Positions 1 through 64,000 of a DNA stretch of 64,000 nt are shown here, one piece after another. This DNA is from Paraphysoderma sedebokerense (taxonomy: Eukaryota; Blastocladiomycota; Physodermatomycetes; Physodermatales; Physodermataceae), in NCBI GenBank assembly GCA_025602915.1, contig JAHLJZ010000032.1:173013-237012 (forward strand), in the 5' to 3' direction. The translations under genes were made by a program, and so were the position numbers. The notes under the pieces are model-generated. The model was not told the DNA's origin. It saw nothing but the letters and a program-made list of their open reading frames with translations, and ran no database searches. How positions within the stretch are numbered: the first letter of the stretch is position 1; every line of letters begins with the position of its first letter.

Positions 1-3000
1 ACGTGGTCGATAATAGCCGAAATGACGATAAGAATTTTTACAATATTCCATTTATCGGCAAAGAAGGCTCTGAAGATCAATGAAAAGGTGAGTGACATAA
101 CGAGTAAATAATGCCTCTTGCAATTAACGGCAGACGAGTACCTGTAACCTAACCCCACAAAGAGCATGATTATCTCGACAACGTAAGCTGCAGTGAAAAT
201 GATCTGAGAAATATCCAAGAATATGCGTAAAGCTTGCGGTGCTGTTGTGATCAATGGAAATACCCATGTAAGACCAGGGTCAAATATAAGACAGATCATA
301 TAAATTAAACAGCATACCTCCATAATGATCAATGGCCATAAGTGCAATATTCAGACAAACAATTGCTATGCATCCATATTCAAACTTCGTGTTCAGAACA
401 ACCTTCTGAAATTTTTCATGAAATTGGTTTTTTGGAATCTGAGGCGGAATTGGAGGGCGGACAACAAATAAAAATCGTAGATTGGTGAGGCGATCCTTTT
501 GTTCTTCGGTCAGCAATTGAAGACCTTTCAGTTTTTCTTGATAATGCTGTAAAGATAATAATTTACTTTATCAATATAATCTATGGTGAGTTTGCGAATA
601 CAGAAGGCGCTACCTTGAGGTTATCGAAAATAACACCAGTAACAACTGCTAGAAAGAACCAAGACCCAATAAATTCAACTATAACAAAAAACGCTGAAGC
701 AAGAGGGGTAGAATCTCTCCGCGGTTGCCTATCCACGGCGGTCACATCCATATATCTAAATTGCAACATTATTAGCATCGGATGAAACTGTCGAGACGAT
801 TAGAGTAGACTGTACCTGTACATGTCATTGGGCCTGTTGAATAGGATGAAACGATATCAGTGTCCATCCGAGACTAGTAAACCAACAGCATTACAACTTA
901 CCATCCTTCCTGGAATGAAATCACCAGAACCGACAGCAGACTGTGGAAGATATTATCATAGTAGAATCTATAAGGATACCACAGTCGTTCCGTCGACGCT
1001 CCGGTCGCTGGATCAATGAATGTCCCCACGCAATCTTCCTTTCCGTTCACCGAATCGTCATTACATTGCCAACCTAGCCCTCCAAACACATGTAGTCCAA
1101 AAATTGAGGCGAGAAACAGAAACATTAAGAACGGAATGATAATCGTCCTCAACATCGGAATAGTTTTCATAATTGCAGTCGTGACGATTCTTAACGGTTT
1201 ACTCAATTTGATTAACTTGACCACTCGTACAACTCGCAACACTCTGTATATTTTCAGTCCAAGAAGATCAGAATTTACGGTAATCCACGATATAATCACG
1301 ATGAAAATGTCGAGCCAATTCCAAGCTGATTTGAGGAAGGGATCATCTCCTTTGATTAACCGACTGGTAAATGCGTTTAACAATACTTCTATTGTGAATG
1401 CTATAGCGAAAAACAGATCTATTGTAGCTAATTCTTTGGGTCGATTTTCGGGGGTTGGGCCATCAAAAGCTAGTGCGATACAACTCCCGAGGATTAGAAG
1501 GAAAGAAAACCAAGCGAAAATAGTGCCGCGAACAAACTGTTGGAGAATTTTATAAAAGGATTTAAAATTCGTTTGAAGTGAAATAAGGGAGCTCGACATG
1601 GGATTCGATGCAAAATTGGAGTTGCGATTGAGTGAGCGATGGGGTGTATTTGGAGGAGGCCGGCCAATTAACGATGAATTCAGATTTTCTTGTTGCGGAC
1701 TGAAAAGGCTTGTGGAAGGAGATAAGGAGGGAGGATTTTGGCTATCAGCCGCGTCCACTCGGCCAACTTCATCGGTCATTGAATGTTCGACTATGATACT
1801 TGGAGCTCTATTGTGGTCGTCCGTCGTTGAGACTTTATTGGCCTCCTCCTCTCCTGCAAGCTGTCGTCTATCCGAAACAATTTTCTGTTCAACGATAAGC
1901 GATATTCGGAATCCCATATTGGGAGATATCGGACTATTCGAAGTGGGGTCGACAGCTTGCAGTTTTCGATGAAGTTTTTCAGTATCGAGTGATAGTGAAA
2001 TCTGTGCTGGGGAGCGGATCGTCAAATCATTTTTCTTGCTGTCATGGGTTGGACTTATGGGTAATTCAGCTTTTTTGGCGTCTGTGCCAAAATATTGGCG
2101 AACATCGGCTTTGGCTATGAAGTTCAATTCATTAATAAAATGACTCTTTGAACTGACGCATCAGGGACATACCGGCTAACCGCTTGACGAACTTGAATTT
2201 CGCTTTGTTTTTTTCTTTTGCCAATCTAACTATAGTGTTCATTTCATCTTGAAATGTAGTGATTAAGATCGCCAATAACATTTGCGACAACACGAATCCA
2301 CCAATTACAATGACAATAATTGGAAATAAAGTCGCCCACAGTCCGCTGGCCTTTGCTACACTAGCTGCAACATCATTCCAATTTTCAACACTATACAATT
2401 GAAATGTTGATAACGAAGCGTAACCAAAGGTGTCAAAGTGAGCTCTCGGGCGCCCCAAGTCGGACGCAGTTGGATCGAAATTTAATCTGTCGGAAAGACT
2501 GGATGCCCAAACATGCAAACACAAATACGCCTATAATCCATATTGCCCCCAACGATCGTAAAAGCGGCCATGCATCAACTATAATTTTTATCAATCGCAA
2601 TAATGGTTTCGATAGGCGTAAGAGGCGCAGAAGACGAAAGGTTCGTAAAAATGCACGAAATACTCGGAATATTGACAAAGTTGACACTTGTCTTGTTGGA
2701 GATAGCAGATCAGCCAGAGAAACAATAGTAACGAGACCATCCAGTATGTTGACAGTAGATTTACAATAATTTCTAGGAAACAAGGCGACTAATTTGGACA
2801 CCAGCTCAATTGTAAACAGAATAGTGCAAACTTCATTCACAATGTCTAAATTGAAAGAAAAGGTCGGCGACATATTGTGATGGTGAGCGGCCAATGCGAC
2901 AGTGTTTGCGATGATAATACTCATCACCCCAAATTCGAACCATTTTGAGCAAATCAAGCGATATGCGTATTGCCGGAGGGCTGGCAGTTTTTGATACTCG

Positions 3001-4206
3001 CTTTCGGTAAACCGAAAATCTATATTCCCAATTGCACTTTTTCCAGATGACGCACTTCTGCCATCAGAGCCGTTGGGAGAATCAACGGAGAGAACGGGAA
3101 AGGAGGAGCCATTATTGTCCGGTGAATTCGGAGACGGCAAGTTTTCAGCAGACTCCTCAATGACGCTGCATAAAGAATTAACAACAACGGATACAAGTAG
3201 CTGTACGAGAATGTAATTTCCTATAAATATGACGGCCAAGAAATATACCATTGAAGCAGGTCCTGTGCTCCCTTTAATCTGGTCCATGATGGAGGACCAG
3301 CCTTCTCCGGTCAAAATCTAGTCCAGACAGACTGTTAACAAAATTTTTTGGTTGAAATTCAAAATATCAACGATTCAGACATACCTGAAAGATGGTTAAC
3401 CAGGATGATAAAAGGTTATCGAAAGAAATAATGCCTTCCGACGGATTTGGGGCAACGGGTAAACAGCTGGTTTCTGCAGGACACTGGTACCCTAAAGCCC
3501 GATTCATGGAACACATTTTTGTCTCATCCAAAATTGTCCCGTTGTTTGTAAAAACACAACGCTGATGGAGTTTCCCGCCATATAGTTTAGTCCCTGCAAT
3601 ACCCCACGACAAGAAAAAGACGAGAGACAGAATGCCGATGTCCCTCATCAAAGGCAGCGATCGATGTAACGCTTTTAAAATGGTGCCGACATGATGAAAA
3701 TACGACATTCTCGGCAAAAACTTGACCAAGAGCAACACTCTCAACGGGGATAAATCAGCAAGTGCATTCGCCCAAGAAATACATGAAAGTGCTGTCACTA
3801 AAACATCCATTCGATACCATGGGTCTGAGAGTACGCCGCGCACTCCGAGTGCGATACATTTGAGAAGAACATCGACAATGAATGCGATCGATAGGTAATT
3901 ATCCAGTTGAACAACTAAACGAAGCCATTCGGTCTGAGGTTGTTTGCGCGTATACGTAGCGAGGATAGCTCCGTTAAATAGTACGACGAGGCAAGTTACG
4001 AAAATGTACGGACGAGAATGTATGATAAGACGACATGTATCACGGAGGAATTGGTATTTTTGGACAATTAAGGAATTCGGCTGACCGTCATCGACTGATT
4101 TAATGTTAATGGTGTGATCCGGAACCGTTTTGTCGCCACCTTCTGTATTCTGAACGTTCTCTGAATGCATCTCTATGATTTCCGTCGGTTCCTTTGAAGT
4201 CTCCAT
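1..4206 (-). CDS. CCH1: CCH1-type four-domain voltage-gated cation channel, 3' part missing at window edge
   Basis: Pore subunit of the fungal high-affinity calcium influx channel of the plasma membrane (Cch1/NALCN-related, usually partnered with Mid1). Translation starts at 4206 (METSKEP). Domain I lies at about 4080-3190 and its S4 has few basic residues. An intron near 3387-3320 separates FQ from the pore sequence ILTGEGWSS. Domain II (about 3000-2230) has an arginine-rich S4 (FRVFRAFLRTFRLLRLLR) and pore FQLYSVENWND. Domain III (about 1550-620) has S4 YRVLRVVRVVKLIKLSK and pore SFQEGW. Domain IV starts near 516 and runs off the window. Glutamates occupy the selectivity position in domains I-III, which fits a calcium-selective pore; the domain IV residue is not visible. 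A polar, probably disordered linker at 2127-1600 joins domains II and III. The family and topology are secure; exact exon ends are inferred. Confidence 0.9.
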
Positions 4207-4858
4207 ACGATATGAATGAAGATTTTAACACACAATGCAATTATCCCAAAAACTATTTTCAATGAGCTCGAGTATAATTCCGGTACACCTGCGGCTATTT
4301 TTAGATCCGGCTGTTTCACGACGTACTAGCGGCCAGGTAGGCAACTTTGAGATAGAATAAAAATTATCTGTATTAAATACATATTAGAATTTATGATCTT
4401 GTATGACGAAAGCACAATTTTGCTCTGCTAAGTATCCAGACCGCTGGATTCTCCGCCGGAGCAATAATGAACCCTAATCTTACCTCAGTGAGACTTGAGA
4501 ATAACCCGCTGGTGGGTTTGGCAAAATGCTGCTCCTAGTAATCCTCTGGGGTTCTTGAACTTGAATTCTAGCCAGATAAATTAATGCCTTGGATTCTAGC
4601 TACTCCGGTTGCCACTTGCCATTAAGAATGAGCCGTGAAATATTGGAATTGGGTCGTGGAGACAAACCCTGGGAGCGGGGTTTGACATAATTTAACTCAG
4701 TTACCATGATAATGATGCTCAACCAGATAATCAGATTCTAATATATTTAACATGCATAAGATTTACATATAATTAACTACACACAGACTGGATTAATATT
4801 TACAAATAGAGACCACTTTTGAAAATTGTAATATTCAGAGTATATCAAGAAAACATTC
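4207..4858. other. Intergenic region between CCH1 start and ZC4H2-like 3' end
   Basis: About 650 bp with no convincing coding sequence on either strand. It must hold the CCH1 promoter and the terminator of the ZC4H2-like gene. I looked for a missing zinc-finger exon of the neighbouring ZC4H2-like gene here on the minus strand and found no Cys-x-x-Cys pattern. I saw no repeat or RNA gene. Confidence 0.5.
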
Positions 4859-5960
4859 TCAGTTCCGTCTCCTTCCAGGCCGACTTCTCCTCTTACCTGT
4901 AACATTAGCTCTGCCCTCATCCGTTCGTTGAGGATCAGAATTTCCACTCGTCCTCGAGAGTGTGGACATCGATGAAGACCCGACTTCAGAATCAGCGTAC
5001 AATAATGCCCTCAGGGAGAGTGGCTGCGACTGAATTTTACTTGTACCTGCGCTGACTTTGGTGTCTCGCCACTCTTCCAACCGATCTTCTAAATACTTCG
5101 CCATCTGATTATCTGACTCTTCTTGCAGGTTCGGTAGCGGAGGAAGCCGTAATTTTACTCGTCGCTGATTGATTGATTCTGATATGGGGTAATACACATG
5201 TGTCAATATGCAGAATGCGCAATCGAAGTTAAGACTGAAATTAGTGGATAAGATTCATTAACAGCGAAAAATGGCTACTCTCCGGATAATTACCGATAAG
5301 CGGCTCATACTCTTCTTCCCTCAATCTAGTGACTTCATCCTGTAATTTCTTTTTTTCGCCTTCCAAAAGTTTTTCCGCTTCTGTTATCTAGTTTCCCAAC
5401 ATAGGCAATTCAGTTCAGACGAAAGATCAAACGAAAGTTAAGCAAACTATGTCAAATGCAACTCAGATATGACAAAGAGAGTTGACATACATTTTCTAAG
5501 TCTTTCTGAACAGTATACAGCATTTCCAGCAATGTTCGCTTTTCCTCGACCAATTGCCTTCGCTCGGATTGAAGATCATTCAAAACGTTTGTCCCTTCTT
5601 CTAATTTTTCAGACTTCGACAAAATATCTTTCTTCAATGATAGTAAACGGATCGTTTTGCATCTGCAATTATTTCACGTTGGATTTACATGATTGTTCAC
5701 AATAAACCAATAGTTGACAATTAGTTGACCATCATTTATTAAACTTCGTTCTCAAGAGAAATGGAGCAGATTAATTACCGTAAATCTTGCAAGTTTTGTA
5801 ATTGTAATAATTGCGAATCTGTTAAATCAACTGATGAAGTCATATCAGGATCCATGAGTGAAGCTTGGTTCCTTCCAATTAGATAGTAATCAAATGGAGT
5901 TAAAACCTTAATTACAGAGTCACGTGCTGATTGCCATGGTATCCCAATTGCAAGATTCAT
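4859..5960 (-). CDS. ZC4H2-like coiled-coil protein lacking the C4H2 zinc finger
   Basis: Four exons can be joined by clean GT-AG introns to give about 255 residues. The middle is a continuous coiled coil (from LRCKTIRLLSLKKDIL through ERRQLVEEKRTLLEML to KKLQDEVTRLREEEYEPL). It is followed by a segment with EYEPLIESINQRR, then LPPLPNLQEES and LEDRLEEWRD. This order matches the animal ZC4H2 protein (EYKPLKEHVD, then LPDLCEEE and EKQKAEW). Animal ZC4H2 ends in a C4H2 zinc finger followed by a basic tail. Here the basic tail is present (GKRRSRPGRRRN) but the last exon has no cysteine, so the finger is absent. ZC4H2 is implicated in animal ubiquitin-ligase-dependent neural signalling; the role here is unknown. 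The ATG at 5958-5960 lies 39 bp after the NUP43 stop on the same strand, so a shared transcript or a fused product is possible. Confidence 0.6.
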
Positions 5961-5999
5961 TGATTCAGGTTCCTGCTTCTTCCATGAAGAGAAATAATT

Positions 6000-7556
6000 T
6001 TATTCATTCTTCAATAAAATACTATAATCGTCAGTACCGCACAGCAGAACCCTACTTTCTTCATGATAATCTAAACTATTTACTCCTGACCGACTGAAAA
6101 AGTTGTATTGTGATTTACTAGTTTGCGTGAACCCATCGTAGACTCCGACTATCCCATCTTCACCCCCTGTGAACAGTTTATCCGAGGATGGATGGTATAA
6201 CACGTCCCAAACTGTTGGTATGACATAGCAGTAATATAACTTTCGTAAGTCAAGCGTATGAAACAGCCAACAAACTTTAGAGACACAGTACCTTCGGATG
6301 AATGCATTTCTTTAACATCTGACCAAATCGCGTCTGGGTTACGGATATCCCAAAAAATAACTTGTCTCGAATCTGTTCCAGCAGCCACTTTGTTGATTTG
6401 ACTCGGGTTAACGGCCACACATGTCGTCACTTCTGATTTACGAGTATCACTAATCGATCAAATTTCATCCGGAACCACACAAGGAATGGTGTTAGCCCTT
6501 TCGTGATGAGCCAAAATGAGCTATTGAATAAGATAATTTACCGTGAAAGCCGTAAAACAGGTTTTCTTGTGTCCCTTGTGTCGAATACTTTTAGGCCGTT
6601 TGAGGAAGTGATCTAGTTGAATAAAGAACCGAGAAGCAAAGATTGTCAACCACATACTATTACAAATAACAGATTTCGTCTCGGACCCAAATCATCGTTA
6701 CATTGTCCAAGACTTCTCATATTAGTAACAAAGATACAAACCAAGGTCTCCGACGATCGCCAGCAAACGTCATTTAATCCATAGGGGTCTATAAACTTTG
6801 CCGTTTCAACATACACGCTACCATCGGACCCCAATTTCACTAGATTCAATTTCCCATCCGACCCTACCGTCGCAATTGCTTTATTCGTTGTGTTTCGCTG
6901 CAATGAACTAGACGTTGCGGTTGCTGGTGATATGGTTTTTCCAGAATCAGACTGGAAGCGGTGAATTTGTTGTTGGTGGGCAAGATTTAAAGTGGGATTT
7001 GCTGAATTCGTATCCTATATCATGCAAACAATAACAAGAAATAGATGCTGTTAGATGGCGATCACAAATAACTTGGGCAAATCAAATCAAATTTCAAACA
7101 AGACACATTCAAATAAACATACAAGTTTGTAAACATAAACACTCCCATTTCCACTTGTCGTGACCACATTTTCTTGATCTAAGACTTGAATACTAGTAAC
7201 ATCGCCGGAATGTTTAGCTGACACAACAGGCGATACTTCGAATGTTGGATTCTGGATATTATTGTAGCCGGGCTGTACATCGTGATCAGAATACTGGGGA
7301 GTTTGACAAGTCCAGAGGGCGATCGTATTTTCCTGTGTAGTTTAGAAAATATTAGGTATTAATAGATGCAATATGATATACATAATTAAAAGATGAATAT
7401 AAAAAAAGAGCGATCGATTACGTCTTCGTCGTCCCATGATCCAGATATGAATTCGATTTGAAGACCGCGGCCGAATACCGGTTTATCAACGAATCGGACT
7501 GCACTGATTTTTTTATTGGTGTTGACAGAGCGGAAGGGATCAGTGGGTACCGTCAT
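6000..7556 (-). CDS. NUP43: Nucleoporin NUP43 (WD40 beta-propeller)
   Basis: Seven-bladed WD40 scaffold protein of the Y (Nup107-160) complex of the nuclear pore. The start chosen is the ATG at 7554-7556 (MTVPTDPFRS). The first blade contains FISGSWDDED joined across an intron to NTIALW, matching the metazoan NUP43 signature GSWDNEENYISLW. Next comes KHSGDVTSIQVLDQENVVTT. Later exons carry ATVGSDGKLNLVKLG, AAGTDSRQVIFWDIRNPD and LFTGGEDGIVGVYDG. The end, RSGVNSLDYHEESRVLLCGTD, corresponds closely to the NUP43 C-terminus (SVNTLDVLGPCLVCGTD). At least five introns are needed. Baker's yeast lacks Nup43, while many other fungi and animals have it. Family assignment rests on both the N- and C-terminal signatures. 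Confidence 0.85.
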
Positions 7557-7789
7557 CGTATAGTGTGCAGACGAAAGAATATCTATATCGACAGATTAAA
7601 TGTATGAAACCGAAAGAGGTGTGAAGAGGAATGAAGAAATAAATGAGCTACAGGACACGAATCAAACCGAACCATCTCAATAATTATAAAATGACATCTA
7701 ACAATCTATTTATTCAGTACTCTACACTTTAATATTATTACAAAATCTTCCACTCTTTCAATAAGATCCATCACAGAATCAACATTTAT

Positions 7790-10700
7790 CTAATCAATCA
7801 CCATTCTCTCCTTCCCCTGCAACCTTACAATCCCTTCTCCAAGTGCTACTTCACTTTCACCACAATCATTCAAATTCCTCTTTTCCCCTTCGTCCACAGT
7901 AACAGGCTCTCCAGCTTTAATTCCATCCGTCGAAGCTGATCCCCCCACGTTAACAGTCTCGCCACTAGCAGATACTACAATCGGTTCAACACTTTTCTCG
8001 AGAACACCATTCACAATCCCGTTTAATGGTGGCATCGATGAATGAGGAGGTAAGATTGAACCTGATGAGCTTAAAATAAACGAACCAGAAGCAGAAGAAG
8101 TTGGGGGCGAGATCCGGGTAGGAGATAACATCGGCGGAATGGTAGAATCAGATGTATCAATCCGATCTAGACGTAAATTGGGATTATACCCTGGCTTACG
8201 CGATTCTGTAGTTGTGAAAGTAGGTGGAGGCGGTAGAGGCAATGACGGATTTCGCTGATCGGAAGTTGTTGTAGAAGTTGAGATGGTAGACCCAGAGCGG
8301 GAGGACGACGTTGAAGGACCAGAGGAATCAGAATTCAAGCTATGCGATTTTTTAGTTTTCTTTCCCACCATTGGCATTTTATCAAGTAATGAGGATTTCA
8401 TTTTTTGTTTAATCCAACTATTACCGTTCCCACTTCTTGAGGATTTCTTTGGCGGTGAGCGGCCCGTAGATTTCGATTTCGATGAGGACAAAGGAGGATA
8501 AGGAGAAGAGACAGCTGAAGACGTTCTAATCGGAAGTGAACTCGACGGCACAGCAGACGGCGATGAAGCATGAGGAGAAACATTCCCAGAAAGCGAAACA
8601 CGACTTTCCACCATCGCTTGCAAGGTCTCCGATCCAACCATCATAGAATGCGTGGGTCTAGAATTCACTACTTTTTTCCCATTGCGATATTTCTCTTCCT
8701 CATCATCACCCATTGAACGCTGTCGCTCCAATCTTTCAATCTTCGCCATCTCATACCGCTCTTTAATTCGTTTTTCCATTTCCGTTTCCTCTTCGGCACT
8801 GACATTGTCAGCCTTGCCATGAGCTTCCGTCAACTCTACCTCTTCACCCGGTTTCATATCATCCGCTTCGTTCTCTGTTTCCTCAACCGCCACACCATCT
8901 TCCTCTTCATCGTCAGCATCATCACCTTCACTCTCAATTTCTCGCACTTCAATAGGGACCTCATCTTCGTCAAAATCTTCATAACCATCACTATTATTGA
9001 CATGTTCGGCATTAGAGAAATCGCTATCATCCATGTCTCCGTCATTTTCGAATTCAGTATACCCAACAGGACGATGTGTACCGTCGATATGATCATTGGT
9101 AGTGTTGGTCGTTGCAGTAACATAGCCATCAGACTCGTTTTCGTCATATCCATTTTCAATTCCGTTCGGCTTTTGACGATTGACTTGGTTACTGGCTGCG
9201 CCAGGAAGACTCGTGAAAGAACTCGACCGAGAAATTGATTTCGGACTTAAACTTTCATTTTCACCATACTTTCTTCTTACCCTGTTTCGTCTTTTTAACG
9301 TTTCCCTTCTCTCACTTTCAGTTTCTTCTTCATCTCCCACGGCCTTTCTGTCCCCTTCATCAGCTAATTTCTGTGCATCAGTATCACCTTTAACATCGTT
9401 CATCCTTTCACGTTCCATCTTCTTCCACATTTCCCTTTCTAACTTTTCCCTTTGAACTGCCAAAAATTGGGCATAGGCTATCCCCCAACTCCCTCTTTTA
9501 GTCTTATCCCCACCAGCAATTCTATCTCGATCTTTCCTGAGGCTACGACTAACGCTTTTACGTCTTGAAACACTAATCCCATTCGGTTTTGCCGATTTAA
9601 TTCGTGATTGCGGTTGATGATGTTGCTTTGGATGATCTAAATGAACCTGGTCCTGTCGTGACTCAAGTGAATGATAGGGATGAGAAGAACCGTAAGATGA
9701 AATAATTGGTTGAGGCGGAACAAACAATAACTCCTTTTTCGATCTTGACTTGGTTCGTTTTATCCCATTCACAGCATTCTGTTCCTTTTTCATCCCTTTT
9801 TTTATCTTACCTATTCCCACACCTGGTAAGTAGCGAGACCCAAAATTACTTGAAAAAGAGGTAGACGAAGTGGAGATGTGAATATCCGGGAAGTGATGTT
9901 TCGACACTTCAATTCCCATCATTTGTGATAGAATTATAGCGCTCATTAATTCTTTCTTCTCTTTTCGATTTTGAGGGGTGAAATAACGGTTTAGTAGAAT
10001 TGCCAGGTAAATATCCCACGGCGAAGAAGTCGGCTTGCTGAGTTGGGACTTTGTGTGAACTGAGGCAGGGAAAAATGGTGATGAAGGAGAGGTGGATGAG
10101 GTAGGAACGGGTGAATAAAGATGATAAGAAAGGGTCGTTCTCCAGCACGGATGCGAAATCAATTGGAGCAAACGAATCGTAAAGGCTAAGATTTGAGATG
10201 AAGTTAGATAATGTAGCTGATCACTGTTGCCATCTCCATCTGTTTTTCCTTCCGAGTTGAGTCTTTCAGCTGCATGAACACTTTTATCCCCAATTTTCCC
10301 ATCACCGACTTGTTGGCTGTTTGGTGAATTTCTCGATTCGGAACACGACGACTGATGCCCATGAAGCAACCATTTCGGTAACAACAAAGTTAATACAAAC
10401 GGATAACAGTCTATAAAAACCGCGGGCAATAAAGTTTTAGTTAACTGATGCAATCTCTGAATTTTATCCAATCGCTCTTTCATGACGATTATGCTTTCTC
10501 CGTCCTTGCCAACTCGTCGTCCTTGTTGTCGAACCATGAAATCAAATGACCTAGAATAACGCCACACTGAACCCACTAAAAACTCGAATTTGGCAATCAC
10601 CATTTGAATCACAATAACTTTGTAAGGTGCTGGAACAAAGTAACTGATATTCAGGGGAGGTGTTGCCAATTTCTGTAATAAATAAGTGAGCCTTCGTGAA

Positions 10701-12313
10701 GCGTGAAGCAAATTGGTAGTCGTGGAATCGGAATCAGACGGACTGGGGTCGACGATGGAAGCACTATTAGAGGCAGGGACCGAAGATGACGGCGAAGTAG
10801 CGGAAGCAGAATTGTTTAAATCGCCGGTACATATTTTCATGACGAATGTTTGAATGTCGGTTAATACTTGATCGATAGCTGATACTAAGGCTTCACCATT
10901 CACATTGTATTTTGTAGTTTCTGATGCCTTTTTAGCTTGTTCGTTCCATTGACTTTTTTCATTACCTTCAACCCCATCGGGTTGTTCTGTATTGATCGAG
11001 TTTGAATGGTCGTCGACGGATTGGCTCGACAAAGCAGATGTTTCTGAATCAGGAGGATTAGATAAATCGGAATTTTGTAACAATTCCGTATGCACCAAAG
11101 TATCTAAAGCCACGAAATCGGTCAAAAAAGTGGGCGATTCACCAGGTTCAACACTATCCGCATTTTGATTTTGCGTTGAATGATACTGTTGATGATGCGA
11201 CTTCGGAATTGGAGATCCAGTGGGCGACTGAATCGGTGATAGGTCTGTGATAGGTGTTGAAATTGAAGAATTGGTAGGAGAAGAAACGATATAGTAAGCG
11301 TACGACTCGGAAGCATTGAGTAACAGTTGAGTAAGCGTTGTGACCGCAAAGAATGAACCTTCGTGTTGATCAGATGTGAATGTAGAAACCGGAACTTGAG
11401 GCAATATTTCTACATTCGATGGCGGTTGAAGTGGTTGGATCTGTTGGGAGTTCGGTCTCGAAGTCGTCGCTGATGTTGTGGAGTTGATATTGGGGGCCGT
11501 GGAGTCAGACGAAGACTCGAAACCTGACTGTAAAGTGAGATTACTGTGACCATCGTTCTTTACTCCTTCCCCAGAATTTTGATCAGTACTTATATTTTGA
11601 CTTCCAACCTTACGTTTGTTCCATTCGTCCACCCATTCCATCAAATCAGGATAAACCATCAACAATTTATCCAACAACAATCTGTTCCCCCCATTCAAGG
11701 TATCGCAGTAACTTTCCAACCAGCTCCAACAGTTCTCTAATCCTTCTTCCCAACCTATTTCGATGCACACTCCTAATACACCTACCGCCGTATCTACTTT
11801 TTTGTTGTTCGTGGCATTGAATTCAGCGGCGAACTGCTTGGTGTACATCAGTTTGAGGGTGGTGTAAAATGATAGCATGTCTTCACCAGATACCCTAGAA
11901 GGTAATTTTACAATAATTTGTTTTTGAGATTGTAAATCTTCTGTTACATTTGTTGAAGGCAAATTCGGATTAGAAGATGAAGAAGCGTTTGTACTGTTTG
12001 TAGCGGCTGAATTATTCGACGTTGTGGAATGGATAGTTCCAAATTGTTGCGCTGATGAGTTTGTAGAATTGAATGACGGTAGACTTGGCAGTTGATTATT
12101 CAAATGACCTGACGGTTGAACAAGATGAGAAAATTGGTCTTTGAAGAAATCACACTGAGATAGAATGATTGAATGTAGATGCAGTCTCGACGGGATGTTC
12201 ACTTCGGCACAAAGTTCTCCTTGATCATCAAAGTCGAGGGTGACATCTGAATATTGCGGGGTATGCCACAAAATCTCACCGACAGATGGATAAGTTCTTA
12301 GAGGTGGATTCAT
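7790..12313 (-). CDS. Large BTB/POZ-domain protein with long disordered acidic and serine-rich regions
   Basis: A single uninterrupted reading frame of 1507 codons from the ATG at 12311-12313 (MNPPLRTYPSVGEILW), the longest intron-free gene here. The N-terminus has a BTB/POZ signature (YSDVTLDFDD, then RLHLHSIILSQCDFFKDQF), interrupted by a Ser/Asn/Thr-rich insert and continued by a helical part (IGWEEGLENCWSWLESYC). The centre has ordered helical stretches (NISYFVPAPYKVIVIQMV and LLPAVFIDCYPFVLTLLLP). The C-terminal half is low complexity: Lys/Arg-rich segments, a strongly acidic block near 8850-9000, then Ser/Thr/Pro-rich sequence. BTB proteins often dimerise or serve as cullin-3 adaptors, but nothing here identifies a partner. 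I do not recognise an orthologue by name. Confidence 0.8.
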   Translation of the reverse strand: MNPPLRTYPSVGEILWHTPQYSDVTLDFDDQGELCAEVNIPSRLHLHSIILSQCDFFKDQFSHLVQPSGHLNNQLPSLPSFNSTNSSAQQFGTIHSTTSNNSAATNSTNASSSSNPNLPSTNVTEDLQSQKQIIVKLPSRVSGEDMLSFYTTLKLMYTKQFAAEFNATNNKKVDTAVGVLGVCIEIGWEEGLENCWSWLESYCDTLNGGNRLLLDKLLMVYPDLMEWVDEWNKRKVGSQNISTDQNSGEGVKNDGHSNLTLQSGFESSSDSTAPNINSTTSATTSRPNSQQIQPLQPPSNVEILPQVPVSTFTSDQHEGSFFAVTTLTQLLLNASESYAYYIVSSPTNSSISTPITDLSPIQSPTGSPIPKSHHQQYHSTQNQNADSVEPGESPTFLTDFVALDTLVHTELLQNSDLSNPPDSETSALSSQSVDDHSNSINTEQPDGVEGNEKSQWNEQAKKASETTKYNVNGEALVSAIDQVLTDIQTFVMKICTGDLNNSASATSPSSSVPASNSASIVDPSPSDSDSTTTNLLHASRRLTYLLQKLATPPLNISYFVPAPYKVIVIQMVIAKFEFLVGSVWRYSRSFDFMVRQQGRRVGKDGESIIVMKERLDKIQRLHQLTKTLLPAVFIDCYPFVLTLLLPKWLLHGHQSSCSESRNSPNSQQVGDGKIGDKSVHAAERLNSEGKTDGDGNSDQLHYLTSSQILAFTIRLLQLISHPCWRTTLSYHLYSPVPTSSTSPSSPFFPASVHTKSQLSKPTSSPWDIYLAILLNRYFTPQNRKEKKELMSAIILSQMMGIEVSKHHFPDIHISTSSTSFSSNFGSRYLPGVGIGKIKKGMKKEQNAVNGIKRTKSRSKKELLFVPPQPIISSYGSSHPYHSLESRQDQVHLDHPKQHHQPQSRIKSAKPNGISVSRRKSVSRSLRKDRDRIAGGDKTKRGSWGIAYAQFLAVQREKLEREMWKKMERERMNDVKGDTDAQKLADEGDRKAVGDEEETESERRETLKRRNRVRRKYGENESLSPKSISRSSSFTSLPGAASNQVNRQKPNGIENGYDENESDGYVTATTNTTNDHIDGTHRPVGYTEFENDGDMDDSDFSNAEHVNNSDGYEDFDEDEVPIEVREIESEGDDADDEEEDGVAVEETENEADDMKPGEEVELTEAHGKADNVSAEEETEMEKRIKERYEMAKIERLERQRSMGDDEEEKYRNGKKVVNSRPTHSMMVGSETLQAMVESRVSLSGNVSPHASSPSAVPSSSLPIRTSSAVSSPYPPLSSSKSKSTGRSPPKKSSRSGNGNSWIKQKMKSSLLDKMPMVGKKTKKSHSLNSDSSGPSTSSSRSGSTISTSTTTSDQRNPSLPLPPPPTFTTTESRKPGYNPNLRLDRIDTSDSTIPPMLSPTRISPPTSSASGSFILSSSGSILPPHSSMPPLNGIVNGVLEKSVEPIVVSASGETVNVGGSASTDGIKAGEPVTVDEGEKRNLNDCGESEVALGEGIVRLQGKERMVID

Positions 12314-12754
12314 GTCGTGGATATCGATGTGTGTGTTCCAAACGTCAATCAGCAAGACCGTATCCGAGCAGCGAAAAATAAAAAGCGATTAGATATACAT
12401 TATGCAAGGTATGTATTGAAGTATTAATTCGAAATGAATATGCTTCCGTGCGCAGGATAGAGAGAGTGATTTTAGAGTTGTTATTCCAGATAAGGAAAGC
12501 AAATGATGCGTTTTCCTTTCCTCGATGTTTAAGAGCGAATTCTTCCGTCCAAAAACAACGGGCACGTCGCAGAGCAGCTCATTATTCGTATTTGATTTTG
12601 CTGTAAATATATATATGCATATTTAATCTGTTGGCATTCAGTTAATTACAATACGAATTAATATACAAAATATTTCTAACGGAATGAATCTCGATGCCAT
12701 CCACATAGTTTTCTACGCTAGTGGAAATCTGACAAGCATCAAAAAATTCTTGCT

Positions 12755-14046
12755 TCATTCGCTGTTCGTCGTATTATCTTTAACAACTTTCCCACTACCG
12801 CAACCCTCTACAACTTCTTTCTCTTCTTTTGTCAATCTTATCAGCACTGCCCTCGCCAACCTTTCTCTTCTTTGCTCTGGGGTTTCGTTATCCCTTCCAG
12901 GCCCAGCTTCGTCCTTTGAACTCCCTCCAAGCCTAAACACCCCACCCTCAAATAAAGGTCCTTCGACCTCTTCTTCTTCCTCTGGATTGTAATATTGAGC
13001 CGTGGATAACGGTTGGCCACCGCGCGAGGTCCAATCTAAATTTACCACATCTTTGTTGAGTTGTCGGTTTAGTGTATGGAAATTCGAGTCATGCTCGGAA
13101 TGAACCTACAAGTTTTCATGTCATATTTATAGGAAGCTCTAAGTGATTGAACTGCCATAGAGAAATAAAAGTCACCAATATACCATATGAGCTAGCTCGT
13201 GCAACAGCACTTTTCGTATTGAATCGTAGGTTCTGAAACCTTCTAAATCGTCGGTTCTTAATCTCAAAGCAATGACTTCGCCTTTGTTTCGATTATACCC
13301 TAATATCGTCTGTTCTGCAGGACTTAACTCAATAAGCGACCCGACGGACCATTTGTAGTGTTTCATAATGCCTCGGATGCCAAGATCTGATTTCAGTCCT
13401 GGTGGGTGGTTACGACAGTGGGACGGTTAGTTTCATTGAATAACAATGTAATCGGAAAGTGTGCACAAATAAAAATGAATCATCTAAAATTTAGGACAAG
13501 AGGGCAGGCGGGAGTACGACTTACTTTCTAGTATCTTTTGTGCGCCAGCTTGATTTGAGAACTGAGGAAGCACTGCAATCCTATGGAAAGTGTACTTATC
13601 ATCTTCATTCGGTCCGGACTTTTTCACATTTTTGTATAGATTAGAGCCTCGAGGTTTAAAGGCTGTTGAATAAGTTGATCGTTTTTTATAAAGGATTTAC
13701 ATTTAAGTGAAGATACAAAGGCAAAGTTAGCATAAATGAATTTAAATTGGCTGCAATATGTATACATACGCTGCGGGGAAACCTTGACATTTTGCACATC
13801 TGTGATTGCGTTTTGGGGTGATCCAGTCAACATGATTTTGGCTTTGCTCTTGAGGCCGATATCTTGGAGGGACTGCGTATCCTTCAGTATCTTTCCTTTC
13901 CAAACCAACTTTTGTCCTTGTCTTTCTATTCCGGTTTTATTCATCAAGTCGTCCTTCAGCTCAGAGACGAGCATGGATGGGTCGACATTGTCATAAGGAA
14001 AGGACTGGGTTTTGTAGTTTACGACGAATGACAGTTCTGGCTGCAT
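12755..14046 (-). CDS. Ubiquitin-like plus WLM-domain zinc metalloprotease (Wss1-related)
   Basis: The start chosen is the ATG at 14044-14046 (MQPELSFVVNYKTQSF), which opens directly into a ubiquitin-like fold (VSELKDDLMNKTGIERQGQK, then LVWKGKILKDTQSLQDIGLK). Later exons carry the WLM catalytic domain. The metal-binding motif is rebuilt across an intron (gtatat...gtag at about 13184-13105) as HELAHM|VHSEHDSNFH, the expected HExxH plus a downstream histidine. This domain order is that of the ubiquitin/metalloprotease fusion proteins of fission yeast and plants, relatives of the Wss1/SPRTN proteases that degrade DNA-protein crosslinks. The C-terminus is acidic then charged (PEEEEEVEGP, ETPEQRRERLARAVLIRLTK). 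I saw no clear p97-binding or SUMO-binding motif. Longer in-frame starts upstream, at up to 14268, look less likely. Confidence 0.82.
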
Positions 14047-14292
14047 TTGCAAGAGTGAGCTCGACAGACTGTGATGTTGGATGGGACGGAGGATGGGTCG
14101 AATGGATGATGTATATAGTCTGTGCTTTGTCATGGAATGGAAGCGGACGGAAGCATCCCTCGCTCTCTCACATATGCAAGATGGGTATGGATGATTACCA
14201 ATCGTGCCGTGACAATGAACATGAACGCGAGCGACATTGAATAGAATCAATAGATATATCCACCACACACATAGCTTCTATATAGCTTCTTA

Positions 14293-14353
14293 TAGATATA
14301 CACCAGAAATAAATAGCTATACACTAGACATATATAGATATACATTAGACACT
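14293..14353. repeat. Three tandem copies of a 21-bp AT-rich unit
   Basis: Units begin at 14293, 14314 and 14335 with the shared pattern tagNtatacaYYaga, at exact 21-bp spacing. They lie in the roughly 790-bp divergent interval between the WLM protease (-) and NTAQ1 (+). A minus-strand open frame at 14490-14774 in the same interval has no good ATG near its beginning and is not called. Confidence 0.7.
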
Positions 14354-14834
14354 GGCTGTATATGAAGGACTACATACAGTTTACTGACTGTCTGCTGCCC
14401 TTTGGGTGATATCCATTATCACTCATCGTTCTTTAAAATTAGTATAATGTGTATACTCTATGAAGCGGAGCCATCGGTCACATCATCTTCTAGTCATGAC
14501 GGCCAATATCATACATACGGCGACCATCGCACCATGACAATAGCATCGGCCCGTTCATCAGCGGAATGTCGCCAGGAATGATCCGGACTCCGACAGCATC
14601 GTTCCTGCTCTGATCAATCTCGAGATCCTCCAATTCCCAATCTCGTTTTGTATCTTTATTTTCTTTTTCCGCCCTCGCCGTCACACCCCGTGCCCTGTCC
14701 TGGAACTCCGCTCTGTGTGAATAATATATTGCAATCGGAATCCGGAAACTGAATTTCGGTGCCGTTATTCCCAAATCCCAACCATCCAGTTGTTAAAATT
14801 CAATCCACCCTCGCCTGCATTCTGCGCTCACAAA

Positions 14835-16057
14835 ATGTTACCGCCCATCCTTCGTTCAAAGTGTGTCTACACTTCTTGCTACTGTGAAGAAAATGTGTAC
14901 TTTTTGATAAAGTCTTTGCCGGACGAGTTGAAAGAACACGCCTACGCCGTTTTCGTATCAAATGAAAATCAGACGGTTCGTCCTTCGTACCTCGTTCGTT
15001 TTCTCAAATGGATGGGTTGTATTAGGCTTTTGGAGCTGTCTTTTGTAATCATTTAAGCCTAAAATTGACAGTTTGAACAAAAAATAACCAAAAAAAATGC
15101 TTTTCATGTTGTCTCGTAACGATCCGTTGTGGGCTTGGAATTGTGAATTTTCCATTCATTATAGGTCCCAATGTGGTGTCAACAAGCGGCCAAAGAGAAA
15201 GATGATCCGGTTATTTGGGTACAGTCATGGTTTCTTTTCATTAATTCGAAAATTCTTTTCTTTATCCAGTTGCTGAGCCACGGGCACTTTCCGACATCTT
15301 GATGGCGTTCGTCCTCTTGCTACCTACCTGCCAAAACTGGCTGGAAATTCTTGAACGGCAAAATGGATAACAAGATTCTTGGAAAGCTACTTTCTGATTT
15401 AAACTAAATTGCCGGACTCATCTAATTTTGAAATCATTTTCTTATTCTTGAATCCGCCCTTTCAATCCTCAGGACTACCATGTCATACTCCTCCTTCAAG
15501 TTCCACCCAATTCAGTTCCTCGATCTTTGAATTACATATACGATTGCGATACGACCCTTGGCTTTCCATGTTCGTTTAAAGAATACGTTGCCCGAACGTT
15601 TATGCCCGGGTTAAAGTTAGATCAGAGGTTTACACGGAAATTTCGACTTGTTCAAGCGAAAATGTATGAAAAGTGGTTTAGTAGCGATAGGAGTCACATG
15701 GTTAGTGTTTCGGTTGGATTCATTCTTTCGGTTGGATGTAATCTTGGCCAAGAATCCAAACTGGGATTCGACCTTCTCCTTCATCTATCAATGCTGTTCA
15801 TTCGATTTTCTGCGTCATCTTTTTCTTACCGTATATCTTTGTCTTTCTTATTGTTTCAGATTAAATCATCTTGTTTCTGTGATTCGTCGCCACATAATTG
15901 TGAACCCGCTTGGAATGCACCGCCGCCGCCATACCCCCCTATTCATAATGGTCCTACAAAAATGAATTTGCAGACTTACACAAACATGACGGAAAAATTA
16001 AATGATGAAGTGTTTGGAAAGGTACTGACCGAGGAAGAATTTTATAATTTGTTTTGA
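14835..16057 (+). CDS. NTAQ1: Protein N-terminal glutamine amidohydrolase
   Basis: Deamidates N-terminal glutamine to glutamate, the first step that exposes such proteins to the Arg/N-degron pathway. The ATG at 14835 gives MLPPILRSKCVYTSCYCEEN, whose TSCYCEEN matches the catalytic-cysteine motif of the family (SSCYCEEN). After an intron (about 14975-15163) comes VPMWCQQAAKEKDDPVIW. A roughly 250-bp intron then splits the family signature WDYHV, so the reading is W|DYHV with the catalytic histidine. NYIYDCDTTLGFPC supplies the aspartate. The end has SDRSHM joined over an intron to a short Cys-rich insert, then APPPPYPPI and KMNLQTY, as in animal NTAQ1 (PPPPYP, KMNL). About 230 residues, against 205 in human. 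All three catalytic residues are visible. Confidence 0.92.
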
Positions 16058-16445
16058 CTCTTGCTTTTGGGTATGTTTTATTTCTGCTTTGTCTCTTCAG
16101 ATTTAGAGTTCTAACTGGTCAACTTAAAGGGACTCCGTGATTGCCGATTGAAGCCGTAGACAAATAGCACTCAAGAAGGGGGAATCTTAGTATAGCGAAA
16201 TTATTGACTGTTATTGCATACATCAGCATTCTCGAATACCGCCGTTCCTATTCTTCTAGTGATACCTGCATGGATACTGGTACCACGATCATACGATTGT
16301 AAATATAATCTAAATTAGACATTTTCCGTAAATTTAATACAATAATTTACAAGTAGTCGGCGTTTATTCTCGGTAATGTTGTACAATATGATTTTACGCT
16401 TTTCGTAACGACTTGGGGGCTATGTTAGGAAAACTTCTCACAACC

Positions 16446-17679
16446 TCAAGACGATTCCCCGTTCATCCCGTCCACTCCGTTACGCAGTTGCCTTGATTCC
16501 ACATCTTTTCGTAAACATTCACTCATGAGTTGATGTATTTTTGTGCAAGCATCAATACAGTAGTCCATTGCCTTTTTTTAGGTAAAAAAAACGAATTGCA
16601 AGTTGAGATTTGATTAGTATGTTTACGCAAGGAAAAAATAATTAAGAGATATACCTGAATCAATGCGTCGGAATCGACTAACCCGTTTTGAATCAAATGA
16701 GTGATTTCGTTTAATGACGGCATATAAGAAATCAACATCGACCCTTGTTGATTTTGTTCTTCCTGGAAAGTAGGGTCCATTAGGACAGTAGAGGAAAGGA
16801 AACCCTGTTTTCGTTAATCAGAAATAAAAATTAGCTAGAGATTATGTACACAACATGAACGTGTGATAGAAGGAAGAACACACACAGCACAACATCCAGC
16901 GACTAAATCGTACATTTCGATTCCGGCATCAGCGAGTGCTATACTTGCCACTGTAATCGATGATGCTAATGAACTCATGTTTCCATCTGTTTCTAATACA
17001 GTAACGTAAATATCTATCGACGATTTCGGGATAGATTCGAGTCGTAGCGACGGTATCAGTGCAGAAGTTAGTTGTATGGAGAAGTCTTTTTCGAGTTGAT
17101 CCTGGGGTGAATGTAAAAGTCAGTAAAAGAAAAGAGACAAAGGAATACAGTGTTGTAGAAGGGAAATCTAACTTTTTGGAATCCTCGTCTTTTTCCACCG
17201 GAGAATGTAGCAAATTTAAATTCACAATACAATCGGCCTTTTTCCGCATCTACATTTCGTCGGGTGGATCGTGGCCCGTACCTATTGCGCCAATTTCAAT
17301 TCAAATACTCCGGTTATTATCCAACCGAATTCCGCCTCATCTTCATATAGAAACCGTAAGTTAAACCAACATACACTGCACATATTATTTTTGTATTCCC
17401 TTGTTCAATATAAGCTGAACCATTGGCCTGCGGTACCACACCAGTCTTTAAAACTTAAAACACCCAAATCAAACGTCAATTACAAATCAGACCTTCAATA
17501 AGACACCAACAACTTGGAATAGACTACATACAAACGGGTCTGACATTTTCTACTGTTCTACCGTCATCTCGATGTCCCGATAAATCGAGTATCTCGCTTT
17601 GAGTTTCTGTACTCGAATCAGACGGTTCTGGTAACGGTAAGATTGAAATTTCCGGGCCATTAATTCGTCTTCTGTCCAT
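16446..17679 (-). CDS. MTR3: Exosome complex subunit MTR3 (EXOSC6), RNase PH fold
   Basis: One of six RNase PH-like subunits of the ring of the eukaryotic RNA exosome; MTR3 is catalytically inactive and structural. From the ATG at 17677-17679, exon 1 reads MDRRRINGPE...GRTVENVRPV, like the human protein's start (HRRIRGPE). Short introns join it to FLKTGVVPQANGSAYIEQGN, TKIICAV|YGPR, GRLYCEFKFATFSGGKRR, a helical exon with SSLASSITVASIALADAG and IEMYDLVAGCCA, and finally STVLMDPTFQEE. The human counterparts are [26 protein letters not shown] and ALADAGVEMYDLVVGC. The stop is at 16446-16448, after a polar tail. At least five introns. It is convergent with NTAQ1 and divergent from IFT139. Confidence 0.9.
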
Positions 17680-17806
17680 ATTTGAAATTGATATATGTCG
17701 AAATTATAAAAGAATATGCTGTAGCAGGTTAACACTGTTGTAAACTCTTCGGCGATTTGACATTGAGGTTGACTGAGGGAAGAGTTTGTTGACTGAAGAC
17801 CGGTAT

Positions 17807-17812
17807 CACGTG
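17807..17812. promoter_or_regulatory. CACGTG palindrome in the MTR3/IFT139 divergent promoter
   Basis: The palindrome is embedded in tatCACGTGacta, about 130 bp upstream of the MTR3 start, in the roughly 730-bp interval shared with IFT139. CACGTG is the classical site of bHLH factors. Function is inferred from sequence and position only. Confidence 0.4.
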
Positions 17813-18209
17813 ACTATCGTTTAGATATTGAACGTTGAGCGAATACAAGTTCGCAATCTAACAGAGTCGTACACTGAAGCTACAATGAAGCAACACACAA
17901 TTCATTCCAAACTCTTACGATTTATTAGTTGTAAATAGTTGCATTTGGTAATTCCTTACGCCGAAAGGCTACACCGTGAGTAGCAGTGCAAATTTGAAGT
18001 GTATACACGCGTAGAGTGCTGCAAAGATCCTCTGAATACCTTTAAGAAAAACACCTTGTTATACATTACACCAGATATAATCCAATATTGCTAAATTAGT
18101 AGTTAGTGACAGGGGAGGTGGTTGGGACGACCGACAATGCTCGGAGAATCAGTCAGAGTAACTTTTGATGCTCACTGTTGAGGAAATAGTGTGCTAAAAC
18201 TAGAAGTTG

Positions 18210-18217
18210 TGACGTCA
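18210..18217. promoter_or_regulatory. TGACGTCA (CRE-type) site upstream of IFT139
   Basis: A perfect eight-base bZIP (CREB/ATF) palindrome about 190 bp upstream of the IFT139 ATG. A second perfect copy lies at 26318-26325 in another divergent promoter. I did not find an obvious RFX X-box in this interval. Confidence 0.4.
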
Positions 18218-18408
18218 CATACACTCTATGAAGTTATAATTAGTGAATATTGTAATGCGGTTAAATGGAATAATGAAAAATTTTAGCTGTACCGGCAGGC
18301 TGAGGCCACTTTTGGACTTTTGGTTTACGTTCATTATCTTGCCGACCTTTTCGAAAATCGCTGCATAATCACCACTACACCAAACTCTTGCGATCGTTGT
18401 GTAAGAAT

Positions 18409-21400
18409 ATGAATGCGATAGACGAAGATATTACTTTGGTAATTATTGAACAGTATTCCGTCCCACTTGATAATCGCTATTGTCTAGCATTCTAGCGTTT
18501 GGCGTAATTTCTGTTACAAGATATCACTCACTCTACATCCGTCCTATCGTTTAGATCAATTATTACCTCCGGCGCAAACACTACCAAACAGTGCAACAAA
18601 TATGCGATGCGAAACTAAAACTCAGAAGTGATCCGATTTATCTGTTTTGGAAGGGGGCGGCTTTTGTCTTTTTAGGTAAACTTCAACTTTCTTAGACTCC
18701 TCAATGATCGTGATTCGTGTTTCCGGTACCTTCGGCCGTTTGATATTCCTGTTTGAATGTGGAAGTGTTTTTGAAGCCACCACGATATGTGTGATTGACA
18801 AAACCATATTTCATTGGGTAAAGATCGACCGAATGAAGCGATTCGAGAATTATGTCAGCACATCGATAAAAGAGACATGGTGCTTGCGTGTCCCGTTGCT
18901 CTAATGAATTCCCACTCAAAATGCGAGGTTATTGGTACGAATCTTCAAAGGCTTCGTTAGAATGTAGTGAATGAGTTTGTTTTCTCAAACTTGTGTCTCT
19001 TCTTTTGAATAGATCATGAAAATATCTCTGAGCTCGAAGCTAAATTTACGATAGCTACATCTTCCTCCTCCCTGACGGAAAATGCGTATATCCTTCTGGT
19101 CATGTTTTATCTGCATCTCGGGCAATACGAAAATGCCAAAGAATGGGCAGAAAAAGGTATTAAATTGTGGAAAGAAAGTTATTGGATGGCGTCTTTTCTG
19201 GGATGGATCTGTCTACTGAACGATAACGGTGGCTTCGATGCGCCCGCCTTTGCTAGTGGAAAGGAATGGTTTGATAACATCTTAGAAAAGAATCCCAGAA
19301 ATGTTGATGTACGTTTTTAACACGAATACCTATCACTTGAAATAATGACTGGCAATATTGAACGACGTCTTCCAACCTGTAGGCTCTCCTCGGTCGAAGT
19401 CATTATTACCGGTACCACTCATCCCATGTCTCGAACGCTCTTGACGCATTATCTCAGATCATTGTGTTCAATCCTACTTTTCTCCCCGCCTTAATCGAAG
19501 ATATGTTTTGTACCTTTCAAAATGCGGATGCGTGGGATCAATTGAACGAAAAAATTCAACGCATTGCCTCGGTAAAGGAGGACTGTATAGATGCTTGCTG
19601 GGTAGACTGTTTTATTGAGCTCGTCAAGAATGGAAATACGAAAGACGTAAAACGAAAAATGAATATTTTGGTTAAGGTTCGACTACATTCTCTTGTCCCT
19701 CCTTCGATGATTCCATGTGTACTCTTGCTTCAGCTATTAACTGAGTTCTCAATGGTCTTTCTACCAATTCTGTATTTCCTACAAATTAGGCTGTGAATAG
19801 ATCAGAATCAGCCAATCCTCAAATTATGCTTTCAATAATTCAAAGTTTCAGTCGACTACCCGGTCAACAAGAATGGTACGATGGGGTTCTTTTTCCTCCA
19901 CTGCGTAAAGTGGACCAAAGCAATTTTCCTGACGGTTTAGAAATTTAGCATTGCTGATACTCTCGTAACGCTGGCAGAACAGCTTGTAAAGTTGAATCCT
20001 AAGAATGCGAATTATAAGTGTGAACTAGCATTTTTGAAGTATCAGCAAGGTTTTACTTTTCGATTTATGGATCCACTCTTGTAGGTGAAGATTATCTGAC
20101 ACTTGCAATCTCTGATTCTTAAAGGCCAAATTGAGACGGCCCTATCCATATATAATAATGCACTTAGAATGGACCCCGACAACTTAGAAGCATTGGAAGG
20201 ATTAATTCGGTGTGAATTTAGTTTAAACAGATTTGATAGTGTTACCAAAGAATTTGAACTGTTAAAGGTTATTCAACAATCATCTGGTGAGTTATTATTG
20301 AAAATAATATTAGGTTTCTTATCGCGAGATTGTAACTGTTTAATGCATAGGTACATCGGCGATGACCTTGTATCTGTCCGCCGTGCTAGCTTGGAAGAAG
20401 TCCGGAAACGCAGAGCTGAGACTGAAATACTTAAATGATGCTATCCAGTGCGCATTGAGTTCAGCAACTGATATGCTATTGAGGTGCCACAAGTTTTCTA
20501 CTAAATGCAGCGAAATCCGTCTACTAACCTTATGCACACTCTGCTTAATAAGTTTCGATTACTACGTTGCATTAAATACCTACCTGCTTTTGACAATCAC
20601 AAGGGAGATTTCGCCGTTATTGTCGCCGGAAGACATGTCTGAGAATGATAATCAGCTACTAGAGGACCTTACGGATGCATTCGATTTAATTGTCAAAGTG
20701 GTACCAGCATGTGTAGAAGCGTTGTATGGTTTGGCGACTACGAAATTTTGGAAGCAAGATATTGTGAAAGCAAAGAAATATGTAGAAAAGTGTATTGCAG
20801 TTGACAGTGGATATTTTAAGGTTTGATTTTTTTGTTTATGCTATCCTTAATATTGAATTACTAAATGCGAGATGTACAGGCACATTTGCAAATGGCCCAG
20901 ATCCATCTCCATGGTTCACAGCCGAAATCGGCATTACAATCCTTAGATACCGCTTTATCCCAGAATTTTGAAATTCGTAGTAATTTTTCATTCCATGTTT
21001 TAAAAGGCAAATCGTTAAAGATGCTGGAAATGCTGGAAGATGCAAGTGCGTCGTTGAAAACGGCAGGTGATATTTTGGAACGAGGTAAATGTTTTGGCTC
21101 AATAACATCCAGCATACCATGCGACCATCATTACAGATATCTAACTATTTATAAACGTACCTAATGTCTGATATGAGTAAAGGCGGAGTAGACTACTCTA
21201 TGTCGGATATACTTTCCTATTACTCCGAATGCATGGAAGTGTATTCAAAACTGACAAATTACGTACGTCTAAAATTTCAATTTCAAAGTATATCAAACTC
21301 TGATATCAAAATGTGTAATTATTTCGCTATGGCAGACACAAGCTTCAAAGATTATACAGGAAGCATTTAGAAAGTATCAGCGGACCCCTATCGAAAGCAA

Positions 21401-24132
21401 AATCACATTGTTGAATGCTGATTTATATATTCACAAGCAAGAATACGATAAAGCGTTAGACATACTCGGATCTATCGACTTCGGGAAAAAGTTCGAACTC
21501 CTTTATTTCATTTATTGTGGTCTGACCTTACAATCGATTTCTATATTAATTTTCTGACTCAATTATTAATGTTTTTAGAGAATACATCGCTTCTAGGAAA
21601 AGAACGGCAGATATTTATTTAAAATACAAAAATGATAAAAAGGCATACTTGCAGATTTGCAAGGAAATTGCGGAACGGACGCCTTCGGTCGAAACCTATT
21701 CGATGTTGGGAGATGCATATCTTAATAACAATGAGGCGAGTCATACTTCTTCAGTTTTGAATTCCACAGGCAATAACCTTCAAAACTTGTAGCCAGAGAA
21801 AGCGATATCGACATTTGAAGATGCTTTAAACGTTTTTGGAGCATCTGAGATCGCTAGTAAATTGGGGAAAGCATTAATCAAAATCCATGATTACCAACGA
21901 GTATGTGCACATGTCTTGCTCATAAAAGACTTTGCGTTTGGGGTTAATATTTCTTCGGAATGTAGGCTATAGAATACTATGAATCGGCACTACAAAACGA
22001 AAGTGGGAACTCGAATCTTCTGCGATACGAGTTAGCTGAATTGTACTACAAATTAAGACGATACCAAGATGCGGAGAAGTTGGCATTAGAAGGGTTGTCA
22101 TTGCGAGGTCAGCGCCATGTGTATTGCACTGGGGCACACTCCTGTAACATTTACACTCAAATTTACTTTTCAGGCGATCATACGGAGGTGTTGAAATACG
22201 ATGTCAAATTTTGCATCATGCTGAGCAAAATCTGCCATGATACCGATGATTTACCGAAGGCAATAGAGTTTCTACAGAAGGCGCGAACTGCTCAAAACCA
22301 GTGCGTACAGTGTTTGATGTCCCACATGAACCTGAATATTAATGATCCCGCTGATTCTATAGAATTATTGTTACTGATGTTGCCGGAAGAAACCAGTCTG
22401 ACCAGAAGATGGCGGTGGCGCAAATTTGCTTCGAATTAGGGGAGTTGTTTGTTGAACAAAAGGATTTTGATAAAGCGGTAAACTATTATAGCGAGGCCAT
22501 CCAGCGTAATAATACACATCGAGAGGTACAGCAAACAGTGATGATATTACGTTACATTTGCAACTCATCTCAAAGTTTTAGGCGCTAATCGCACTTGCGA
22601 GACTGCATCTCAGTCGTAATGATTTAGTGTCTGCACAGTCACAATGCTCAGTCATACTCCAAATGAACCCTGGGGATGAAACGGCAGCACTGATGATTGG
22701 CGATATTATGTATAAAAGGAAACAACACCAACAGGCGGCCTTTCATTATAGAACTTTACTAGAGAAAAATCCCTGTAACTTCAAAGTTATGGTTAATTGC
22801 ATCGAAATGTTAAGACGGTGCGGAAAGTTGAATGAAGTGCCGCAGATATTGGAGTCCGCAGAGAAGATGTCCAAATCTCAAAATGTTGGCGGTAGAGAGA
22901 AAGCAGGATTATCATACTGCCAGGGGCTATACTATCGGTTCATATTGGTTTGTTGCGTTCTGCCGCATCTACACAATAATTAACTGATGTTTATAGGTAT
23001 ATCAATAATCTCACGAATTCAGTGAAGCATTTTAAGCTTGCAATAAGCGACGCTGAATGGGAGATTAGTAGTACTCATCATGTGGTAGAAATATTGTTGA
23101 ATCCAAATAACAGCACACTAGGTGGAGAGGTATTTGACGATGTGGAAGACCTAGATGATGAAGATGAACAGAAAGACGATCGAGTCGTGTTGAAAACGGT
23201 TTGGAGATTGTTAAAGGTTGAAATTCATTTAATGTATTCTAGCATACTCTGCTAACAGTTACTTTTTTGTACCTATTGATTAACTACAGAGTCTGCCAAG
23301 GAAGTCGAAAATGCTCAAAACGCAAGTTTTGGAAGCCTATGCACTTTTTGCAACGAAATCAAAAGTTGATATTGAAAGAGGAATGAAAGTATTGGCAAAC
23401 TTAGTGAGCGACGATCCTGATTACGTTCCTGCATTACTGGTATACTCCTACATCTTTTTATTGGCGATAAGTGTTTCAACTACTAAACTAATTTTCTTTA
23501 CTCGTGCTGTGCGGTATCACCTAAAAAATCGGGACACATTAGGCGACGTCAGTAGGGCACATTTTGCTGAAGCAATCACCGAAAGCCAAAAACATTCTAA
23601 AGAAAATTGCACAGATGGAGTGGAAAAGTGAATACGCTGATGAATTTGAAAACAGTTGGCTACTGCTGGCGGACATCTACATTAAAGTTTGCTTTCAAGC
23701 TTTCACCTTTCTCTCATTAATTACGCATGATTGAATTGTTTTTTAACACTGTTGTCATAGTCCAATAGACACGATACTGCGCAATCATTGCTGCAGCTCG
23801 CATTGGACCACAACAAATCCTGCACCAAAGCGCTGGAATACCAAGCTCATATTATAAGTTCTTCACAGACGACCGTTCAAAGCAACCATGTAGTTGCTTC
23901 AACACATTATCGAGATGCTTGGGCAATTGAAGACAAAAGTAACGTGTCAATTGGATATAAGTTGGCGCTGTCGTTACTTCACGCGAACAAGTATGTCGAA
24001 GCAATTGATGTTGTCAATGAAGTTATAAATAAATTAAAAGAACGCGACGGATCTGGGTGGGAGGAGGAAGTCAGGCGAATGAGAATCCGAGAGGAAGTTT
24101 TATATAAAGCAAGAGAAGGACTAAGATGCTGA
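18409..24132 (+). CDS. TTC21B: Intraflagellar transport protein IFT139 (TTC21B), TPR-repeat solenoid
   Basis: Subunit of IFT complex A, which acts in retrograde transport in cilia and flagella. Exon 1 is short (18409-18438, MNAIDEDITL). Exon 2 (18555-18675) gives INYYLRRKHYQTVQQICDAK and DPIYLFWKGAAFVFL. Exon 3 from 18824 gives DRPNEAIRELCQHIDKRDM. These match the TTC21B start (LINYYCQERYF, DPVFRFYHAYGTL). Roughly twenty more exons encode tandem tetratricopeptide repeats, for example HLGQYENAKEWAEKGIKLW and NNALRMDPDNLEALEGLIRC, through to the end near 24132 (YREEVLYKAREGL-like, as in TTC21B ...ILEKARRSLRP). Other landmarks are ALIKIHDYQRAIEYYESAL and ICLNPDN-like ILLNPNNSTLGGEVFDDV. The product is about 1300-1500 residues. 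It is strong evidence for a flagellated stage. Confidence 0.92.
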
Positions 24133-24707
24133 ATTTGTTCAGGGAAACATGGGTTGCTAGTGTTTAATGTCATTAGCTTCACAGCGAGCGGGTGCCTAGT
24201 GTTCACTCTTTATTTAAATAGTTCTCGGACAGTACGAGACAAAATTATGCTGTTAATAAAAATAACACAATTACGTATACAACTAACACATGTAAAAGCA
24301 TGATATTTAAGTTGGAAGACTGGTTTTTTCAATAATACATGGCTGAGAACATATCAAGATGGCAAAGGGTGGCGCAAGCCGGGTAACGGTTCAAGAAAAA
24401 AAATTGCGCGAATTTTTCCCGATGCCACGACATGGGACCTAATCGGGCTTGAGGAAGAATCATATTATCAGACATGGAGCTAGCCCATTAACCTCACAAG
24501 CATTGAAAGGATACTTTACTGTGGTAACACGAATACGATAACTTGTATAATCGCAATTTAGTTTCTCCGAGCATAATCAGCCAAGTCCCATCCTTGCAAT
24601 GTTGTCGAACTTGTGCACATCGAAGCCATTTGTCAAACCAAAGCCATCAAGATTACATATAAGAACCCATGGTGTCCGATAGCTTGATGTCATATCCTCT
24701 CCGAATT
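24133..24707. other. Intergenic region downstream of IFT139
   Basis: About 575 bp, AT-rich, with no supported gene, RNA gene or repeat. It holds the IFT139 3' end and the promoter of the small secreted-peptide gene. Confidence 0.4.
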
Positions 24708-24713
24708 TATAAA
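24708..24713 (+). promoter_or_regulatory. Candidate TATA box of the small secreted-peptide gene
   Basis: TATAAA inside ttTATAAAgac, 70 bp before the chosen ATG at 24783. The spacing suits a TATA-driven, possibly highly expressed gene. Inferred only. Confidence 0.4.
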
Positions 24714-24782
24714 GACCGAACGGTGCAGGCTACCCCCCAAAATTGGAATTACCTTCACGTTCTTAACACTTTGACATCGAAA

Positions 24783-25007
24783 ATGCAAGTTAAATATCTA
24801 GCAATATTTCTTCTCGCGTTGGTATCTACTGCAGTAGGGCACCCTGCTCCTCTCTCATCGGGCGAAGCCAGCGCTCTATCTGGCACCACTACAAACGACG
24901 CAGGATTGCAACCAGCAGTAGGGGCCGACACTCAGAACGAAGTGGAAGCGAAACTTAGTTTTCCCGCTCTTGGAGTTTGTCTATTTGGATTCTGCGTCGG
25001 CACTTAA
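24783..25007 (+). CDS. Small secreted peptide precursor, 74 residues
   Basis: The frame begins MQVKYLAIFLLALVSTAVG, a textbook signal peptide with a positive n-region, a hydrophobic core and a small-residue cleavage site before HPAPLSSGEA. A polar, Ser/Thr/Gly/Ala-rich middle follows (about residues 20-50), then NEVEAKLSFP and a hydrophobic tail FPALGVCLFGFCVGT with two cysteines four residues apart. The frame is open further upstream (to 24669), but only the ATG at 24783 places the signal peptide at the N-terminus. There is a TATA box 70 bp upstream and an AATAAA about 175 bp downstream. I recognise no family. It could be a peptide precursor, an antimicrobial-like or membrane-active peptide, or an effector; none of these is shown by the sequence. 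Confidence 0.55.
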   Translation: MQVKYLAIFLLALVSTAVGHPAPLSSGEASALSGTTTNDAGLQPAVGADTQNEVEAKLSFPALGVCLFGFCVGT

Positions 25008-25603
25008 ACCCTTGTAAATTGACTGCGCTCATAAATTCGTTTGGATACCATTATCATCGGCTATTTAAAAACGCCTTGAAAAAATATTATCGATTAACTA
25101 TTCTACACTGAAATGTGAAATCCAGGCTCAACATGATGTACAAAAATACTCTCATATTTTGTTAATAATATCCTAATAGTAATAAAGCTGCAATAGTACC
25201 TCTCATTGGATTCTGGGAATTTCAACGACAGGTCGCTCAATATTTTGCTGCGTCGCAGATCTTAGTTATCTCTGATCCACTGTCTAGCAGTCTAGTTTAT
25301 CTTCATATTCGCATTTCTGCTACTTTCCATCATACGATGAGACTAAAAGAGGGGATGCCTATACAATGAATTGTTGTGCTAGGTTAATTTTTGGAATGAA
25401 ATATCCTTGATCTAATAGTTATCGTTGAATTACATGCGAGCTTTGTTACACATACTGAAGTGGCTTGGCGTCCACATACATTAAGGAAAAACCATAGAGA
25501 GTCACTCGATAGTACGACACATGTATTGTCTCACCCACAGTTTTTTGAATATAGTACCAGATGATAAAAACAACGCCATAAAATTATTGTCCACACACAT
25601 TTC
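25008..25603. other. Intergenic region
   Basis: About 600 bp between the secreted-peptide gene (+) and the 3' end of the unrecognised gene (-). It contains a candidate polyadenylation signal (AATAAA near 25180). I see no gene or repeat. Confidence 0.4.
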
Positions 25604-26184
25604 TTACATCCCTATAAAGAAACCTTCTCTTCGAATAACTTCAGCATATTTATCGGCTGCCTTTTGAACGTAGCTCGCTACCGAGTGTCGCTCAATGATT
25701 CCGGCGTGCTTCTGCCGTTCTAGTCTCATCATTTCTGCAGCTTCCCGACTCAATAAACTCAGCATGGCGTCTGGATCCAAAGGCTCGGCCATCGGTATTT
25801 CATTAATTAATTTATGTGGATTTGGGTGATCGGGTAGCGCAAGGGATACTGCGTGAGCTAGTGATTCAAGGGCGCCTACATCGTGAGATCGAGGGTGCAA
25901 CAGAATTTCATTTGAGTTTCGATATTGAAAAGCATGACCCATTAAAATCAAATCAGACCTTCTGCCTCTGCGGCCTGCGAAAATCTGGCTTTATGCGGAG
26001 CTTTCAGTTGTTCATACTCATCAGGATGCGTTCTTTTGTCTCTTTCGTAGCGTCCGGCAACATCACTCTTTAATCTTTTCATTATATCAATTTCCTGCTT
26101 AACGTGCGGCGGTAAATCTACTGAAGTGAGATTGATTTGAAGTTCAGAAGGGCCTTTGCGGCTCTCTACCGGAAGATGAAACAT
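25604..26184 (-). CDS. Unrecognised 165-residue soluble protein, two exons
   Basis: Starts at 26184 (MFHLPVESRKGPSELQINL). Two adjacent open frames are joined by an 83-bp intron: donor GCAGAAG|gtctg, acceptor gatgtag|GCGCC at about 25889. The joined frame reads ARFSQAAEAE|GALESLAHAV and continues with LALPDHPNPHKLINEIPM, LSLLSREAAEMMRLERQK and a C-terminal amphipathic part ending REGFFIGM. The protein is charged and mostly helical in appearance, with no signal peptide, membrane segment or cysteine-rich motif. I do not recognise a family. Coding is supported by the clean splice that restores one frame with unbiased residue composition. It is divergent from the tyrosine phosphatase gene (437 bp apart). 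Confidence 0.6.
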
Positions 26185-26317
26185 ATTATCTTGAGTTAAG
26201 GGCTAACGAGATCGAAATTTGAAGCAATGATATGGTAATTACGAGAATTTTTTTGAAAGCATTGCTCTATGCCGTTGGACGAGTGAGCTCAGTCCTGCAA
26301 AAAGCCCAGGGGTGGAA

Positions 26318-26325
26318 TGACGTCA
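26318..26325. promoter_or_regulatory. TGACGTCA (CRE-type) site in a divergent promoter
   Basis: A perfect palindrome, within gaaTGACGTCAtat, between the unrecognised gene (start 26184, -) and the phosphatase (start 26621, +). It is the same eight bases as at 18210-18217. Function inferred. Confidence 0.35.
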
Positions 26326-26620
26326 TATGTGGAACTCAGTATTCCAGCTACTGGATGCGACATCCCATGATAAATGAGGGATGGAGTGACGTTTGTCGAT
26401 TCTCAAGGACATTTACGGCTGACTGTTATCGTATAGTCGTCATTTTCGGCCTAGAAGTGAATCCGCGGTGTCCGGGCACTTTCCCGCTAACTGAAGGAGA
26501 TTGTCCACTGCAGATTGATCATCCAGATCGCGAGTTTCTTCCGCATCGTTTTAACAATATCTGTATCCATCTTCCTTACTAGAAGTCAGGCGCCAACTTA
26601 AGGAACTTCACGAGAGAAAT

Positions 26621-28076
26621 ATGACAATTACAACCAGGACTTACAAAATCCCTAACTTTAGAGATGTTGCTATCTCGACAAGGTTCTAAACGGTTGTTCG
26701 ACTGTAAAACTATTGATATTCCATGATTCATTGACAAGTTTCCCTTTTTTAAACCGTCCTAGCGCAAAATTTCTTATCACTGGTCGAATTTATCGATCCG
26801 CTGCTCCCGGTATATTATTCATTGAATGAGGACTTTGCCCATGTACATTGACTGACTTCATCAAAACCTCCCATTAAGATTTATCATCTAACGTGAACAG
26901 TGTATTGATCGAGCACAACATTAAAACGATTATTGATTTAAGATCCAGGTAGTGTTATACCCAGACTATACTGAAATCTTATATGTGTTCGAACTAATGC
27001 GAACTATAGAACCGAGGTCCAACAATATTTCAAATTCGACTGCAGCTCAAAAGTCGACAACGAGGTTTCAAGTGATGTGAGTATTACTTTTCAGTAGGAA
27101 TATTGACCGGCGATCGGTGGCTTTATATGTATGTACTAATGCAATAGAGACAGATTACGGAAAGTCGTTTTGTGATCCGCCAGATCGATTTCCTAGACGG
27201 TTTCCATAGAGGGGCGTTATGGAATCACAGTACATTATGGACTAAATTGTGAGATTTCAATTTGCTGCTTCAATTTTCATGCGTGATTTATATGGCTTTG
27301 TTGTTCAGAATAGTGTTCCTTCTCTTGGTATCATTTCAAAAGGCCCGCGCCATCAAGTATCTTGTTTCGTCTACGATGAACCCTGGAGGGTTAGTGACTA
27401 TGAACGAATGGTTTCTGATGTATTGTGGCGGAGCCATTCGAAATGTGGGTTTTTTATGCTTAATTATGGTTATGGGGCCACATATAACAGTTTCATTGTA
27501 TAGGTTTTTATGCAATTCACTGATTTCGAGAACTACCCGATATTGATACATTGTACGCAAGGAAAAGACCGAACAGGGATAATTATCGGTTTGAATTTGC
27601 CTTACTTCATTTTTGCTGCATTTTTCGGAGCACTAAGACATTTGCAACCGAACATTTTGGTCCCACGCTATGATGTTATAGCGTTGTTGCTTGACATTTG
27701 CCACGTCCCGTCCGACCTGATTATACAAGACTACGTTGTCTCATCATCGGAGTTGAAAGTGGAAAGACCGATTATGTTGAAAACCTTTAGCGCGGTCGGC
27801 CTAGACCCTGTGTTTGCTGACTCTCCGGGTTATGTCTGTTGACTCTCTTTTTTCACATTTCCTCTAGTGTCAAATCTAATATTCCTGCATTCGCCATATG
27901 ATAATTCATCGATTTCCTTGCGGTCAATTGTTAGGCCATTAAAGATACATTAGCAATGATACGGACAAAGTATAGATCGGCTCAAGAATATTTAATTGGG
28001 ATAGGTGTCGATATGGAAATGCAACATCGTGTAAGACAAAATGTAATGACTGGAGGCAAAAGAACTAAAATATGAT
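26621..28076 (+). CDS. Tyrosine phosphatase of the bacterial-like Y_phosphatase3 type
   Basis: Cysteine-dependent phosphatase with the P-loop HCTQGKDRTG near 27552-27580. From the ATG at 26621 the exons read MTITTRTYKIPNFRDVA, then FLITGRIYRSAAP (compare family GxLYRSA), then VLIEHNIKTIIDLRSR, TEVQQYFKF, IRQIDFLDGFHRGALW, and the P-loop exon. An intron that happens to leave an open frame probably runs from after GIII to ...ttatag near 27682, giving GIIIALLLDICHVPSDLI. A last exon (about 27934-28076) adds AIKDTLAMIRTKYRSAQEYL and GIGVDMEMQHRV, the usual end of the family. Related fungal proteins act on phosphotyrosine or phosphoinositides; the substrate here is unknown. It is convergent with EMC1. 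Confidence 0.82.
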
Positions 28077-28349
28077 GTTTTGTTTGGATACTAGGATCTC
28101 ATAAAGTGATTTCCGCATTACTGCGTATTCAATTAAGTTAAAACAATATTGCATCCTGAATCAATTTACCATCGTTTCAAATCAACGAATAAATGACTGC
28201 GGTTTACGGTTGTTGCGGGATCAGAGAATAATTGCGACGCATCGAATTTGGCTCGTGTTCGGCCCTTAACTTATAAAGCTTCATATCCCATGTTGTATTT
28301 TCAGGACAATCTGTTGATAACCAAATTCAAGTTTAATTATTTCGTCGCG

Positions 28350-31300
28350 CTAAGCCCAATTAGCGTACAACTTTTTCCTCTTCAACATTTTGCTTCCCGC
28401 AAGACAACCAAAGAATAAAGCGACCATAGCAACAAATACGGAACTTTTCCCAAAATCTTCACTCAGCACGTCAAAGCTACCAGATGGAGTCTGCCTCGTA
28501 AAAAACAAGTCCAACCCATATGTCAAAACCATGGAAGTCGATTCAAGAATGGCCGGGGTGGTAAGTATGGTGGTAGTACCCAGGACCTAGAAATGATATG
28601 AGTTAACGAATTGATCGAAACATCGAATGGATGTATTCATACCTCAAGTGTGTACGATATAATCATTTTTGGATCATCAGGCAGCACAGGTTGATAAGGA
28701 ATTAACATCTCCTCCTTGTCATCGGCTGATGGCGTTCCAATTGGTCTACGCGGGTCTAAGAAACGTTTCGGCATAGCTAAGATTTGATTTGAATTAACGG
28801 AGACTAACCAAAGGATGTAAGTATCTTGCCTTCACTCTGTGTCAGCAAAAGAAAAAACGTACAGAGAAGGTCACGGGTACTGATTCCATTTCTGGTAGTG
28901 GTAACTCCGACAGAGTTCACGGCATGTGGGAAGATGTAAGACTGACTCAAGACAGATGGTCTAAGTGTAGAAAACGACGAGAATGTGTTGCTGATACACA
29001 GATCATGTTAGTATAATTGAGGAACCGCTACCAACTGTGAAGGAATGATAAATTAAAGAAATTCACCTTTCAACTCGCACATCTGGGACATCACTCTCAA
29101 ATAATTCCAACACAGTCGCGACGAATCCTTTTGTTCCTTTTCCGCCTTTCCCAGGATTGCGCCAATAAATGTAAACGACCCAATGATCGGCTTGGACAAT
29201 TTGAATTGGATAGGTGCTAGTATCGGTATTGTGGTGTTGAACGCTGTAAAGAATCGATCCAGATGCGCTGTCGAGAAGGTAAATATTAAGAGTGGATCCA
29301 CTTGATGTGGCAATGGTAATGAGATTGGGGTTAAGGTATTTGTATAACACTGAGCGGTTGCCGAGAACACGTCCGAGGGAAGCCACTTTGTCTATGACAA
29401 AGTAATATGGAATAGCGTAAGCAGGTTTAACAAGGACATGACGCAGGCAACAAAAAAGCTATATACCGTTAGCAGGTCTTTGACCTGCACCAACCAGTTT
29501 TTCGCCTTCGCGCAACTGAAAATTCCAAGTATCAATTAAACTCCCTGAGGTCGAATTATCAAGCGGCAATCTGAACCCTGTAACAGCCGTACTACTTTTC
29601 GCTTTAATTTGATAAAAGTGTAGGGATCCCTTCGCTTGAGCGAATTGCTTTTGTGTTTCGGCTGTGTCCGGATATAGGTATACCTAAGTCGTATCAGAAC
29701 CCATTGTGATACCGTTAAAGCCGAGAATTGAACCACGAAGATAGAAAGAAGCCATGTTCATTACCTTTTTGTCTTCATCGACAAAAGCATAGACATGCAG
29801 TTTTTCTACACCTTCATCGAAAGGCATCTTATTGATTTGTGTTATAGCTGTTGAGAATTTCGCTAAGCCGGCTCCAACACCATCAAAATCTAGCAGCTCT
29901 CCAGTCAAGGCATCCAATCGGTAAGCAATTGTCGCTGCTCCATTTTTTGACTTCTCTTCAACGACCGCAGCAATGACAGGTGGATATTTGACGACAGCAC
30001 TTCTCAATTGCAGTAATTTTTTCATCGTTGCTCTATCAACGTCATTGCGGTCATTGTTTACGGCCCGATGTCCCATTCCTAACCATTTAGACCAAACAAC
30101 TTTGGCGCTATTGGATTCGACAGCTATGAGTTTGCCCGACTTGGACAAAAATAATAACAATTTGCGGAATCCAAAGTCATCCCGAAATAAATGAATTTCA
30201 GATTTTACATTGGATTTGGAACTCATTGTTGAAAGGAGCGATTGAATGAGAGAGGTCGGATTGGAAACAAGTTGCAACAGTTCGGTTGTATGCTTTCTGA
30301 CCCGACGAAGATAGCGGACAAGCGGGGACACGGTGTATATTTCATCTCCATGTTCATCTAGTCCATATGATTAGCTGTCACCGTAAAACACTCGTAAATA
30401 AAGCAAAATATCTTCTCACCTAATTCATCGACATCTTGAGTCCACATTTTCTTTTCCGGCAACTCCACGAACTCGGCTGATACAATCTCGGCCAAGGATT
30501 CTTCACGAGTCCATTCAGCTTCAATTGGAATCGGAGAAAGAGTTTCATCGAACACTTTCGGTAATGAGTTCCGGTATAAATGTAGGTCGCCGTCAGCTGT
30601 GATCAACAGTAAACGAACTCCGGGGATGTCGGAACTTTTACGGGAAAAGAGATTAAGATATGCCTAAGGGAAAATGTTAATTTCAGGCAGAAAGGTAGCA
30701 GATGTTAAGTCTACTAGTCTGCGTACCTGAGTAATTGGGCCAGTCGAACTTGCGGAATGCCGGACAGTGAAGACAGCGATATCTTTAGTCGTGGATATAT
30801 CGAATATCTCAATTGCTACAGCGGTCTACATCGCAGACAGTCAGAAAACATTTACCTAAGTTTATACGACAAACAACTTACTTCATTTTTTTTTGCTATT
30901 CTGGCAACAGCGGTAATCCCATCTATCTCAATCGGGGAAGTGTACATCAAAAGCGAGCACTCATACATGAAGATTCGACCACACATTTCATCGAACCTGC
31001 GAATAACATTCACTGAACCATCCGCATTAACCATGCAAACCGCGCTATGTTTTCCAGAGTCTATCGAGAATAATGGAATGTCTGTGCCCAATTTCGTAAT
31101 CTTTACTTCTTTACTCTCTGCAGCGACCTGAAACTCCCAAGCAAAATGGGGTGAGCTAATAGTAATAAAGGGAAAAGTCACAATGCCAAATCATACACGT
31201 ACCTTCAACTTGGTTTCTTTCCGTTCGGTTTTTCCTCCCACAGTTCTTTCCACGACAACGATGACTTGATCTTTGTCTTGTTTCCCAGACAATTCAACCT

Positions 31301-32035
31301 TAACACGATCTTGGTCACCAAATACGATCGCATTCTTGTTTTCTTGAATTTCTGGCTTTGAAGCGACAATGGCGCCAGATTTATCGCATTGCAACTTTCC
31401 ATTCCTTGCCTTTAACAGCGATAGGGACTCGGTAGATTGTATGAATCCGGTCGAAGGGTTCCATGATTTTATATATGCAGAGTTGGCAGCTGTCGAGAGT
31501 GTGTAATAAGCTTATGGGTAAAGTATGGGGGGATTGTTATATATCGACTATAGTTCCTAGCCGTCAGCAAAACGTCCAACTTACCGTTTCCGCAAACCTG
31601 GACATCTATCAGAGACTCGGCAGGTGCGAGTAACTGCCTCCACACTATGATTTAAACGAAGAGTGGATTAATTATTGGGTTCAATGTTTTAATGAAACTG
31701 GCCTATTGGCAAGTGAGCGGGGTACCTATTTCACCAGTTTTAACATTCAACTGGGCAACCACATTTTTTTGAGTCCCCACCAGCAATTTCACTTGTCCAT
31801 CGACTCTTTCAAAGTAGACATTAGATGGTATCGGAGTTCCTATTTGTTTTTTGTGCCTGAAAATCTAAACTCAGTACACTGTCCTATCATCCGAGTGACA
31901 ACTTGAAGAATCCAAAATTGGTTACCAGTCGAATAAACCAATCTGATCTTCGTATAGAGCCTTTACTACATTGCACGAGGCAAGCAATAAAGACAGTAGC
32001 AGTGGGAGAGTCGTCAGATGCTTCCTCCTCATCAT
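28350..32035 (-). CDS. EMC1: ER membrane protein complex subunit 1
   Basis: Large lumenal subunit of the EMC insertase, which inserts tail-anchored and multipass proteins into the ER membrane. The start at 32035 gives MMRRKHLTTLPLLLSLLLAS, a signal peptide, followed by ALYEDQIGLFDW, matching EMC1 (VYEDQVGKFDW). The next exons give VGTQKNVVAQLNVKTGEI|VWRQLL (family: [20 protein letters not shown]), then EEWTREESLAEIV-like WTREESLAEIVSAEF, GKLIAVESNSAKVVWSKW, and NRSVLYKYLNPNLITIAT. The C-terminus has LPDDPKMIISYTLEVLG, STSMVLTYGLDLFFTRQTPS, SFDVLSEDF, one transmembrane helix (FVAMVALFFGCLAG) and a short basic tail ending LYANWA. The beta-propeller and DUF1620 regions are complete. At least ten introns. 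The gene starts 65 bp downstream of the OTU gene stop on the same strand. Confidence 0.92.
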
Positions 32036-32100
32036 TTGCGTCTATGTGTGTGTGCAATGTAGTTGTGGACGTGGGGAATTCAGCGTAAACAAACACGGGT

Positions 32101-33678
32101 TCAAATGAAGAGTCGATCCATCTGATTTACAACACTACCACTACCATCTATATCATCAGTGATACCATTTATCCCTCCTCTGTGAGCAGTCTCTTTCGCT
32201 CCGTGCTGACCCTGTCTCTTCAGTTTCTTGTTCTCCTTCTGTTTCCTCCGTGCAATTTCCTTCCGCTCCCGCGCAGTGACCCGTTTCCCTGTTTTGTTCG
32301 GCGGGGTCTTTGGCTTCGCGGTTTCACCATCATCATTCGAGTTATCTCCGTTTTGTGAGCAGCTCTCGACTACGGCTTTCGGAGTATCCTTTGATAATTC
32401 CGAGCCTCCTTTGTTTTCTCCTACACTCTGATTCACCGCAGGCTGGCCCTTCGGTTTTCCATTATCGCCTGCTGTCAATCCTGAATCGTTGCCAGCAATG
32501 CAGCAATAACCTGGATCGTCCATTCTCCTCTCCCAAATGACTTCCACCACTTTATCCACATTCTGGTTATACTCTAATAGCAGATCTCGAATCACCCCGA
32601 CAAAGCTTTCATCAGATCCAGTTGACTTTAAGATAAACATTTCCTGCTCACTCCACTCACTTCCGCTGGTTAATTTAGGATTTACCACCTGAATATCAGG
32701 GCGGTCAACACCCTCAATACCTAGTATCGAGCATTGATTTAAAAAATTTAAGAACTTACCGGGGAAGACAACATCTTGACCTTTTCATCGTCTGATATTG
32801 GCTCCACGCTGCTATAATGTTCCCAGCTGTAATAGACCAAATTTAATATTCTTCTAGGCATGCTTTTGTCTTTTCCTCGCCACTCATTTCCCCCGTTTTC
32901 TATAGTATCTATTTCTTCAATGCCCTGGACAACCCATACTTTCTCTCCCTCCTGCCATATAGCAATATCAACATTCAACATACGAGCGCAAGCCACTATT
33001 TCTACATTTCCACCGTACGTTCCGTCCTGCGACATATTTCGCAAATATGACTCGAAGAGGTCATTCGATTTTGAAGATGTATCCGCGTCCGAGATGAAGG
33101 GGCTGAAATCAGAAGAGTTGTCACGGATGAATCTGACGATAGATTCTCGAAGAGTGGCATGCGTATGAGGTGGGCCAAGTTGATGAGCTGAATGTAACGG
33201 AAAGTCAAACCATTATCAGGACTCGCAATAAAATGCTATCCTTACCTAAAGCTCTGAATAAACAGTTTCCTGCATTTATATTCAGTATATACGTCTCAAC
33301 TGTACTCTTTGAAATTAGAATCAATTAACATACCGTCGCCTTTGACATCAAATATTCTGAATCCCGCGTTAGCTAAACTTTTCTGCAAGGATGAGGATGA
33401 AGACGGAGACACTGTGCTGACAAGCAATAGAATAAGCTATCACATCAACTTTTGTCTCATCAAAGTACTGAAGCGCAAGAAGTTTGACCGATTCAGGAAG
33501 ATATACCTTGGTTTTGGTTGGAATTTAAATTGAGCTTTCTGGGAGGACCTTCATAAGAAATAAAGTGAGCAGTCGTTCGCCCATAAGGAAAATTACATTT
33601 AATACAAATTACTGCAAACAAACCATGCGATTTTCCGGTGGATTTTATTTTATTAGTTCTCTTTTTGTGCTTTGTCAT
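32101..33678 (-). CDS. OTU-domain deubiquitinase, OTUD3-like
   Basis: Cysteine protease that removes ubiquitin. The first exon gives MTKHKKRTNKIKSTGKSHG. The next has SLANAGFRIFDVKGDG, then NCLFRALAHQLGPPHTHAT split by an intron: the catalytic motif DGNCLFRA with its aspartate and cysteine. LFESYLRNMSQDGTYGGNVE and IVACARMLNVDIAIWQ follow, and the histidine motif is YYSWEHYSSV, as in OTUD3 (YRYGEHYDSV). The C-terminal part after 32690 has an ESFVGVIRDLLLEYNQNVDK segment that resembles the UBA-like region of OTUD3, then a Lys/Arg-rich tail (TARERKEIARRKQKENKKLK). The catalytic residues are present. The start lies 118 bp from the divergent 33797 gene. Confidence 0.87.
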
Positions 33679-33796
33679 GTAGTCGAAGATTATGAATGAG
33701 TTTTGAGTTGATCCGCGATTGCCATTTTTTGACTTCCCTTCATTCCACTATTTCGGCCCGCCTCCGTTATCACCAACAAGAATTAAAAATTATATC

Positions 33797-34599
33797 ATGG
33801 GAACATCGGCATCGAAATTAGCTTCTGTTTCCACCCCAAAATCTCCTCCTAGAAAATTCCCTACCACCCCGTCCAGTCCCGCTGCTACGTCTAATCCTCC
33901 TCAAGCGTCAGTTTCAAACATAAAGGAGATGGCTATGGATAGGAAACCAAGTTTTGAAGAAGAATTCGGTAAAGCTTCTTCATTCGATTTTGCCTACCGC
34001 ATATGAATTAACGATTGAATATTTGGAATGCATAGTAGATCAGCAAGCAGATTCCAAAGTGCTGCACAATTTCGATGCTATAAAGTTTCATATAGAATCA
34101 AAGGATTGGAAGTTTCCTGTATCCTCGGGAGTTGGTCCAAATGTCAGTTCCTCCGTTCAGGTAAAGATTGCACATATTCATTGATTTGGCACTGCTATTT
34201 GAGATGGAACATTAGGCTTCGCCTTCAGTACTTTCGGCGGTGAGCCGTGTGGTTGGTAGAAAAGAATAAGTATCACTTTATGAATTGACATGACAATTAT
34301 AGAAACCTGAAATTCTTTCGATACTCGCCGCCCGATCTCGTACTGGCCCGACGACCCCAGATATGGCTATTACGCAGCAATCATCCACGACGCCAGTGAA
34401 ACCTGAATTCAAAGTAACAGATCTAGTTGGATTGCTCCATCATTACTCGTCCGCTCCATCTGAAGAAACTATAGATGAATTAGTGAATCATTACAAGACA
34501 CATGGACTGAGAAAGGATAGAGTGCAAAGTCTGGTGACGTATCTAAGGGCCCCAGTGGTTTTGGAGGAAGGTGAACGGAGGGTTGGAAAGTGGATATAA
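33797..34599 (+). CDS. NDUFAF4-like protein (putative complex I assembly factor)
   Basis: Three exons. Exon 1 starts MGTSASKLASVSTPKSPPRK, with a glycine at position 2 and serine at 6, a possible N-myristoylation signal. It is spliced inside the codon after EEEF to VDQQADSKVLHNFDAIKFH and WKFPVSSGVGP. The last exon gives KPEILSILAAR and the C-terminal segment KVTDLVGLLHHYSSAPSEET, then LRKDRVQSLVTYL and VVLEEGER. The order and the last segment resemble NDUFAF4 (KISIVEALTLLNNHK, LEQKDVNSLLKYF, PPEDKK), a mitochondrial complex I assembly factor that also begins MG. The similarity is moderate and judged by eye, so the family call is tentative. Coding itself is well supported by phase-consistent splices. 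Confidence 0.55.
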
Positions 34600-34959
34600 T
34601 GGTAATGACATGATTGGGCTGTTTGTCAAGGTTGTATATTTGAAAATGCAGTAAGAGTCGTCTCACTAATACATAGAGGCTTATACGCAGTGCGCATGGG
34701 AAAAGTGATATTTTTGTATTGCGTCATACAAGTGGTTAGGTTAAATGAAATTGAGATCAAGAAATTACAAAGCGCGAACAAGAAATAAACATCTGCGACT
34801 AGTTAAATACATTTCAATATATTGATGGGGTAAGAGACGCACATCTACAATCTGGTCGTTAATGATAACTCAATTTTTAAATTCGCGACATGACCGACAT
34901 CAATCGTAGTAATTGAATGATAGACTTCTCCAATCTTATCTAATCTTTCTTCTTTCGTA

Positions 34960-36665
34960 TTACCATCCCAAGCTTTTCATCCTGGGTTGATCGCCAACGC
35001 CGTTTGATTGAGTTTGGACTTCTTGATTCGCAGCGTTCTGCAACTGCGATCCAAAAACCTTTATGCCTGCACTTTTCTTAGACACCGACGGTTCTTGGCT
35101 AGCACTACGATGTCTATTCTTAGTCTGAAGAATACTGCTACTATTATTATCTTCATCTTCATGTCCACTCAGGGTTCCCGAACTCGTCGTTCGAAGAAGA
35201 GCCCCTTGGCTTCCTGTCTTTCGGTTGATTCGCTTCACACTCGGAGGAATGATATAACCAGAACCGGCACGAGATAACGATTTTGGTGTCGTCGGAAGCG
35301 ATGATGCGGATTTGGTCTGCTTTTTTGATAAATCAGAGTCTTTTGAATTACGGGTGCTTGATTTCGAGTCAGGGTTAGGTTGCGTCTGATTGTTAGTATT
35401 GGTTGCGGTAGCGTCACTCAATTGTTGAGCTTTTGCCAACTGTTCAAGTTTGGATAGTTCTTCCGCCGGGACTAGTTCATATTTACTAATCCCAGCAAGA
35501 TGAGTCACGCAATTCACTAATGGTACACGGCCTTCCCATTCGTAGTCACCGTCTGATTTAAATACTTTGGCGATGACGAATTTGTACAGACCGGTGTTTT
35601 TGGGAAAGCCCAGGCGGTGTTCATCTTCGAGGGTAAAACTTAATTCGTCAATGATATGTCTCATCAGTCTTTGTATCCATCCGCCATGCGTAACTATTAA
35701 TATATGATGGATTTTGGATGGACGCTTAGGGTGTGATACATGCGTGGTAGTGGCATTGGCTTGAGACTTTATGGCATTTTGAAAATGGACAAGAAGATTC
35801 TCTTCGCTGCGGCTGAGAGGAACCCGGTCGGGACCCAATAAAAACTTTTCGACAATATCTGAATAAAAGTTGTTGATACGTTTGTCAAAATCGCGAGTAC
35901 TTTCGCAATGCTTTTCAAGATAGTCATCATAGGTTAAATCCAAAGCGGTCAACTTGGCTTTGGCATCAGGCCAAGGAAGCCCTGTGAGGTCGCCCAAGTT
36001 CTACAATGTAAACTAAGCTTAAGTACGTTGGTTTTCGTTGCCTAAATCTGGAAATACAAACCTGTTCTCGAAGTCTATTGTCATAGGTTGAGGGGGTATC
36101 TGGATGATATCGCATAATCTCTTTGACAGTCTAGTAAAGACCGAACGAACAGAATAATTTGTGTTAATTGTTTGTAAGCAGAGCTCACTGGTACTTCAAA
36201 TTTACCTGCTTTGCTCTTATTAAGTCACTCGAGTAGATGTGGTCAAATTTTTCCTTCTTGAGTCGATAAGCTAGTCTAGAAGCCTGCTTGTGTCCTTGTT
36301 CGTTTAGAGAAGTGTCTAAAATGTTAGAGGTATGCTTATGTTAGTACAATTCCATTTCAATTTATCCTCCCATTTCTCTGCTCAATATGACTGTTGAATT
36401 CTGCTTGGCAACATGCTAAATAATTGACGCATACGAACCGGCTTGCCCTTGTAGTATGCGGGGAGTTTGTGCATTCATATCAGTCTCCGCACTAAAGGAA
36501 AGAAAATGATACACTCGTTAATTGCAACATAACATCATCTGGTTATACCATAAATATAATCATTCAATTAATATGAGCTAGTTAGTTAACGTACTGTCTA
36601 ACGACTGTAACGACCAAACTGATACTTCTTCCGCCTTGAATTACTTTTTCTTGTGATAAGGTCAT
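34960..36665 (-). CDS. Histidine phosphatase (phosphoglycerate mutase superfamily), TIGAR-like, with disordered C-tail
   Basis: Branch-2-like histidine phosphatase. Exon 1 (ATG at 36665) ends VVTVVRH; splicing through gtacgt...tttag completes the catalytic motif as RH|AETDMN, where the family usually has RHGET. Next come RILQGQAGS, LNEQGHKQASRLAYRLKK, FDHIYSSDLIRAKQT and LREQNLGDLTGLPW. The second catalytic histidine is in HILIVTHGGWIQRLMRH. This arrangement is typical of TIGAR and fungal fructose-2,6-bisphosphatase or broad-specificity phosphatases. The substrate cannot be read from sequence. After about residue 260 the protein is Ser/Thr/Gln/Asn-rich and probably disordered, a long extension for this family. 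The exchange of glycine for alanine after RH is seen in some family members. Confidence 0.8.
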
Positions 36666-37320
36666 ACTGCGCTATCTTACTACTTAACCGAAAATAAGGC
36701 ACAAGTTCTGAGATTAATAAGCTTGTTCTACGAGTCGTGAGGATGAAACTGATATGGCGAGAGTGGGAAAAAATGAACAAATTCCCAGTTGGGCACGGAC
36801 GAGCGCGGCCAAGTCCATTGATACAGTCCTCTCGTGAAAGTTCGATTGGCACAAGAAGAAAAACCTCGGCCTCACGACAGAATTCAGCGAAGATGAATTG
36901 GTCGCATTAGTGAATATTGTTCGCTTGATACATAATGTACAGATTTCTTCTGCATTCGCACCCATTGTGATCATTCGTTTACCGATTCGTTTATTCTTCT
37001 GGATGAACGCTCGAATTTCGGCACGGAGAACCATTGCAATACAAAAAGAATATGGGAAGGTCTTTGGTGTTCTCTCTTAGCAACATATACTGATGATATC
37101 AAGAGTAGTAGTATAATTCTAGTCGTATCACCTCTGTCTGCCCTTCGTTGACGAATCTTTGCTTTCGAGCTTTATGCGCCCTGCTGGGCTGTCTGCCCAT
37201 CCCCATGCAAATCTTGCTTCTAATCCTTCAGAATTTATTGCGTCTATATTATGGTATTCCACCAAAACATCCACTCACAGTCTGCTAAGTCTTTGGCATC
37301 TTCTCAAAATTTTGCATAAA

Positions 37321-38708
37321 ATGTCAATATTAACTAATTCAAAGCCCAGTTCCAACGCATCTCCCTTCGCGCTCTCGTCGAATGCCGAAACTACAGCTGA
37401 TTCAATCCTAGAATTATCATGCCTGACTGGTGTACCTATCCCATCCAAATGTCCATTGCCAGCTTCAGTGTATAACGACGGAATAGCAGGACTTCTATCT
37501 CAATTGACGAGCCACACTGATTGGTCTGAGACATTTCAGAATAGGTTACATGAAATAAAATCGCAAAAATCAAAGGAACACACTTATCCCAGAGTGCCGA
37601 AAGACATGAAAATAAAGCCAAAATCGCCAACAAGCCAGCAGAAAATACTGGCGAAACTGGAGGAAATACAACAATATATATCCTCCCTGGGGTAACATCC
37701 TTCTCTTTGACTTTGAATTTATTATATTCTCGGTATTCAACTAATGACTCCCGCTAAAGATACAATCATCTTCCCATTACATTCTTTCCTCTCAAAAAAG
37801 GTCGTTCCTTGAAGTCACATTCCGAGACTGCCCGGCAAATTATAGCATTATCACTCCCTATCCGCTGTCTTGAAGCTGTTATTGTAGGTATATATTTAAC
37901 CCATCATATTCCAGATCTACTGAGAATTCCAGTTTCGTTTAAGAGTAAGTCCCTCGCAAATGAGTCCCATATGGACAGAGCTGAATCAGTGGAGAACAGA
38001 AAGAATAAGAATATATTCCGACATATTGTTATGGCCGTAAGAATTGGAGATAGATGGGGAGCATTAGGACTTAGTCGACGACAGGACTTGATGAATAAGG
38101 ACGCGACTTTTGAGGTTCGTTTAACTGTCATTACGGTAGGCTTACTTAAAAGGCAATATAACGGACAACTTTTCTAATGCAGTCATTGACAGAGTTGTTA
38201 AAAGATTATGAACGATGTTATGATAGGAGTAAGGTCTATTAAAAGCGTTATGAGTATAGACCTATTAACTTATTAACTTTCCTCAATCACTAAATTAAAG
38301 ACAAACATAAGCTAGCAAAAATCACCATTGGCCTGCCAATTACCCATGATCCTTTCAGCACTGAAACTATTCATTGTAAGACACTGTAAATCCTAGGACT
38401 CTCAAGGACCGTAACTGGCATGCTCACCCAAAAATTTAGGGAAATATCTTTCTTTGTCCATTAATCAACAATCCTGGGCCGAGATCAACGTTCAAGTAGA
38501 TAAGTTAAACAAACTCATTCGAAGCAAGGATAAGTTTGGATGGGAGCTATTGCTAAAAGGTAGATCAGGCCAGACTAGGGACAGTGACGATAATCTATTC
38601 AACAAATCGGACACTGAAGCGCTGGAGGACACTCATTCAGAAAATATCAATAAGATGACAGACAGTGAAAATAACCAGAAGTTGAGATTGAGCGGACACG
38701 GTATTTAA
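37321..38708 (+). CDS. VASH: Vasohibin-family tubulin tyrosine carboxypeptidase
   Basis: Vasohibins remove the C-terminal tyrosine of alpha-tubulin, usually with the small partner SVBP. Five exons join in phase to about 370 residues, against 365 in human VASH1. Visible blocks in order: GVPIPSKCPLP, EEIQQYISSLGYNH (human QKYISSLGYNH-type), LPIRCLEAVIVGIYLTHHIP (human LPIKCLEAVILGIYLTN), FRHIVMAVR, RWGALGLSRRQDLM (human RYGALGMSRREDLM), SLTELLKDYERCY, GLPITHDPFSTETIHWK (human SVSHDPHSVEQIEWK). The catalytic Cys (RCLEA), His (FRHIV) and Ser (LSRR) are all in place. An insert of about 20 residues precedes FRHIV. Upstream in-frame ATGs (to 37159) could extend the N-terminus. No SVBP gene is evident in the window. 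Confidence 0.88.
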
Positions 38709-38865
38709 GTTGACAATCATTGTTAGGTTTGAAAAAAGGTCATTGCGAAACAGTGTAAAGTTTTATACAACGCTAGCACCACATAAATAAGTTCCGTACA
38801 ACAATGACATGAGGTTTTTACAGCACGTTATTTGTCTCTAAGTTCTTGAATGGTGATAATTAGTC

Positions 38866-40484
38866 CTACAACTCTTCTTTATTGAAAATCTTACGAATAT
38901 CTATAAGAAAAAATAAATACATATGAGAAGAGATATTCCAACATGTAACTGGGGTAAAGAAAAGTAATCTTACTTTTCTTCTCATCGTCAGTGAGTTTGG
39001 GCGGGAAAATCACTTGGATTTCGACGTACAGATTGCCAAACTTATCTGGGTCTCCGTTAACCGGCATTCCAGCCTTTGGGATTGTATGGACGTATCCATA
39101 TTGCGTTACTTCTGACCTGCTAACAGTGACTTTTTTTCCATCTAGATGTTCAATTTGCTTTTCAAATCCTAGTAAAGCTTCTATCAATCCAATCGATAAT
39201 TTGGTATATAAGTTATCGCCTTTTCTGGTGAAAGTCGGATGTGGCTCGGTCTTGAGAACGAAAATAATGTCTCCGGGTGCATAGTCAGGTGATTGGTCTC
39301 CTTCTCGCTCGAATACCTGTAAAGTAAGGGTGTGTCAAAGATTGGACGTCCTGAGGCGAATGTCGAAGCGGAGAGAAAGCGTACAATTTTTTGCCCATCG
39401 ACCATACCAGGGTCAATATTAATACTAATCTGCGAGCTCCCTCGTTGAACTTTGGACCCACTACACACAGGACATTTGGATTTGACAACCTTTCCTTTGC
39501 CACCGCACACATCACAGCTATTGTAGCAAATTGGCACGTCAGCATATCATTAAATTGACTACAGGACAACAATCACAAACGTACTGCATCTGCATCTGCT
39601 GATATATTCCAGGCGCTAACATCTGCTTGATAACTTTGATTCCGCGACCTTGGCAGGAAGAACAAGTGTGTACGTCAGACGAATCCTTTGCACCAGTGCC
39701 GTGGCAATGGGGACAAATAATTTGTTTCGCTATTTCGACCTTAAGGTTGGGCGGAGCCAATAAACAGTCAGTTCAGATTCAAAATAGAGCAAAAAAGAAT
39801 CTGAGAGATTTGAGCAGTCCAAGCAATTATACCTCAAACGTTTTTCCTAAATATAAATCTTTTAATTCTACATCCAAGGTAACTTGTACTTCTGGTCCCC
39901 TCTTTTCTGCTTGTTCATGTCGTTGCCTTCCGAATCCAAACCCGCCGAATCTGAGACAAATTGAGAGTATAAATAGGACTGCACATTTTGATAGGCGATT
40001 CCTAAAAAAAACATACTGTGCGAAGATATCGAAAGGATCATGGAAGCCTCCTTGATTACCGTTTTGCTTCAAACCTTCTCGACCATATCTATCATAAACT
40101 TGTCTTTTCTCTTCATTGCTCAAAACCTCGTAAGCTAAATCGTCGGAAACGGAAGAGAAAAGTCAATATGTAAGTTCGCAAGAGATGGATCGTAATAGAA
40201 GCCAGCCGAATCGACAGGATATTTCAAATCTCAAAGAGCCAATTTCGTATAGTTTCTCATAGGAACTTGCCTTCTGCCAGCTCGACGAACTTTTGATCGT
40301 TCCCAGGGTTTCGGTCGGGATGATACTGCAGAGCAAGCTTCTTATAAGCCTTCTTTATTTCACGTTTGTTTGCATTTCGAGGCACACCGAGAATTTCGTA
40401 GTAGTCGGTCTGGGCGAGGACGCTGACGAATGCGAGCAAAAACAGAAATAGAAAGATGAGATTGCGCGGATAGAGGACCAGCAT
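38866..40484 (-). CDS. ER-lumenal DnaJ co-chaperone (Scj1/ERdj3 type) with KEEL retrieval signal
   Basis: Hsp40 partner of BiP/Kar2 in the ER lumen. From the ATG at 40484 a signal peptide reads [20 protein letters not shown]. The J domain follows ([23 protein letters not shown] in [30 protein letters not shown]), then a short Gly/Phe region (FGGFGFG). Four zinc-finger repeats are [24 protein letters not shown] and CPVCSGSK, as in Scj1 and class A DnaJ. The substrate-binding domains end with [24 protein letters not shown]. The last four residues, KEEL, resemble the KDEL/HDEL retrieval signal. The signal peptide, the four fingers and KEEL together place it in the ER lumen. An in-frame upstream ATG at 40706 would bury the signal peptide and is less likely. 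Confidence 0.88.
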
Positions 40485-41344
40485 CAGGTTTATCGGGATT
40501 GCGAAGGAGAGAAGCCGCGGAAAAAGATTATGATATAAACCGAAGCAATAGCTATATCTTGTATACAAAGACCGCACAACGATATAAACGGACGATGTTG
40601 GAGTTAGATTGTAGATAACAGTGATTCTTCTCCCTTGGGAAACTGTTGAATGCGAGTTTGGACTGAGCGCATGTTTGTTTTCATCGACTGACCGCGGCAA
40701 CCGCAAAAAATTGATATTTATCTTATGAGTTATGATAGAAATTACTTATTACTTTTTGCACAACTTCTGAAGTATGTTATTTATTTTTTTCCGCTTGCAA
40801 GATTTGGAATCCTTCTTAGCCAATGCTGACAGGGGCTGTACGGTTCCGTGGAACTCGACATTCGTGCGCGGGGAAGCATGTGTAATCTAAAAATTGATTG
40901 AATTGAATCCGAAGAAAAATGATGTTTATTGGTAGCTCATTAACGTTATCGTAACTTGTATTGATATTTAGATATTCAATTTTCAGGGAGTCGCGTTTGA
41001 CTCTCAAGTTCAACAATCAGAACGCAACAGCTATAGAATAATTTTGTATGAAGACGCCAAAGTCGAATATGTGAGGACAGTAAATTTTTTCAACTATATT
41101 TCTTTAGATTTAACAAGGACAGGATTGTTATATCAAAGCATTGCTATTTGAAGGATGTACTCACACTTCCACTCAAAATACATGTATGTAATGCCTCCTG
41201 ATTGCATATCAAATATATTTATGTGCATTAAATTACCAAGTATATATATAAATACAACTGAATCTATACTTTGTGAGGATTCGAATACGTTCTCGTAACC
41301 CATGCAAAGAAAACATCATTTTATTGTCAGATAAGAGGATTCGA
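40485..41344. other. Intergenic region between DnaJ and ZIP transporter genes
   Basis: About 860 bp, AT-rich, holding the DnaJ promoter and the ZIP terminator. Open frames here are short and lack family features. I see no repeat or RNA gene. Confidence 0.4.
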
Positions 41345-42559
41345 CTATTCGTTCAAGGCTACAAGCGCCATTATCCAGACTCCCAAAAAAATAGCCAGCA
41401 TTTCCAACACTAGTTGCCTTGCTCCTTTCAATCCTCTTTCGCCGCATTCGAGTAAATCAGGTATCACACCCACCGTGCAAATGTAAAGAAGTCCACCAGC
41501 GGTAATTGGCAGAATCAATTCATCCACATGCTCTCCAACTACCTTGCTCAAGAAATAGTTTTCACTTTTACCGCTCAGGGAGATGATTGTACCAAGTCCA
41601 CCACCAAGGAAGGTACCACTACACAGCAGAATTTGGGCAGTTATGGCTTTTTTTCGAGTAAACCCTTGAGAGAGAAGAAGGGCATAGTCGCCAACACGAT
41701 GGGGTACCTCATGAAAGAAAACGGCGAAGGAGGTAGAAATTCCGGTAGAAATTGATGTGTAAAACGAGAGAGCAATGACGAGACCATCAGTCAAACTGTG
41801 AATAAAATTCGCGAGGAGGGCGAGATATGCTGTGGATGAACGCTGTAATTCTTGATGGCTATGTTCGTGGACATGGGAGTCCCTTTTGTACGGCAATATA
41901 GATGGTAAGTTGTTGTCACTTACGGATTCTGGGGTTGCCGAAGACGAGAACTTCCTTTGCCGGAGATTGGATTTTTTGGTTTTGTCATCGTCTGAATCAA
42001 TTAGAACTCCTTGTCGAACATCAGCATACTTGGAGTCGTCAGATGATTCAGATTTATCGGATTTCGTTGGCCCATGAGAATGGCTATGATGGTCATGATG
42101 ATGATGTCCTCCAACGGCAACCGCCATAATTCGTTCCACGAAGAAGAAACCCAAAAACCCCCCAAGCATTAACAAACCGGTCGACAAATCAGCATCACCG
42201 TGCTGGTGTTCTTTGATGTCTTTAGGAGAGTTATCATGATGCCCATGACTATGGCTATGACCCCCGAATACTTGTGGCGCCAAATGTAAAAACATATCCC
42301 CTAGCAAGCTTCCGACCCCGAACGCTACGAGACATCTTTCCACACTTTTAGGGATGCTCTTTGGTACCAAGAGTAGTATCAGAATGGGTATTGTACAAAT
42401 GATAGATATTGCTGCAAAAGGGGCATAGACTGGATCCGAGAAGATTGACGGCAGTGAGGATAAAGAAGAATCGTGGTGGTGAGAGTCGGGTGACTGACGG
42501 TGTGCCGTGGCTGCAGATAAAGCGGCGAGCAGAATAAATAGAGACCAGGACGTCCGCAT
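41345..42559 (-). CDS. ZIP-family zinc transporter, SLC39A7/A13-like
   Basis: Intronless gene of 404 codons from the ATG at 42559 (MRTSWSLFILLAALSAATA, a signal peptide). A His-rich lumenal loop follows (SHSHGHHDNS). Transmembrane helices include AISIICTIPILILLLVP and LLMLGGFLGFFFVERIM. A His-rich cytosolic loop (GGHHHHDHHSHSHGP) carries a serine-rich part. The metal-binding helices have FIHSLTDGLVIALSF (HSxxDG) and FHEVPHRVGDYALL (HEVPH). The last helices end LAIFLGVWIMALVALNE. The HEVPH motif and His-rich loops are those of the LIV-1 branch: SLC39A7/Yke4 moves zinc from ER or Golgi to cytosol. Substrate and compartment are inferred from the family. Confidence 0.88.
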   Translation of the reverse strand: MRTSWSLFILLAALSAATAHRQSPDSHHHDSSLSSLPSIFSDPVYAPFAAISIICTIPILILLLVPKSIPKSVERCLVAFGVGSLLGDMFLHLAPQVFGGHSHSHGHHDNSPKDIKEHQHGDADLSTGLLMLGGFLGFFFVERIMAVAVGGHHHHDHHSHSHGPTKSDKSESSDDSKYADVRQGVLIDSDDDKTKKSNLRQRKFSSSATPESVSDNNLPSILPYKRDSHVHEHSHQELQRSSTAYLALLANFIHSLTDGLVIALSFYTSISTGISTSFAVFFHEVPHRVGDYALLLSQGFTRKKAITAQILLCSGTFLGGGLGTIISLSGKSENYFLSKVVGEHVDELILPITAGGLLYICTVGVIPDLLECGERGLKGARQLVLEMLAIFLGVWIMALVALNE

Positions 42560-43025
42560 CGAGAGTATATAAATTAATAGTGTGGTGGTCTTCCTTTTCA
42601 AAAGTTATTTCTGTAACATTTGAACGAACGTTTTCGGCAGAGTTGATCTTGCGCTGCTCAACCGGGCCAAGGGAGTTGCTTCCGAACAAATCACGGCGCT
42701 CCATTCTAAGTTGAGGAACCGAATAGAAAAAAGCATGTAAGAGGACATAATTCGGAAAGTTTATAATTCTCACGGGTGAATCTCTATATAGTTTATTTGC
42801 AGAATTTTTAAAACACTCCGTATTATGATGTGGGCGAAATGTGCATCCATGCTGTCTGTTGATGATTTCCGATGTGTGTGCTTCCTTAGCCATAATGGTT
42901 TAGAACATTCTACTGGGAAAGAAGTCTCTGTATATACAATTTTACGCTATATATACAGGGCCAATGTCTATATACAGCACCTCGCGGTACCTAATAATTA
43001 TATACATATTCAACGCGCAGCTATC

Positions 43026-44161
43026 TTAAGCGGCCATGACATCTATCTTTTTCCTACCGAAACTCCAAAAATTTGATCGTTCAGAACTGTACACCCTGCC
43101 ACTTGATTTGAAACTCCCCGAGGAATTAATGGATCGCGCAGATGCTAATTCTTTAACGAATAAATGCGTAAAGAGAGCTCTTATGGTGTCCCAGAAATGG
43201 AGAAGGATTATCGCCGTCATTGGGTCTTTCACAGTCAGTTGAGTGACTATTCGGAGGATTCCGCATATATTAGCTACATAATTATCAAATTTGGCAGAGT
43301 TAGAAGTGACCTCCAGTGAATGAAGTAAGTGTAGAGAAGAATCGGAATGACGAACCAGCAACGATTCTTGAGAATTCACTCCTAACAATAAATTCTATCC
43401 TTCTCGAGTAACTCGTCATATGCTCATCGTTCTTCATAGTATTGACAAGAGTGTACAGAAATATGGTAGACATCGATATGTCAACCACCAGATCCCATCC
43501 TAAAGAACATAGATTACAATGGTAGATTCTGTCAGTCGTAATAGTTAATGAAAATTGGCAGAAGAATATATACCGAATAGCAGACACATCGCGACCGTCC
43601 AAAACATAGGAGTCACTCTTTCAAAATAATCGTACTTGCACTTAAACGGATACATGTAAAAGAATGTGACTGCAATGGTGACCATAAAGCACAAGAAGGC
43701 GGTCACTTTAAAGTATCTGTTTCGATTGTAAAGCGAGTACGCCTTAATAATTTGGAGACCATGTATACAAATGTAATAGAATTGAACACAAATCGAAACA
43801 GTGTAAGTTCGAATTTGGCAATTCGAATTGTTTGATATCGTAAAATCTGAAATGAATAGAGATGTCAATTAGCATTCCATGTCCAGTTTAAACTTGCCAA
43901 GTATCGAATTAACAAATACGGTGCAGAAGAGATTTTATTTGAATTCATTGACTTACATTCCAGCAGAATCAATCGCAGAACCGAGAATAGAAGCTGTCCA
44001 AAATTTAAGGTATAGACAATATATCTGTTTCTGTAAAGCAGAACCAATGCATCAAGCAAAATATATAACAAAAAACCTATTTGGATCCCTTGCCAACCGG
44101 AAACAAGAGTCAAGATCTCAAGTGATGTAATCGCAGCAGGTGGAAGGTTCTGTAATCCCAT
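43026..44161 (-). CDS. Seven-transmembrane protein of unknown function
   Basis: The start is the ATG at 44161 (MGLQNLPPAAITSLEILTLV). Four exons join in phase. Exon 1 holds two helices (WQGIQIGFLLYILLDALVLL and VYTLNFGQLLFSVLRLILLE). Exon 2, from near 43853, begins NNSNCQIRTYTVSICVQFYY and adds ALFLCFMVTIAVTFFY-like AFLCFMVTIAVTFFYMYP and PMFWTVAMCLLF. Exon 3 has GWDLVVDISMSTIFLYTLV. An 83-bp intron (gtcact...gtgaaag) gives TSFTG|DPMTAIILLHFWDT. The C-terminal tail is Ser- and basic-rich. Seven hydrophobic segments can be counted. It resembles uncharacterised receptor-like 7TM proteins, but I see no rhodopsin lysine, DRY motif or known ligand-binding domain. Confidence 0.7.
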
Positions 44162-45041
44162 TACTTGGCATGAAAGTTGTCTGTGATGAAAATTCCGAAT
44201 CTTGCACTGACAGATACGACGATTTCTTATATAAGTACCCAGTGACAGTTTCCACAATTTTATGTCCTTGGCTATTCAACAACTCATGATCCCAACAAGC
44301 TAATTGATCCCGTAAAATAGCCCAAGATCCCGCCAAAATTAATACTATGGGGTGCATTGTATTTAAGGTATCTATGCCTCTTCGCCAAGTCACTCATCCA
44401 AACATTTATTCTGAATAAGTTATGACTGCGCGAACGAGTTAAAACAAGCTACCCACACGAGGCAATGGACGCCGTTCCGACACAATGCCGGAACCACTTA
44501 GTAGACCCACAAGATTTCAAACAAAACCTTGAGTGAGGGTTCGCCAGGACTAAAATGAGGTGAATCACTGGATATTTTAACTCCGATACTTGGCTTGTGA
44601 TCTGTTGCAACAAAATTTGAGTGTGGCAACAGTAATGAATGTTGTTGGCCGCCCCCGCACGCAATCCATCTTCCTTATGGTGAGTCACAGATTTTGAATT
44701 CAAAAAATGAACGCAAAGCTGAATCTTATGGAAGGCAACAATTGCGTTGCAGTCATTGAACAATATTGCAGTTTAACAGGGTGTGGGGTGGAGATACCCT
44801 GTTTCCTATGAGAATTCAACCTGAGTATATCAACAGTGAAAAAACGGCAAGCTACTCATAAATATGTGACATGTTGGGTTAACTCTGCTTAATAGAATCG
44901 ATATGCTGCTTTACCATATTCGATTAAGTAGAGCCAAAAATCATTCGTTCGTTGTTTGAACGTGGAAAGAATTTGGGACTTTGGCCCAGCCGGGATCATC
45001 TTGCCAACGAGCTCCTCTGAGCTCCTCCTCTCACATGAAGA
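44162..45041. other. Intergenic region between the 7TM gene and MOK
   Basis: About 880 bp with only short, composition-poor open frames on the minus strand (44118-44393 and 44449-44763), which have no recognisable features. It is the divergent promoter of two genes. No repeats seen. Confidence 0.4.
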
Positions 45042-47772
45042 ATGTACAACAGCACCATTAACGAAAACTACAAGTTGGGTGAAGATAAATCTACAGATAT
45101 CTTAGTAAAGACGCTTTGCCTTATTGGCCCATTTGGGCATTTTCGAATGATAAGAACACTGAATGAGTACTGTTGAAAATGGTATGTTGGTACATGGGTT
45201 ATGTATTGTTTCATGGCAGCTTGCAATAGTCCATTATATTGATAAATTGGTTCTTGCAAATGGAAATATGTAAATTTCATTCACGGTATTCGGGCAAAAT
45301 TAACCGATATTATTATCAGTAGACTATCGAACGCTGGGCAAACTTGGCGAGGGCACTTTTGCACAAGTTCTGCGAATGGGACATAAGACAAGTGGAAAGA
45401 CATATGCAATGAAGCGATTCAAGAAGAGGTTTCAAAGGTTGGAGTCCAGTCGCAGCAATTGTTGGAAGTTGAATGGTCCGTAAAGGCGTTTAATGACTTA
45501 CTCTATTTCGCTTTTGAAAATCGACAGCTTCGAGGAAGTGAACTGCCTACGAGAAGTTCAAGCATTGAAATTACTCAACCCACATCCCAACATTGTGACG
45601 TTGGAAGATATATTATTGTTTGTATACGCCATTTTCAAAAAAAAATTTTATACTAGTACTGACATCACACTTAACCGACTTAGCGAGGCAAACTCCGGCA
45701 TGCTTTATCTAGCGTTCGAATTGATGGACTGCAGTCTTTATGATGTGATATCAAAGGCCGGCGTTACCACCAACGAAGCGACAGTGGCATTATGGTTTTT
45801 TCAGATCTTTAAAGGGTTAGAGTATATGCACGAGTATGTTGGCATTTGCGGATTATTCTATCTCTTCACCATAAGGATCTCCACTCACATCACGTTCTTC
45901 GCCATAGACGAGGAATATTTCATCGGGACATCAAGCCAGAGTAAGTGGATATGCTTCTGTTAACACATCTCCGACCACTAATAGATTTTTATTCCAAATC
46001 AGAAATATTCTGATATCGGACAATGTGGTCAAGTTGGCAGATTTCGGATCATGTCGCGGAGTGTATTCAAGGCAACCATACACGGAATATATAGCGACCA
46101 GATGGTACAGAGCGCCTGAAGTACTCCTGGGATGTGGATATAATTCGAAAATGGACATCTTTGCATCAGGTTGCGTACTGTTTGAGACTTTGACAAAGTA
46201 AGTTACACAACAGCTTGTTGTCGATAAAAATGATAACCGTCCTCAACCATTCTGATATTAGAAAACCAATATTTCCCGGCGTCGATACGTTTGATATGCT
46301 GAAGCGCATACATGATGTCCTCGGCTCTCCGCCTGCCACCACTTTAGATCGAATGCTAAAGTAATTCTTCCATCCTATCTCTTTTTGATTGTTATCTGTG
46401 CATTAATTGAATCAATCATACTATAGTTCTAAACAACCGAAATTTAGCTTTCCCGAAACAAAGGGTACGAGCATCAAAAATCTTCTTCCTCTTTTCATAA
46501 GCGAGGAATGCGTGCTTATTCTTGAATCATTACTACGATATGACCCTGCGGAACGGTAAATTACTTCTCTGAATCAGGCTCTCTATCTTGGAAGGTGTTG
46601 ACGCTATTTGCCCTACAAGCGTTTCTGCCACTCAAGCTCTGCAGCATCCGTTTTTTAGCGACATTGCGTTGTCGAAATTGCCGCTGTCTCAACTCGAATG
46701 TTATACCCACCATTTAACTTCTCCACCAAATAGTAGTTCTTCGGTAGTATCTGCCTCAATTAACAGCAAGGTAAAGGACTAGATAGTTATCTATCGAATG
46801 ACAGTGACTTGATATTAACAATCTTTTCAGGTGCCACCACTTCTCCCGTCGCGATCGAAAAGCCACATTCAAGTGCCTTTGCCTCAACCCCAACCGTCAT
46901 TTTTAAAACTACAGCATAGTGACCCATCAATCATGCCTATTTTAACCTCTGAAAATGGATCCAGCCCCGCTTCACACTTACCGCATCATCCCTCCTTCAT
47001 TCCTCGTAGAGTTGATGGTTCTAGCATGCACAATCACAATCATTTGCAATCTCAACTGCTCCAACCTGAGCGTCAGCGCGATTCCAGCAAGATTAATAAT
47101 CCGATCATACATCGTAGCAATCTACCAGTTTTGCCACATGCATCCAGTTTGACTAAGACATCCTCGGTATCACCGGAACAAACATCGTTCAGGCTACCGT
47201 CCCTCTCGTTTTCGGCTATTTCCCGCACTCATATTAATAGCAATTCTCCAAATCATAAACAGATTATGTCAAAGCAAACTTCCAAACAACTCGCTACTAA
47301 CAAATTTCCACTTCTGGTCCCTTTCCCAAATACGCGTACTTCACAGTCGTCTAGTCGTCGCGACAAGATTTCTAATGCTTCCACGTCCACAGTCTCAACA
47401 CTTTCGAATTCTTACCAAATGACATCCCATAATCTCCAGCAGCAAGAATCAGCCGCTCATATACCCCGTTTGTCTGACATCGTACTGAACCCAAAGATGC
47501 CGTCCGATCTAACTGTCGGACTCCAAACTGTCTTGACAGCGAACTCTTTGAGTTCTCCTCATAAATCTCCATTGCAAAAAGTGGAGGCGCGCAACAAAGT
47601 CAAAGAACCAGAAAGAGCTTACGCGGGAATCATATTTAGAGGAAAACTGATGGAAGATGCCGATGACACTAAACCTATGAATCTGACTTCCAGTTCGTTG
47701 ATCCCAGACAGAATTGATAATAGGAAATCCAACGTAAAGGGTAGGAAACCGGTTGGTTTGCTCAAACCCTAA
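45042..47772 (+). CDS. MOK: MOK-type protein kinase (RCK/MAK family)
   Basis: Serine/threonine kinase of the RCK group (MAK, ICK, MOK), whose members act on cilium length and IFT. Exon 1 is [12 protein letters not shown]; across an intron it continues [20 protein letters not shown]. The catalytic lysine is in [30 protein letters not shown] and [12 protein letters not shown] follow. The catalytic loop is rebuilt over two introns as [20 protein letters not shown]. Next are [20 protein letters not shown] and [13 protein letters not shown]. The animal MOK signature is FGSCRSVYSKQPYTEYISTR, nearly identical and distinct from MAK or ICK. A TEY activation loop is visible. After about 46790 a single exon encodes a long Ser/Pro/His/Gln-rich C-terminal tail, ending [10 protein letters not shown]. 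All key kinase residues are present. Confidence 0.92.
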
Positions 47773-48171
47773 CTCATAAATGGCTCGGTAAGGTGCGATA
47801 GATTTTAGTATATTGATATAAATGCCACTTGTGATCTGTAATATTACCACGCATCATTTGAACGTAATACAAGGAACGATTAAATTTAGATTTTTAAATA
47901 ACTCACAAAATGTGCAAGTACTTGGATAGTAGGAAATGGTAGAGTTTAATCACCGTTCACACTATAGTGATGCATTTGAAAACATCGAAGACAATCAGCA
48001 GCCATAATCTATGTACAACTTTATTTTGCCTATATTGATTACTTAAAACTTGACAAAAATGCCGTATCAAATCATTGTCAAAGTTCACCCCCATGAGGTC
48101 AAATATAGATAAATCATTTGTTTTTCCCTAGTTCGATGTGTGTTCCTCAACTCGAGGCCCGTGAATACGCC

Positions 48172-51100
48172 TTACGGCAATGTGGTAAAAACAGCATTCG
48201 CGTCCTTCTGATATGTCTGCTTTGCTCCGCCATTACTAGTATTCACTGGCAAAGGTGATACTCCAACCACGCCTTCCATTATTTTACTTTGTTGTATCAT
48301 CGCAGGGGTACCACCAGTACCGCTGATTGTTGCGGCGACATTTTGCAACCTTTCCACACTTTTCTTTAGCTCCAATCTATCCCTAACCAAACCAGCCCGA
48401 GCTTTCTCCAATTCAACCTTTTCATTTTCCAACATGCTTTCCATTTCTTCAAATTGCTTTAACTTCAACTCGATCTTCTTCATTTGAAGTTCGACGATTT
48501 CAGTGACTAGTGACCGCATTTGAGATTCTTCGTAAGATGCGATAGCAGATGCTTTGGATGACGCTGCAGTAAGGGCGAGTTGTGCAGCTTTTTGAATGGG
48601 TGTGAGCTGAGGCTGATGCGTCGGTGAAACACCATTTGGCACAGAGCTGCCTGTCCCTGTCGGTTTGGCAGGACTGCCAGCATCAACCTCCATATCGTTT
48701 TCTTTGCCTTTTTCTTTACTTTTCTCCATCGCCACGCCATTTGAATCTTTGTTAACATTTCCAGCTGCAGTCAATTCCTTCAACGCTGCCTTCGCTGCTT
48801 CGCTAGCAACCCCAGGATTCACGACACTGCTCAAAAAAGCGACTAAGCTCATAACCGGATTTTCACTTTCATTAAACGGAACATGTTGGTACTGTAAGGG
48901 ACCCAAATCACTAATTTTTGATCCATTTGTTCCTAAATAAGGATCTTCAATTGGTAGCTGTAAGAAATGGAGAATACATTGTTCTCTTGTTTTTGTACCA
49001 ACGTGTGACGAAACAGCGGACCAGTCATCATCGTACATTTCAATTGCCTCGAGCAGGAGAAGAGTTTCTTGGTCGGTCCATTCGTTCCCAGACGATGATG
49101 GGGTCGATTCTAAACGCAGAAAATCACCCGAGTACATAGTTGAGGGGAAACGACCTTCGACATAACAATTCGGACACACTTCAAAGTTCGGTGTTTTCAG
49201 ACTATGATAGCGAGAACGTGTACAATCTACTCCACAAGTGAAACAAGTGAATTGCTTTTTTTCAATCGTAGATTCAGAGATTAAAAGCTGAGCAGTTGTA
49301 GAGGGCTTTGAGTAAACATCCTTTCGGAGTGCGAGATTGGGATCAATTTTGCCGACTGATTCAGACGCTTTAGGAACGGTGCTTGGGGGTGGCTGCGACG
49401 CGCCGACTGTACCCGAAGCCGACGAAGCAAGGGAAGACTGCGGAACGACGGCTGGGAGGAAAGGTTGTAATCCTCTAGGCGTGTCAGCCGTGATGCGGAA
49501 GTGCCCAGTGAAAGGAGGTCCAATATGAGATGGCCGACTTTCGGAGTCAACCTGAGTCAATTTTAAGAAGGTTAATAAAGAAATTCATTATGGAAAAGTG
49601 CGTGACGGCAACGAACCTGATAATTGATCAGACCCCACTGCTCTAAGAAGGCATGAACTCTAATTATAGCACACACATCACCTGCTAAATTTCTTCTGCA
49701 AGCTGTCACGGTTAGATACTCGCTAGGGTTTAATCTGTAGGTATTGATCATAAAATCTCGATAATCTTTATAAATCGTAGGAGTTTTTGATTTATTTTTG
49801 TTATTGAAGAATTCCGGTAAGGCTTTCTTTTCGATGTCGTGGATGGCGGTCATATCAAACCATGCAGAATAAGAGGGAATAACAACTTCACTGCTCTGTT
49901 GGGCAAGGTAACGTCGGGCTTCTTCGTCAATTTTGCCATAATCCACCTCTATCACTTTTTTTGCCTCTTGTTCTGCTGACTCGTCTTTTTGTTCTTGATC
50001 CACATCCATATCAGTTCCGTTTGCGCTTTCATTTGTGACAATTTCCGCTCGCTTCGGACTCTTTAGGGTGACAACACCATGAGAAATATTGCCAATGTCT
50101 CCACCTTCGATAGGTTCTAGCTCTGCCTTCTTTGTCCTCGAGGACCCAGAAGCGATTCTCTGTTCCTCAAGATCGATTTCTGCAACGTTGCTGGGGTCCG
50201 AAACAGTTTTGTCTAATCCCTCAACAGTAGAAAAGTCACCCCGCGGTCTTTTCGATGACCACAATTCTCCTGACCAACTTCTTTTCAAACCAGCAATAAC
50301 ATGCTCATCTGACTTGATCTTCCGCCCTGGAACTTGAGGTTTATTGATTTCATAATCTTCTTCGTTCATCAATTCATTGAATTCAACACTATCACGTAGC
50401 CATTGGGCGGTGACTTCCCACGGCCCAGTATGCTGAATAGACGGTTCCGGATTGCCAGGTTGAAACTTATCGGAAAGTGGAACCCAAGCGTCATATGAAT
50501 CGGGATAATACCACCAATGAACAAGAACCTTGTCGGCATGCTTATCAATAGGTCTGAGCCATTCACCATCGGCTTCTGTTTCGGTGGGTGGATATATTAT
50601 ATGGGTAGCATGGGTGGTATCTTCAGTGACATTACCTACAAAACCCGAATGGGTGAGTTAAGAATAAACAAATGAGCATGGTCAACTGACACTGAACGAC
50701 ATCTCGCAAACATGGGAAAGTATGAGGTACCGTTCAAATCAGAGACATAATCTGCAAGCTCTAACTTCATACTATCATCAATGTTGTCTGAGAACGCTAC
50801 TCGTAGAGGCTCCAGAATCCCGGACTCGACAAGATGATTATGAATATACTGTATCATATCCACTGTATTCTTTTCATCTTGATCATTCCAATCAATGCTT
50901 CTGGCATATTTGAACTGGAAGCACGCCTTCAGAATGATATACAAAGGTGACTCTGAGGAAGCGGAGAAATCTCTGAAATACTTGGACGGGATGCGAAGTA
51001 TGTGACGAGGTTTGTTTGGGGCGCGCCGACCAAGGACGTCTTCCTGAAACTGCTGGAGATTTGCAATGAATGCCGCAATATCAGATGCGGAGAGATTGGA

Positions 51101-51229
51101 AATTCCGGATACTTCAGACGACAGATCGGAAAGCAGAAGGTCCTTGAGAGCCTCAAGTTTCTGGGTAACGATGGGATCTGAATAGTATCCGACGTCCACG
51201 GAGCCCGATTTGATGTTTGGGGCAGTCAT
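48172..51229 (-). CDS. SWI3/RSC8/SMARCC-type chromatin-remodelling subunit
   Basis: Core scaffold subunit of SWI/SNF and RSC remodellers. From the ATG at 51229 ([18 protein letters not shown]) the N-terminal part has the SMARCC N-terminal module ([19 protein letters not shown], then [17 protein letters not shown] as in SMARCC). The SWIRM domain follows ([60 protein letters not shown]). A ZZ-like Cys pair is in [15 protein letters not shown], then the SANT domain ([40 protein letters not shown]). A coiled coil follows ([40 protein letters not shown]). At least three introns; about 970 residues. It is divergent from the DPH6-like gene. Confidence 0.9.
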
Positions 51230-51385
51230 TGTGTGATGATGTATCTTTATCTGAGACGCACGTCCTTGCTTATATCTGATATATGGATGAGGATGTTAAC
51301 GACAGCGGGAGAGGGAATGTCGAATGTTTTGCGCTTGTCGTTGTGGACGAGGGAACGAGGGAAAAAAATCCAACAAACAAGAGAT

Positions 51386-51402
51386 CACGTGATAGTCACG
51401 TG
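51386..51402. promoter_or_regulatory. Pair of CACGTG sites in the SWI3/DPH6-like divergent promoter
   Basis: Two CACGTG palindromes at 51386-51391 and 51397-51402, centres 11 bp apart, about one helical turn. They lie 157-173 bp upstream of the SWI3 ATG. The same hexamer occurs in the MTR3/IFT139 promoter. The spacing suggests paired bHLH binding, but this is inference. Confidence 0.45.
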
Positions 51403-51833
51403 CTGGCACTGGGACACGCACTCATGATATCTTTGATGAAAATATATCTATTGTACCATGAAGCACAAGCGCTGGTGTGATGTGTGTATGAAGTGGTATC
51501 GGGTGGCACATATGTGAATGCCGAGAACAAGATCTGTCGAATGTCGTTGCATTATTGAAAGCGCACGCAAAACGGACCACAGGGTTGACACTGAATGCCA
51601 ACCGTCGATGATACAGTTTCTGTGGGGCCAGTTGTAGTGGAACCTTATCTCTGGCAGGTGCTGCGATATTTTATCTATATATTAGATTTGAATTCAGAAG
51701 CATTTCTTGTGTGGGTGATGCGACAGACATGCAACAGACGCCACTGTCAATAAACTTTTTTTTTGCTCTCCTTGCACGTCTTCTAATACAGTTGTAAAAT
51801 TCAACCCTTCAATATTTCATTCACAAGGATAAA

Positions 51834-52862
51834 ATGACGATGGGTCATCCCACTCGAATGAAGAAGACTGTCGCTGTCTCTTTTACCGGTGGTAAAGACT
51901 GCACTCTGGCTCTCCATCTTCTCTTTAATCGACCGGATCTCTTAGCCCGCCTTCCCAACTTTTCCCTGCCAGCTGGCCTCGACCCCTCCGATGTCGAGTT
52001 GAAACTTTTGGTCACATTCGCACCTATGCCTATCACTCCATTCGTTTCTCATCCCCTGCCCCTGATCAAGGCAGTGGCCGCGGCGTAAGTTTACATCTCT
52101 CCTCCATATAATAAATTATCACCGGCTAACACATTGCTGTGTTTGAAACCGGATACCCGTCACAGAATGGATATTCCTCATCGTGTAATCCAGATTCCCG
52201 GTCCAGATTACGAGTTGGGGTATCGACGAGCTATTCAAAATCTACATGAAGAGGATCATATTGACGTTCTTGTAACTGGCGACATATTGGACGTGTGCGA
52301 TTCATTTATGAAGAAAGTCATCGACGGTACTTCCATCGAATTGTGGAGACCGCTATGGCACATCAATAGAGACGATTTATTAGACTTGATCTGGTCAGTC
52401 GGCCTGAAACCAATTATCTCTTGTATTTGGATATCAAAATTCGCGAGCAAACACGATCCCAGTATCACACACGCTGCAAATAACCTTGCAATCGACGAGA
52501 AAGAGGTCGAGTTTTTAACGGAAACTTTAAAATCCCCTTTTTCGCTCGACCCCAATGATTCCGTTCCCCTTCCAAATTCTTCGCATCCTTCCCTTCAGAA
52601 CCCTCTTCATCTTGTTGGGTCAACGATCACTCCTTCACTCTACAAGTCCGTTCTAGGCTCGTACGCTTCGACCCATAATGTCGACACAGGTGGCGAATGG
52701 GGAGAGTTCCATACGATGTGTTTGGATGGTCCGCTATTTAAGAAATCGGTGCATGTCACATGTAGAAGAAAAATCAAGTATTCTGATGATGGCGAAGCCA
52801 AGTATGCTCATTTAGAGATTTTGGGCGGAGATGACGAAATCCGGTTGGTGGATAAATTGTAA
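51834..52862 (+). CDS. DPH6-like ATP-binding enzyme (PP-loop, ATP_bind_4 family)
   Basis: Two exons around a short intron (about 52086-52135). Starts at 51834; MKKTVAVSFTGGKDCTLALH contains the PP-loop SFTGGKDC (family SGGKDS). The second exon has IPGPDYELGYRRAIQNL, IDVLVTGDILDVCDSFM, ELWRPLWHINRDDLLDLIWS, and GGEWGEFHTMCLDGPLF, the signature GGExGEFHT of the diphthine-ammonia ligase family. DPH6 completes diphthamide on elongation factor 2. This protein is more divergent than the canonical DPH6, with cysteine in the PP-loop serine position and a Ser/Pro insert before the signature, so it may be a related adenine nucleotide alpha hydrolase rather than true DPH6. The 3' end has been duplicated just downstream. 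Confidence 0.78.
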
Positions 52863-52977
52863 TCTGGAGAACGGTAAGTAATATCGAAATATTGACTCAT
52901 TAGCCAACTATGGTAATTTAGACGGTTATGATGGAATCCCATTGGTAGATATATTGTAATTTAGAGAACAGTAAATC
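52831..52977 (+). repeat. Imperfect duplication of the 3' end of the DPH6-like gene
   Basis: The last coding bases, stop codon and following trailer (52831-52880) are matched by a second, diverged copy at 52928-52977, offset 97 bp. The shared pattern includes ttggtRgataWattgtaat then Yagagaac. The first copy carries the functional stop, so the second sits in the 3' flank. The interval to 53272 contains nothing else I can support. Confidence 0.7.
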
Positions 52978-53272
52978 GGCGGACACATTGCTTACCGTTG
53001 TAGCTTTATCTTGAACCGGTTGTAAACGTTATTAATCGAAATGCACTAACTTTGCTCTCCTGGACCCTGCTAACTCTGCACCAATGCTCGCGACGTTTCT
53101 GGTATCATGTATTTACTTAAGATTATGACTTAACATCTAGATACTTTTTCAAACTTTGCAACATCCAAATGAGTCTAACCAAACCGCAATTCTATCATTT
53201 ATAAAGGAGTGGGTCCGTATCGAAGATCCCATGATTTGATTGCAACCACAGATGATAACGAAGGCCACAACT

Positions 53273-55625
53273 CTACAATCCCGCGACATCCAACACGTGG
53301 GAATCTTGGTACATGCCTTCCAAGTCCATTCCACCAAAGAATATAATTACTTGCTCTTCCCTGATCCCGTGAATTCCCTGCTCTGTGATATTGAGTTTTT
53401 CATCCATTTGCCCTTCACTCGCCTTCGGAACATTCTCACCTTCCTCGTCGTCTTCTTGTTCGACCACAGATTCCGAATATGTAGCCATACTCTCGACACC
53501 GCTATCACAATTTGTTTCCAAATTCTGTCCTATTCTAATCATCGCATCAATGTCGTTGTCGCCATTGCTTTCACCAACAACGGGCGAGGATACAGTTAAG
53601 CCATTATTGCTTTGTTGATTCGGGATAGCTAAAAAGGCGTCTATATCTTTTTCGACATTAACCATGATATCTGCTTTATGCTCACTTCCCTTCTCAGCTT
53701 CCGCCGCGGATGAGCTCGCAGAAGATGCCTCTAATGTTGGCGACACAAGTTCGTTCAAGCCCAACATTTCTAGTCCTTTATACAGCTGATCTTTCACTTC
53801 CTCGCTTATTTCTGTCAATTTGATCGGTAGTGGGAGATTGATAGGTAAGGTTACTGGAACATTTATCGATAATGGAAGAAGCTGTGCTATGGAACTTGTT
53901 TGCGAAGCATCCGAAGCAGACGGCTTCGAGGTCAGACTAGGTACAACCGATTTTGGTATAATGACGGCAGCGTGATTGAGCCGTTTAAATGGCAAAGATT
54001 CAGACTGAGGCGCGGATGCAATGTCGATTGGTATGGTTGAGGAAGGCTGACAATACCAGCTCTTCGAAGCTAAGAAAGTATTGTATGTAAGAGTTGAGCA
54101 AATTCGAAGAAATAGGAAAAAGAAATTTACCGAGATCAAAAACCCGGATGTCACTGCTAATTGACATGTCTTGTTTCATCCCACCGTGAACGATCAATTG
54201 TCCGCCAATTTCTGACTCATTCGACTGCGGCTTCTCCGACGGTATGTACACCGATATATGACCGGACAAAGAAGGACTCGCTGCTGAGTTGCTTGAAATT
54301 TGAATTTGTTCCCACGTAAATGAATCTGTATGGAAAAAAGAAAGAAGAAAGTAGTCAGGAAAATTTTGATTACTAGGTCAAGAGGAGATTATACGAACTG
54401 ATATCCAAAATCCAAACATCATTATATATCACATCTCCTGACATTCCACCGAATAACAAAGCGTGAGAATCATCTATTGCTGTCAGCGTATGACCTAATC
54501 TAATTTGGGGTTGGCGGCCGGATGCACTAGACATGTGTTGGGACCAAACCATTGACTCTAAACCAATATTAATCACTACGTTGCTTAACTGTTCAATATT
54601 AAAGGGAAAAGATACCAATATCCAGAACATAGACAGCATTGTCTTCAATAGGGCCAGCACCTGTCAACCCACCACCCCAAACAATTAGCTCTTGACGAGA
54701 TCTCGCTCGGGTAGCGTCGGTTGACGAGTGCCTTTGAGTCATTAAACAGCAGCTGAAGTGGCATGTCCGGGGGGAAGGCAGACTGCCGCTTGTCGTTTGA
54801 TTTGTAAATTGGTGAAGCACTAATTGAACAAGCGAAACATTGAAGCAGAAGTTAAAATTTAATACACAATTAGAGAAGCGGATATTCCGGACTTACAACA
54901 ATCCCAAGTCCAGATATCATTTAAACAACCATCAAATCCAGAACCGCCAAAAAATAATACCCTTGGTCTCGTAGTATCATTCACTGGAATCTCGATCGCA
55001 GAGTCAAGTCTTGAAATCGGTTGCTCACTTTTCTGGAAAGTCTTCGATGATCGTATTGAAAGTGGAGGAAGATAGCATGAGAAATGTTCATATCGTGGAG
55101 GAGGTGGGGAAGTGCTGCCGCTCTTTGTTTGTATGAATTTTTGTTTTTCTATATGATAATAAAATTTGGTCATTTGCTTTGCACCCTATTAAACCTAAAC
55201 AATGTACCACAGATGAACCAGAATTGACTCGAGCCGAGGAGCATTCAACGTATTGCGTTTGATTGTCTAAAATGATTCCTCAAATATCTTAAGAAATAAT
55301 GAGGAGACTTACTGAAATCGTATGTCCATAAGTCGTTTCTGAATCCTTCCTCCAGACTTGCTCCAGCAAAGATAACGAGTGAAGGATCCAAAGGATACAC
55401 CTCAGATTGATCTCTAGCCGGGATGTAAACAAGGGAGTGACCTGTTCGAGGAGAAGGTTTCTCCTTCAGCGATGGAAGGGAGTGCCACAGCATTTCTTCA
55501 CTTATTTTAGATGTAATTCTGGATACGAAAGTTGAAAAAGTGCGCATCGCCGTTCCCTTTTTTCTGTTTATGTTCGCCAGCGCACATGTCGCAGCAAATC
55601 CATTGGTAGATCCGCCTCGACTCAT
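53273..55625 (-). CDS. Kelch-repeat beta-propeller protein
   Basis: From the ATG at 55625 (MSRGGSTNGFAATCALANIN), successive exons each encode roughly one kelch blade: SPRTGHSLVYIPARD...LVIFAGASLEEGFRNDLWTY; PPRYEHFSCYLPP...VLFFGGSGFDGCLNDIWTWD; SPRTCHFSCCLM...LIVWGGGLTGAGPIEDNAVY; IRLGHTLTAIDDSHALLFGG with NDVWILD; LSGHISVYIPS...GGQLIVHGGMKQD; RLNHAAVIIP, interrupted by a long Ser/Pro/acidic insert, and a final EEQVIIFFGGMDLEGMYQD. The pattern RxGH ... GG ... NDxWxxD is typical of kelch blades. The long disordered insert inside the last blade is unusual. The layout resembles Rab9 effector p40-type or Tea1-type kelch proteins, but no accessory domain decides between them. Introns lie at most blade junctions. 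Confidence 0.82.
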
Positions 55626-56814
55626 ACGGGCTTCAAACTACAGCATATAAAAAAAGTTGAAAAGTACACTCTTTCTTATAAATGGAAGAGCGCAACGGTC
55701 ACAGCCGGTATGTATCAAGGGGATTTCATCACCACCACAAGTGTGGAACGAGCAATTCTCGCAACGTCAGGTTGATTTATTTCATAATCTTCTTTCCCGT
55801 ATTCTTCTCTTACACAAATCGGAGTCATTGTTCATGATAGGAAAACGAATATTGCCGAGCATTTGAAAAACGCACATCACACGGATGTCAGACTGTACTA
55901 GGATATCGCTTGACCCTAATCTTCCTCGGCTGATGACGACCTGCCTTCACCTCTACATTTGCTGACTTCTTGATGTCGTCGCTCGCCAGACACGGCTAGA
56001 GGAATATTGTATTTGTATTAGCGGCGGTCTCCTTCAGATACATTGGCTACTTCGACATTTCCTTCTCCCCTACTTTCTTATGGACACGACACCCCATCAT
56101 AGAAAGCTCTCGTTTGGGATGGTGGATAGTTCCCGTTGTTGCAGAATATCCTGTTGCATAGGTTTGAGTCAAGGCAGTTTTGCTAACTTCTTACTTTTAT
56201 ATTATGACTTAGTTGTTCTCACTGAGTAACTCTGTGGTTCGAAAGAATCTAATACTCAGCATAACAAACTACCGAAATGTTTCCGTCTTTTCCCTCTAAG
56301 TTCTGGGCAACTTTAGTTTCAAGTAATTACCATCGAAATAAGCTAGCGATAAATACTACTCTACTAAGTTGTAACAATGAAAATTCTATAGCGCATCAAG
56401 TATTTTGGGCTGAGCCGAACCAAAATGTCTTTGTGTGAGTTGCTTACTATTGAAACTGAAGAACTCAAGCATAAATAAATCTTATTATCGGATGTCGATA
56501 GCGATCTAAACGATATAACTAGATTTGGCTTGCCAAAAATAGTTCGCTTCGTTAGCGTGCGCTTTTAATGTGGCTATAAGACAGCTCTAAACGTTCGAAT
56601 TTGCTTAATATGGTGGGATGATGAATCGGAAGTCCTCAACGCAAGAATTAATGAGCACACTTGGGCAGATGGAATTGAAAAAATATTTTGATGTGTTTCG
56701 AGTGTGGTATTTGCGGTATTTAATTTTTGTGACATATGTTCAGTATTTCATTATTTCGTACGGAGTTTGGTGCTTATAGGGAAGGAAAGGAGGGAACATC
56801 GCCAACTACGAATC

Positions 56815-56942
56815 ATAACTTACAAACTTTTAGGAATATGTTTTTATTAATCTTTATGTAATGAAAAATATAACCTATTATATCCGAAACGAGTATCTTC
56901 ACTCTTCGATATATCGCCTATCGGAAATAAACATATATCCCC
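56815..56942 (+). repeat. Repeat family 2, copy A
   Basis: About 128 bp, alignable by eye with 60703-60836. Shared blocks include acttacaaacttYta, ttttattaatc, tgaaaaata, aacctattatatcc, cgaaacg, cttcactcttcgatatat, cgcctatYgg and aaataaac. The 3' half can fold: outer TCCGA/TCGGA and inner GAGT/ACTC stems. Confidence 0.7.
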
Positions 56943-57457
56943 CGGAAGGACATGATCCCCCAAATATCCTTGTTGCCGACAACAGTTGCTGTGTTTAGTG
57001 GTCGAAAGATTAGTTTTTCTGAAAGAACTAGCCCTCAATGACACGAAACGAGGTTAATCTTATATGTAAGCACTTAAGTATTTGAAGAACATGATGGGCG
57101 AATTTGATTTGTTATCTATTTCGGATGACCCACTTGAAACCGCCGACTCTAAGATAACGTCAAGAAGATACAAACAAATAGGGAAGTGGTTTCTTGGAGA
57201 CGTCCGACATACAGCTAGCAGGGCTAAAAATTACTGAGCAACGTAATTGATAGTATGCCAATTTCCTGTGATCTGGAGGTTATTTAATTTGAGAATCCAA
57301 GAAGGGACAAGTAGCCCAGCTTCATATGACCTACCAGATTGATGATTGATTTGCTATTGTTTTCGCAGCTCCTCTACCATTAACTTGTATATGGGGGTTG
57401 TCTAGGAGCTTCTCGCAAGAGATGTGTTCGGATGTGCCGCAGATGTCTCGACTTTAA

Positions 57458-57502
57458 ATGTGGATTATACGAGGCCCGAAGGGACGAAGTATATATCTAG
57501 AT
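57458..57502 (+). repeat. Repeat family 1, copy 1 (GC-hairpin repeat)
   Basis: A 45-base element identical base for base to 60306-60350. It starts atgtggattatacgag, has a small GC hairpin (CCC-gaa-GGG) inside an outer TATAC/GTATA stem, and ends tatatatctagat, followed by a second tatacgag. Confidence 0.8.
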
Positions 57503-58449
57503 TATACGAGAGTTTCGAACAATAACATATTGTGAACTATACCAAAAATAGAAAGCTAAAAATAGATTCTTCAATCTTTAACAATATCATGCCTACTGAA
57601 TAAATTCACTTATCCTTGCGGCGAACTGGTCTGAATTCCTAAATGGAACATATCGGGCAGAAATAAAGTTAGATTTTCATTTGTATATATTTCTAGGGAT
57701 ATCTTCGGAACGCAGTCCAGAATATGCTAAAGTTTAAACCATAATCACCGTTAATGACAACCAGCAAGAAGCCCCAGAGACACCTCCGTCAAAGGAGAAC
57801 TGAAGACAGATGTTCGTGACTTCCACCATTAATGCGTGCTTTGGAATGTGCTCAACAACATATGCGGCAGAATTACTGCGGCAATGTTAAAGATTGAAGA
57901 ATTTATTTTTAGCTTCTATCTTAACATGCAACACCGAGAACGCGACACTGTTAACATACCGGCATCTTGAGAGATTTTGAATTGGGATATACTCTCTTGC
58001 TTTAGGTGCTTTTTCGTGGCAAACACAAATAATAAAAATCTAATTTCTCAATATGTCGCTTCGTCGTTAAATACTGTAAAGATTTAGGTAAGCTGCTCTT
58101 GCTATGAATATCACCCATTCCCAATATTCGCCGAACCTATTGAGACTAAGTGTCATTTTACATGTCGTAGACTCGTTATATCTGCAGCTCCTCGGGAAAT
58201 CTTCCACAAAACATTTGAGATCATCGGAATCAGTTTGACACTCCAACTTTCGCCGTATTCAACATGATGATTCTCATTTATATTACGTAGTTGTAGTGTC
58301 TTTGCCATTGATTACCATGGAATTTTTTTCCCGCAATTTCATAGTAAGGCATTGAGTGATCCCCGGTTAATCTATATGACACGGTCAAGTAACATAATGG
58401 TGAGTCCTAAGTATAAAATTCTATAATCAAGATGTAGGAGATATATATA

Positions 58450-58490
58450 ATGGTGATTATACGAGCCACGTAGTGGCGAAGTCTCGAGAT
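58450..58490 (+). repeat. Repeat family 1, diverged copy 3
   Basis: Shares gattatacgag and cgaagt with copies 1 and 2, but the hairpin between them is GCCAC-gta-GTGGC instead of CCC-gaa-GGG, so both arms changed together. It is followed by a version of the tgctcattc motif. Confidence 0.55.
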
Positions 58491-59434
58491 GTGGGTGAAT
58501 TATATAATAAACTGCTCATTCCGCCTTCCCGCCCAACATTATGAACACGAAATTGGAAAGGGAAAGTGGAAGTTGATTCAGATGTCTGTGTATAGAATAA
58601 AAAAGTTAGAGAGAAGAACCACAGGGTTGATAGAAAGCAAAAGTGGTGATGGAATTTTGAGCAAGTGGTTCAGAGACAGCATGTAGATAAAAGAATGTTA
58701 TAAAGAATGGTACGAGACGTTTCTTTAGGAAAATGATTAGAGAAATTTTTTAGAAAAACAATTTTGTCTTTGCAGGTCACGAGACGCGCAGGAAGGAATA
58801 AAGGTGCCATTGGTGCTGGTAGTTTATTTTATGAACGAAACATCGCTGTATCATTCCGCCCCGATGCCATGGGCATTTTTTTTTATGAAAGAAGCATTGA
58901 CGATAATTTGCACGAATCGGCTTGATAGCAAATTGAATAGAGAAAATTTTTTTAATCATCTCATGAAAGCTGTCCCCAAGACATAACATGTATATACAGC
59001 CAGATATTGCAGCGAGGCTTACGAGACCTCATGGGTATACTTTATTTGATATGTATGTAATGCATAAATTTTGCTGAATCAAGATGTCTTGGATATGAGA
59101 TAAGCTCATATATATGGAGGATTCGTTTAGATGTAATCAATTTTTTGTGACGGCGACCTCTCCAAATATTCTGGCATATCATCAGAGAGATCCCAGGGAT
59201 AGTTTCGAATGATATCGGTCTTCAATCTTACTTTTCCCAAGTACCCTCTAAGTAGAAGAAGCTAAATATTTTTGTTCATTTAACGGTTGGATAATGTAAA
59301 CAAATCAAATCGCTTTTGATCTGATTATCAGTCAGCTTTACGATGTACTCAATCAATTCCTGAATATTCATCGGGAACAACCTGCCACGACGAAAAACCT
59401 ACAGTGTTAGTGTTTTGATAGTGGAATTTTAATG

Positions 59435-59515
59435 TGGCTTATAGAAGGTTGGAATGGCTAAGTATATATAAAGAGTATACGAATAGCGCTGAGTATAATT
59501 AATATCCGCATTCAC
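59435..59515 (+). repeat. Repeat family 1, degenerate copy 4
   Basis: Retains the opening tttaatgtggNttata, a central aagtatatat, tatacga, and tataattaatat followed by a degenerate cattcac. The GC hairpin is lost. Weaker than the other copies. Confidence 0.4.
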
Positions 59516-59940
59516 TATTTGTTTGCTAGAAAAGGTCGTTCATTCTACTGAGATAACACAAGTAGTTTGTGTGGCGTCATTTACAGCAGCTATTTGTTTA
59601 TATTTGTCACTCCTTGCTTATACAAGTGATGTTTTAGATGTGTATATGATGTTCGCAGCTAATACTTCGTCTCTCGTCATTAATTTTCAAATTGGCCCAT
59701 GCACTGAATTTTCAAAAGGGAAATAAGCCATTATCAATTTTGACCAAATACATTCTGAACTGATATTCATTTTCGACGCGAAGCACGTCTGCTCCAGTTG
59801 ACTTCAACTGCTATGAAGATTAGATTAGGGCAACTTACTGTAGGGCTCGCTATTGAGCAATTCAGGTTGTTTTGATGGTGTCGGGATGGAAGGCGGACGT
59901 TGCATTTTTTTATTTGATTTATTTACGTCCGGTATCATCA

Positions 59941-59965
59941 AGCTTCGCCACTTCGCGGCTTTCAT
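59941..59965 (-). repeat. Repeat family 1, inverted hairpin fragment
   Basis: On the minus strand it reads GCCGC-gaa-GTGGC-gaagc, the same stem-loop plus the conserved 3' gaag, with one G-T pair in the stem. Only the hairpin is recognisable. Confidence 0.4.
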
Positions 59966-60305
59966 AGTACCCGTAACATTTGTTATGCGATTAGATTAGT
60001 GGTGTGAAACATGATTCCTGCGGCCTAACTATCATTTCAAACTCTGGATACACAAGCAAAATGATTGCATCTGTACTGCTGTAACTTCATGCCGTCTTTC
60101 GATTGAGGTATTTACGTTGAATTAAATTCTATCAGATGATTTGGTTGGCAATTCTACTTTGTAAGTGATACTCGTCTATTTATATTGACATCGAAGTCGG
60201 ATCAACCCCAGTATAAACCATTAACGCAGTAAATTGCAAGATGGAATGAAATTTAGTTCATTAGACTTCCAGCTTGGGATACACCATGGTCATCACTCCG
60301 GTAAG

Positions 60306-60350
60306 ATGTGGATTATACGAGGCCCGAAGGGACGAAGTATATATCTAGAT
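60306..60350 (+). repeat. Repeat family 1, copy 2
   Basis: Exact 45-base match to 57458-57502. It is followed by atacgag and then by tataattaatatgctcattc, a downstream motif shared with other spots in this region. Confidence 0.8.
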
Positions 60351-60702
60351 ATACGAGAAGCGAGTGACTATAATTAATATGCTCATTCACCTTTATTCCT
60401 CCTGAATTAGCCCAACCATACTTGTTTTTCGTTCCCAATAATTAACCTGCTCATTCATGCGCAGGATGGAAAAAGACTATGACTAGCATATCACTTTGAA
60501 CTGATGGAAAACTAAAGTAGTACAGGCCACACAAGATTGTAGGGATACCAAATTACTGCATCACTTGAGGCATTTTGATTGCGACTGACATGGACGACGA
60601 CATTATCCCAGAACAGTTAAGCTTTATTCGTTGTTTTGAAGAAAATGATACAAAATACTTTGTCATTATATTTCGCATAGAGAAGGAATCAAAGGAATCT
60701 AC

Positions 60703-60836
60703 GAAATATAACTTACAAACTTCTATGACTATGATTTTATTAATCATTATGTATTGAAAAATACAACCTATTATATCCCCGAAACGTGTAACTTCACTCT
60801 TCGATATATCGCCTATTGGGAAATAAACCCATATCC
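60703..60836 (+). repeat. Repeat family 2, copy B
   Basis: Close relative of copy A with small indels, including two extra C bases before cgaaac. Outer stem TCCC/GGGA. It ends near catatcc as copy A does. Confidence 0.7.
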
Positions 60837-61059
60837 TTCTTTCCGACACCGATGAGATGCTGATACTTTGGCTGGAACTAAAACAATTCTACTCTTTCCA
60901 TTCCAACAATTGAGATTTGTGTTGAGGACAACGACGTCGTGTGTTCTCATTTTCTCAAGACAACAGATGATGACTTGTAATGATTATCTGTCATGTACTT
61001 ATTCAAATACTTTCTCCATCTAGTTTTTATAATTTCTAATTAGTTAACTATTCAAAAAA

Positions 61060-61152
61060 TTTAGAACTTTCAGTTTTATTAATGGTATGTTTGAAAATAC
61101 AGCCGAAACGAGCGATACCACGCTTGAATGTATCGCCTATTGGTAATAAACT
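61060..61152 (+). repeat. Repeat family 2, diverged copy C
   Basis: Shares ttttattaat, tgaaaata, gccgaaacgag, tatcgcctattgg and taataaac with A and B. The inner stem is CGAGCG/CGCTTG (six pairs, one G-T) and the outer is CCGA/TTGG. Confidence 0.6.
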
Positions 61153-62025
61153 GTAGGTATCATTAGAATATCAATGTCTTTGACAAATGGGCTTTACCGT
61201 AGTTTTTATTTAAAGACATATTATTCTTGCTACACTCAAATCTCGGCATCTATCTTTTTGCAATAGATTTTACGCTGGTATTGAAATAGGGGTATCACAG
61301 CCATTATCGGTTACTCAAACTAATAGTTGCCTAGTCATTGATTATGTTGTCATGAAGATTCACTAATAGTAGCAGAGAAAGGCCATGAATCCAAAGTATA
61401 TAGCAACCTAGATAACACATTCATCACGTTTTTGCGAAATTATTAAGTTCCAAACCAGAGCGTAGCGGTATACCAGTCCAGGTCTGTGCAGCTGCACATC
61501 TGAATCGTCGAGAATATTAATTGTCAAGTTTCTCCTTAGTAGTAGACACCTCTCTCTACTACTATCTATGGTCCTTCACGCCACCAAGGATCTTCGAAGC
61601 TCCTCCCCTGTAATTAATCTGCTCATTCCTTCATTCCTTTTGGCACAAGTCTCGCAAGCCAGTTATCGGAGAGCAGTGCTCTTATAATTTATAAGTTTAT
61701 TCTTACTATCTCGCTGCGATTCATAATATGGGATGGTGAGTCTGTCATCGGACTCGGGAGCTGTAAAGAATGAATTTCGATCGACAGTATTAGTGTCGAC
61801 GGACAGTCTCCTTGAAATAAGACCAATACTTTGAAATCGAACGAGGCACCTTTTTTGTTTGATCAAGGGGAGAATCTCTCTGTCTTTGCGAGTAATTTAC
61901 ACTTTTACGAACTGTAAGATCAATAGTTTAATAGTAATCGTAAAATAAATTTCCCCTTCCGGCCGTTTCATGGCTGCCTAAATGTCAGAAATAGTCATGT
62001 CCGCTCAAGACAAAAATAGATAAGA

Positions 62026-62052
62026 TAAATTAAAATAAAATAAAATAAAATA
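62026..62052 (+). repeat. TAAAA microsatellite
   Basis: A short run of about five taaaa units upstream of the LUC7 gene. Simple-sequence repeat with no evident function. Confidence 0.8.
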
Positions 62053-62298
62053 GGAAGACAAAGAATTAAAAGCCGATACAATGATGAAATATCCATGAAA
62101 GTCGTCAAAAATATGCAACTCACGTTCTTCCAAGCCAAATGTTCATCGCCGCTTCAACGGTCATCCGTACAGCTCTCAAACGAATCACCGTTATCCGAAC
62201 TGTTTCTCAGTTTTCTATTCACCCTTCGAGCGATTCTCCTTGGTACTGTCTATACCTCATACGAAACCCGAGCCTTTTTCTTATCGTCGAGTGGAAGA

Positions 62299-64000
62299 AT
62301 GGTGGATTATCAGCGAAAACTCCTTGAAGAATTGATGGGCCCCCTGGAACCGGCCGGCTTGGGTAAAAAATGGTGGGATCATGATGTTTGCAAATTTTAT
62401 ATGATAAATTTCTGTCCCAATGAGCTATTTACGAACACTAAGAGTGATTTGGGTGAGTAGTTTGTTTCAGCAATATGTTTGTTTTGATTCTTACGGGGAG
62501 CTTAACTCGTCAAATGCAGACGAATCCGCCCCTAAGATGGATGGAGTGAATGTATATCAATTGATTAAAATGGATTGGAATTTCCACATCATTGAAATCC
62601 GATTCAAACACTGTCGCATTATGTTTTTGATGATATAAGTGACTAACAAACCCGTTGTTTTCACCCCCGTGATTGTCGCCGTATATTTGTATTTCTTATT
62701 CAAATCATCCAGGACCATGTCGCTTGATCCATGACGATAAATTGAAAGCAGCTTTTCAGACTGCACCTGAGGAAGAAAGACAAAAATATTTGTATCAATG
62801 GACCCAAAAATTCTACTTCCATTTGGACGGATTAATCCTTGATCTAGATCGCAGAATAGCCAAAGGCAATAATCGACTAGCTATGGAGGTCCACGAAAAT
62901 GTTGGTGCTTCATTTATTTTTTCGTCTGCCTCGGCTATATGACAAAACTCATCGACTTTCATATCAAGGATGTGTCTGGTTCGAAGGAAGAAAAAGAGCA
63001 AAAGATCGAGTCACTGCAGAAGGAGTTGGCGGTTATTTTGCAGAAAGTTGAACAATGCGCAGAAGAAGGTAAATCATCTCTCTTCTGTGTTTTTTATTCT
63101 TAAGTCATGTCTACCTCGATTCGCAAATTAATCTACCCGTCTTGGACAGGTCAAATTTCCGAAGCTGCGACTTTGAACTCAACTGCAGAAACTCTTCAGT
63201 CTGAATTGGATTCTCTACTTTCATCTATTAAACCGAGTGCTCAGGAGGAAACAATAATGAGACAAGAAAAAAGGCTGAATGTTTGCGAAATCTGCGGATC
63301 CTTCTTGGTGGTGGGTGATACCAGTCAGAGATTGGAGCTACATATGGTACCTGTTTTTTCCAATCATATCAATTGCGATTATTGCAGTAGCTATTAGATT
63401 TTGTGCTGAATTTATTACATTTCTTGTTTATTTAAACCATCAATTCGGAAATTTGTGCAAATAGGAAGGCAAACAACATATCGGTTACAAACTCATTCGC
63501 GATGCACATTCTGAGCTTCAACAATCACATCCGGAGTGGGCTCGTCGATCGTCTTCATCCTCTATTGCCCGTTCCCAATCTTTTATGTCATCGCAATCTT
63601 CACAGAACTCTCAGTTCTCTGCAAGCTATCCGAATCATCAAGGGTTCCAACGACCATACCGTGGTCGTGGAAGAGGCTGGGGTAACGGTGGACCTGGGGG
63701 TTGGAGGGGAGGACGTGGAATGGGTTGGAGAGGCGGCCGGGGTGGCAGAGGTGGTTGGGATCGTGAACGAGAATGGGGCCATGAGAGGGAGAGGCATCAT
63801 AGGGAGCTAGAACGAGATGGAGAGCGCAAAGGCGATAAGGAACATCGGGAACGGTCTCGAGAGCACTCTAGTGAGCGAGATCGAAGCCGAGATCGTCGAA
63901 AACGGGACAAAGATACCAAACGAAAAAGGAGGAAACGAGACAGGGATAGTGACGATGATTACAGTAGGTCCAGATCTCGGTCCCGCTCTCGCTCTGCACG
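62299..64000 (+). CDS. LUC7-like U1 snRNP splicing factor, 3' end beyond the window
   Basis: LUC7 proteins stabilise U1 snRNP at the 5' splice site. The ATG at 62299 gives MVDYQRKLLEELMGPLEP, matching the LUC7 N-terminus (LLDELMG). The first zinc finger begins in VCKFYMINFCPNELF and continues over an intron towards CRLIHDDKLK (CCCH type). A coiled coil follows (EEKEQKIESLQKELAVILQK). The second finger is NVCEICGSFLVVGDTSQRLE, then LHMEGKQHIGYKLIRD, a C2H2 finger. The C-terminus is Arg/Gly-rich (RPYRGRGRGWGNGGPGGWRG) then Arg/Glu/Asp/Ser-rich (RSRSRSRSRS), an RS-like tail of the kind found in LUC7L proteins. It is cut at 64000. At least four introns. The upstream open frame to 62095 is not needed. 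Confidence 0.9.

Follow-up and report, generated by a model that had tools for sequence, protein, structure and literature searches.

A gene in the window (the whole 64,000-nt stretch of DNA analysed here) resembles the vasohibins, and this raises the question of whether a flagellated fungus might detyrosinate its own alpha-tubulin, and with the help of which partner. From comparison of the sequences, we consider it very likely that the gene encodes a functional vasohibin acting on the organism's own alpha-tubulin, probably together with a candidate SVBP encoded on another contig, C5.

Gene model, family and active site

The gene consists of five exons (Table 1) that join in phase, as a sequence-only reading of the locus had proposed, to give 371 residues and a stop codon ending at 38708. 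Its introns are all GT-AG (68, 68, 72 and 64 nt). A later start for exon 2, at the AG just before 37801, was dropped because the earlier acceptor gives back YNHLPITFFPLKKGR, which aligns with YNHTGTQFFEIKKSR of VASH1. The next gene downstream, in tail-to-tail orientation, is one for a DnaJ-type chaperone, recognised by eye (window 38891-40162, reverse strand).

Table 1. Features of the vasohibin gene, with positions in the window
Feature	Position	Strand	Remark
Exon 1	37321..37691	+	Divergent N-terminal region; stops right before the YNH motif; Pfam match begins at residue 80
Exon 2	37760..38114	+	Catalytic core: Tyr125, Lys136/Lys137/Arg139, Arg159, Cys160, His212, Ser229, Arg230/Arg231, Leu234
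Catalytic Cys160	37866..37868	+	VASH1 Cys169, by alignment
Polar loop K185-F210	37944..38015	+	24 residues against 7 in VASH1, a 17-residue insert
Catalytic His212	38022..38024	+	VASH1 His204, by alignment
Ser229	38073..38075	+	VASH1 Ser221, by alignment
Exon 3	38183..38228	+	In-phase splice, alignment to VASH1
Exon 4	38301..38375	+	KITIGLPITHDPFSTETIH; in-phase splice, alignment to VASH1
Exon 5	38440..38708	+	WK motif, then variable charged C-terminal tail and stop codon

The Pfam Vasohibin profile (PF14822) matches the spliced protein over residues 80-309 (E 6.7e-58; score 196.3 bits, where the cut-off is 24), and a search of the 27.3 Mb genome with this profile returned one match, the gene in the window. 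A PDB sequence search (E<=0.1) gave 19 matches, the best at E 2.1e-41, and every one bears the name Tubulinyl-Tyr carboxypeptidase 1 or 2. We regard the membership of the predicted protein in the vasohibin family as solid, and the gene is, on these matches, a further member of a known family. The earlier claim of a vasohibin in a flagellated fungus is thus upheld by the profile match, by the VASH1 structures (about 2e-41) and by the fungal and flagellar genes described below. The match to solved VASH1 also points to a transglutaminase-like fold; exon 2 folded alone (window 37761-38114) gave a single-exon model without usable triad geometry (pLDDT 48.3, pTM 0.28). Scans of exon 2 against viral and genome contig collections produced 12 and 58 pattern matches, respectively, among which no relative was confirmed.

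For comparison with the human enzyme we used VASH1 57-306, which is identical to a PDB chain over 250/250 residues. Identity is concentrated in the core, where 61 of 123 aligned positions agree (VASH1 125-247), and falls to 13/43 over VASH1 57-124 and 2/18 over VASH1 287-306. Fungal residues 26-108 align with VASH1 57-107 no better than shuffled sequence (960 of 2000 shuffles score as well), in agreement with the divergent N-terminus noted earlier. The catalytic residues had been described as intact, and the blocks around Cys (RCLEAVIVGIYLT), His (FRHIV) and Ser (GALGLSRR) as nearly those of animals; the three residues are indeed kept, and all three blocks lie within exon 2. Two views of vasohibin catalysis have been put forward, one with a Cys-His-Ser triad and one with Cys-His and the carbonyl of Leu226 (PMC6937246), and Leu234 of the fungal protein corresponds to L226.

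The fungal protein has in common with human VASH1/VASH2 the catalytic Cys, His and Ser and the tail-binding residues Tyr134, Lys145, Lys146, Arg148, Arg222 and Arg223 (VASH1 numbering), which are all identical. In the positively charged tail pocket (K145, K146, R148, K168, R222 and R223) five of six residues are the same and K168 is replaced by Arg; elsewhere, D155 is replaced by Glu. Mutation of K145/K146/R148, K168, S221 or R222/R223 lowers the activity of human VASH1-SVBP (Liu et al. 2019, PMC6937246), and an extract of a further study reports that K145E/R148E lowers microtubule binding and names residues at microtubule interfaces 2 and 3 (PMC7449697). The fungal protein differs from the human enzymes in the K168R change, in a 17-residue polar insert before FRHIV, in its divergent N- and C-termini, and in the loss of the tested residues of interfaces 2 and 3 (H268F, V270T, R234E, R299K and L303S). 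We think it most likely that the protein is catalytically active and removes the C-terminal residue of tubulin.

The polar insert before FRHIV

The sequence-only reading had placed about 20 polar residues before FRHIV; the insert itself stands, and its size is corrected to 17 residues more than in VASH1. Four in-frame GT-AG candidate introns spare both the SFK and the FRHIV blocks (30, 36, 45 and 51 nt). The 45-nt candidate (37945-37989) combines a consensus donor, GTAAGT, with a TCAG end, and its splicing leaves SFKMENRKNKNIFRHIV; the 51-nt candidate (37949-37999) has a GTCCCT donor and leaves SFKSKKNKNIFRHIV, exactly the VASH1 length. If either were spliced, the loop of the mature enzyme would be nearly VASH1-sized. 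Against this, the 16 introns that we accepted in seven genes of this genome measure 63, 64, 64, 64, 66, 66, 67, 68, 68, 68, 68, 70, 72, 73, 75 and 90 nt, a small set in which some of the solutions not chosen were 49 and 58 nt long, and in-frame candidates at least 63 nt long would remove the conserved SFK or FRHIV blocks. Because an intron of 45 or 51 nt would be shorter than all 16 accepted ones, we take the insert as probably coding, and consider its removal as an intron quite improbable.

A crude count of GT..AG spacings within the window gave no clear intron-length peak, and introns were therefore resolved gene by gene. For several of them the choice among in-phase solutions followed the family sequence or the better donor, and the solutions passed over were of 49 and 76 nt (TTLL9), 66 nt (alpha-tubulin), 105 and 138 nt (TTLL6), 77 nt (DnaJ) and 73, 58 and 69 nt (LYS2). 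A DnaJ intron of 93 nt was dropped for its weak donor, and four exon pairs gave no intron solution (a second TTLL9 pair, two more TTLL6 pairs and one DnaJ pair).

Tubulins, the reverse enzyme and the organism

The tubulin profile PF00091 has at least 11 tubulin exon matches in the genome (14 candidates, all scored). The one alpha-tubulin found among them (L003, exons joined over a 63-nt intron) ends GEEEENEEY, which answers the question, raised with the locus, of whether the alpha-tubulin ends in tyrosine. A beta-tubulin on contig C1 ends GEVEGETA, without Tyr, and other matches look gamma-, delta- and epsilon-like by eye. Two further beta-tubulin loci, L004 (C4:39351-42806) and L005 (C94:18574-22029), carry an 82-residue tail in place of the usual short acidic one, Ser/Asn-rich at first, then Gly-rich, and ending GGANMSQGVAL. 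These loci are identical over 3456/3456 bases and therefore represent a duplication or an unmerged haplotig.

The ligase profile PF03133 gave eight exon matches in the genome, belonging to three genes that by eye are TTLL6-, TTLL12- and TTLL9-like (contigs C95, C6 and C9). A human TTL query, its sequence matched to a PDB TTL chain, gave two matches at E<=10, one to the TTLL12-like gene on C6 (32% over 153 residues, E 6.6e-5) and one to the TTLL6-like gene (31%, E 0.001). Human TTLL12 is described as without tubulin tyrosination activity in vitro in the consulted part of PMC3520985. With the profile and the human query together, no canonical TTL was found in the genome, where intron-split exons could hide one. 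A search for MATCAP gave no match in the genome and none in 14 controls either, so its absence is not established. Should the VASH-SVBP pair hold, and should the fungus have a single EEY alpha-tubulin and truly lack a tyrosine ligase, detyrosination would be a one-way mark, an idea that we put forward as speculative and rather doubtful. If true, microtubules would age irreversibly, and the mark would be reset only through synthesis of new alpha-tubulin, for example once per zoospore generation.

LYS2 and the chitin synthases together indicate that the organism is a fungus. LYS2 (alpha-aminoadipate reductase, TIGR03443) is present on C1 in seven pieces that cover positions 1-1374 of 1390 and sum to about 1607 bits, where the cut-off is 1030 bits, no single piece passes it, and related enzymes match below it in 12/14 prokaryote controls. 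The chitin synthase profile PF03142 (Chitin_synth_2) has 46 matches in the genome (best 4.8e-204) and also matches 4/14 prokaryote controls. Two pairs of these matches have equal scores or spacing (C62:139590-140745 with 144331-145483, and C17:295532-298890 with 314392-317750), and appear to be duplicates of recent origin, tandem or segmental.

The sequence-only reading had also seen IFT139 and MOK in the window. For IFT139, four neighbouring exon matches to PF25062 cover positions 1-221 of 222 (C32:191567-192556, window 18555-19544), with a profile that is not fully specific (matches in 6/14 prokaryote controls, above the cut-off in 3). For MOK, a frame at window 45908-46198 shows a resemblance by eye. 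IFT139 and the delta- and epsilon-like tubulins recognised by eye point to a flagellum, and the organism seems to be a fungus with swimming spores.

Elsewhere in the window, all on the reverse strand, two neighbouring ORFs at 901-3317 carry Ion_trans domains (PF00520, E 2.2e-32 and 3.3e-37), and look like repeats within a single large voltage-gated cation channel, and an open frame of 1532 residues at 7793-12388 has no Pfam match at E<=0.001. Neighbouring ORFs at 48175-50657 carry SWIRM, ZZ, Myb and SWIRM-associated domains, which would fit a chromatin remodelling subunit of the SWI3/RSC8 type.

A candidate partner and comparison with known systems

A search of the genome for an SVBP homologue, a check proposed with the locus, turned up a candidate on another contig with a marginal score: the SVBP profile PF15674 has one weak match, on C5 (16.4 bits, E 0.24; cut-off 27). 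The ORF concerned (C5:324905-324429, reverse strand) encodes 158 residues, basic and of low complexity in the first part and ending AWEKFRTEVYALNSLCSDFEKLQFLKSLNSTSG. Scored on their own, the ORF and its end reach 14.6 and 19.1 bits, and because all three scores lie below the cut-off we call it a candidate and not a member of the SVBP family. Among its Pfam scores, RdRP_1 (PF00680, E 0.021) is slightly better than SVBP (E 0.033), and in a PDB search (E<=10) SVBP was the sole sequence matched (E 1.5). GC content by codon position gave no clear signal for this ORF. The C5 ORF shares with SVBP/CCDC23 a core of the form R-x-E-V-Y-A-L-N...E-x-x-Q-F close to the C-terminus of a small, basic protein; it differs in its length (158 residues against 66) and in falling under the Pfam cut-off. 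On balance it is probably an SVBP orthologue, which is our estimate and not a calculation.

The enzyme that we propose would be a cysteine carboxypeptidase of the transglutaminase-like type. It would bind the organism's alpha-tubulin at its acidic C-terminal tail, which ends EEENEEY, and remove the terminal tyrosine, with the C5 protein as its probable partner. It would probably act on long-lived microtubule lattices, for instance in the zoospore axoneme; the role on microtubules of axoneme or spindle that had been suggested from the locus is inferred.

The main alternative is an enzyme that works alone, as an extract of PMC11761321 reports for trypanosomatid VASH, which is active without SVBP; the C5 ORF would then resemble SVBP by chance. 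The weak profile match (E 0.24) agrees with this, as does a 37-residue human SVBP query, run without a positive control, that found nothing in the genome at E<=10. On the vasohibin side, the 18 SVBP-contacting positions tested fall into 7 identical, 2 unaligned and 9 changed, the N-terminal ten being poorly aligned, and the changes include W78F and I104V, which are conservative, V91K, G97E, Q133G and T137L, which are not, and also A164S and I95S. P105, L132, Y134, H136, F141 and P166 are nevertheless retained there, and the C5 ORF itself speaks against chance. The SVBP residues that contact VASH are Q35, R36, E38, I39, Y40, A41, L42, N43, V45 and L49 (PMC6937246), and nine of these ten positions are identical (R36, E38, Y40, A41, L42 and N43) or similar (I39V, V45L and L49F) in the ORF, Q35F being the exception. 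The ORF also ends 9 residues past its QF, where SVBP ends 12 past its own. Aligned with human SVBP, whose sequence was confirmed, it scores 67, above the 54.5 reached at most by 5000 residue shuffles of the same composition (0/5000 as good), a test that is biased because the ORF was picked as the best match of the genome, the genome-wide E of 0.24 being the fairer measure. Weighing these points, we think an SVBP-independent carboxypeptidase unlikely.

More improbable still, in our judgement, is a protease of vasohibin fold whose main substrate is something other than tubulin. In its favour, PMC4866520 places vasohibins in a broad superfamily of transglutaminase-like proteases, and the residues tested at microtubule interfaces 2 and 3 are unconserved here. 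The tested residues of the tail pocket are, by contrast, retained with the exception of K168R, and EEY is the C-terminus of the alpha-tubulin found. A vasohibin that detyrosinates alpha-tubulin, probably with the C5 candidate, remains our preferred reading.

The sequence-only reading had presented vasohibins as best known from animals. A survey of 2016, as excerpted, already describes them as widespread outside animals, with fungi as the exception (PMC4866520), and a tree of 2022 includes fungal species, unnamed in the extract, among the sequences related to human VASH1/2 (PMC9108980), so that the wide spread and the fungal sequences were both in print. The present gene qualifies the 2016 statement on fungi, as that extract words it, at least for a flagellated lineage. 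We found no published description of a fungal vasohibin-SVBP pair, judging mostly from titles and the openings of abstracts, and, in the collection searched, no paper joining vasohibin with Chytridiomycota or tubulin detyrosination with early-diverging fungi. What deserves attention is the combination, in an apparent flagellated fungus, of one vasohibin with one alpha-tubulin ending EEY and a likely SVBP, where no TTL is evident. Such a combination of vasohibin, likely SVBP and EEY alpha-tubulin in a fungus would be a sign that animals and fungi inherited the two-part detyrosinase from their common ancestor. The organism, with one alpha-tubulin and one vasohibin found, would also make a simple model for probing the detyrosination mark on axonemes.

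Two further known systems are compared by description. Trypanosoma and Leishmania, flagellate microbes, likewise have a vasohibin alongside tyrosinated alpha-tubulin; according to extracts of PMC12714142 and PMC11761321, they differ in that TTL is present and SVBP was not found there, whereas in the fungus no canonical TTL was found and an SVBP candidate was. In Chlamydomonas, loss of VashL depletes detyrosination and leads to stoppages of IFT trains, as far as the consulted part of PMC11770126 describes it. The likeness to the fungus lies in a vasohibin/SVBP-related locus (PMC11770126, same extract), whose function in the fungus is putative.
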